From contig SVSQ01000013.1 in the NCBI GenBank assembly GCA_015064245.1, positions 1 to 35,389 of the forward strand: a stretch of 35,389 bases of DNA, written 5' to 3'. The stretch comes from Oscillospiraceae bacterium. Its GTDB lineage: Bacteria; Bacillota; Clostridia; Oscillospirales; CAG-272. Shown piece by piece: positions 1 to 35,389 of this stretch (its first letter is position 1; each line of letters opens with the position of its first letter). The notes beneath the pieces were generated by a model that saw only the letters and a list, made by a program, of their open reading frames with translations, was not told where the DNA came from and ran no database searches. Position numbers and translations under genes: made by a program.

Positions 1-2
1 CT

Positions 3-188
3 GCTCTCCAGCTCGAGCTGTTTGATCTTATCAACAATCTGTTTATCGAAGTCAATCCCGTTCCCGTCAAGACCGCTATGAGCCTTATGGGCTACTGTGA
101 CGGCGAGATGCGTCTGCCTCTTTGCGAGATGGACGATAAGAATCTTGAGATCCTCAAGGCGTCCCTGAAAAAGCACAGCCTTATATAA
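3..188 (+). CDS. dapA: 4-hydroxy-tetrahydrodipicolinate synthase, C-terminal fragment
   Basis: The reading frame is open from the window edge and ends in TAA, giving about 61 residues (ALQLELFDLINNLF... to ...KKHSLI). The stretch NNLFIEVNPVPVKTAMSLMG matches the C-terminal helices of DapA, which condenses pyruvate with aspartate semialdehyde in lysine/diaminopimelate synthesis. The catalytic lysine and barrel lie outside the window. The next gene in the same direction is dapB, the following enzyme of the pathway, which supports the call. The two are separated by 186 bp carrying an inverted-repeat element, so cotranscription is likely but not proven. The ORF is missing from the track because it lacks a start in the window. 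Confidence 0.88.
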   Translation, partial: ALQLELFDLINNLFIEVNPVPVKTAMSLMGYCDGEMRLPLCEMDDKNLEILKASLKKHSLI

Positions 189-214
189 TTCCTGCCCGAA
201 CAAGTAATGATATG

Positions 215-325
215 CGTAGGGGCGAACTGTGTTCGCCCGGCGCGGAAAGCTCCGCAGGCATATAGTTTATTTGTGTAAGACAGCTGTTTGATGTAGCTTT
301 TGCGGGCGAACAGTTCGCCTCTACG
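215..325. repeat. Intergenic palindromic element, full copy A (dapA-dapB gap)
   Basis: The left arm (215-239) and right arm (303-325) are inverted repeats that differ by one mismatch and a two-base indel. Each arm also folds on itself (GGGCGAAC/GTTCGCCC). The outer boundary is GTAGGGG on the left and CCTCTAC on the right. Inside lies a small GCGGA/TCCGC palindrome and an AT-rich core (TTTGTGTAAG...TGTTTGATG) that can be aligned with the core of the element at 33510-33624, with about 31 of 41 positions identical by eye. No ORF is present. It is probably a non-autonomous, REP- or MITE-like mobile repeat, or a structured RNA element. Confidence 0.75.
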
Positions 326-374
326 GATGATTTGTTAATTAACCATCATTTCCTTGAAAGGAAGCTTTAATAAA

Positions 375-1142
375 ATGAATGAAGTAAAAATAATTTTGAC
401 GGGCGCCGCAGGACGAATGGGTAAAGCGGTCATGAGTCTCGCCGAAAAGAACGAAAATGTTTCCGTCGTTGCGGCGGTGGACGTATGCCCCATAGTTTCG
501 GAGGTTCCCTTTTACCACGGTATCGACGAGCTGCCCGCAGAGCCTATCGCAGACGTTATAGTGGATTTTTCGCATCACACGGCGGTGGAGGGAATACTCG
601 CTTACGCTAAGAAAACGGGTTGCGCGGCTATAATCTGCACCACGGGTCACACGGAAGAGGAGCTTGCTATGATAGAAGCGGCTTCGAGTGAGATCGCGGT
701 GTTCAGAAGCGGAAATATGTCGCTGGGAATAAACCTGCTGATGTCACTTGTTACCAAGGCGGCATCGATACTTGATGGCTTTGACATCGAGATAATCGAG
801 AAGCACCATAATCAGAAGCTTGACGCCCCCAGCGGAACTGCGCTTATGCTTGAAAAGGCGGCTGAGGCGGGAGTCGATTATACTCCGAACGTTGTGTACG
901 ACCGTCATACCGAGCGCAAGAAGAGAGAGAAGACGGAGATCGGAATGCATTCCGTGCGCGGCGGAACCATCGTCGGCGAGCACGAGGTGATCTTCGCGGG
1001 ACACGACGAGGTGGTCACTCTTTCACATAGCGCCCAGTCACGAGAGGTGTTCGCAAGAGGAGCTCTCAGCGCGGCGGTGTATATGAAAGGCAAGAGCGCG
1101 GGAATGTACAGTATGAAGGACGTTATTGAGTCCGTGATCTAA
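375..1142 (+). CDS. dapB: 4-hydroxy-tetrahydrodipicolinate reductase
   Basis: DapB reduces the DapA product with NAD(P)H to tetrahydrodipicolinate in lysine and diaminopimelate synthesis, in the cytoplasm. The N-terminus carries the dinucleotide-binding motif GAAGRMGKAV (about residues 10-19), and the catalytic segment EKHHNQKLDAPSGTAL contains the conserved His pair and Lys. At 255 residues it has the normal family length. The track begins at a TTG seven codons earlier. I prefer ATG 375 because GAAAGGAAG sits just upstream and the protein then begins in the usual way (MNEVKIILTG). It follows dapA and ends at a clear terminator. Confidence 0.96.
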   Translation: MNEVKIILTGAAGRMGKAVMSLAEKNENVSVVAAVDVCPIVSEVPFYHGIDELPAEPIADVIVDFSHHTAVEGILAYAKKTGCAAIICTTGHTEEELAMIEAASSEIAVFRSGNMSLGINLLMSLVTKAASILDGFDIEIIEKHHNQKLDAPSGTALMLEKAAEAGVDYTPNVVYDRHTERKKREKTEIGMHSVRGGTIVGEHEVIFAGHDEVVTLSHSAQSREVFARGALSAAVYMKGKSAGMYSMKDVIESVI

Positions 1143-1169
1143 GATATGATCTAAGATAAATAATTACTT

Positions 1170-1199
1170 CCACCCGATGAAAGTCGGGTGGATTTTTTT
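1170..1199 (+). terminator. Rho-independent terminator after dapB
   Basis: An 8-bp stem CCACCCGA/TCGGGTGG with a 6-nt loop is followed by ATTTTTTTG. It lies 28 bases after the dapB stop. Confidence 0.9.
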
Positions 1200-1216
1200 G
1201 CGGAGAATTAGCGCGA

Positions 1217-1256
1217 GCCTGCAGGCAAATATTTTGTTTGTGTGAGAATGTTGTTT
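1217..1256. repeat. Core-only copy of the intergenic element
   Basis: A palindrome GCCTGCAGGC is followed by AAATATTTTGTTTGTGTGAG and TGTTT. From GCAGGC onward about 29 of 36 positions match the internal core of the element at 215-325 by eye. The outer GTAGGG arms are missing, so it looks like a decayed or core-only copy. Confidence 0.5.
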
Positions 1257-1273
1257 TTTTGTAATTGAAGTCT

Positions 1274-2164
1274 TTATTTTCCGATCATTTCCTTATATAT
1301 CTCATTTTTCGGCACGCCTCTGTCCTTTGCGGCGGCTTTAATAGCGGAGTTCTTATCCATGCCGTTTTCGATATAGAAATTAACGTGCTCGGCGGGAGTG
1401 AAATCCAGCCAGAACGCAAGGTTTTCCTTTTTCTTTCCCTCGATTATCAGAACGTATTCGCCTCTGGGGGAGTTCTGCTCGTAGTATTTGACCGCCTCAA
1501 ATATGGTGGTGCGCATTATCTCCTCGTTGAGCTTGGTAAGCTCGCGGCAGAGGGCGATCTTTCTGTCTCCGAAGAATTCGGCGAAGTCCGCAAGGGTGGA
1601 AACAAGATGGTGGGGAGCTTCGTAAAAGATCAGGGTGCGCTCTTCGCCTGAAAGCTCTTCAAGACGCTGACGGCGCTCGCCCTTTGCTCCCGACATAAAG
1701 CCTTCGAAAGCAAATCTGCCTGTAAATAACCCCGAAAGCGCCAAAGCCGCGATAGCCGCGCAAGCGCCAGGAACGAAGGTCACCTTTATCCCCAGCTCCG
1801 CGCATTGACGGACAAGATCCTCGCCCGGATCGCTTATCGCAGGAGTTCCCGCGTCGGTCACCAGCGCGCAGGACTCTCCGTCCTTAAGCCGCTGACAGAT
1901 GACCTCGCCTCTTTCTACACGGTTGTGCTGATAGTAGCTGACCATAGGCTTGGATACTCCAAGGTAGGCAAGGAGCTTTGCGGTGTTGCGGGTGTCCTCG
2001 GCGGCGATGAAATCCACCTCGGAGAGCACCTTTATGGCTCTTTCCGAAAGGTCGGCAAGGTTTCCGATGGGAGTTGCAACAAGATAAAGCACTCCCGCTT
2101 CTATTTTATTCTTTTCTCTGCCGTTTGAATCGTACATTATATCTCGTTCTTTGGGTCCGCTCAT
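1274..2164 (-). CDS. rsmI: 16S rRNA (cytidine(1402)-2'-O)-methyltransferase
   Basis: RsmI methylates the 2'-OH of C1402 in the ribosomal P site using SAM. The segment VATPIGNLADLSERA near residue 29, AAEDTRNTAKLL, and VTDAGTPAISDPGEDLV with FVPGACAAIAAL are the hallmark tetrapyrrole-methylase-fold motifs of this family. At 296 residues its length is normal. ATG 2164 is preceded by AAGGA at a long 11-base spacing. An internal ATG at 2137 (MYDSNGREK) is an alternative that would trim nine residues. It is the last gene of the holB-ricT-trmN6 cluster, the same relative order as in Bacillus subtilis (rsmI = yabC). Confidence 0.95.
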   Translation of the reverse strand: MSGPKERDIMYDSNGREKNKIEAGVLYLVATPIGNLADLSERAIKVLSEVDFIAAEDTRNTAKLLAYLGVSKPMVSYYQHNRVERGEVICQRLKDGESCALVTDAGTPAISDPGEDLVRQCAELGIKVTFVPGACAAIAALALSGLFTGRFAFEGFMSGAKGERRQRLEELSGEERTLIFYEAPHHLVSTLADFAEFFGDRKIALCRELTKLNEEIMRTTIFEAVKYYEQNSPRGEYVLIIEGKKKENLAFWLDFTPAEHVNFYIENGMDKNSAIKAAAKDRGVPKNEIYKEMIGK

Positions 2165-2247
2165 AAGGTTAAAATTCCTTTTATGTATTTGAAAATTGGT
2201 TTGGTTATGTAGATTGGTGATTGAAGGGGAGATGAAAGCGCGAATCT

Positions 2248-2273
2248 AAGCCTTCTCCCGCTGGAGAAGGCTT
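2248..2273. repeat. Perfect 11-bp hairpin downstream of the DUF951 gene
   Basis: AAGCCTTCTCC and GGAGAAGGCTT form a perfect 11-bp stem with the loop CGCT. There is no strong T-tract on either side, so it looks more like a REP-type repeat or RNA stabiliser than a classical terminator. It lies in the gap between the DUF951 gene and rsmI. Confidence 0.55.
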
Positions 2274-2339
2274 TCATTTGTGCAAACATCTCTCAGATAA
2301 ATCCAAAACACAGAAATAACGAATATTCCCTCAACCTAA

Positions 2340-2546
2340 TTATTCGGAAGCTTCAGCATCCGCAGGGATAACTGTCTTTATATTCTTTTCTAATTTCAGA
2401 CGCTCAACGGTCACGTCCCGCGAGCATTTAAGGCATATTACGCGGACGTCGCTTCCCGCTCTGGCTACTCGGAAACGGTTGTCTCCGCACGGGTGCGGCT
2501 TTCGCATTATCAGCGTGTCGCCGACGGAAAATCTTACGATCTTCAT
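2340..2546 (-). CDS. DUF951 family protein
   Basis: This is a 68-residue protein with the conserved opening MKIVRFSVGDTLIMRKPHPCG and a central VICLKCSRDV. Together these are the signature of the DUF951 family, small proteins found across Firmicutes. The KPHPCG and CxxC cysteines could bind metal, but no function is established. The start is supported by AAAGGA eleven bases before the ATG. It lies 21 bp after the methyltransferase stop, which suggests cotranscription from the holB-ricT side. The acidic tail (PADAEASE) looks disordered. Confidence 0.85.
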   Translation of the reverse strand: MKIVRFSVGDTLIMRKPHPCGDNRFRVARAGSDVRVICLKCSRDVTVERLKLEKNIKTVIPADAEASE

Positions 2547-2567
2547 ATTAAATCGCGTCCTTTCTTG

Positions 2568-3311
2568 TTATTTGATGAAGAAATCAGCGGGGAAGGTTCC
2601 CGTTTCGTAAATCTCGTCATAGTCCTCGGATTTTATAAACAGAGGACGTGTAACGGTAAGCGACTCCTTGGCGTCGAACATCGCTTCCGTAAGGACCGAG
2701 GACGGCGGGTGGTTCGGCGTTGCGTGAACGAAGGTTATTCTTTTGGGTGAAAAGCCGTTTGCTTTAAGCGACGCCATAAGAGATTCAAGTCTGTCGGGGC
2801 GGTAGACCGTGTAGAAACGTCCGCCCGTCTGGAGGATCTTACCTGCCGCGCGGCAGAAATCGTCTATACCGCCGAAGACCTCGTGGCGCGCGATCTCCTT
2901 TTCGGACGTGGCGTTGCTCTTGCCGCAACCAACCTTCATATAAGGCGGATTGGCAAATACCGCGCGAACTCCTGAAAGCATTGATATATCAAGCTCTCTT
3001 ACGTCGGAGTTTATCGGCTCGATGATCCCGTCGAAGCCGTTATCCGTGACGTTTTGCTTCATAGCTTCATAAAGCGCGGGCTGTATCTCAATTGCGAATA
3101 TTTTGGAAAACGCCTTTTTTCTCGCCGCGAGGAGAGAGATTATACCGCTTCCCGCGCCAAGCTCGACGGCGGTATATTTCGGGTTGCTTTTCAGATAAGC
3201 GGAGAGGAGAAAAGCGTCGGTGCCGAGGAATAAGGAACCGTTCGGTTCTTTTAGCGACATTCCGAAGGCGCAATTCTGGCGGTTGGTGGATTCAGTCATC
3301 ATAATTTCCAT
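2568..3311 (-). CDS. TrmN6/YabB-like tRNA adenine-N6 methyltransferase
   Basis: This is a class I SAM-dependent methyltransferase of 247 residues. It has a SAM-binding AVELGAGSGIISLLAA (motif I) and the catalytic NPPY motif (FANPPYMK), typical of N6-adenine methyltransferases. The family acts on A37 of tRNA(Val) in E. coli (TrmN6/YfiC); B. subtilis YabB sits in the same locus. I chose ATG 3311 (MEIMMTES) over the track start at 3338 because AAGGA lies seven bases upstream. That SD is buried in a 6-bp hairpin (CTGTCC-TAA-GGACAG). The exact tRNA target is inferred only. Confidence 0.85.
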   Translation of the reverse strand: MEIMMTESTNRQNCAFGMSLKEPNGSLFLGTDAFLLSAYLKSNPKYTAVELGAGSGIISLLAARKKAFSKIFAIEIQPALYEAMKQNVTDNGFDGIIEPINSDVRELDISMLSGVRAVFANPPYMKVGCGKSNATSEKEIARHEVFGGIDDFCRAAGKILQTGGRFYTVYRPDRLESLMASLKANGFSPKRITFVHATPNHPPSSVLTEAMFDAKESLTVTRPLFIKSEDYDEIYETGTFPADFFIK

Positions 3312-3315
3312 TCTG

Positions 3316-3330
3316 CTGTCCTTAGGACAG
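3316..3330 (-). promoter_or_regulatory. Hairpin overlapping the SD of the TrmN6-like gene
   Basis: On the minus strand CTGTCC-TAA-GGACAG forms a 6-bp stem with a 3-nt loop. The AAGGA that would be the SD for ATG 3311 is partly in the loop and partly in the 3' arm. This could dampen initiation unless upstream translation or a factor opens it. Confidence 0.4.
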
Positions 3331-3390
3331 CTGCACAAATAGCGGACGGATTTACTGTGTTTTTATATAGTTGTTCATCAAAAGCTTTAT

Positions 3391-3433
3391 AAAAAACTTT
3401 TGGTGCGTAACCTTTAAGGGCTACGCACCAAAA
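3391..3433 (-). terminator. Rho-independent terminator after the ferredoxin gene
   Basis: Read on the minus strand, a 12-bp perfect stem (TTTTGGTGCGTA and its complement) with a 12-nt loop is followed by a run ending in TTTTTT. It lies 25 bases past the ferredoxin stop codon. Confidence 0.9.
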
Positions 3434-3458
3434 ATCCGATTTTTTAATCCGCTGTTAA

Positions 3459-3632
3459 TTACTCAGCAGCGGGTGCTTCAACAGGGCAAGCGCCTGCGCA
3501 AGCTCCGCAGTCAACGCACTCTTCAGCGTTGATAACGTACTTGCCATCCTTTTCGGAAATGCAGCCAACAGGGCATTCGTCTGCGCAAGCTCCGCAGCCG
3601 ATACACTTTTCAGCGTCGATCTTATGTGCCAT
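3459..3632 (-). CDS. 2[4Fe-4S] ferredoxin (absent from ORF track)
   Basis: This 57-residue protein, MAHKIDAEKCIGCGACADEC..., has two CxxCxxCxxxCP clusters (CIGCGACADECP and CVDCGACAGACP). It is a clostridial low-potential electron carrier for radical enzymes and central anaerobic metabolism. The ORF track lists a different frame here (3455..3685) because the real gene is under 60 codons. The ATG is preceded by GGAGG, the gene has its own TTGAAA-17-TATAAT promoter, and a strong terminator follows, so it is an independent unit. It sits between ricT and the methyltransferase, where B. subtilis has yabA. Confidence 0.97.
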   Translation of the reverse strand: MAHKIDAEKCIGCGACADECPVGCISEKDGKYVINAEECVDCGACAGACPVEAPAAE

Positions 3633-3671
3633 TGTGATATACCTCCGTAATTATGTTTTTGATACGATAGT

Positions 3672-3700
3672 ATTATAGCACACATTTATTTATTTTTCAA
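3672..3700 (-). promoter_or_regulatory. Sigma-A-type promoter for the ferredoxin gene
   Basis: On the minus strand, TTGAAA (3700-3695) and TATAAT (3677-3672) are separated by exactly 17 bases. It lies 40 bases upstream of the ferredoxin ATG. Confidence 0.85.
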
Positions 3701-3754
3701 GTGATTTTGTGATTTTTCTGAAAATTTCTTTTATTTCGTATAATTTACTTAATA

Positions 3755-5278
3755 TCAAGTATTTTCATTGCCTTTTCCGGAAGGCTTTTTCTTCTTGAAA
3801 TTTCTGTAATAAGGTCTGTGATTCTTCTTTTTCTTGGGAACGTCGCCCTTCTGATCCTTTTCGCTGAACTCGGAGTCTATCTTCTCCTGAATAGCCTCTG
3901 CTTCGCTGATGGCGTCGGAGCTGCCTTCTGCGGGCTTTTGAGGACGGCGGTTGTTCTGGTGACGCTGAGGCTTGCGGCGTTCGTTCTGCTTTTCGGGACG
4001 GGGCTCTTTGGAAGTATCGGACTGCTCCTTGCCCTCCTGCTTGGATTCCTTTTCCTCAGCCTTGCCCTGACGCTGACCGTTTTTCTTGTCGTGATGACGG
4101 TTTCTGTCTCTGTCGCGGCGGCTTGGCTTTCCTGCGGAACTTTCCTCTGCGGCGGACTTTGCGTTTTCCTGCTCGGTTTCAGCGGGATCGGACTTTGCCG
4201 ACGTATCTAACTGCGACGGAGCCTCGATTATTTCAGCGGAGACGAACTCGGCTTTACTGTGATCGCGGGCTCTTTCGGGAAGCTCGGTCTTCGTGAGAGT
4301 CTGACCGTCGTAGTCAGCCTCGTTCACAACGTCCTCTCGTACGAATATCACCTGTTCCGCGTCCTCGGGAGTGTTGTCAAGCTTGACCTTGACTATTCCC
4401 GCAAGAGGATTTGCGGCGGTAACTACACCGGGCCCGTTCGGCGTCATAACTCTTGCGTCCACCTTGGGAGTCAGCGCTTTTTCCTTGAGATAAGTATCGT
4501 ATTCATAACGCAGACAGCACATAAGACGTCCGCAGGCGCCTGAGATCTTAGCGGAGTTGAGGGAGAGATTCTGCTCCTTAGCCATCTTTACGGAGACCTG
4601 TCCGAAATCGCTGAGGAAGGTGGAACAGCAGTAAGGTCTGCCGCATATACCGAGACCGCCGAGTATCTTCGCTTCGTCTCTTATGCCTATCTGACGCATC
4701 TCGATACGGACGTGGAATACGCCCGCAAGATCCTTGACCAGCTCGCGGAAGTCTATTCTGCCCTCGGCGGAGAAATAGAAGAGGAGCTTTGTTCTGTCGA
4801 AGGAAAACTCAACGTCTATCAGCTTCATCTCCAGCTTGTGCTGATCGATGAGCGCGATACAGGTATTGAAGGCGTCTACCTCCTTGCGAAGGTTCTCCTT
4901 GTGTATCTCGGTGTCAGCCTCCGTTGCCATTCTGATGACGGAACGCAGGGGCTCTTTTATGTCTTTGTTTTTTATCTCGCGATTGGCTACTGCGGTGTAA
5001 CCGTACTCCTCTCCGCGGGCGGTGTCGACGATAACTCTGTCGTCGCGGTTGAGAACGAAGCCTGCGGGCGCGAAATAGTAGGTCTTGCCGTTCTTTTTGA
5101 AGCGGATACCGACTATCTCAGTCACGCCGTCGTCCGCGTTATTATCTGCGGAGGTGTCGTCGGAAACGCTATCGGCTTCCTCGTCGGTTTCGTCTTCGAT
5201 GATATCTTCATCGATATCGGTAATTATTTCGGGATCGTTTACAGGATCCTGTTCGGAGATTGAAGTCTCGTCTATCAT
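3755..5278 (-). CDS. ricT: RicT/YaaT (PSP1-domain) RNA-maturation factor with long tails
   Basis: In B. subtilis RicT works with RicA and RicF in the Y-complex, which carries [4Fe-4S] clusters and directs RNase Y mRNA processing. The PSP1 region spans about residues 55-300, with FDRTKLLFYFSAEGRIDFR, RIEMRQIGIRDEAK and the conserved Cys segments GICGRPYCC and GACGRLMCC. The protein is 507 residues, against roughly 275 in B. subtilis. The excess is a very acidic N-terminal tail (about 50 residues, D/E-rich) and a C-terminal low-complexity tail of about 180 residues ending in KKKKNHRPYYRNFKKKK. It follows holB by 43 bp, with AAAGGA before the ATG. Confidence 0.95.
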   Translation of the reverse strand: MIDETSISEQDPVNDPEIITDIDEDIIEDETDEEADSVSDDTSADNNADDGVTEIVGIRFKKNGKTYYFAPAGFVLNRDDRVIVDTARGEEYGYTAVANREIKNKDIKEPLRSVIRMATEADTEIHKENLRKEVDAFNTCIALIDQHKLEMKLIDVEFSFDRTKLLFYFSAEGRIDFRELVKDLAGVFHVRIEMRQIGIRDEAKILGGLGICGRPYCCSTFLSDFGQVSVKMAKEQNLSLNSAKISGACGRLMCCLRYEYDTYLKEKALTPKVDARVMTPNGPGVVTAANPLAGIVKVKLDNTPEDAEQVIFVREDVVNEADYDGQTLTKTELPERARDHSKAEFVSAEIIEAPSQLDTSAKSDPAETEQENAKSAAEESSAGKPSRRDRDRNRHHDKKNGQRQGKAEEKESKQEGKEQSDTSKEPRPEKQNERRKPQRHQNNRRPQKPAEGSSDAISEAEAIQEKIDSEFSEKDQKGDVPKKKKNHRPYYRNFKKKKPSGKGNENT

Positions 5279-5321
5279 TTACGGATGATCCTTTCTATGA
5301 TGGAGATTAGATTTTTATGGG

Positions 5322-6320
5322 TTAATGCTTTATTGCGTCCGACAGCATGTCAGCGGCTCTGACGCAGAAGTTTGACGCGTTGACGTTTACGGTCAGATAG
5401 GTCCTTATTTTTTCCGCGCAATCGAAAAGGCTGATGAGCGTGGACTTTGCAAATTCTGCGGAAAGGGCTTCGGCATCGTCGGATTTGAAGAAATACGTAA
5501 GGCTTTTTGGCGCGCCGTATTTGCATTTCAGCATATCTCTGATGGCGCATTCAAGATTGAGGATGAGTATATCCAGCTCGTCCCTCGCAAAGCCGGAGCT
5601 TATGAAAAACAGCAGTATATCCGCGGTCTTTGCGGCTATAAGGAGATCGAGAAGTCTGTCCGTTTTTTCGCGAAGCTTTTCGGCGCTCGTGTTCTTTGAG
5701 CCCAGCCGCGCCTCAGCCGCGCCGATCGCGCCCTCGGCGGAGCGTATCAGCATACGGAACGCATCCGGATTCTTTTCGCTCATGATCCTGGCTTTGGGGC
5801 TTGATGAGATAAGGTACTGCGAAAGAGAATCGTCGTCGAAGACACTCATTCGCAGAACCGGCGCTCTTGAACGCACCGTAGGCAAAAGCGCGGACGCGTT
5901 ATCGCAAAGGAGCAGAAAATAGACGTTTTTGGGCGGCTCCTCCAGTATTTTGAGCAGAGCGTTCTGCGCTTCGGTCGTCAGCGTGGATGCCTCATCTATT
6001 ATGAAGACGCGGACGGAAAGCTCCTGTGGCTTGATGAACGCCTTGGATTTCAGATCGCGTATCACCGCGATACCGATGGTCTTTTTACCTTCCTCGGCGG
6101 TGTGAACGGTAACGTCAGGAGATTGAAGACGCTTTATCTTGTCGGCATATTCAGGCTCAAGCGCCGCGCAGACGCTGAGAGCAACCGTGGTCTTGCCGCT
6201 CCCGCTAACGCCCTCAAGAATTAGAGCGTGGGGGAGATTTCCCTCGTCTATTGCTGATGAAAGGTAGGTTATGAGCTGTTCGTTTCCGAAAAGACCGTCA
6301 AAAAAACGGGCACTGTTCAT
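5322..6320 (-). CDS. holB: DNA polymerase III subunit delta'
   Basis: Delta' is a AAA+ subunit of the clamp loader. It has a Walker A LEGVSGSGKTTVA near residue 40 and a Walker B-like region VFIIDEASTLTTEAQNALLKILEEPP, typical of HolB/DnaX proteins. The usual cysteine zinc module is absent, the segment after the P-loop being short and Cys-free. The track start (6377) includes an ill-fitting leader. ATG 6320 (MNSARFFDGLFGNEQL, 332 aa) fits the family start and has GAAAGGA upstream. It is first in the conserved holB-ricT cluster, behind a consensus promoter. Confidence 0.93.
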   Translation of the reverse strand: MNSARFFDGLFGNEQLITYLSSAIDEGNLPHALILEGVSGSGKTTVALSVCAALEPEYADKIKRLQSPDVTVHTAEEGKKTIGIAVIRDLKSKAFIKPQELSVRVFIIDEASTLTTEAQNALLKILEEPPKNVYFLLLCDNASALLPTVRSRAPVLRMSVFDDDSLSQYLISSSPKARIMSEKNPDAFRMLIRSAEGAIGAAEARLGSKNTSAEKLREKTDRLLDLLIAAKTADILLFFISSGFARDELDILILNLECAIRDMLKCKYGAPKSLTYFFKSDDAEALSAEFAKSTLISLFDCAEKIRTYLTVNVNASNFCVRAADMLSDAIKH

Positions 6321-6415
6321 ATTTATAACCATTCCTTTCTCACATCGAGTAGTTTGAAAACACGTTTTTAAATACATTTATGGTGATAAAGCATACAATC
6401 CACCTATTATATTAC

Positions 6416-6444
6416 ATTATATCAAATATTTTATATAATGTCAA
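6416..6444 (-). promoter_or_regulatory. Consensus sigma-A promoter for the holB cluster
   Basis: On the minus strand, TTGACA (6444-6439) and TATAAT (6421-6416) are separated by 17 bases, a perfect match to consensus. The transcript would begin about 90 bases before the holB ATG. Confidence 0.93.
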
Positions 6445-6527
6445 ACATTATTTGTAAATATTTAAAAATTTAAAACGGGCTGGAGATTTGCATAAAAATT
6501 GAGATCGAAAAAAGTAATCGAACGTAT

Positions 6528-6550
6528 GTAGGGGCGGATTTATCCGCCCC
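6528..6550. repeat. Solo GTAGGGG hairpin arm next to the PBP stop codon
   Basis: GTAGGGG followed by CGGATTTATCCGCCCC forms a 9-bp stem (GGGGCGGAT/ATCCGCCCC). It has the boundary sequence and self-palindromic design of one arm of the elements at 215 and 33510. It lies four bases beyond the penicillin-binding protein stop and may serve as its transcript end. Confidence 0.6.
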
Positions 6551-6554
6551 GTAG

Positions 6555-9056
6555 TTATTCTTCCGCCGAGTTTGTCTTACTGTCATTTGAGGGCGGCGTG
6601 CTCTCCACATCTTCGTAGTCTTCTTCTTCCGGGGGCGCGATGGAACGCAGATAGCACTCGTAACAGTAAGCGTTGAACTGAAGCTTTGGGGAGCTTCTGC
6701 CCGCGTAATGCCCCTTTGGCAGAGAGTTATAGAAAAACGGCTTGTCCGCCTGCATACACGGCGGAGCTCCTGCGGGCAGCCTTCTGTAAACGTATTGCGC
6801 GTCGCTCACCGTGATCTCTCTCGGAAAGGAACGCTTTACGCTCAGCATACCTATAAACCTGCAGTTCTCCTCGGGACAGTCCGATCCCGCGACGCCGTGG
6901 TTTATAACGTCGTATTTGACCATGACGTGAGTGTTGCAGTAAGTTTTCGGCGCAGTTGCCGCGGTGAAATATCCCGTTTCCGTACGTTTTCCGCGAGGAT
7001 CGCAGAGACAGGCTGAGGTCGCCAGCTTGCCCGAATCCCTGCAATATCTGGCGGTGACTATCCCCGAAGCCTCGGAAAAACGTTTTGTGGGCGTCTTTCC
7101 AAGACATTCGGCGGTGTTGACCAGCTTCATTACGGCGTCGAAGGTCTTCAGGGCGGGGCTGGGAGAGGTAGGAAAGGCTTCGAGATTTTTAGGAGTGGGG
7201 TAACCGAACCATACTCCAGCCAGAAGATCGGGGGTGTAGCCCACGAACCACCTGTCGCAGTCGTTGTTGGTCGTACCCGTTTTTCCCGCGCAGTCCACTC
7301 GTTTTTTGAGCGTCATAGCGTTGGCGGTACCACCCGACGTGACTCCCTGCAGGAGCTTCGTCATTATGGTTGCGGTCTGCGGGCTGAAAAGTCTTGAGGC
7401 TTTCCCCGAATTGTCGACGAGTACGTTCCCGTCGCTATCAAGTATCTTGATGACGGTTCTGGGAGCGCTGTAAAGACCGCCGTTTGCAAGAGCGGTGTAA
7501 CCCGCAGTCAGCGTTTTGACGCTGACGCCTACGGTAAGCTGACCGAGCGCCAGGGGAGATGCGGCGATATCCGTGTAGGTCTGTCCGCCCCGTTCGGAGC
7601 TTCGCACGAGAGTCTTCATATTCATTCCGTTGTAAAGGAGATCGAAGGAGTTTTCCTCGCCGATATCGCTCAGTATTTTGACGGCGACGGTGTTGACGGA
7701 ACGGGCGACGGCGTCACGCACCGTGGTCAAGCCGCGAAAGCCGTTTGGATAGTTGTTTGGCCAGGGACGTGTGGATAAAAATTTGACGGGGGTGTCGTCG
7801 TAGACGCTGCCGTAAGTGATGATGCCTTTGTCAAGGGCGGGGGCGTAAACGGAAAGGGGCTTGATGCTGGAGCCGGGAGAACGCTCCGTTGCGGTGGCGT
7901 AATTTAAGTGGCGGTTGGCTTTCTTCTCACCCACAGCGCCGCAAAGAGCAAGAATATCGCCGTTTGAGGGATCGATTATCACCATGGAACATTCGGGGTG
8001 TATCAGCATTCCGGGAGTGTAAAAATTATGCTCTGCGGAAAAGTATTTTTCTATCTCAGCCTGCATTTTCGGATTCTGCGCCGTTATTACGCTGAGACCG
8101 CCCGTGTAAAGAAGCTTCTGGGCGGTCTGGGGCGTGGCGGCGAGCTTGTTTTCGAGCAAAAGGTCGATGCACTCGTCGATAACGCTCTCGGTGTACCAGC
8201 TGTAGATCCTGTTTTCCACCTTTTCGGAAGCGTCCTTTTCGAGAACTGTCAGTTCCTCTGACGAGGACTTGTCGTACTCTTCCTGCGAGATATAACCGAG
8301 CTCCAGCATACGGGAAAGAACGGTAAGACGCCGGGTTTTGTTGTTTTGGGGATTGATGGACGGACTCCATTTTGTAGGAGACTGGGGGATACACGCAAGG
8401 GCGCAGCACTCCGTGAGGGAGAGCTCACTCGGCTCCTTGCCGAAGAACCTTTCGCTTGCGCTTCCGATACCGTAACAGCGCTCCGAGAGATATATGGTAT
8501 TTAGATAAAGCTCCATGATCTCGTTCTTACTGAGGGCCCTGTCGAGCTTGGCGGCGCGGATCATTTCCTTGACCTTACGGCTGACGCTGTAATCGTCGTT
8601 CCCGGTTACGTTTTTGATGAGCTGCTGAGTGATGGTCGAACCCCCAAAGCTTGATTTGCCCGTTATGAAGCCGAGGATCGCGCCCGCGGTGCGCTTGATA
8701 TCGATTCCCTCGTGCTCGTAAAAACGGTGATCCTCAATGGCTACGAAGGCGTTTACGAGGTCTTTCGGGATGTGGGCGTACTTCACCCATTCGCGGTTCT
8801 GTTCACCGTATAGCGCCTGGCTCTCAAGCTCAACGGCGGTCCCGCTTCGGCTTGCTTTGTCGGTGTATTCCATATAATACAGCTTCGTGGTCTGATCCTG
8901 GGATTTTGCCAGGTTATAGAATTCGGATATCGAAAGCTCGGGGGAATATTTTGCGTACAGGAGAAAGACGGATACGCAGATTATCCCGCTCAAAATGAAT
9001 GTAAAGAACAGAAAAATTGAAATTTTTCCGATTTTTGAAACAGTTTTTTTCAGCAT
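6555..9056 (-). CDS. ponA: Class A penicillin-binding protein (PBP1a-type transglycosylase/transpeptidase)
   Basis: This 833-residue bifunctional enzyme polymerises and cross-links peptidoglycan on the outer face of the membrane. A single N-terminal membrane segment (about 13-35) is followed by the GT51 domain with EDHRFYEHEG (catalytic Glu108) and GGSTITQQLIKN. The transpeptidase domain has S396-S-I-K399, the S453-V-N455 motif and K592-T-G. The C-terminal 150 residues are Cys-rich (CRDSGKLATSACLC, CPEENC, CYECYLRS), then acidic. The gene is divergent from metA and preceded by AAGGA. Its stop abuts the solo repeat hairpin at 6528. Confidence 0.95.
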   Translation of the reverse strand: MLKKTVSKIGKISIFLFFTFILSGIICVSVFLLYAKYSPELSISEFYNLAKSQDQTTKLYYMEYTDKASRSGTAVELESQALYGEQNREWVKYAHIPKDLVNAFVAIEDHRFYEHEGIDIKRTAGAILGFITGKSSFGGSTITQQLIKNVTGNDDYSVSRKVKEMIRAAKLDRALSKNEIMELYLNTIYLSERCYGIGSASERFFGKEPSELSLTECCALACIPQSPTKWSPSINPQNNKTRRLTVLSRMLELGYISQEEYDKSSSEELTVLEKDASEKVENRIYSWYTESVIDECIDLLLENKLAATPQTAQKLLYTGGLSVITAQNPKMQAEIEKYFSAEHNFYTPGMLIHPECSMVIIDPSNGDILALCGAVGEKKANRHLNYATATERSPGSSIKPLSVYAPALDKGIITYGSVYDDTPVKFLSTRPWPNNYPNGFRGLTTVRDAVARSVNTVAVKILSDIGEENSFDLLYNGMNMKTLVRSSERGGQTYTDIAASPLALGQLTVGVSVKTLTAGYTALANGGLYSAPRTVIKILDSDGNVLVDNSGKASRLFSPQTATIMTKLLQGVTSGGTANAMTLKKRVDCAGKTGTTNNDCDRWFVGYTPDLLAGVWFGYPTPKNLEAFPTSPSPALKTFDAVMKLVNTAECLGKTPTKRFSEASGIVTARYCRDSGKLATSACLCDPRGKRTETGYFTAATAPKTYCNTHVMVKYDVINHGVAGSDCPEENCRFIGMLSVKRSFPREITVSDAQYVYRRLPAGAPPCMQADKPFFYNSLPKGHYAGRSSPKLQFNAYCYECYLRSIAPPEEEDYEDVESTPPSNDSKTNSAEE

Positions 9057-9212
9057 TTTCCTTATTTCCTTGATTTTTCACTTTTGATTTTATTTTTCCC
9101 TTTTGCCCTCAGATTTTGCGTGGAAAATTTTATACTCACAAAATCACAGTCGGAAGATACGCTTCTTTTTAAGGCATGATTAAAACAATTTTATTAAAAA
9201 ATAAAAAAACTA

Positions 9213-9241
9213 TTGCGTTTTAAGAGGTTTTGCGTTATAAT
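9213..9241 (+). promoter_or_regulatory. Promoter of metA
   Basis: TTGCGT (9213-9218) and TATAAT (9236-9241) are separated by 17 bases. The leader to the ATG is only about 40 bases, too short for a SAM or T-box riboswitch. An SD, GGAAGGATGG, lies at 9269-9278. Confidence 0.8.
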
Positions 9242-9285
9242 ATAAACGATATACGCAAAATCTGATTTGGAAGGATGGTAAAATT

Positions 9286-10203
9286 ATGCCTATTAAAATC
9301 CCGGAAGGGCTGCCTGCTGCGGAAATACTCGAAAAAGAGAATATTTTCGTCATGAACGAATTAAGAGCAAATCATCAGGATATCCGTCCTTTGAAGATCG
9401 CTATACTTAACCTTATGCCAACGAAGATCGTTACTGAAACACAGCTTGCAAGACTTTTGTCAAACAGCTCGCTGCAGGTCGAGGTCACCTTGCTGCAGAC
9501 CTCAACCCACGTTTCAAAGCATACGTCTCAGGAGCATATGCAGGCTTTCTATAAGTATTTCGACGACGTTTGCGACGAGAAATTCGACGGACTTATCATA
9601 ACGGGCGCTCCGGTTGAAGAGATGCCCTTTGAAGCCGTTGACTATTGGCCGGAGCTCTGCAGAGTCATGGAGTGGTCCAAAACTCACGTTTTTTCCACGT
9701 TCCATATATGCTGGGCGGCGCAGGCGGCGCTTTATTACCATTACGGAGTTCCGAAATATCAGCTTGATAAGAAGCTGTTCGGAGTTTACGAGCATGAGGC
9801 GCTGGTGCCGTCGCACCCGATACTCAGAGGCTTTGACGAGGTGTTCCTCGCTCCCCATTCCCGCCATACGGAGTGCAGAATGGAGGATATAGTGCGCGAG
9901 CCGAAGCTGGAGGTTCTGGCGAAATCTGAGGGCGCGGGCGCGTTCATAATAGCCGCGAAGGACAGAAATATGTTCTTCGTCACAGGTCACGCGGAGTACG
10001 ATAATGATACCCTTTCAAAGGAATACTTCAGAGATAAGGGAAAGGGGCTTCCCATCGACGTGCCACTGAACTATTTCCCCGACGACGATCCTACCCGCCG
10101 TCCGCCAAACCGCTGGAGAGGCCACGCGCACCTTCTGTTTTCCAACTGGCTGAACTATTTCGTATATCAGCTCACACCCTTCGACGTGAACGAGATAAAA
10201 TAA
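9286..10203 (+). CDS. metA: Homoserine O-acyltransferase, predicted acetyl-CoA type
   Basis: MetA acylates homoserine, the committed step of methionine synthesis. The 305-residue length and the segments [17 protein letters not shown] and [15 protein letters not shown] are characteristic. The catalytic triad is in place: Cys142 (FHICWAAQ), His235 and Glu237 (GHAEYDND). Residue 111 is Glu ([12 protein letters not shown]). Work on Bacillus cereus and E. coli MetA showed that Glu111 favours acetyl-CoA and Gly111 succinyl-CoA, so this enzyme is probably an acetyltransferase despite the usual succinyltransferase label. It is followed one base later by a membrane-protein gene. Confidence 0.96.
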
Positions 10204-10204
10204 C

Positions 10205-10957
10205 ATGAGAAAACCTACTTATACCGAGATATATATGTATAAAAACCTGTTCTGGCTGGCTATCGGAGTTTTCGCTTTTGTTCCGATCTTCAATAATTTT
10301 ATTCTGCAGCTGGTCAGACTGACGACTCAGGGCGACATCGCTTACGGAGCGCTCAGTGAGAATATCGGTGTTTTTCAGGAATGGCTCAGCCTTGCGGCGA
10401 CCTATCTGGGGCTGGGAACGCTTGCCGTCTGTCTTGTCTATTTCGGAAATAACGCCAAAGGTGTGATATATCTCGCCTTCGGCTCTCACGGCTTTACCTT
10501 TTTTGCCTCCCTCTTTACTTATTTCATCTACGGCGGTGACAATATAGGGCCGGCGGTGTTCATGCTGCTCGTAGACGCGGTGGTAAACGCGCTGATCTAT
10601 TTTATCATCTACATCGCCGTTCTGAAGTCGAGCGAAAAAAAGGACACGTTCATGAACGTGCCTAAATTTGCTTTTTCAAAAAATATGCTTGCTCACCCAT
10701 TCATACGCGCGTTTCTGATAAGCGCGGGAGTATTCGGCGGAGCTCAGCTGCTTACGGTAATATATACGATGGCAGGGGATTTTCTCGATCCCAGCCTTGG
10801 TGTTCCCGTAAACACCGCGGATATTATGTACTGGGTGCTTGAGTACGTTACCGTGATCGTAAATACCTTGATCGGCTTTGCGGTGACTCTTTTGGTTGCG
10901 GCGCTTGCGGAAAGATACCTCAGATCCGGCAGAGGACGCAGACTTATAAAGGAATAA
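10205..10957 (+). CDS. Polytopic membrane protein, function unknown
   Basis: This 250-residue protein has about six hydrophobic stretches (roughly residues 14-37, 57-80, 85-108, 114-138, 165-190 and 205-236), with a basic C-terminus (RYLRSGRGRRLIKE). I do not recognise the family. Its ATG lies one base after the metA stop codon (TAAcATG), so it is almost certainly translated from the same transcript. That placement hints at a link to methionine metabolism or transport, but nothing in the sequence resembles a known methionine transporter. Confidence 0.8.
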   Translation: MRKPTYTEIYMYKNLFWLAIGVFAFVPIFNNFILQLVRLTTQGDIAYGALSENIGVFQEWLSLAATYLGLGTLAVCLVYFGNNAKGVIYLAFGSHGFTFFASLFTYFIYGGDNIGPAVFMLLVDAVVNALIYFIIYIAVLKSSEKKDTFMNVPKFAFSKNMLAHPFIRAFLISAGVFGGAQLLTVIYTMAGDFLDPSLGVPVNTADIMYWVLEYVTVIVNTLIGFAVTLLVAALAERYLRSGRGRRLIKE

Positions 10958-10979
10958 CGAGACGCACACTAATAACAAA

Positions 10980-11008
10980 AAAACGGACAGTTTAACGCTG
11001 TCCGTTTT
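10980..11008 (+). terminator. Terminator of the metA transcription unit
   Basis: AAAACGGACAG and CTGTCCGTTTT form an 11-bp stem with a 7-nt loop. It could also stop the minus-strand small gene on the other side. An almost identical stem recurs at 20611-20640. Confidence 0.88.
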
Positions 11009-11025
11009 CTATTGATATGAAATTC

Positions 11026-11256
11026 TTACTTCTTACTGTGCGCCTTGTGTCTTTCCGCAATAAATGAGAGCATGACGATTATTCCGTATATCGGGGTGAG
11101 GAGCAGGAGCGCGTTATTTATGGTCAGCACTGCGGGGCAGGCTACCGGAAGACCGAAATACTTGTAGAGAAAGGAGATAAGCGCAAATACGGCGGTGAAG
11201 AATACAGCGACAGCAAGGATGGAGAATATTATTTTGAATTTTTTCATCGCGTTCAC
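11026..11256 (-). CDS. Small two-helix membrane protein, unknown
   Basis: This is a protein of 73-76 residues with two hydrophobic segments (about 8-31 and 40-64) and a basic tail (ERHKAHSKK). Two starts are possible: GTG 11256 or ATG 11247 (MKKFKIIF). AAAAGG and TAGGTG lie suitably for each. No family recognised. It is a monocistronic-looking gene on the minus strand, ending against the bidirectional terminator at 10980. Confidence 0.65.
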   Translation of the reverse strand: MNAMKKFKIIFSILAVAVFFTAVFALISFLYKYFGLPVACPAVLTINNALLLLTPIYGIIVMLSFIAERHKAHSKK

Positions 11257-11458
11257 ACCTACCTTTTTTAAAAGTTTATTTTTAAAATGTACGATTTAAG
11301 TTAATTTAAAAATCTAAAACACTTTATTTTCTGTTAATATTTTAACATATTTTTTCGATTTTGTAAAGGGCATAAAATTGCATAATAAGTGTAAAAGTGT
11401 TACTACTTGTTTGTGAAAATGCACACATAAAAACAGGTCGAATATTGTTGAATGTGCA

Positions 11459-11503
11459 AAAAAGATCGGCTGAGGTACGCAACTGTATCGAGCCGATCTT
11501 TTT
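11459..11503 (-). terminator. Strong terminator below the GRE gene cluster
   Basis: AAAAAGATCGGCT and AGCCGATCTTTTT form a perfect 13-bp stem with a 19-nt loop, able to act in both directions. It ends the minus-strand run from the secreted-protein gene. The rest of 11257-11556 is AT-rich with no ORF or other recognisable feature. Confidence 0.88.
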
Positions 11504-11556
11504 GCCGTAAATATGAACTGTTTGTTTTTTTTGTTAATCAAAGTGTAATTCAGAGG

Positions 11557-12006
11557 TCACAAATCCGTAACGGGAATACAGAAAGAAATATAAGTGTTTT
11601 CGCTTCGGATAACGACGCGCAGTCTCTTCGCGGAGGTCTTTGAGGAGATCTTGAATTCCCAGGTGACTTTTCCGTTTTCGTCGGAAAACTTGTCCGCAAA
11701 AGCTTTTGCTGCGCTGACGCCCGAAGGATAGTAGACGTTGATGTCGTAACGTGTGTTCGGAGTACCCGTAAGCGCGATAAAGGTCGTTTCGCCAGGATAT
11801 ACGGACTCGGGACGGTAGGCGATCTCCGTTCCATCGCCGATGACTATGACGCCGTCCGCCTCGGTCACCCCGCTTTCCGCTTCGGCGGACGCCTGCGCCT
11901 CGCCGTAGGGAATGGCGCTGTCCGATGATAAGAGAGCGTACGGAACGGTTATCGCGGCGAAAAGGAGCGCGCAGATCAGAATATGAAAAAGCAGCTTTCT
12001 GTTCAC
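11557..12006 (-). CDS. Membrane-anchored secreted protein in the GRE operon, unknown
   Basis: This 149-residue protein has an N-terminal hydrophobic helix (about residues 5-26, signal peptide or anchor) and no lipobox Cys. A short acidic linker (about 33-50) follows, then a beta-rich region of about 95 residues (GVIVIGDGTEIAYRPESVYP...), compatible with an Ig-like fold. No named family recognised. The GTG start has GAAGGGAG upstream. It begins 17 bases after the activase stop codon, so it is probably cotranscribed with the glycyl-radical enzyme. A cell-surface protein is unusual as a partner for a cytoplasmic radical enzyme. Confidence 0.75.
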   Translation of the reverse strand: MNRKLLFHILICALLFAAITVPYALLSSDSAIPYGEAQASAEAESGVTEADGVIVIGDGTEIAYRPESVYPGETTFIALTGTPNTRYDINVYYPSGVSAAKAFADKFSDENGKVTWEFKISSKTSAKRLRVVIRSENTYISFCIPVTDL

Positions 12007-12023
12007 TTGCTTTTCTCCCTTCG

Positions 12024-12917
12024 TTACTTGATTTTTACCGACGCAGTCCCCTTCATTACCTTACATTCTATCCCGAATTCACGGAACGGGGAAAGATCGA
12101 CCTCCTCGGGTGCGTCGAAGACTTCGACGTAATCCTTACCCAACATCGGGTATTTTGCACCCGCCAGCGCGCTGTAGGGAAGAAGCTCGACTCTCTGCAG
12201 TCCCGCGGCATCTTTAAGTAGCCTTGCAGTTTCGGTCAGGTTGCGAATGCCGTCGTTTACTCCTTTTATGAGCGGAATACGCGCGGTAAAAGGCTTTCGG
12301 GAAGCGATGACTTCGTCAAGATTTTTGAGTATCAGAGAGTTGTCGACGCCCGTGTAAAGCTTGTGCTTTTCGGGATCGGTGTGCTTTATATCGAAAAACA
12401 AATAATCAACACGCTCGATTATTTGTTTAAAAATCTCCGTTTCGCAGAAGCCGCAGGTCTGTATCGCTTTATGTATCGGAAGCAGACTTAGAGTTTCGAG
12501 CAGGAACTCAGCCTGCATGGTCGGCTCGCCGCCCGAAAAGGTGACTCCGCCCCCGTCCTCAAAAAACATACTGTTTTTCATTATTTTTTCCGCAAGCTCT
12601 TCGGAGGAATATACCTTTCCCGCGATCTTTCGCAGATTCGCGGGACATTTTTCTACACATTTGCCGCAAGCAATGCAAGAGGATAATGAGCCCGTAAGCG
12701 CCTTTTTGCCGCCGCTCAGCGAACAGCCCTCCACCGCGCACCTTCCGCAGTCCGCGCAGGCGGAATAGGAAACCATCACTTGCGGGCGCGGTGAAAGCCC
12801 CTCGGGATTGTGACACCACCTGCATCGGAGCGGGCAGCCCTTCAAAAACACGGTGGTCCGTATTCCCGGCCCGTCGTAGACGGAAAATTCCTTTATATCA
12901 AATACTGTACCCTTCAT
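12024..12917 (-). CDS. Glycyl-radical enzyme activase (radical SAM, with 2[4Fe-4S] insert)
   Basis: This protein would install the glycyl radical on the enzyme encoded just upstream, using SAM and a reduced [4Fe-4S] cluster. The radical-SAM motif is C28-PLR-C32-RW-C35, followed by an eight-Cys ferredoxin insert (CADCGRCAVEGC near 54-65 and CIACGKCVEKC at 81-91). That insert is typical of activases of non-PFL glycyl-radical enzymes. TFSGGEP is the SAM-binding GGE motif. Its ATG follows the GRE stop directly (TAAATG), so the two are translationally coupled. At 297 residues it has normal length. Confidence 0.95.
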   Translation of the reverse strand: MKGTVFDIKEFSVYDGPGIRTTVFLKGCPLRCRWCHNPEGLSPRPQVMVSYSACADCGRCAVEGCSLSGGKKALTGSLSSCIACGKCVEKCPANLRKIAGKVYSSEELAEKIMKNSMFFEDGGGVTFSGGEPTMQAEFLLETLSLLPIHKAIQTCGFCETEIFKQIIERVDYLFFDIKHTDPEKHKLYTGVDNSLILKNLDEVIASRKPFTARIPLIKGVNDGIRNLTETARLLKDAAGLQRVELLPYSALAGAKYPMLGKDYVEVFDAPEEVDLSPFREFGIECKVMKGTASVKIK

Positions 12918-14954
12918 TTAAACGGTGTGCTCCGTTCTTGCAAGTATCTGATCCTGATAGATCTTGTCAAGCTCTGTAAAATATCCGCTCCAGCCCCAGA
13001 CGCGAACCACCAGGTTTTTGTACTTTTCAGGATTCTTCTGCGCGTCCATCAGCTTTTCGCGGCTGACTACGTTCAGCTGTATCTGATGACCGCCGAGATC
13101 TATGAATTTTTTTACCAGATAAGCGGTCTTGACTATGCCTTCCTCGTCTCTTACGGAGCTTGAAGCAAGCTCAAGGGTGAGAGGACCGCCGTTTATGGTC
13201 TTGGTCAGATCTGGCTTGGTGAAGGATGCGATCACCGAGAGGGGACCGTTCAGACGGACGTTAAGAGACGGGGTAAAGTTTGCGGGAAGGTAGTCGTCCT
13301 TGCGTCTTCCGTCGGCTGTAGCGCCCGTTTCACGCCCCGCGGCGTAGAACAGCGCTGTTCCCGTTCCCGCTCTGAAGCGACCGCCGCGGTCGTTTTTGAG
13401 AGGAGCAAGAGCGCGGGCGAAGCTGTCAAGGAGCATTATTCCGAAGCAGTCGGCTCTGTCGTCGTTGTTTCCCATGTGTGGAAGAGTGTTAAGTATTTTG
13501 TTACGGAGAGCCTCGTAGCCCTCGAAATCCTTGTCAAGAGCATCGATAAGCTCTTTTGGCGTAAGAAAGCCGTTGAATACCAGCGCTTCCACCGCGGCGA
13601 TGCTGTCGGCGGCGGTGGCTACTCCCACGCCGTGAATACCGAAATTATTGTACTTGGCGCCGTTCGTCACGTCGGAAAGAGAGTAGATACAGTCGTCCAT
13701 CAGTATGCTCATAAGAGGTGCGGGACGGCAGAAGAGTCCCGAATACTTATCGGGATACGCCTTGCATCGGTCGTTTATCTCGTTGTCAACGCAGATGAGG
13801 AAGGAGGCGAAGTCCTCGCATCGGTCAAGGTCGCGGCGTATGACGGTGTTCACGCAGTCGGGGAAGCTGAGCCAGCCCACGTTCGGGATCTCCATACCGC
13901 AGCCGGGGATTATGAACTCCCAGCAAGCGGCGACGGTGTAATTCACCGCGTCATATTTATCGTAGCCCAGGGCTTCAAGTCCGGGAATGACTACGTCGTC
14001 GTTTGAATACTGGGGAAATCCCATACCCGTGGCGGTCAGATGCGAAGCGAAGATAAGACGCTCGATTGGTGTGTTTTTGTTTACGCGGAGATTGATCTTG
14101 GGATCGATCATCTGAACGTTTAAGGACGCTTGCAGACAAAGCTCGGAGAGCTCGTTATATTCGTCGTTTCCGGCGATATCGGTACCGCCGAGCATCATGC
14201 TCTGACCGTTATCGCCCTGCTGGACGCCGATGTAAAGGTCGCTGTCCTTATTGAAGGTAATAAAGAGGTTTTCCAGCATTTCAAGGGCTTTATCGCGGGT
14301 AAGTACGCCTTTTTCGATATCGCGCTTGTAGTATGGGTACATATATTGGTCGAAGCGCCCCACGGTGACGTGGTAATCTCCCTCAAGCCACAGGCAGAAA
14401 TGCAGTATCCTGAAGGCTTGAAGCGCCTCTCTGAAGCTCCGCGCTCCGTAAGCGACGGCGTCCAAAGATTTATATATGCTCTTTTCGCCTGCTTCGAGAG
14501 CCGCTTTTTTATATCTGTCGGCGAAAGCGATTATTGCTTCGGCGGTTTCGATAAGCGTTGCGGCGTATTCCTTCTTTTCGGGATCGACGGCTTCTTGCGC
14601 GCTGTGACGAATGGTTGAGATGATATCGAAAAGCCCTTTTTCAATAACGTTTGAGTAACTCGGGCAGATGTTCGACAGCCAGCCGCGTTCGTGCTGTTTG
14701 GGTGGAGCTTTGATCTCGGGATCGTTTTCGGTGAGGATATCGGGATCGGCGGTCGTCGTTCTGGTGGGGACGAACATCTCGCCGGGAATGAATACGGGCG
14801 TCTGCATATCGAGAAGCGCCCGAAGTCTGTTTTTCATGCGAACGTGATATTTTCCCGTTGTGAAAAGCGACTTGTCGGGCATGGCGTCCGTTCTGAAAGC
14901 GTGATGCTTGCGGGAAAGAATGAATTCCTTATAGGCTTTGTTCTGTTCGGTCAT
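12918..14954 (-). CDS. Glycyl-radical enzyme of unassigned substrate (CWE active site)
   Basis: This 678-residue member of the PFL-like glycyl-radical family has the C-terminal radical loop RVWGWSGYF (radical Gly654) and the N-terminal HERGWLSNICPSY. The active-site loop reads VAACWEFIIPG, with thiyl Cys344 and Glu346. The Cys-x-Glu pattern is that of dehydratases, lyases and decarboxylases (CutC, glycerol dehydratase) rather than the Cys-Cys of pyruvate formate-lyase, but Trp at x and the missing Gly before Cys do not match the GCVE motif I know. It is shorter than the usual 750-850. ATG 14954 has GAAAGGA upstream; the track's earlier start adds an implausible leader. Substrate unknown. Confidence 0.93.
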   Translation of the reverse strand: MTEQNKAYKEFILSRKHHAFRTDAMPDKSLFTTGKYHVRMKNRLRALLDMQTPVFIPGEMFVPTRTTTADPDILTENDPEIKAPPKQHERGWLSNICPSYSNVIEKGLFDIISTIRHSAQEAVDPEKKEYAATLIETAEAIIAFADRYKKAALEAGEKSIYKSLDAVAYGARSFREALQAFRILHFCLWLEGDYHVTVGRFDQYMYPYYKRDIEKGVLTRDKALEMLENLFITFNKDSDLYIGVQQGDNGQSMMLGGTDIAGNDEYNELSELCLQASLNVQMIDPKINLRVNKNTPIERLIFASHLTATGMGFPQYSNDDVVIPGLEALGYDKYDAVNYTVAACWEFIIPGCGMEIPNVGWLSFPDCVNTVIRRDLDRCEDFASFLICVDNEINDRCKAYPDKYSGLFCRPAPLMSILMDDCIYSLSDVTNGAKYNNFGIHGVGVATAADSIAAVEALVFNGFLTPKELIDALDKDFEGYEALRNKILNTLPHMGNNDDRADCFGIMLLDSFARALAPLKNDRGGRFRAGTGTALFYAAGRETGATADGRRKDDYLPANFTPSLNVRLNGPLSVIASFTKPDLTKTINGGPLTLELASSSVRDEEGIVKTAYLVKKFIDLGGHQIQLNVVSREKLMDAQKNPEKYKNLVVRVWGWSGYFTELDKIYQDQILARTEHTV

Positions 14955-14994
14955 AAATTTTAAAATTCCTTTCTTGCGCTCTTTAGATTGAAGA

Positions 14995-17190
14995 TCAAAG
15001 CTCAATCGTATTTTCTTCGCCAGTGAGAGTTTTTTCTCTTGCGGAGGCTGAAAATAAAAGTACCTGCGTTCCCTCAGATGCAAGTGAGATAAGAAGACTG
15101 AGGATCTTTGAGAGTCTTACGTCGTCGAAATACACCAGACATTCGTCTAAAATAAGCGGAACGGCGCGTCCCTCGGATAGCTTTTTGTGAAGCGCCAGAC
15201 GCAGGCAGAGCCAGGCGAGATCGGCGCTTCCGCCGCTCAGATATTCGTCGCTTACGAGAGCGGAATGCTCTGTGGTACGGTATTTTAAATTAAGGGAAGG
15301 ATCAAGCAGAAGTGAGGAATACCGTCCCTCTGTTACGGAGCAGAAGAGCTTGCCCGATTCGCGGCTGAGATACGGAGATACCGTCTCACGAACGGCGGTC
15401 TCCGCCTCTGCTAAAGCGGAGATAGCGAGGTTTACAGCATCAAAGGTCTCCGTAAGCTCGGAATGGCGCTTCTTTTCCTCTTCGATCTGGCAAAGCGTCT
15501 TTATAGGATCTACGCTGTCGAATCCCGATGAAGCCAGCGATATGCGCAGCGCGTGAAGCTGATCCTCGAGGGCGGAGATAGAGTGCTTTAAGCCGTGTAT
15601 CACGTCCTCGGATACCGAGCGTCTGTCGGTCAGATTCAGCTTCTCCTCCGTAAACGCCGCCGCTCGCTCCTTTTCGACCTCGGAAAAAGCCGAAAGATGG
15701 GCGGAATTCACGTTGAGAGCGTTTCCGATATCGGAAAGCGCTTGATAAAGGGAGGTCTTTTCCTCGGAAAAGGCGGCGTAATCAGCCTTTACCTCTTCCG
15801 CCGAGGTCTTGTTCCAACGTCTTAGCATCGCTTCAAGCTCGTCGTGCTTTTTTGCAAGATGCTCAAGCTCGTCGTTGTAAGCCTTTGAAATAGTGGTGGT
15901 CTCTCTCGCTCTTGAGTTCTCGTACTCCTCGCAGGCGGCGCAGACCTCCTCGCAGGAAAGCCCGTCCGGTGAGAGGGAGCGCAGATACGCCTTGCGTTTT
16001 TTATCAGTCGCATACGCGAAGTAGGCGAAAACGTTTCCCGAAAACAGAGCGACTACCGTAAGCGGAATAAATACGGGAGTGAAGAACATCGCCGCGAAAA
16101 AGCCTACTGTGATAAGATAGCACACGCAGGCAAGTATAAGAAACCGTTTCGTTTTTTGGCTGAAAGCGTTGACGGACGCTCTGATGCCCGCGGTCTTGCC
16201 GAGGGCGAGGAACTGTCGGTATTCCTTGGGGATTCTGGCGTTGCGCTCGTCTTCGCTCTCCAAAAGACGCTTTTTCAGACCGTCGCAGGTCTGCTCCCTG
16301 AGAGATATTTCGGATTCAATGCTCTTTATTTTCGCAACGTACTCGTCGTCCGGACAAAAGCCGAGATGTGTGTTACGCTCGACAAGAACTGAGATCTCGG
16401 AGGAAAGCCTTTCCGCCTCGTTTCTGAGACGCCCGTCCTCCTGAAGATATCCGCGTATCTTTACTGCTTTGGTCTTTTCAAGAGTGGTCTGCGCTCGTAA
16501 AAGCTCGTTTTTCAGCTCAGTAAGATGCTCCTCGGTGTCAACTATCTCCGAGGCTATGCTCTCGCATTTCTTTTTAACGTCGAGAGCGCTCTCGTAATCT
16601 TCTTTAAGCGCGGCTATGCGGTCTTCGGTGTCGTGAATGAGACCGCCTCTGCCTCTTTTGAACTGCAGCTCTTTTCTCAGATCATCCAGCTTTGCGTTGG
16701 CTTTTCTGAGGTTTACCCCTTCGTCGCCGGATATGAGCAGGTTGCTGATAGCGGTGGCAGTTCCTTCATCGGGAGCCGCGCCGCCGCTCTGACTGACGTA
16801 TATGGAACGGCTGTAAAGCTTTTCGGGAATACCGAGAAAATATTCTCCCGGGGTTAATGCGGACTGCTTCCAGTCCTCGAATTCGCTTCCGTCGGGACGG
16901 GTGACAGTTACCTTGCTCTTACCCTTTTCGCCGTCTTTTCTGAAAATGAGATACTCGTCCCCGTTGAACTCTATCTCCAGAGCTCCCGAGGCGCACATGG
17001 TCTTGAAATTGACGTGTCTCTGACGCTCCTTTGAATCGTTGAAGCCGTAAAACACGTATTTTATAAAGGCGCAAAGCGTGCTTTTTCCCGACTCGTTACT
17101 TCCCGTTATGAGATTGAAGCCCTCGGAAAGGGTTACGTTACGCTGCTGCAAAGCGCCGAAATCGTCGATTATTAGGCGTTTGATATACAA
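14995..17190 (-). CDS. SbcC/YhaN-like AAA ATPase with central membrane segments
   Basis: This 731-residue SMC-like ATPase has a Walker A GSNESGKST (30-38), long charged coiled-coil regions (about 190-330 and 400-580), an ABC signature YLSGGSADLAW and a Walker B VPLILDEC. Between the coils lie two hydrophobic stretches (about 348-390) that look like a membrane hairpin, as I recall for B. subtilis YhaN. With the adjacent Mre11-like nuclease it would form a DNA-end processing pair. The start is TTG 17190 (TTG TAT ATC), with AAAGGA nine bases upstream. The GRE gene starts 40 bp downstream, so cotranscription is likely. Confidence 0.88.
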   Translation of the reverse strand: MYIKRLIIDDFGALQQRNVTLSEGFNLITGSNESGKSTLCAFIKYVFYGFNDSKERQRHVNFKTMCASGALEIEFNGDEYLIFRKDGEKGKSKVTVTRPDGSEFEDWKQSALTPGEYFLGIPEKLYSRSIYVSQSGGAAPDEGTATAISNLLISGDEGVNLRKANAKLDDLRKELQFKRGRGGLIHDTEDRIAALKEDYESALDVKKKCESIASEIVDTEEHLTELKNELLRAQTTLEKTKAVKIRGYLQEDGRLRNEAERLSSEISVLVERNTHLGFCPDDEYVAKIKSIESEISLREQTCDGLKKRLLESEDERNARIPKEYRQFLALGKTAGIRASVNAFSQKTKRFLILACVCYLITVGFFAAMFFTPVFIPLTVVALFSGNVFAYFAYATDKKRKAYLRSLSPDGLSCEEVCAACEEYENSRARETTTISKAYNDELEHLAKKHDELEAMLRRWNKTSAEEVKADYAAFSEEKTSLYQALSDIGNALNVNSAHLSAFSEVEKERAAAFTEEKLNLTDRRSVSEDVIHGLKHSISALEDQLHALRISLASSGFDSVDPIKTLCQIEEEKKRHSELTETFDAVNLAISALAEAETAVRETVSPYLSRESGKLFCSVTEGRYSSLLLDPSLNLKYRTTEHSALVSDEYLSGGSADLAWLCLRLALHKKLSEGRAVPLILDECLVYFDDVRLSKILSLLISLASEGTQVLLFSASAREKTLTGEENTIEL

Positions 17191-17220
17191 AACAGAGATT
17201 CCTTTCTGTCGTTTTTCATT

Positions 17221-18354
17221 TTAATCATCTATGGTGACGTCCGATCCGCTCAGCGCCTTCAAGCCAAGGCGGAGCGCGGTCAGCGCACGCTTTCTTACGG
17301 CGGGATCGTCGGAGGAAAGAAGAGAGTGGAGCTTTTTATAAAATTGTCCTTTTACCGAATAATCATTCAGCAGCTCCTTTTCGTCGGGGAAATAAAAGGT
17401 ACTATTCTCTATCTCGGTAACTGCAAGCTCGGAAAGTCTGCTGAGCAGCAGCTTTTCATCAAGCTCGAAGCCAAGGTTCCCCGAAAGCGTAAGACGGGTG
17501 ATATACTCGTATCCTGCTTTGCGGGCGCGATCATCGGAGAGAGACTGCCTGATGACAGCTTCAGCTTGAGTCTGGGAGGACGCGCCTTCAAGCGAGACGC
17601 TTTCCGTCTTATATACCCAGGGGCAGAACGTGACTCGCTCAGCTTTGACGTCCTTTTCTCCGTTTTGCTCCGAAAGGGTGACGAGGATACCGCCCTTTTC
17701 GCCGTATTCGGAAAAGTCACGTCCCGCAATACAACCGCTGTAAGCGTAGCAGGTCGAGCCCTTTTTCATTATGGCGGTCTTGGTGTGGATATGTCCGAGG
17801 GCGATATAGTCGAGACGGCTGTTTTCAATGGATGCGGGTGAGATATAAGCGTAACTGCCGAGAGGGGAGTCGATATCCGAATGAGCGCATAGAACGTTGA
17901 AGCCGCTGCTCTCCGCCGTGAAATCTTCGATCGGATCCTTGGAATATGAGGGAGAGGTGAATGCGTAGCCGTACACGTTGAGAGAGATCTCGGGGAAGAC
18001 CAGACAGGAAAGCTCCTCGTCGGTGAAGATATACACGTTATCGGAGAAACGTGAGACCTTATAAGGCGAGCCGTGACGGTAGGGATCGTGGTTTCCGGGT
18101 GAGATTATGAAACGAATATCGGAATACTCTGCGAAGACGTTCTGCAGAAACGTTACGGTGTCGCTCGTGTAGAATTCGCTGTCAAAGAGGTCGCCGCTTA
18201 TGAGCACCGCCGCGCAGTCCTGCTGACGCGCAAACTTGAGCGCGGAGGAAAAGACCTCGCGTTGAAGCGCGCGGAGGCGTACGGATTTGGTGTAAGACAG
18301 ATTTTTAAAGGGGCTGTCTAGGTGCAGATCTGCGAGATGAAGGAGTTTCAGCAT
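17221..18354 (-). CDS. Mre11/SbcD-like (YhaO-type) metallophosphoesterase exonuclease
   Basis: This 377-residue calcineurin-like phosphoesterase has metal-binding motifs LHLADLHLDSPF (residues 4-15), SGDLFDS, SPGNHDP and GHIHTK, the order seen in SbcD/Mre11 nucleases. It should process DNA ends together with the ATPase encoded 30 bp downstream. The C-terminal 120 residues are the usual helical capping region. ATG 18354 has AGGAG upstream, and a TTGAAA-17-TACAAT promoter lies 36 bases further up. It is the first gene of the run that continues into the GRE. Confidence 0.92.
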   Translation of the reverse strand: MLKLLHLADLHLDSPFKNLSYTKSVRLRALQREVFSSALKFARQQDCAAVLISGDLFDSEFYTSDTVTFLQNVFAEYSDIRFIISPGNHDPYRHGSPYKVSRFSDNVYIFTDEELSCLVFPEISLNVYGYAFTSPSYSKDPIEDFTAESSGFNVLCAHSDIDSPLGSYAYISPASIENSRLDYIALGHIHTKTAIMKKGSTCYAYSGCIAGRDFSEYGEKGGILVTLSEQNGEKDVKAERVTFCPWVYKTESVSLEGASSQTQAEAVIRQSLSDDRARKAGYEYITRLTLSGNLGFELDEKLLLSRLSELAVTEIENSTFYFPDEKELLNDYSVKGQFYKKLHSLLSSDDPAVRKRALTALRLGLKALSGSDVTIDD

Positions 18355-18389
18355 TTTTTGTTCTCCTGAAATAATAATATCCTATTTTA

Positions 18390-18418
18390 ATTGTATAACA
18401 AAACGCGGAAATTTTCAA
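18390..18418 (-). promoter_or_regulatory. Promoter of the YhaO-YhaN run
   Basis: On the minus strand, TTGAAA (18418-18413) and TACAAT (18395-18390) are separated by 17 bases. Confidence 0.82.
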
Positions 18419-18469
18419 TAGGTTATATAATATTTTTGTAAACCAATTGAAAAAAATTCCTGTTAAGTA

Positions 18470-18498
18470 TTGATTTTTTGGTTAATTTATGGTATAAT
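18470..18498 (+). promoter_or_regulatory. Promoter of the cytidylate-kinase-like gene
   Basis: TTGATT (18470-18475) and TATAAT (18493-18498) are separated by 17 bases. It is divergent from the YhaO promoter, and GAAAGGAAGG precedes the ATG. Confidence 0.85.
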
Positions 18499-18578
18499 AG
18501 ATTTAAAGAAATGATATTTTGTGTATATTTTGTCCTTTGCACAGCGATTTTGCAGAAAAATGAAAGGAAGGAACGCCT

Positions 18579-19181
18579 ATGAACCACATTATAACAATCA
18601 GCCGTCAGCACGGAAGCGGCGGAAGAGAGATCGGAGCTCTCGTCGCAAAGAAGCTCAATATCCCGTTTTACGATAACTCTTTGATACAGCTCGCCTCGGA
18701 GGAGAGCGGGTTCAGCGAGGAGCATTTCCGCGATTACGATAAGTATGCAAATAACAGCTTTCTTTATTCTCTGGTAAGAGGATTTCAGTACCACCAGAAC
18801 GCAACGGGAGTCTGGTCGCTGGAGGATAACATTTATTCCACCCAGGCGAAGGTCATCCGCGACATAGCGGACAAAGGACCTTGCGTTATCATCGGCCGCT
18901 GCGCCGACTATCTGCTCTCGGAACGCCCTGAGCTTGTGAAGATATTCATTTACGGCTCTCTCGACGCCCGCGCCGAGCGTGTTTCGAAGGCGGAGGGAAT
19001 CTCCATCGAAGAAGCTATCGAAGTTATCAAGAACACCGATAAGCGCCGTCAGAACTATTATAACTATCACGCCGACATCAAGTGGGGCGTCGCGCAGAAC
19101 TACAATCTCTGTATCGATTCCAGCTTCTGCGGAATCGAAAAATCCGCTCAGATAATCTGCGATTTTCTTGAGCAGGTGTAA
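18579..19181 (+). CDS. Cytidylate kinase-like family protein
   Basis: This 200-residue P-loop protein opens ITISRQHGSGGREIGALVAKKL, a variant P-loop (QHGSGGREIG) typical of the 'cytidylate kinase-like family'. Members are paralogues of Cmk found widely in Clostridia. CVIIGRCADYLL and RAERVSKAEGIS match the family. The natural substrate is not established, and a true housekeeping cmk usually sits elsewhere. It is monocistronic, with its own promoter and terminator. Confidence 0.9.
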   Translation: MNHIITISRQHGSGGREIGALVAKKLNIPFYDNSLIQLASEESGFSEEHFRDYDKYANNSFLYSLVRGFQYHQNATGVWSLEDNIYSTQAKVIRDIADKGPCVIIGRCADYLLSERPELVKIFIYGSLDARAERVSKAEGISIEEAIEVIKNTDKRRQNYYNYHADIKWGVAQNYNLCIDSSFCGIEKSAQIICDFLEQV

Positions 19182-19200
19182 TTAAATAACAAGTAAACTA

Positions 19201-19247
19201 AACCAACCGCCGACTACGATATAAAATAGCCACGCGGTTGGTTTTTT
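19201..19247 (+). terminator. Terminator of the cytidylate-kinase-like gene
   Basis: AACCAACCGC and GCGGTTGGTT form a 10-bp stem around a 23-nt loop, followed by TTTT. Confidence 0.85.
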
Positions 19248-19300
19248 GACCTTAATGGACTAAACGGAAACAAGCTGACTAGATAGAAAGGAGAATTTGA

Positions 19301-19888
19301 ATGAAAAAAAGAATTTTGTTTGTATTATTAACACTTGTTATTGTTGTAAGTGCTTTGAACGGTTGCAATTCAAATGACGATAGCATAATAGAGTATACTC
19401 CTACGACTTGGAGTTTTTATTCGGGCGCAGAAACAATAGATGATCTGATAACTACAGTAAACAAAGCTAATTCAGGGGAAACTATTATTGAGTACGGTGA
19501 TGACGTTACAAGATTTTTAATGTATGAAAATCTTCACGCCGATGGAAGTGAATGTAATGAAATAGAAATATTGATTCCGAAATTAAAAACAGAAGAATAT
19601 AACCTTGCGGGAATATATGTAGTTAGAGATCATTATCAGTACAGATATACCCACAAAGAGCACTCTTCATCTCTTTTCTGTGTCAGCCTTGGTATCAGTA
19701 AGTATAAAAACGATTCAAATTATAAAGTTGAATCTTATTCCGATTATGTAGGAAATATTCAGGATTATACCGTTCAAGCTAATTTTCGTGATGATATGAC
19801 GGATGCAGAGGCGTATATTAATGATGTTTTATCTTTTGAAACACAAGTTGTTAGAGAATGTGAAGTTTGTAGATCCGCAACGAAATGA
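19301..19888 (+). CDS. AT-rich lipoprotein 1, unknown
   Basis: This is a predicted lipoprotein of 195 residues. A basic start (MKKR) and a hydrophobic core end in the lipobox LNGC (Cys22), followed by a polar linker. The mature part has no recognised domain and ends with two cysteines (CEVCRSATK). AAAGGAG precedes the ATG. Its codon choice is visibly richer in A/T than the flanking genes, which suggests recent acquisition. It is followed by a C/G-rich hairpin and then a second lipoprotein of nearly the same size. Confidence 0.8.
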   Translation: MKKRILFVLLTLVIVVSALNGCNSNDDSIIEYTPTTWSFYSGAETIDDLITTVNKANSGETIIEYGDDVTRFLMYENLHADGSECNEIEILIPKLKTEEYNLAGIYVVRDHYQYRYTHKEHSSSLFCVSLGISKYKNDSNYKVESYSDYVGNIQDYTVQANFRDDMTDAEAYINDVLSFETQVVRECEVCRSATK

Positions 19889-19898
19889 TAGTGTTCTC

Positions 19899-19916
19899 CC
19901 CCGCCCACGGGCGGGG
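19899..19916. repeat. C/G-rich hairpin after lipoprotein 1
   Basis: CCCCGCCC-AC-GGGCGGGG is a near-perfect palindrome, flanked by CT on the left and GGAC on the right. It resembles the hairpin at 20540-20557, which follows lipoprotein 2. There is no T-tract, so it is not a standard terminator. Confidence 0.6.
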
Positions 19917-19955
19917 GGACAGACCATTTGATATAAAATGAATAAGGGGGATCTT

Positions 19956-20525
19956 ATGAAAAAAATAATTTCAGTTTTATTGTTATTATCAATTTTTGTT
20001 ATTCCATCATGCAATAATTCATCAAAAAAAGAATTCACGGTTTACGGACATCTTGAACCCGAAAATCGTATCAGTTATCACGAAAATATTCGGGATGCAT
20101 TGGATAAATATAAAGACAACATTTTTACTGTTTCATTAGATCCGGAAAATGAGCTATACGATTCTGTATGGGCAGAAATTTCTCAAGCAGTATTGAACCC
20201 AAAAGAATTTCTTTTGTCATTATCAGAAGATTTTGAAAGTGACATAAAGATTTATGAGGTCATATACATGCAAAATAACGATTTAAGCTCGTATAATCCT
20301 AACTGGGAGACTCGAAGCATTTATTTTGTCACAGATGACGGAGATTTTCTTTATGCAAAGCAAGAGTATGCAGGTGAATTTCTGATTCCTATGGAAGCTT
20401 ACTATGAAAAAAGGGAACAGCTAAACTATGTCGTCAAATATGCATATGGGTCTCCTGCGGAACTTAGATTGCATTCGTATTTTAAAGAATATTTGATCGT
20501 GGATTACGGAAATATAAAAGAATAA
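19956..20525 (+). CDS. AT-rich lipoprotein 2, unknown
   Basis: This is a predicted lipoprotein of 189 residues with MKKIISVLLLLS and the lipobox IPSC. The mature domain has no family I recognise. ATG 19956 is preferred over 19938 because AAGGGGG lies five bases upstream and the signal peptide then starts correctly. Like its neighbour it is A/T-rich and is followed by a C/G-rich hairpin. Length and layout match lipoprotein 1, but I see no clear sequence similarity between the mature parts. Confidence 0.8.
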   Translation: MKKIISVLLLLSIFVIPSCNNSSKKEFTVYGHLEPENRISYHENIRDALDKYKDNIFTVSLDPENELYDSVWAEISQAVLNPKEFLLSLSEDFESDIKIYEVIYMQNNDLSSYNPNWETRSIYFVTDDGDFLYAKQEYAGEFLIPMEAYYEKREQLNYVVKYAYGSPAELRLHSYFKEYLIVDYGNIKE

Positions 20526-20539
20526 CAGCTTACAACTCC

Positions 20540-20557
20540 CCCGCCCTCACGGGCGGG
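20540..20557. repeat. C/G-rich hairpin after lipoprotein 2
   Basis: CCCGCCC-TCAC-GGGCGGG, preceded by CTCC and followed by TGGA, is a near copy of the element at 19899-19916. Confidence 0.6.
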
Positions 20558-20610
20558 TGGAAACAGCCGGCGCACAAGCTGACACCGCGAGGACGCCCAC
20601 AACTAAACAC

Positions 20611-20640
20611 AAAAACGGACAGCCGCAACTGTCCGTTTTT
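20611..20640 (-). terminator. Bidirectional terminator between lipoprotein 2 and the GT2 gene
   Basis: AAAAACGGACAG and CTGTCCGTTTTT form a perfect 12-bp stem with the loop CCGCAA. It has the same stem sequence as the terminator at 10980-11008. Confidence 0.88.
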
Positions 20641-20650
20641 CGTTTAAATT

Positions 20651-21673
20651 TTAATTATACTTCAGTATCTTTTTCGAGATATTATATCCCGCAAGCATTA
20701 TAAATCTGCCGAGTGGACCAGGGAAGGTGAAAAAGTTGATAGTTTTCGTCTTTATAGCCTTGTAGGTCTGAGGAGAGGTCTCCTTCAGATATTTCCACAT
20801 ATCCTTGATCTTTTGGTAGTTTTCCTTCTGCTTCGAAGCCGCAAGGAATACGTAAGCTATTGTATACATCATGGAAAGCTCGTGGAGCATATATTTGTAG
20901 AGCTGTTTATCGCTCTGCTTTATCTTCTCCAGGTCGTGACATTCCGTCATCAGCTTTGCCACGCGTATCTGCTGATCTATACGCTTTATCATGTTTTTCT
21001 TGGTGACGGACTGATCGTCTCTGCCAAGGAAATAATAGTACAGGTCAACGTCAACGTAGAAAATGCTCTTCACAAAGGGGAAGGGATAGTACATATACAG
21101 ATTGTCAACGTAGAAGGTGTGCTTCGGCAACTCCAGACCTATCTCGCGGAGCAGATCCATTCTGTAGATCACAGAGTGCATCATCAGATACTGTGTAACG
21201 CCGAAGGACTTTGTGTCCTTCCACTGACATACCTGAGCGTTGGGGAAGATCTTGTCGTATTTCATCGGGTGGGTGGTGTTGTCTTCCGCGTGGTCGTAGA
21301 CGTAATTTGCAACGTACATATCGACCGTAACGCCCTTTGCCTCGTTTTCGCGGATATAACCCATCATAGTGTTGAGGGCGTCGGGATCGAGGCGGTCGTC
21401 CGAATCCACCACCTTGTAGTACTTTCCTCTTCCGAGACGGACTCCTTGGTTCACTCCCTCGCCGTGACCGCCGTTCTCCTGATGGATAGCGCGGATCTTG
21501 TCGGGGTATTCAGCGGCGTAACGGTCGGCGATCGCGCCCGTGCCGTCCTTAGAGCCGTCGTTTATTATAAGGATTTCGGTGTCATCCCCTGCGCCGAGAA
21601 GCGATTTTATACAGTTTTCCATATACGCTTCGGAATTGTAGCAGGGAATAGCGAAGGTTATCAGTTTTTCCAT
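20651..21673 (-). CDS. Glycosyltransferase family 2
   Basis: This 340-residue GT-A fold transferase has FAIPCYNSEAYMENCIKSLL at the start, IINDGSKDGT for nucleotide-sugar binding, and VVDSDDRLD as the DxD-type metal site. No membrane segment is evident. AAAGGA precedes the ATG. It lies 38 bp downstream of the UDP-galactopyranose mutase gene on the same strand, so it may transfer galactofuranose to a surface glycan. That donor assignment rests on context alone. Confidence 0.88.
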   Translation of the reverse strand: MEKLITFAIPCYNSEAYMENCIKSLLGAGDDTEILIINDGSKDGTGAIADRYAAEYPDKIRAIHQENGGHGEGVNQGVRLGRGKYYKVVDSDDRLDPDALNTMMGYIRENEAKGVTVDMYVANYVYDHAEDNTTHPMKYDKIFPNAQVCQWKDTKSFGVTQYLMMHSVIYRMDLLREIGLELPKHTFYVDNLYMYYPFPFVKSIFYVDVDLYYYFLGRDDQSVTKKNMIKRIDQQIRVAKLMTECHDLEKIKQSDKQLYKYMLHELSMMYTIAYVFLAASKQKENYQKIKDMWKYLKETSPQTYKAIKTKTINFFTFPGPLGRFIMLAGYNISKKILKYN

Positions 21674-21711
21674 TTAACTTTTCCTTTCTGCGCGCAAAAC
21701 GCCGTTTAAGG

Positions 21712-22842
21712 TCATTTCAGAAGCTCCATAGCTCTTTTCACAACAGCGTCCATATTGTAATACTTGTATTCCGCAAGTCTGCCGAGAAGTATCAGACCGT
21801 ATTTTTCCGCTTCCTTGCGATACTTGGCGTAAAGCGCGGCGCTCTCGGGATTTGCAACGGGATAATAGGGGATCTCCCCCTCTTTGCCCTCATACTGACG
21901 GGGATATTCCTTCATAACGGTCGTAACTCCGTCCACCTTCTGCAGCGTCATCTTTTTGAACTCGGAGATTCTGGTGAAGTCCTCGCTTACGGTGTAGTTC
22001 ACCGTCGCCGCAGACTGATAGGAATCAACGTTATGAGTCTCGAAAACGAAGTCCAGAGTTCTGTAAGGAAGCTTGCCGAAGCGGTAACCCATAAGTCTGT
22101 CCAGCTCACCCGTGTAGACCACCTTGGAAGAGGTCTCCTCGCCGCATATATATATCTTGCCGTCCTTCAGTGCGATGGCGTTTTCGCATCCGGTTTTTAC
22201 GGTTATGAGCTCGCTGTCAAGCATACGCCTTGCCATTTCGGTGTAGCCTGCAGTCGGGAGACCTTGATAAACGTCGGTGAAATACCTGTCGTCTCTTGAA
22301 AGACGGACGGGAACTCTCTCCGTAGTCTTCGGATCGATCTCCGAGGGCTTTTTGCCCCATTGCTTCATGGTGTAGTACAGAAATATGTTCTGATATACGT
22401 ATTCTCCCAGCTCCGAAAGCTCTGAGTCTGAGCTCTCGCGGAGCTTCATAACGGAAACGGTATCGGTGCCGAACTCGTCCTTCAGCTTTGCTGTGATGCG
22501 CGCGGCTTTTTCTTTGCCGTACACCTCTTCCAAAGCCGTGAGGTTGAAGGGGACGGGTATCTCGCCCTTTTCCAGCTTCGCTACTACCTTGTGGCTGTAG
22601 CCGTTCCATTCGGTGAATCTTGAAAGGAAGTCGAAAACTTCCTTATGATTGGTATGGAATATATGGGGACCGTACTTGTGGACGAGGACCCCGCTCTCAT
22701 CTTTATGATCGTAAATGCTTCCGCCAATGTGCTGAAGCTTTTCTATCACCAATACGCGCTTTCCTTGGTCAGCAAGAAGTCTTGCCGCGGTCATTCCCGC
22801 AAGACCTGCGCCGATAACGGTGTAATCGTAGTTGATTTTCAA
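21712..22842 (-). CDS. glf: UDP-galactopyranose mutase
   Basis: Glf is an FAD enzyme that converts UDP-galactopyranose to UDP-galactofuranose, the donor for Galf-containing cell-surface polysaccharides. The FAD-binding GAGLAGMTAARLL (about 11-23), the segment HKYGPHIFHTN and the C-terminal RLAEYKYYNMD are diagnostic, and 376 residues is the family length. The usual GGNxYD is GGSIYD here. The only plausible start is TTG 22842, since no in-frame ATG lies nearby; the AAAGGA is rather far upstream (14 bases). It has its own promoter. Confidence 0.95.
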   Translation of the reverse strand: MKINYDYTVIGAGLAGMTAARLLADQGKRVLVIEKLQHIGGSIYDHKDESGVLVHKYGPHIFHTNHKEVFDFLSRFTEWNGYSHKVVAKLEKGEIPVPFNLTALEEVYGKEKAARITAKLKDEFGTDTVSVMKLRESSDSELSELGEYVYQNIFLYYTMKQWGKKPSEIDPKTTERVPVRLSRDDRYFTDVYQGLPTAGYTEMARRMLDSELITVKTGCENAIALKDGKIYICGEETSSKVVYTGELDRLMGYRFGKLPYRTLDFVFETHNVDSYQSAATVNYTVSEDFTRISEFKKMTLQKVDGVTTVMKEYPRQYEGKEGEIPYYPVANPESAALYAKYRKEAEKYGLILLGRLAEYKYYNMDAVVKRAMELLK

Positions 22843-22892
22843 TGGATTGAGATCATTCCTTTCGTAATGGTTTGGGTCGCCCCGTTTTATGT

Positions 22893-22921
22893 ATTATAAC
22901 ACAAAAAGGAAATAAATTCAA
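22893..22921 (-). promoter_or_regulatory. Promoter of the glf-GT2 pair
   Basis: On the minus strand, TTGAAT (22921-22916) and TATAAT (22898-22893) are separated by 17 bases. Confidence 0.82.
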
Positions 22922-22942
22922 GGGCTTTGGCAAAAGATGTGT

Positions 22943-23899
22943 TTATTCGGTCAAAAATCCCATATTCCAGAAATCGAGACAGTACGCGTAATAGCCCCAG
23001 TATTCGTCTTCCGTAGTAACGGGGATCTCGCGGAGCTTGTAGCTGAATTCGGTTATCGGAATGGCGACGGTGGATTCAAAGGCGTCGCGCTTGAATTTGA
23101 CGTCCGTGTAGACCTTGAGCAGGTGGATTATCTCAACGAATATCCTTGCAAAATACTCGTCCGCCTTGGTTGCGATCTCCTTCATTCGGTCTTCAACGGT
23201 AACGTAGAGAAAATTCGTATCGGCGTAAATGTGTACCTTGGAATTTATTCCGAGCCCTACGGAGCTCAGCAGAGCCATCTGCTCGGTAACGACGTACATA
23301 AGCGTATTGAAATTGACGCATTTGAAAACGCAGTCGGTATTGTTTTCCACCAGAACAGTCACGTTGTTTTTGAAATCGGTAACAGCCAGCTTGCGCGCCA
23401 CCGCTTTCATTCCCTCTGATAGTCTGACTGAGCGTTCCTCACCGAAATTGATGAAAAAGCTGCTGTCCGATATTCCGACGCTCTTGACGGTATATATCCC
23501 TTCGCCGCTCGATGCCTGGTAAATTATATCAAGTATGTATTTTCCGTAGTATTTCAGTATTTTCTGAACCTTGATATTGTTTTTGTCGGAGCAGACCGCG
23601 GTAAGAAGAGGATGAAAGAATAACAGTACATTTCCGCTCTTTTCGCGTATGGCTACCGCGCCTAAGACTTTTCCGCTTCTGCGGAGACGGCAGGTGATGG
23701 CGGCGCCCTTTTCGTTTTTTAAGGCTTCCAGTTCTGCAGGATTTTCCAGCAGCTTGATAATGCTTGAATTGCGCTTTGGCAGATCAAAAAGCATATCCGC
23801 TACTTTGTTTTTGTCTATGATCCTTAATTCGGGAGTGAGACGGACGAGACCGTACCGCATTTTTTGTATGATACTGTTGAATCTTAGTTCGCTTTCCAC
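22943..23899 (-). CDS. Sensor-like protein (PAS-like N-terminus, degenerate ATPase-like C-terminus), unknown
   Basis: This is a protein of 318 residues if it starts at GTG 23899 (VESELRFNSI), which has AGGAG ten bases upstream. The longer track start (23989) is rejected because a consensus promoter lies inside that extension. Residues about 5-100 (MRYGLVRLTPELRIIDKNKVADMLF...) look like a PAS domain. The C-terminal half (FNTLMYVVTEQMALLSS ... KVHIYADTNFLYVTVED) has the rhythm of a histidine-kinase ATPase domain but lacks clear N and G boxes and any phospho-His box. Neither domain is certain. It is divergent from gap. Confidence 0.6.
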   Translation of the reverse strand: MESELRFNSIIQKMRYGLVRLTPELRIIDKNKVADMLFDLPKRNSSIIKLLENPAELEALKNEKGAAITCRLRRSGKVLGAVAIREKSGNVLLFFHPLLTAVCSDKNNIKVQKILKYYGKYILDIIYQASSGEGIYTVKSVGISDSSFFINFGEERSVRLSEGMKAVARKLAVTDFKNNVTVLVENNTDCVFKCVNFNTLMYVVTEQMALLSSVGLGINSKVHIYADTNFLYVTVEDRMKEIATKADEYFARIFVEIIHLLKVYTDVKFKRDAFESTVAIPITEFSYKLREIPVTTEDEYWGYYAYCLDFWNMGFLTE

Positions 23900-23956
23900 G
23901 TTATTTTCACTCCTGTTTTCGTTGCTTATTTGACTTAGTTTGGACAATCCGTATAT

Positions 23957-23985
23957 ATTATAACATTCGGAACAGAAATAATCAA
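23957..23985 (-). promoter_or_regulatory. Promoter of the sensor-like gene
   Basis: On the minus strand, TTGATT (23985-23980) and TATAAT (23962-23957) are separated by 17 bases. Its position downstream of the track's start argues for the shorter GTG start. Confidence 0.83.
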
Positions 23986-24033
23986 GCATTTTGCATTAAA
24001 TGTAAAAAAAAATAAAATATTTGCGAAAAACAC

Positions 24034-24062
24034 TTGTAATGAAGGAAAAAATTGTGTACAAT
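24034..24062 (+). promoter_or_regulatory. Promoter of gap
   Basis: TTGTAA (24034-24039) and TACAAT (24057-24062) are separated by 17 bases, about 50 bases before the ATG. GGAGG lies at 24097-24101. Confidence 0.82.
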
Positions 24063-24110
24063 ATACTTTGGTAAATAATTTATATTTTCATAAAACGGAG
24101 GATTACTACA

Positions 24111-25133
24111 ATGGCAAACGTAAAAGTTGCAATCAACGGTTTTGGCCGTATCGGCCGTCTCGCATTCAGACAGATGTTTGGTGCTAAGGGTTACACAGTC
24201 GTAGCTATCAACGACCTCACACAGCCTTCTATGCTCGCTCATCTTCTCAAGTATGACACAGCTCAGGGTCGTTACGATCACGATATCTCTGCTGACGACG
24301 AAGCAGGTACAATCACTGTTGACGGAAAGACAATCAAGATCTACGCTGAGAAGGACGCAGTTAACTGCCCTTGGAAGAAGCTGAAGGTTGATGTTGTTCT
24401 CGAGTGCACAGGATTCTACTGCTCCAAGGATAAGTCCATGGCTCACGTTAAGGCAGGCGCTAAGAAGGTCGTTATCTCTGCTCCCGCAGGCAACGATCTT
24501 AAGACAATCGTTTACAGCGTAAACGAAGGTACACTTACAGCTGATGACCAGATCATCTCTGCTGCTTCCTGCACAACAAACTGCCTCGCTCCTATGGCTA
24601 AGGCTCTTAACGATTACGCTCCCATCCAGAGCGGTATCATGACAACAGTTCACGCTTACACAGGCGACCAGATGGTTCTCGACGGTCCTCACAGAAAGGG
24701 TGACCTCCGCCGCGCAAGAGCTGCTGCTCAGAACATCGTTCCTAACTCTACAGGCGCTGCTAAGGCTATCGGTCTCGTTATCCCCGAGCTCAACGGCAAG
24801 CTCATCGGTTCTGCTCAGAGAGTTCCTACATGCACAGGTTCCACAACGATCCTCGTTGCAGTTGTTAAGGGCAAGGACGTAACCAAGGAAGGCATCAACG
24901 CTGCTATGAAGGCTGCTGCTAACGAGTCTTACGGCTACAACGAAGATCCTATCGTTTCTTCCGACGTTATCGGTATGAGATACGGTTCTCTCTTCGATGC
25001 TACTCAGACAATGGTTGCTAAGATCGACGACGACACATACCAGGTTCAGGTAGTTTCTTGGTACGACAACGAGAACTCTTACACATCTCAGATGGTAAGA
25101 ACGATCAAGTACTTCGCAGAGCTCCAGGCTTAA
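24111..25133 (+). CDS. gap: Glyceraldehyde-3-phosphate dehydrogenase, type I
   Basis: This is the glycolytic NAD-dependent oxidation and phosphorylation of glyceraldehyde-3-phosphate. It has the NAD-binding INGFGRIGR (8-16), Asp35 for NAD preference, the catalytic Cys154 in SCTTNCLAP and His181 in [10 protein letters not shown]. At 340 residues it has normal length. Codon use is strikingly restricted (ACA for Thr, GCT for Ala, GTT for Val, CTC/CTT for Leu) compared with neighbours, as expected for a very highly expressed gene. This bias also creates the long empty antisense ORFs in the track. It has its own promoter and terminator. Confidence 0.98.
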
Positions 25134-25155
25134 TCGAATCTACGAGATAATTTTC

Positions 25156-25190
25156 AAGAACGCTTTCTTAACGGAGAGCGTTCTTTTTTA
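25156..25190 (+). terminator. Terminator of gap
   Basis: AAGAACGCT and AGCGTTCTT form a 9-bp stem, followed by a run of T (TTCTTTTTTA). Confidence 0.9.
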
Positions 25191-25204
25191 TCCTTGAACG
25201 CAAA

Positions 25205-25268
25205 GCTCAGGAGAAACGTCAAGGGTCGAGATGAACGGCTTGCGCCGCCCTTGACATTTCTCCTGAGC
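25205..25268. repeat. 21-bp inverted repeat element downstream of gap
   Basis: Arms of 21 bp (left GCTCAGGAGAAACGTCAAGG..., right ending CTCCTGAGC) match at 20 of 21 positions. They enclose a 22-base loop holding a smaller CGGC/GCCG hairpin. There is no T-tract and no ORF. Its arms and loop differ from the GTAGGG family, so it looks like a second class of intergenic repeat. Confidence 0.7.
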
Positions 25269-25288
25269 CTTGCTTCGAGGGCAATTAA

Positions 25289-25316
25289 GGGCGTAAGCAG
25301 AAAACTGCTTACGCCC
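25289..25316 (-). terminator. Hairpin ending the lipoprotein-tcdA-eda unit
   Basis: GGGCGTAAGCAG-AAAA-CTGCTTACGCCC is a perfect 12-bp stem located seven bases beyond the eda stop. The T-tract on the minus strand is weak. Confidence 0.75.
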
Positions 25317-25322
25317 GTTTGA

Positions 25323-25973
25323 TTATTTGATTTTTGAGGTATATTCTTTTGCAAGTGCGGTGATCCCTTCAAAATCGCCCTTTTCGATAAGGTCGCGCTT
25401 GACGATGTTTGAGCCGACTCCTACTCCGGAAATACCGATATTCAGAAAGTCCGTGATATTATTTTCATTTACTCCGCCGACTGCAAGCATGGGAATGTTT
25501 GAAAGCGGCGCCCGCACCGCTTTGATATATCCAAGTCCCAGACTGTCGGAAGGAAACAGCTTTACAAAATCCGCGCCAAAGTTGTAAGCCGTAACGATTT
25601 CAGTCGGAGTCATGGCTCCCGGGATCGATACAAGGTTATGAGCCGAGGCGAAATCTATTATTTCTTTATCGGTGTTGGGAGAGATAAGATATCTTGCGCC
25701 GCCTGCCAAAGCCGCCTTTGCCTGCTCGGAGGTTACTACAGTTCCCGCGCCGATGACCATTCTGCCTTCAAACGCCTTTGAAAGCGCCGATATATATCTT
25801 GCGGTGTCGGCGGGAGTTACCTGTCCTTTCATATCGAAGGTCACTTCCACAAGTCTTACTCCGCCTGCGTAAAGCGCCTCGCACAGCGGGAGCAGCTTGT
25901 CCTCTGCCACTCCGCGCACGATAACTATAAGCTTTTCTTCCTTGATCTTTTTTACAACTTCTGCTTTTGTCAT
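25323..25973 (-). CDS. eda: KDPG/KHG aldolase (2-dehydro-3-deoxy-phosphogluconate aldolase)
   Basis: This class I aldolase cleaves 2-keto-3-deoxy-6-phosphogluconate (or 4-hydroxy-2-oxoglutarate) to pyruvate and an aldehyde. It contains VIVRGV, the catalytic Glu43 in LVEVTFD, GAGTV, and the Schiff-base Lys138 in GADFVKLFP. At 216 residues it matches the family. It starts six bases after the tcdA stop, with GGAG overlapping the tcdA end, so it is translated from that mRNA. No KDG kinase or uronate genes are nearby, so the source of substrate is not visible here. Confidence 0.94.
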   Translation of the reverse strand: MTKAEVVKKIKEEKLIVIVRGVAEDKLLPLCEALYAGGVRLVEVTFDMKGQVTPADTARYISALSKAFEGRMVIGAGTVVTSEQAKAALAGGARYLISPNTDKEIIDFASAHNLVSIPGAMTPTEIVTAYNFGADFVKLFPSDSLGLGYIKAVRAPLSNIPMLAVGGVNENNITDFLNIGISGVGVGSNIVKRDLIEKGDFEGITALAKEYTSKIK

Positions 25974-25979
25974 TGTTTT

Positions 25980-26687
25980 TTACTCCGAAATTATTTTTTT
26001 AATTATGTGCTCTGCTATAAAAATCCCTGCAACGGACGGCGTGTACGCGATAGAGGACGGAACTCTTTGCCCCGACTGAACTACCGTTTCCGTACTGAAA
26101 AGCACGTCCAGATGCTCTATCCCTTCGTCTCTCAGACCTTTTCTCACCGCTTTTGCCAGCCCGCAGGTGTGTGTCTTCGATATATCGGTAACGGAGAAGC
26201 CCGCGCTTCCCAGCTTGTTTCCCGTGCCCATTGAGGAAAAAACGTACTTTCCCTGAGCCTTTGCGTGCTTGATAAGGGCGATCTTTGCGGTGACGTTATC
26301 TATGCAATCCACGACTATATCGCACCCGCACTCGCTGATAATGCTCTCCGCGTTATCCTTCGTGATAAAAACGTCTTTTGCCACGGCGTCGCACTCCGGG
26401 TTTATCGCCTTGACTCTTTCCAGCATAACCTCCGTCTTTTTTCTGCCGACGGTGCTTTCAAGAGCTATGATCTGTCTGTTAAGGTTGCTGACGGAGACCG
26501 TATCGCAATCCACAAGATACAGTCTGCCGACGCCGACCCTTGCCAGCATCTCGCAGACGTACCCGCCGACGCCGCCAAGTCCTATGACCGCGCATCCGGC
26601 GTTCACCAGCTTCAGCGTCTTTTCCTCGCCTATCAGCGATATTTGACGCTCAAGTCGGGCTCTCAGTCCTTCAGTAAGCTCTTTCAT
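25980..26687 (-). CDS. tcdA: tRNA threonylcarbamoyladenosine dehydratase
   Basis: TcdA is an E1-like ThiF-fold enzyme that cyclises t6A37 in tRNA to ct6A using ATP. It has GLGGVGG (36-42), the ATP-site Asp60 in LVDCDTV, the NLNRQ motif (68-72), Lys84 in GRKKTEV, and CIDNVTAKI. I use ATG 26687 (235 aa), because it overlaps the stop of the upstream lipoprotein gene as ATGA and matches the family N-terminus. The track's extension (MEQQVPEKRGRKS) is just readthrough of that gene in another frame. Confidence 0.92.
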   Translation of the reverse strand: MKELTEGLRARLERQISLIGEEKTLKLVNAGCAVIGLGGVGGYVCEMLARVGVGRLYLVDCDTVSVSNLNRQIIALESTVGRKKTEVMLERVKAINPECDAVAKDVFITKDNAESIISECGCDIVVDCIDNVTAKIALIKHAKAQGKYVFSSMGTGNKLGSAGFSVTDISKTHTCGLAKAVRKGLRDEGIEHLDVLFSTETVVQSGQRVPSSIAYTPSVAGIFIAEHIIKKIISE

Positions 26688-28258
26688 GCTTTTACGTCCT
26701 CGCTTTTCGGGTACTTGTTGTTCCAATCGTCAAGATCGAGTATATCAATATCAAGTCCTGTTGAATTGACGGTTATCTTCGTCTGGCTTTCAAGCTTTAT
26801 AGCGCCCTTGACCAGAACCGAAACATCAACGGTATGCCCGATGAGGCAGCCGTCGCTCTTTCTGATGGTGACGGATCCTTCGCCCTTGTTTACGTATACG
26901 GAGTCTGCAGTAAGACCTGCAGATGCACCGTTACCCGTAAACGCCGACAGAAGATACTCCGAATAAAGGACGATAGCGTCAGAGGTGTAAAGATATCTGA
27001 ATACGATCGTTTCTTCGTCCTCGCTGACCTTAAGATTACGGATATCCTCGGGGAGCAATCTTTCTCCCGAAACGGTAGCCGCTACCATAGACATCATATC
27101 GTAAACGGTGTACGGATTTTCCGCTTTGTCAACGGCTTCCTTGTGTTTTTTGTTGATGATATCGTACATACGCTCGTGATAGCCGCCGGCGTCAATAAAT
27201 ACGCCCTCGGAGGATTTCGAGATAGTGCTCGGCGTTGAGAGCGTCTGACTGTCTATGCTTCCGTATCTATATGTTTCGTTCTGATACAGCTCGGTGAAAT
27301 GCACGTTGGTCTGCATATAATATTCGTTGTTGATATCGGAATTTTTGATAAACTTCTCATAGGTTACGTCGAGCCCCGTAAAGCTTCCGAGGACGTTATA
27401 TCCGCCGTCGGTGACGCTTCCGAGATACTTGATATCCGAGATCTCCTGCCAATCAAGTGAAAGATCAGGGGACAGTACTTCTATCTCACCCGCAACCGAG
27501 GTTTTGAGCTTGAAAGAGAAATCGCCTTCGTAGGTAAGGACGTTTTCTGGAGTCTGCTCTGAGTAATAATCCACCGAAAACGTGAGGCGCTTTTCATATA
27601 TGTGCCCGTTTTCGTCGATAGAGACTATAAGAGTTACTCCCCCGATCTCGTAGATGTAGCTGAGCTGATCCAGTCCGATGAAGACGGCGATGCCTTCCTT
27701 TATAGAGTCCTTCGCCTCGGTAAATACCGCTTCCAACATTCCGTCCTTGCAGGAGTAAAGCTCGCCTTTTGCAAAGCTTTCCGTGTTAAAATACTCCTCG
27801 TCTGCCGAGAGCTGGGCGTTCGCCGTGTATTCAAGGAACGCGGTCACTCCGCCCTTCGCCTTGAAATTCGTTTGATACTGCTTTGAATAGATGTAGCCGT
27901 CCTTGAGCCAGAATCTTTCGTTTTCCTTGATGCCGTCTAATCTTGTGACGGAGTTCAGACGGTAAGCGCTCTCGTTTTCAGTCCCGCGTCCGAGATAGGA
28001 AACGGTGTTCTTCGTTCCCATTGTATACGTCACGTCTCCGACCTGACATTTCAGCGCGAAATCGTAATCAACGCTGAGGTCGGTAAACTCCGCTTGCTTT
28101 TCCGCAGCAGCGCTGACCGCTTCCTTTGCGGCGGTCAGATCGTTCGTTACAGAAGAGTATTTTTTACCGCCGGGAGTCTTTGCGCAGGCGGAAAGTATCA
28201 GAGCCGCGCATAGTAAGCAGATGGCGGCTAAAAGAGTTCTTTTTATAATCTTTAACAT
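26684..28258 (-). CDS. Large lipoprotein, unknown
   Basis: This is a predicted lipoprotein of 524 residues. A basic start (MLKIIKRTLL) and hydrophobic core end in LSAC (Cys25). The mature protein is acidic and beta-rich, with no catalytic motif I recognise. Repeated phrases such as TYTMGTKNTVSYLG and LTYEGDFSFKLKT suggest an outer-surface substrate-carrier fold, but this is weak. Its stop overlaps the tcdA start by four bases (ATGA). It has its own promoter. Confidence 0.8.
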   Translation of the reverse strand: MLKIIKRTLLAAICLLCAALILSACAKTPGGKKYSSVTNDLTAAKEAVSAAAEKQAEFTDLSVDYDFALKCQVGDVTYTMGTKNTVSYLGRGTENESAYRLNSVTRLDGIKENERFWLKDGYIYSKQYQTNFKAKGGVTAFLEYTANAQLSADEEYFNTESFAKGELYSCKDGMLEAVFTEAKDSIKEGIAVFIGLDQLSYIYEIGGVTLIVSIDENGHIYEKRLTFSVDYYSEQTPENVLTYEGDFSFKLKTSVAGEIEVLSPDLSLDWQEISDIKYLGSVTDGGYNVLGSFTGLDVTYEKFIKNSDINNEYYMQTNVHFTELYQNETYRYGSIDSQTLSTPSTISKSSEGVFIDAGGYHERMYDIINKKHKEAVDKAENPYTVYDMMSMVAATVSGERLLPEDIRNLKVSEDEETIVFRYLYTSDAIVLYSEYLLSAFTGNGASAGLTADSVYVNKGEGSVTIRKSDGCLIGHTVDVSVLVKGAIKLESQTKITVNSTGLDIDILDLDDWNNKYPKSEDVKA

Positions 28259-28313
28259 TTTTGCATCCTTTTGTGAGTGATGGTCTTCAAATTACTATTT
28301 ATGTATTTAATCA

Positions 28314-28342
28314 ATCATATCACAAAAGATACAAAAAATCAA
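28314..28342 (-). promoter_or_regulatory. Promoter of the lipoprotein-tcdA-eda unit
   Basis: On the minus strand, TTGATT (28342-28337) and TATGAT (28319-28314) are separated by 17 bases. Confidence 0.75.
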
Positions 28343-28369
28343 GGGATATACTGTAAATTCGTTTTACCT

Positions 28370-29728
28370 TCACTTCGTTATTTTTTTCGCCACGGTATCC
28401 ATTCTGCCCGCGCCGAGAGTTATTATCAGCGTATCGGGTGAGGAAAGGCTTTTTAGATGCTCCGCTATCTTTTCAAGATCGGATATGTATATTCCGTATT
28501 TAATTCTTTGAGCCAGCATTTCCGAGGTCACTCCAAAGACGTTTGCTTCTCTTGCGGCGTAGATATCCGCTATTATCGTTTCATCAAACTCGGAAAGGGC
28601 TTTTGCAAACTCATCAAAATGCGCCTTTGTTCTTGAATACGTATGTGGCTGGAAGGCGCATACTATACGCTTGTAGCCAAGGGCTTTTGCAGTTTTGACG
28701 GTACATTTGATCTCAGACGGGTGATGAGCGTAATCGTCGAATACGGGGCTTTCTCCGCACTTTCCGATGTACTCAAACCTTCTTTTTATTCCGTGGAAGC
28801 CTTCGAGTCCAGCCTTGATGTCCTCGGCGTCCGCTCCCTCTGTATACGCCAAAAGCGCGGCGCAAAGAGCGTTTGAAACGTTATGCTCTCCGGGAACTTT
28901 AAGATCGGCGCGGAAAAGCTTTTTACCTCTGAAGACAGCGTCGAAGCTGTAAAAGCCCTTATTTTCCGTAATGTTTTCGCCGTACATATCGCTTTTTCTG
29001 TCGCAAAGGGAATAGAAGTAGGTCTTTTGCATATAGGGAGCGATCTTTAGACAGCTTTTGCAGTCGCTGCAGAGTACCGCGGTTTTAGCGCGCGAAGCGA
29101 ATTCTGTGTAGGCTTCCAGCGCGTCCGAGAGCAGAGGATATGTGTCCGTATGCTCCTTTTCGATATTCAGGACAGCCGCTACCGTGGGAGTCATATCGAG
29201 AAATGCCCGTTTGTACTCGCAGGCTTCGAAGACCGCCGTAGTCCCGATACCGTTCGTAAACGGCGGCAGCTCCGCTCCGCGAGCGCCGATGAACGCCGCC
29301 GTTCCTTTATCAAAGCGCGAAAATATCTGAGCTGTCATAGCGCTGACCGTGCTTTTTCCGTGAGTTCCGCATACGCCGATGCTTTTTGGAAAAGCGGCGA
29401 TGATTCTGCCCAAAAGCTCGGAGCGGCTCAGGACGGGGATGCCGAGCCGTTTCGCCTCGGTTAATTCGGGGTTGTCCTCCGAAAGGGCGTGGGTATAAAC
29501 GTAGGCGTCCGCGCCGATAAGATTTTTTGCCGTTTGGCTTGGAATGACGTTTATTCCGAAGCTTTCGAGCAGATCCTGCATTTCCGGAGGATCTGAGACG
29601 TCGCTTCCTTCAACCTCGTATCCAAGCTCTTTGCAGAATATGGAAAGCCCCGAGACCGAGGCGCCGTATATCCCGCCGAAGAATATTTTTTTTATGTTTT
29701 TTTGTTCGAATAAGGTATTTTTATTCAT
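28370..29728 (-). CDS. murC: UDP-N-acetylmuramate--L-alanine ligase (divergent)
   Basis: MurC adds L-Ala to UDP-MurNAc in cytoplasmic peptidoglycan precursor synthesis. The ATP loop GVCGTHGKSTVSAMTA, NIEKEHTDTY, GEHNVSNALCA, DDYAHHPSEIKCT and AFQPHTYSRT identify it. ATG 29728 (MNKNTLFEQ, 452 aa) is the most likely start, although no good SD precedes it; the track's 16 extra residues come from AT-rich leader. The N-terminal nucleotide loop reads FGGIYGASVSG where the family normally has a Gly-rich GIGGxGMSG. Confidence 0.9.
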   Translation of the reverse strand: MNKNTLFEQKNIKKIFFGGIYGASVSGLSIFCKELGYEVEGSDVSDPPEMQDLLESFGINVIPSQTAKNLIGADAYVYTHALSEDNPELTEAKRLGIPVLSRSELLGRIIAAFPKSIGVCGTHGKSTVSAMTAQIFSRFDKGTAAFIGARGAELPPFTNGIGTTAVFEACEYKRAFLDMTPTVAAVLNIEKEHTDTYPLLSDALEAYTEFASRAKTAVLCSDCKSCLKIAPYMQKTYFYSLCDRKSDMYGENITENKGFYSFDAVFRGKKLFRADLKVPGEHNVSNALCAALLAYTEGADAEDIKAGLEGFHGIKRRFEYIGKCGESPVFDDYAHHPSEIKCTVKTAKALGYKRIVCAFQPHTYSRTKAHFDEFAKALSEFDETIIADIYAAREANVFGVTSEMLAQRIKYGIYISDLEKIAEHLKSLSSPDTLIITLGAGRMDTVAKKITK

Positions 29729-29949
29729 AAAATGTAACGATTTTACACTTAAAATAATTATTTGTACCATTTTCACAAACGATGCAGTGTTCTTTTGTGC
29801 AAAACCCCAAACCTTTCTGTTTATTCATATTAAAATGTAAAAAAAGATATAGTTTCTTCTAAAAAATATTTTATTTTGCTTGAATATTATTAACAATAAA
29901 ATTGTATAATATTTATATATGGCATAAAATGAAAGGAGGCTTATTCATT

Positions 29950-30258
29950 ATGAATATCACAGATGTAAAAATCAGAAAAACGTTCGAAAGCGACGAACCT
30001 ATGAAAGCTATAGTCTCTGTTACATTTGACAATCAGATAGCACTTCATGACATTAAAGTTATTTATGCAAGAGAAAAGCTCTTTATAGTTATGCCAAGCA
30101 GAAAGAATCCGGACGGCTCATACCGTGACATCGTCCACCCCATCAACGCGGAGTTCAGAGCATATCTCGAGGAGACGGTGCTGAAAGCTTACGCGGAAGC
30201 TCTCGAGGAAGCAGAAACCGAGACGGAAGACGGCAAAGACGAAGCAGTTTCGGAGTAA
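29950..30258 (+). CDS. spoVG: Septation protein SpoVG
   Basis: SpoVG is a small nucleic-acid-binding regulator involved in septation and sporulation in Firmicutes. The 102-residue protein starts MNITDVKIRKTF and contains MKAIVSVTFDNQIALHDIKVI, MPSRKNPDGSYRDIVHPI and AEFRAYLE, all hallmark segments. The C-terminal tail is acidic, as usual. ATG 29950 has AAAGGAGG at 29932-29939. The track start at 29902 is not needed. A TATAAT lies at 29905-29910 without a convincing -35 box. Confidence 0.97.
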   Translation: MNITDVKIRKTFESDEPMKAIVSVTFDNQIALHDIKVIYAREKLFIVMPSRKNPDGSYRDIVHPINAEFRAYLEETVLKAYAEALEEAETETEDGKDEAVSE

Positions 30259-30295
30259 CGGTAGTTTTATCCTCTGAAAGAATACTGCGCGGACG

Positions 30296-30340
30296 AAGCT
30301 CCGCTGCGTAAAAGTCATTTTGCGCGGCGAGGCTTTTTTT
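30296..30340 (+). terminator. Terminator of spoVG
   Basis: AAGCTCCGCTGCG pairs imperfectly with CGCGGCGAGGCTT, followed by TTTTT. It lies 38 bases after the stop. Confidence 0.7.
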
Positions 30341-30389
30341 GTCTTTATACACTGCTGTTTAATACTATGCGCGCGCAAAATAAAAAATT

Positions 30390-30415
30390 CCAAAAAGAGG
30401 AGGAGATCTTTTTGG
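30390..30415. repeat. Hairpin with an SD-like loop, upstream of the M23 gene
   Basis: CCAAAAAGA and TCTTTTTGG form a perfect 9-bp stem around the loop GGAGGAGA. No ORF follows closely enough to use that purine run as an SD. The rest of 30341-30530 is AT-rich with no other feature seen. Confidence 0.4.
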
Positions 30416-30542
30416 AGCAAAATTTTTCATTTGTTGAATAAAATTCATATAACCGTCCAAAATATAGTCACCAAAGCAAATCCGAGCGGTAAAAAAACGT
30501 GGCTTTGAATTTTAAAACGCCGATGACGGCATGGAGGTTTAT

Positions 30543-31283
30543 ATGAAAGAAAGCATCAGAGAAAAGCTTACAGGCAAAGGCGCATACATTATTTTGGTAC
30601 TTTTGATCGCTACAATTCTCACCTTATCAATCGTATCGATAGTGTCCGCGGTAAACAAAAAGGACGACGCGAAGCTTCCCGACGGCGCAGTTGACAGCAA
30701 TACGCCGAGCGACGGCGAAACGCCTTCCGACGGAACGGGCGACGGTACGGATACCCCCTCCGACACTCCCTCCGATTCTACTGACGAAAAGCCCGGCGAT
30801 ACTCCCGCAGGCTCCACCGATGAGACCGTTTACTCTCTCCCCTGCGAGGGCGCGGTACAGAAGGATTACAGCGAGGACGTGCTGGTGTTCTCCCAGACTA
30901 TGAACGATCACCGTATCCATCTCGGTCTCGATATCTCCGGCAAGCTGGGCGATCCCGTGAAAGCCGTGGCTGAGGGTATCATCGAAAAGATCTTTTCCGA
31001 TCCCTTTATGGGCAAGACCATAGTTATCGACCACGGAAACGGTCTGCATTCCTATTATATGAATCTTGCGAGCGCGGTGCCTGAGGAGATCAAGGAAGGA
31101 ATCTCGGTCAAAAACGGCACAGTGATCGGCGCTATCGGTGAGACCGCCATGACAGAGTGCGCGGACGAGCCTCATCTCCATTTCGAGATACGTCTGGACG
31201 GCGCTAAGGTAAACCCCAGAAACTATATCACCGTTCCGTCCTTTTCCGAAACCGATGAGACTCAGCAGGAATCCGCAAGCTGA
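30543..31283 (+). CDS. Membrane-anchored M23/LytM-domain protein, SpoIIQ-like
   Basis: This 246-residue protein has one N-terminal membrane segment (about 14-36), an acidic Pro/Ser/Asp/Thr-rich linker (about 45-95) and an external LytM domain (100-232). Zinc ligands are present: H126-LGL-D130 and H213 in HLHFE, with H211 as one catalytic His. The YxHL motif that supplies the second catalytic His reads YYMNL, so Asn174 replaces it. Single-helix plus LytM is the architecture of SpoIIQ, the engulfment and channel protein of sporulation, but general cell-wall roles are possible. ATG 30543 has ATGGAGG upstream. Confidence 0.85.
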   Translation: MKESIREKLTGKGAYIILVLLIATILTLSIVSIVSAVNKKDDAKLPDGAVDSNTPSDGETPSDGTGDGTDTPSDTPSDSTDEKPGDTPAGSTDETVYSLPCEGAVQKDYSEDVLVFSQTMNDHRIHLGLDISGKLGDPVKAVAEGIIEKIFSDPFMGKTIVIDHGNGLHSYYMNLASAVPEEIKEGISVKNGTVIGAIGETAMTECADEPHLHFEIRLDGAKVNPRNYITVPSFSETDETQQESAS

Positions 31284-31298
31284 AACGCGCTGAGAAGC

Positions 31299-31451
31299 AA
31301 AAAAGGGGCTGATTCATAGCATTAACAAATTATGACGCTATGTTCAGGCATAACAAAAAAACCAAGGTCAACTCAGACGTTTGATCTTGGTTTTTTGTCG
31401 CTTTTATATAGGACTGAAATCAAAAATTTTAATTTGACTCAGCCCTTTTTT
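31299..31451. repeat. Nested inverted repeats between the M23 and MBL genes
   Basis: An outer pair, AAAAAAGGGGCTGATTCA (31299-31316) and TGACTCAGCCCTTTTTT (31435-31451), encloses a CATAGC/GCTATG hairpin (31315-31342) and a strong terminator (31356-31396). The outer pair is imperfect (a one-base indel and a mismatch). It may be a short repeat element or a compound two-way terminator. Confidence 0.55.
31356..31396 (+). terminator. Terminator of the M23 gene
   Basis: AAAAAACCAAGGTCAA pairs with TTGATCTTGGTTTTTT (16 bp with one G-U) around a 9-nt loop, ending in six T. Confidence 0.88.
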
Positions 31452-31467
31452 ATTCTTATAAAAATTT

Positions 31468-32244
31468 TTAAATCAAGCTTTCCGTCATTCCGTCGCAGCA
31501 GAGCTTGATTGAGATATTATGCTCGCTTGCGTAAGAATCGATAAGCTCCTGAGCTGCCGCTCTTCCTTCAAGGATCTCGCGTCCGTGATGGTTGAAGCGC
31601 AGAGCCTTTACGTTGCGGGAAACTGCGTACTCGCATACGTCCTTGACAGCGTGATGTCCCGTCTCCATTATCAGAAGATCGCATCCCGAACCGATCAAAC
31701 CGTCCAGCTCATCGGGCTTCAGTACGTCGCCCGAGAACACGATGCGCTTGTTTTCCGATTCGATAAGGAAGGAAAATGAGTGCCAGCCGTTTGAGCCGTC
31801 CTCGCGCATATGACGGTTGTGAAGCGCGCTGACCTTTACCTTTTCGTCCTGATAGAGAAGCCCGTCGCTGAGTCCGTGCTCTCTAAGCTCGAACATCAGA
31901 CTTCCGCTGACAACGGTTTTGATGGCATCCAAAATGCTCTGACTCGGAAAGAAGATGTCGAGGCAGTTATCGTTTATTAGCGGCTTTTTGTACCTGCCGA
32001 TGATCTTTCTCATGCAGGAAAGGAGATTTGCAAGTCCGCCGATATGATCCATGTGAGGGTGGGAAACGAACAAGGCTCTGGTCGCCTGGGTGTCTATTCC
32101 CGAGGTGTAGGCGCGGTGAGCGCAGTTTTCACCTGCGTCGAACCAGTAGTTTCCGTGTTCGGTCTCAAGTACCCAGGAGCAGTGGTGCATATCGGGCATG
32201 GGCTCCGTTCCGGAGCAGGTTCCGAGATAGTGAAATTTTAACAT
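31468..32244 (-). CDS. MBL-fold metallo-hydrolase (RNase Z/beta-lactamase-like)
   Basis: This 258-residue protein has the metallo-beta-lactamase metal motif H62-P-H64-M-D66-H67 (SHPHMDHIGG), an N-terminal YLGTCSGTEPMPDMHH, a later VFSGD, and a final RFNHHG. This is the layout of the ribonuclease Z-like branch that includes cyclic-nucleotide phosphodiesterases and RNA-processing enzymes. At 258 residues it is shorter than tRNase Z, and no exosite arm is seen, so the substrate is unknown. ATG 32244 has AAGGA upstream. Confidence 0.88.
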   Translation of the reverse strand: MLKFHYLGTCSGTEPMPDMHHCSWVLETEHGNYWFDAGENCAHRAYTSGIDTQATRALFVSHPHMDHIGGLANLLSCMRKIIGRYKKPLINDNCLDIFFPSQSILDAIKTVVSGSLMFELREHGLSDGLLYQDEKVKVSALHNRHMREDGSNGWHSFSFLIESENKRIVFSGDVLKPDELDGLIGSGCDLLIMETGHHAVKDVCEYAVSRNVKALRFNHHGREILEGRAAAQELIDSYASEHNISIKLCCDGMTESLI

Positions 32245-32301
32245 AGTTCTGATAATTCCTTTTTTCGGCAGATAGTGTTTTTGACCTGCGGTTCAGATGC
32301 T

Positions 32302-33309
32302 TCAGAGCTTTTTCTTTCCGCGAAGGAACTGATTGTCGTAGCTCTCCGTTTCCTCAGCTTTTCTGCGTTTAACGAACAGATATACGGAAACGGCAACCAA
32401 TGCGGCGATATATACCGAAAGGAAAATAACGATAGCGGGAACGAGATGCGCGCTTATCAGACGGAAGTAATCAAAGCCTATAAGCCATATAACGGTGTAA
32501 CCCGCAGCTAAGATAAGGAAGTTCAGGGAGACTTTAAGCACCTTGTTCAGCTTTGTGAACAGCACCGCGTAGCCCGCGATGAATACCGCAGAGGAAGCGA
32601 GATAACGGAGATAGTTCTGGATCGTGGGCGCCATAGGCGTTACCACCGTTATGTAGACGTTTTCAAGCACCTTATCGGAGATGAAGGTCTTGTCCTCCTG
32701 CACTCTTACGATAACGCTGAAATTGGTTATCAGCGCAAAGAGGGAGATTCCGAAAACTATGAGAGTGAATCCTGCGAACACCGCGGGGAAATATTTTGTT
32801 ACCGCGTTGTTTTTGAGCTTTTCGGGGAGCTTTGAGGTCAGCTTTTTAAAGAGCTTGACAGCGCCGGCTACGATGAAATAAACGACGGAGAAGAAAAGGC
32901 AGGCAACGATCGCCGTGGTTATACCGTCCTCGGAGATGAACCCCGAAAGTGAGAGCACGAAGATGAAGAAGGCGAGAAGTGAGCCGAGATAGTGGAGAAG
33001 CAGCAGGAATATCTTGTTTCCGTTAATTTTGAATACGAAATTCAGGGATACGATTGAAAGAGAGAACATAAATATTCCGAGAAGCGTCTGGACGGGAAGC
33101 GCAGAGGGCGCCTTCGTATCGCTGGTCACGTCGTTGTGATCGATCTCGCCGTCGTAGATCTGAGTTATCACGGCTTCCGTTTCGGTCACGTTCATGCCCG
33201 CCCACATAGCCATAAGGAAGTAAAGCAGAACTATCGCGAAGAACAGGATACAGGCGGGATAAAGTATTTTATTCTTGAAATCGGTTTTAATAAGGTCGGT
33301 CTCCGACAT
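32302..33309 (-). CDS. Polytopic membrane protein, unknown
   Basis: This 335-residue protein has about eight hydrophobic segments (roughly 16-38, 76-95, 100-124, 129-155, 175-198, 238-255, 262-282 and 290-315). A hydrophilic external loop follows the first helix (about 40-72), and the tail is basic (FLRGKKKL). No family recognised. GAAAGGA precedes the ATG. It lies 57 bp upstream of the MBL hydrolase gene on the same strand and may be cotranscribed with it. Confidence 0.78.
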   Translation of the reverse strand: MSETDLIKTDFKNKILYPACILFFAIVLLYFLMAMWAGMNVTETEAVITQIYDGEIDHNDVTSDTKAPSALPVQTLLGIFMFSLSIVSLNFVFKINGNKIFLLLLHYLGSLLAFFIFVLSLSGFISEDGITTAIVACLFFSVVYFIVAGAVKLFKKLTSKLPEKLKNNAVTKYFPAVFAGFTLIVFGISLFALITNFSVIVRVQEDKTFISDKVLENVYITVVTPMAPTIQNYLRYLASSAVFIAGYAVLFTKLNKVLKVSLNFLILAAGYTVIWLIGFDYFRLISAHLVPAIVIFLSVYIAALVAVSVYLFVKRRKAEETESYDNQFLRGKKKL

Positions 33310-33432
33310 ACTGAAAATCCTTTCTGAAAAAGAAATGATAGAATTATTTTAATTATTATAACATAGTAAACGCGCTTTTATGTTAATATTTCGTTTCCAA
33401 AATGCAATTTTTTTGCTGGGCTTGAGGGGAGC

Positions 33433-33470
33433 GCCCGCGGGCAAATAATTTATCTTGCGGAAGATTTTTC
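33433..33470. repeat. Core-only copy of the intergenic element, upstream of the full copy
   Basis: GCCCGCGGGC followed by AAATAATTTATCTTGCGGAAG aligns with the core at 1217-1256 (GCCTGCAGGC then AAATATTTTGTTTGTGTGAG). It lies 67 bases before the full element at 33510. Confidence 0.45.
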
Positions 33471-33509
33471 AAATTTTGATATATCTGTGGGATGAACATT
33501 CCAAATTTG

Positions 33510-33624
33510 GTAGGGGAGGGCCTTGGTCCTCCCGGCAGGCGTCTGCCTGCAGAGGAGCAATTAGTTTGCGTAAGCCAAGTGTTTTATGGAGATTTTTCGG
33601 GAGGGGAGCAATGCCCTCCCCTAC
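33510..33624. repeat. Intergenic palindromic element, full copy B
   Basis: Left arm 33510-33534 and right arm 33598-33624 are inverted repeats starting GTAGGGGAGGG and ending CCCTCCCCTAC. Each arm also self-pairs (GGGAGG/CCTCCC). The interior holds GCAGGC-GTCT-GCCTGC and the core TTTGCGTAAGCCAAGTGTTT, which is homologous to copy A at 215-325. Together with the core-only copy at 33433 and the promoter at 33736 it accounts for most of the 498-base gap 33310-33807. The remainder is AT-rich with nothing recognised. Confidence 0.78.
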
Positions 33625-33735
33625 GGATTTGCTGAAAATTTATTTGAGCGCACCCACAGATAAACACCAATTTATACACAAAACGCAACGAATAAAAATG
33701 ATTTTGAAAAAATATTCAAAAAAATATTCATATCT

Positions 33736-33764
33736 ATTGACAAATCACGCTTTATAATATATAA
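33736..33764 (+). promoter_or_regulatory. Consensus promoter of nusB
   Basis: TTGACA (33736-33741) and TATAAT (33759-33764) are separated by 17 bases, a perfect consensus match. AAAGGA precedes the ATG. Confidence 0.93.
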
Positions 33765-33807
33765 TATATAGTATTAAATAAACAGACTTTTAAAAGGATA
33801 TATAATT

Positions 33808-34263
33808 ATGAAAAGACGTGAAGCAAGAGAATATACATTCAAGCTTATATACGAGCTGGGAGTTCAGTCCGATAAGAGCGCGGAGGAGCTCATAGAGCAC
33901 ACAGCGGAGGCTCAGGAGTTCGCTCCCGATAAATATATCAAAAGAACTGTCAAAGGAGTTCTGGAGCATAAGGAAGAGATAGACGCGCTTATCGCGGAAT
34001 GCGCGGTAAACTGGAATTTCAGCCGTCTGTCAGCAACGTCTCTGGCTATCATGAGGCTCGCGGCGTACGAGATGCTGTTCTCCGAGGACGTTCCCTTCTC
34101 GATAGCCATAAACGAGGCGGTCGAGCTGGCAAAGAAGTACGACCACGATAAAGCGCCGAAGTTCATCAACGGCGTGCTGAATACCATAGCCGTCAAAAAA
34201 GGACTCAAGGGCGAAGCTAAAGCGGAAGAGCCCGCAGAGGCGGACGGTGAAAAGAGCGAATGA
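33808..34263 (+). CDS. nusB: Transcription antitermination factor NusB
   Basis: NusB binds boxA RNA with NusE/S10 in rRNA antitermination. The 151-residue all-helical protein starts MKRREAREYTFKLIYEL and contains NWNFSRLSATSLAIMRLAAYEML, INEAVELAKKYD and FINGVLNTIA, all diagnostic. The C-terminal 20 residues are an acidic/Ala tail beyond the fold. Its stop codon overlaps the next start as ATGA. Confidence 0.96.
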   Translation: MKRREAREYTFKLIYELGVQSDKSAEELIEHTAEAQEFAPDKYIKRTVKGVLEHKEEIDALIAECAVNWNFSRLSATSLAIMRLAAYEMLFSEDVPFSIAINEAVELAKKYDHDKAPKFINGVLNTIAVKKGLKGEAKAEEPAEADGEKSE

Positions 34264-35249
34264 GATATTTTCTCGGAATAGATACGTCAAATTACAGAAC
34301 GTCGGCGGCGGTCTGCGATGAATACGGAAACGTTGTCAAAAACGTCCGCAGGCTCCTGCCCGTAAAGGAAGGGGAGCTGGGACTGCGTCAGAGCGACGCG
34401 CTGTTCCTTCACACCAAAGCCCTTCCGCAGATAATGGCGGAGATAGGTGCGTACCCATTCGCGGCGGTGGGATTTTCCGCGAGACCGCGGGACGTTGAAG
34501 GCTCATATATGCCCTGCTTTCTGGCGGGAGAGAGCGTTGCTTCGGGGATCGCCTATGCGCTCGGAGTTCCATTGTACCCCTTTTCACATCAGGCGGGACA
34601 TATCAAGGCGGCGGCGTATTCATGTAAAGATAAAGCGGTGTCGGAGGGCAAAAGCTTTTTCGACTTGACGGAGGGGGAGGCTAAGGGCAGGTTCCTTACC
34701 TTCCATTTAAGCGGCGGAACGACGGAAGCGCTTCTGTACGATAAAGGTGAGGTCACTCTTCTCGGCAAAACTCTCGATATAAACGCAGGTCAGGTTATCG
34801 ACCGTGTGGGAGTTATGCTTGGGCTTCCTTTTCCGAGCGGAGAGTATCTGGAAGCCTTGGCATCGGGAATGCCGACTGCAAAAGGCGTAAAGATCTCCGT
34901 AAGAGGCTATGACTGCAATATGGCGGGGGCGGAGAACGTGGCGAGAAAGCTGCTTGAAAACGGCAAGTCAAAAGAGGAGATCGCGGCGTTCGCGCTGGAT
35001 TTCGTGATCAAGACGATAGATAAGATCAGCGAAAACGTGACGAAAGACAATCCTTCTCTGCCGATCTTGTACGCAGGCGGGGTAGCATCCTGCAAGAGAA
35101 TGAAGGCGTTTTTTGAGAAGAAATACGCTTGCGCCTTCGCTACGCCTCAGTTTTCGGGGGACAACGCGGCGGGAACGGCGCTTCTGGCAAGAGAAAAGTT
35201 TTTGGCTTACGCTCTGTCACACTATATGGATGATAATTTCAAATTTTGA
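34260..35249 (+). CDS. TsaD/Kae1-family paralogue (peptidase M22-like)
   Basis: This 329-residue ASKHA-fold protein has LGIDTSNYRTSAAV at the N-terminal phosphate loop, metal ligands H110 and H114 (FSHQAGHIK), LSGGTTEALL, NAGQVIDRVGVMLGLPFPSG and a final SGDNAAGTALLAR. The bona fide TsaD motifs (ETSCDET and PELASR) are replaced by DTSNYRT and GLRQSDALF. It therefore belongs to the clostridial M22/TsaD-like paralogues rather than the essential t6A enzyme. It is translationally coupled to nusB. Function unknown. Confidence 0.87.
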   Translation: MRYFLGIDTSNYRTSAAVCDEYGNVVKNVRRLLPVKEGELGLRQSDALFLHTKALPQIMAEIGAYPFAAVGFSARPRDVEGSYMPCFLAGESVASGIAYALGVPLYPFSHQAGHIKAAAYSCKDKAVSEGKSFFDLTEGEAKGRFLTFHLSGGTTEALLYDKGEVTLLGKTLDINAGQVIDRVGVMLGLPFPSGEYLEALASGMPTAKGVKISVRGYDCNMAGAENVARKLLENGKSKEEIAAFALDFVIKTIDKISENVTKDNPSLPILYAGGVASCKRMKAFFEKKYACAFATPQFSGDNAAGTALLAREKFLAYALSHYMDDNFKF

Positions 35250-35298
35250 TTTGTAGGTGCGATTGCAAACATTTTTATACAAACACACCCTTAATGTT

Positions 35299-35376
35299 TG
35301 TAGGGACCGGCGTCCTCGACGGTCCGCATAAACAAAGCGTAAATCTTACGGACCGTCGAGGACGCCGGTCCCTACA
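35299..35376. repeat. Compact palindromic element with perfect 28-bp arms
   Basis: Arms 35299-35326 and 35349-35376 are perfect inverted repeats of 28 bp, bounded by TGTAGGG and CCCTACA, around a 22-base loop. Each arm also self-pairs (GGACCG/CGGTCC). The GTAGGG boundary matches the elements at 215 and 33510, but the loop is much shorter. It follows the TsaD-like gene and could end its transcript. Confidence 0.8.
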
Positions 35377-35389
35377 TTTATAAGAGGAA

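Follow-up and report, generated by a model that had tools for sequence, protein, structure and literature searches.

The 35,389-nucleotide stretch of Oscillospiraceae DNA analysed here (the window) encodes an oxygen-sensitive glycyl-radical enzyme (GRE) that is not a one-off and belongs to an uncharacterised GRE clade with carriers among gut and rumen bacteria. Members of this clade (referred to below as ACWE, after the invariant residues around the catalytic cysteine) are proposed to be radical C-O eliminases (dehydratases or lyases) for a plant-glycan sugar or sugar alcohol, with an arabinose-type compound as the leading candidate, a proposal that we hold to be about evenly balanced between right and wrong. 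The new element is the gene context of the clade, which is the best lead to the substrate.

The gene pair in the window

The open reading frame previously marked at 12918-14954 is real and its gene lies on the minus strand, where it runs without stops for 678 amino acids, whereas the plus-strand reading is interrupted by stop codons. The features of the locus are:

12918..14954, minus strand: GRE of the ACWE clade, 678 aa (ORF, Pfam, alignment, AlphaFold model and structure matches)
13902..13934, minus strand: Cys (thiyl) loop VAACWEFIIPG, residues 341-351, with Cys344-Trp345-Glu346 (translation and alignment)
12978..13004, minus strand: Gly-radical loop RVWGWSGYF, residues 651-659, with Gly654 between Trp653 and Trp655
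12024..12917, minus strand: radical-SAM GRE activase, 297 aa (ORF, Pfam and TIGR02494)
12813..12836, minus strand: radical-SAM cluster motif CPLRCRWC of the activase (translation)

The protein has the features of the GRE superfamily, i.e. a PFL-like barrel (PF02901, 2e-90) and a C-terminal Gly-radical domain (PF01228, 6.5e-21), a radical Gly and a catalytic Cys (both invariant) and an adjoining cognate activase. The ATG of the activase gene directly abuts the GRE stop codon (zero gap, same strand), and its product carries the CX3CX2C radical-SAM motif and a ferredoxin-type insert and scores 285 bits against TIGR02494 (cut-off 174). With Cys, Glu and Gly intact and the activase adjoining, the first-pass annotation was plausibly right, as judged from the translations, in expecting a functional enzyme. 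A sequencing artefact, a chance motif or a pseudogene was ruled out, as nothing interrupts the frame and the motif does not vary across homologues of 38-52% identity. The Cys-X-Glu (CXE) signature of GRE eliminases (PMC7077986, PMC8473560) is present as C344-W345-E346, and 1,2-elimination is the predicted reaction type.

Upstream of the GRE gene lies an SbcD/SbcC-like pair (15.0-18.4 kb, assigned by sequence appearance), while a 149-aa ORF with a hydrophobic N-terminus and no match in a Pfam search (11557-12006, minus strand) is found just past the activase. No sugar gene adjoins the pair in the window, and the window itself therefore gives no pathway clue. The genome from which it comes, only 80% complete, holds two GH51 genes, one DeoC gene and no AraA match.

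Standing among known glycyl-radical enzymes and the active site

A contig scan and two whole-genome searches yielded over 100 homologues, most of them at 38-53% identity to the window GRE, in Clostridia, Bacteroidales, Thermoguttaceae (Planctomycetes), Bacilli, one Treponema and one Gastranaerophilales genome. Named carriers are Diplocloster agilis, Diplocloster modestus, Ructibacterium gallinarum and Clostridium transplantifaecale. The distribution is patchy: members occur in 40 of 196 genomes of the host's family (~20%) and in 20 of 391 of its class (5%). In trees that took in E. coli PflB, PflD and YbiW together with HypD, CutC and diol-dehydratase-like proteins, the ACWE proteins form one clade with support of 100/100. 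The shortness of the protein, remarked on earlier, is genuine but is common to the whole clade (~640-700 aa) and to several other GREs of the same genomes.

Curated cut-offs, trees and the fold search together ruled out a known GRE type, and the earlier placement outside the PFL, CutC, glycerol-dehydratase and HypD groups was borne out by NCBIfam equivalog scores that are all far under the cut-offs. These are: (i) glycerol/propanediol dehydratase, TIGR01774, 323 bits (cut-off 678), (ii) HypD, NF043068, 285 bits (1100), (iii) sulfopropanediol dehydratases, 268 and 248 bits (1000), (iv) PflD (YbiW/PflD), NF007437, 257 bits (1109), (v) choline lyase CutC, TIGR04394, 217 bits (1050) and (vi) PFL, TIGR01255, 65 bits (994); the decarboxylase equivalogs behave likewise. 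HypD, CutC and YbiW/PflD are separate from the ACWE clade in the trees. The best PDB matches of the AlphaFold model (pLDDT 92.3, pTM 0.92) are all GREs (TM 0.77-0.89), headed by glycerol/propanediol dehydratases and HypD; at 18-25% identity, these solved structures lie well below the 40-50% above which a characterised GRE would count as a close relative, and no such relative was found.

The glycerol/1,2-propanediol dehydratases (1r8w, 5i2g, 9rco; TIGR01774) share with the window GRE the barrel fold, the CXE loop, the C-terminal Gly loop and a dedicated activase with a ferredoxin insert, but identity is only ~25%, ACWE stands for GCVE and WGW for AGY, and the window GRE is ~70 residues shorter at the N-terminus. 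HypD (6vxc) is likewise of the GRE eliminase type, with catalytic Cys and Glu, whereas its beta2-beta3 stretch with Asp339/Phe340 is deleted in the ACWE clade and its gene context differs.

Across 41 aligned sequences A343, C344, W345, E346, W653, G654 and W655 are invariant, as are the polar barrel residues H195, Q245, D248, N249, D284, K286, N288, R290, N358 and H441. This polar set, which sits in the stretches QQGDNGQS, IDPKINLR, KYNN...HG and NGGP.T.E, is the clade's own and, from the alignment, looks like a pocket re-tailored for a polar ligand. The radical loop had been called intact, which holds for the Gly itself but not for its surroundings: both flanking residues are Trp, whereas most reference GREs have Ala/Ser and Tyr. 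The translation agrees with the earlier reading that no Gly precedes the Cys and that the PFL Cys-Cys is absent (Ala343-Cys344). Trp at position X is present and invariant but not unique, since GCWE occurs in a second GRE family of the same genome; no fewer than two GRE families therefore share this Trp.

Known eliminases have Val or Ile at X, and their CXE Glu contacts the hydroxyl of the substrate; in HypD the corresponding Val435 is absent from the listed substrate contacts (PMC7077986, PMC8473560). Because of this, Trp345 would likely lie away from the substrate, contrary to the suggestion that it fills the pocket. Since adjacent residues of an extended loop face opposite sides, it more likely packs, by analogy, toward the Gly loop or the core than toward the substrate, perhaps pointing at the Gly loop, where the clade has Trp653 for Ala.

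The second CWE family (e.g. L004/L254; ~706 aa, with the loops GCWEVQIPG and RVSGWNARF) was found in 36 of 146 genomes of the host's family, including the window's genome (contig C36, 24298-26415, minus strand). It may be the sister of the ACWE clade, with support (93/94) that is not decisive and comes from a tree containing one mis-picked row, L272; as far as could be found it is also uncharacterised. Both families have Trp at X, Trp after the radical Gly and, frequently, a neighbouring activase and AraC-type regulator, but the second has Gly before the Cys and Ser before the radical Gly, and no GH51 or GH36 neighbours were seen in its 15 loci inspected. Two further short GREs of the window's genome (L002 on contig C19 and L003 on C81; 696 and 718 aa, Cys loops STCVEIT and GGCMEVG) are under all equivalog cut-offs, so that several uncharacterised short GREs occur in one small genome, which also has a GCVE enzyme above the TIGR01774 cut-off.

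Gene neighbourhoods of the ACWE clade

When the loci were reduced to 57 clusters at 70% GRE identity, an activase was present within 6 kb of the GRE in 44 and a glycan or monosaccharide gene in 24; the other 33 had no sugar neighbour within that distance, partly owing to short contigs or nearby contig ends. Neighbours within 5 kb of 104 GRE loci were compared with 797 kb of control DNA (other stretches of contigs from GRE-carrying genomes), and GH51 arabinofuranosidases (12 near the GRE versus 0 in the control), GH36/raffinose-synthase-like galactosidases (16 versus 1), AraC regulators (34 versus 5) and LacI regulators (12 versus 1) were enriched. These counts rest on neighbour families taken from the GRE loci in the first place, on loci that are not independent and on a sample in which many genomes are MAGs of fibre degraders. 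At the genome level GH51 was present in 17 of 30 GRE-positive and 3 of 29 GRE-negative genomes, a difference confounded by the larger size of the former.

Several arrangements link the activase (AE) and GRE to sugar uptake and glycan cleavage. Bacteroidales carry AE-GRE-XylE-like symporter-GH51 or AE-GRE-XylE-mutarotase, the transporter being D-xylose-proton symporter-like; in Treponema, AE-GRE follows a complete CUT2 importer, as it also does in Clostridium transplantifaecale, where a small cupin separates the two, and GRE-GH127 was also seen. The Diplocloster locus reads ADH-FGGY kinase-DeoC-AKR-cupin-AE-GRE-TIM barrel-SGL-transporter and that of genome G273 GRE-DeoC-GH43-ADH-FGGY-SGL-GRE-AE-GRE(CWE)-AE-GH36, so that FGGY kinase, DeoC (above its cut-off), ADH and SGL are found at loci of two lineages. 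Lactonases (SGL; PF10282) occur in a few loci. The hydrolase adjoining the pair in locus L136 is closest to solved alpha-L-arabinofuranosidases, the GH36-like neighbours resemble a plant galactinol-sucrose galactosyltransferase, and in the linked CUT2 importers the substrate-binding proteins show no more than a general likeness to ribose/allose types. There is no isomerase, kinase or aldolase that all ACWE loci share, and substrates may therefore differ among subclades.

Three other clues were dropped: missing AraA (strong matches in 7 of 30 GRE-positive and 2 of 29 GRE-negative genomes, with no clear replacement pattern), DeoC presence alone (common in the host family with or without the GRE) and microcompartment-type diol metabolism (the frequent neighbours include neither shell nor aldehyde dehydrogenase families).

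Further genes were noticed at some loci. The G273 run (L203, contig C13, 40000-59500) combines three different GREs, two activases and a GH36-like enzyme, and its second GRE has an unusual SACCTFD Cys loop and an RMYGFS Gly loop; the GRE of the Ructibacterium gallinarum locus L014 is also present in this genome, on contig C56. A family of ~500 aa (YYVS..GDD.NDG.SP..AW; L042:13917-15425, L129:11534-13075, L182:7328-8740) is encoded no more than 6 kb from the GRE in 4 of the 57 clusters and is absent from the control DNA; the members tested had no Pfam match, and a relative in L016 matches Beta_helix. Diplocloster and Clostridium transplantifaecale have a ureidoglycolate-lyase-like cupin (PF04115/DUF4867; L027:6528-7022, L053:6364-6852) immediately ahead of the activase.

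Proposed function and alternatives

An eliminase reaction is suggested by the invariant Cys, Glu and Gly, by the CXE motif that marks GRE eliminases and by the fold, which is nearest to glycerol/propanediol dehydratases and HypD; GRE precedent favours radical C-O elimination. The invariant polar residues of the barrel argue for a polyhydroxylated ligand, and the arrangements with XylE-like symporters, CUT2 importers, mutarotase, GH51 and GH127 point to a free monosaccharide. As importers and mutarotase adjoin, often with neither isomerase nor kinase, the GRE itself would act on the sugar or a near derivative. Alpha-L-arabinofuranosides, beta-L-arabinofuranosides (the GH127 substrates) and alpha-galactosides release L-arabinose or D-galactose, which have the same C2-C4 stereochemistry; an arabinose-type substrate, i.e. 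an L-arabino/D-galacto monosaccharide, is the leading candidate, arabinose itself being considered unlikely. Literature searches on GREs with arabinose, arabinofuranosidase, deoxyribose or pentose dehydration found nothing on the ACWE clade.

In the proposed mechanism, the activase with SAM would abstract H from Gly654, and the glycyl radical would generate a thiyl radical on Cys344, which in turn would abstract H at a substrate carbinol C-H. Glu346 would deprotonate the hydroxyl of this carbon to give a ketyl radical, the adjacent C-O bond would break and H would be returned by Cys344.

A lyase that opens the ring of an anhydro-sugar, or of its phosphate, on the model of E. coli YbiW/PflD (8id7, 8id0, 8yjo), would also be a CXE enzyme acting on a sugar-derived substrate, as proposed for the window GRE. 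The E. coli enzymes cleave the C-O bond of 1,5-anhydroglucitol/mannitol 6-phosphate; by their PDB titles, YbiW and PflD structures contain anhydrohexitol phosphates, so GREs do bind cyclic sugar derivatives, with which the importers and glycosidases at ACWE loci are compatible, and the folds are similar (TM 0.86-0.88). Both proteins nevertheless lie outside the ACWE clade in the two trees, at ~22-24% identity, and their phosphosugar substrate goes with PTS or FsaA neighbours in E. coli, whereas the ACWE neighbours import unphosphorylated sugars (symporter, CUT2) instead of the PTS found beside pflD, and no FsaA-like aldolase was identified. We regard such a lyase as unlikely.

Somewhat less probable again is a different GRE chemistry (C-C, C-N or C-S cleavage, or decarboxylation) with the sugar genes as incidental neighbours. 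CXE GREs do include the C-N and C-S lyases CutC and IslA (PMC7077986, PMC8473560), and the two Trp flanking the Gly and the one beside the Cys could mark new chemistry; against this, score, tree and fold identity are all distant from CutC, IslA and decarboxylases, and the link to sugar genes is seen repeatedly in unrelated lineages, with enrichment over control DNA. A small-diol dehydratase (for glycerol, 1,2-propanediol or similar) serving as an electron sink in sugar fermentation is improbable, even though the nearest solved relatives have this activity and CXE is kept, as the glycerol-binding residues His164, Ser282 and Asp447 of glycerol dehydratase are replaced by invariant Asn95, His195 and Asn358 (from alignment of a TIGR01774-positive stand-in), the 25 most frequent neighbour families include no microcompartment or aldehyde dehydrogenase family, and the genome already has its own GCVE enzyme.

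For a radical eliminase of free sugars or sugar alcohols, two products may be envisaged. If H were abstracted at C1 of a cyclic aldose and the C2 hydroxyl were lost, a 2-deoxy-aldonolactone would result, in keeping with the lactonases and mutarotases adjoining some copies; from a pentitol a 2-deoxypentose would form, in keeping with the DeoC adjoining others. This specific version, in which redox-neutral radical dehydration of a free aldose (e.g. L-arabinose to the 2-deoxy-aldonolactone) or of an alditol (to the 2-deoxypentose) bypasses the usual isomerase and kinase steps, is put forward as a long shot.

Many abundant gut GREs have no known function (PMC11574389). In the ACWE clade an altered radical site, a sugar-linked context and the availability of named strains come together, which makes the substrate question directly testable. 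If these enzymes do act on free aldoses, they would represent an unseen branch of anaerobic pentose or galactoside catabolism, and free aldose or alditol dehydration would give gut anaerobes a route for plant pentoses without the usual isomerase and kinase.
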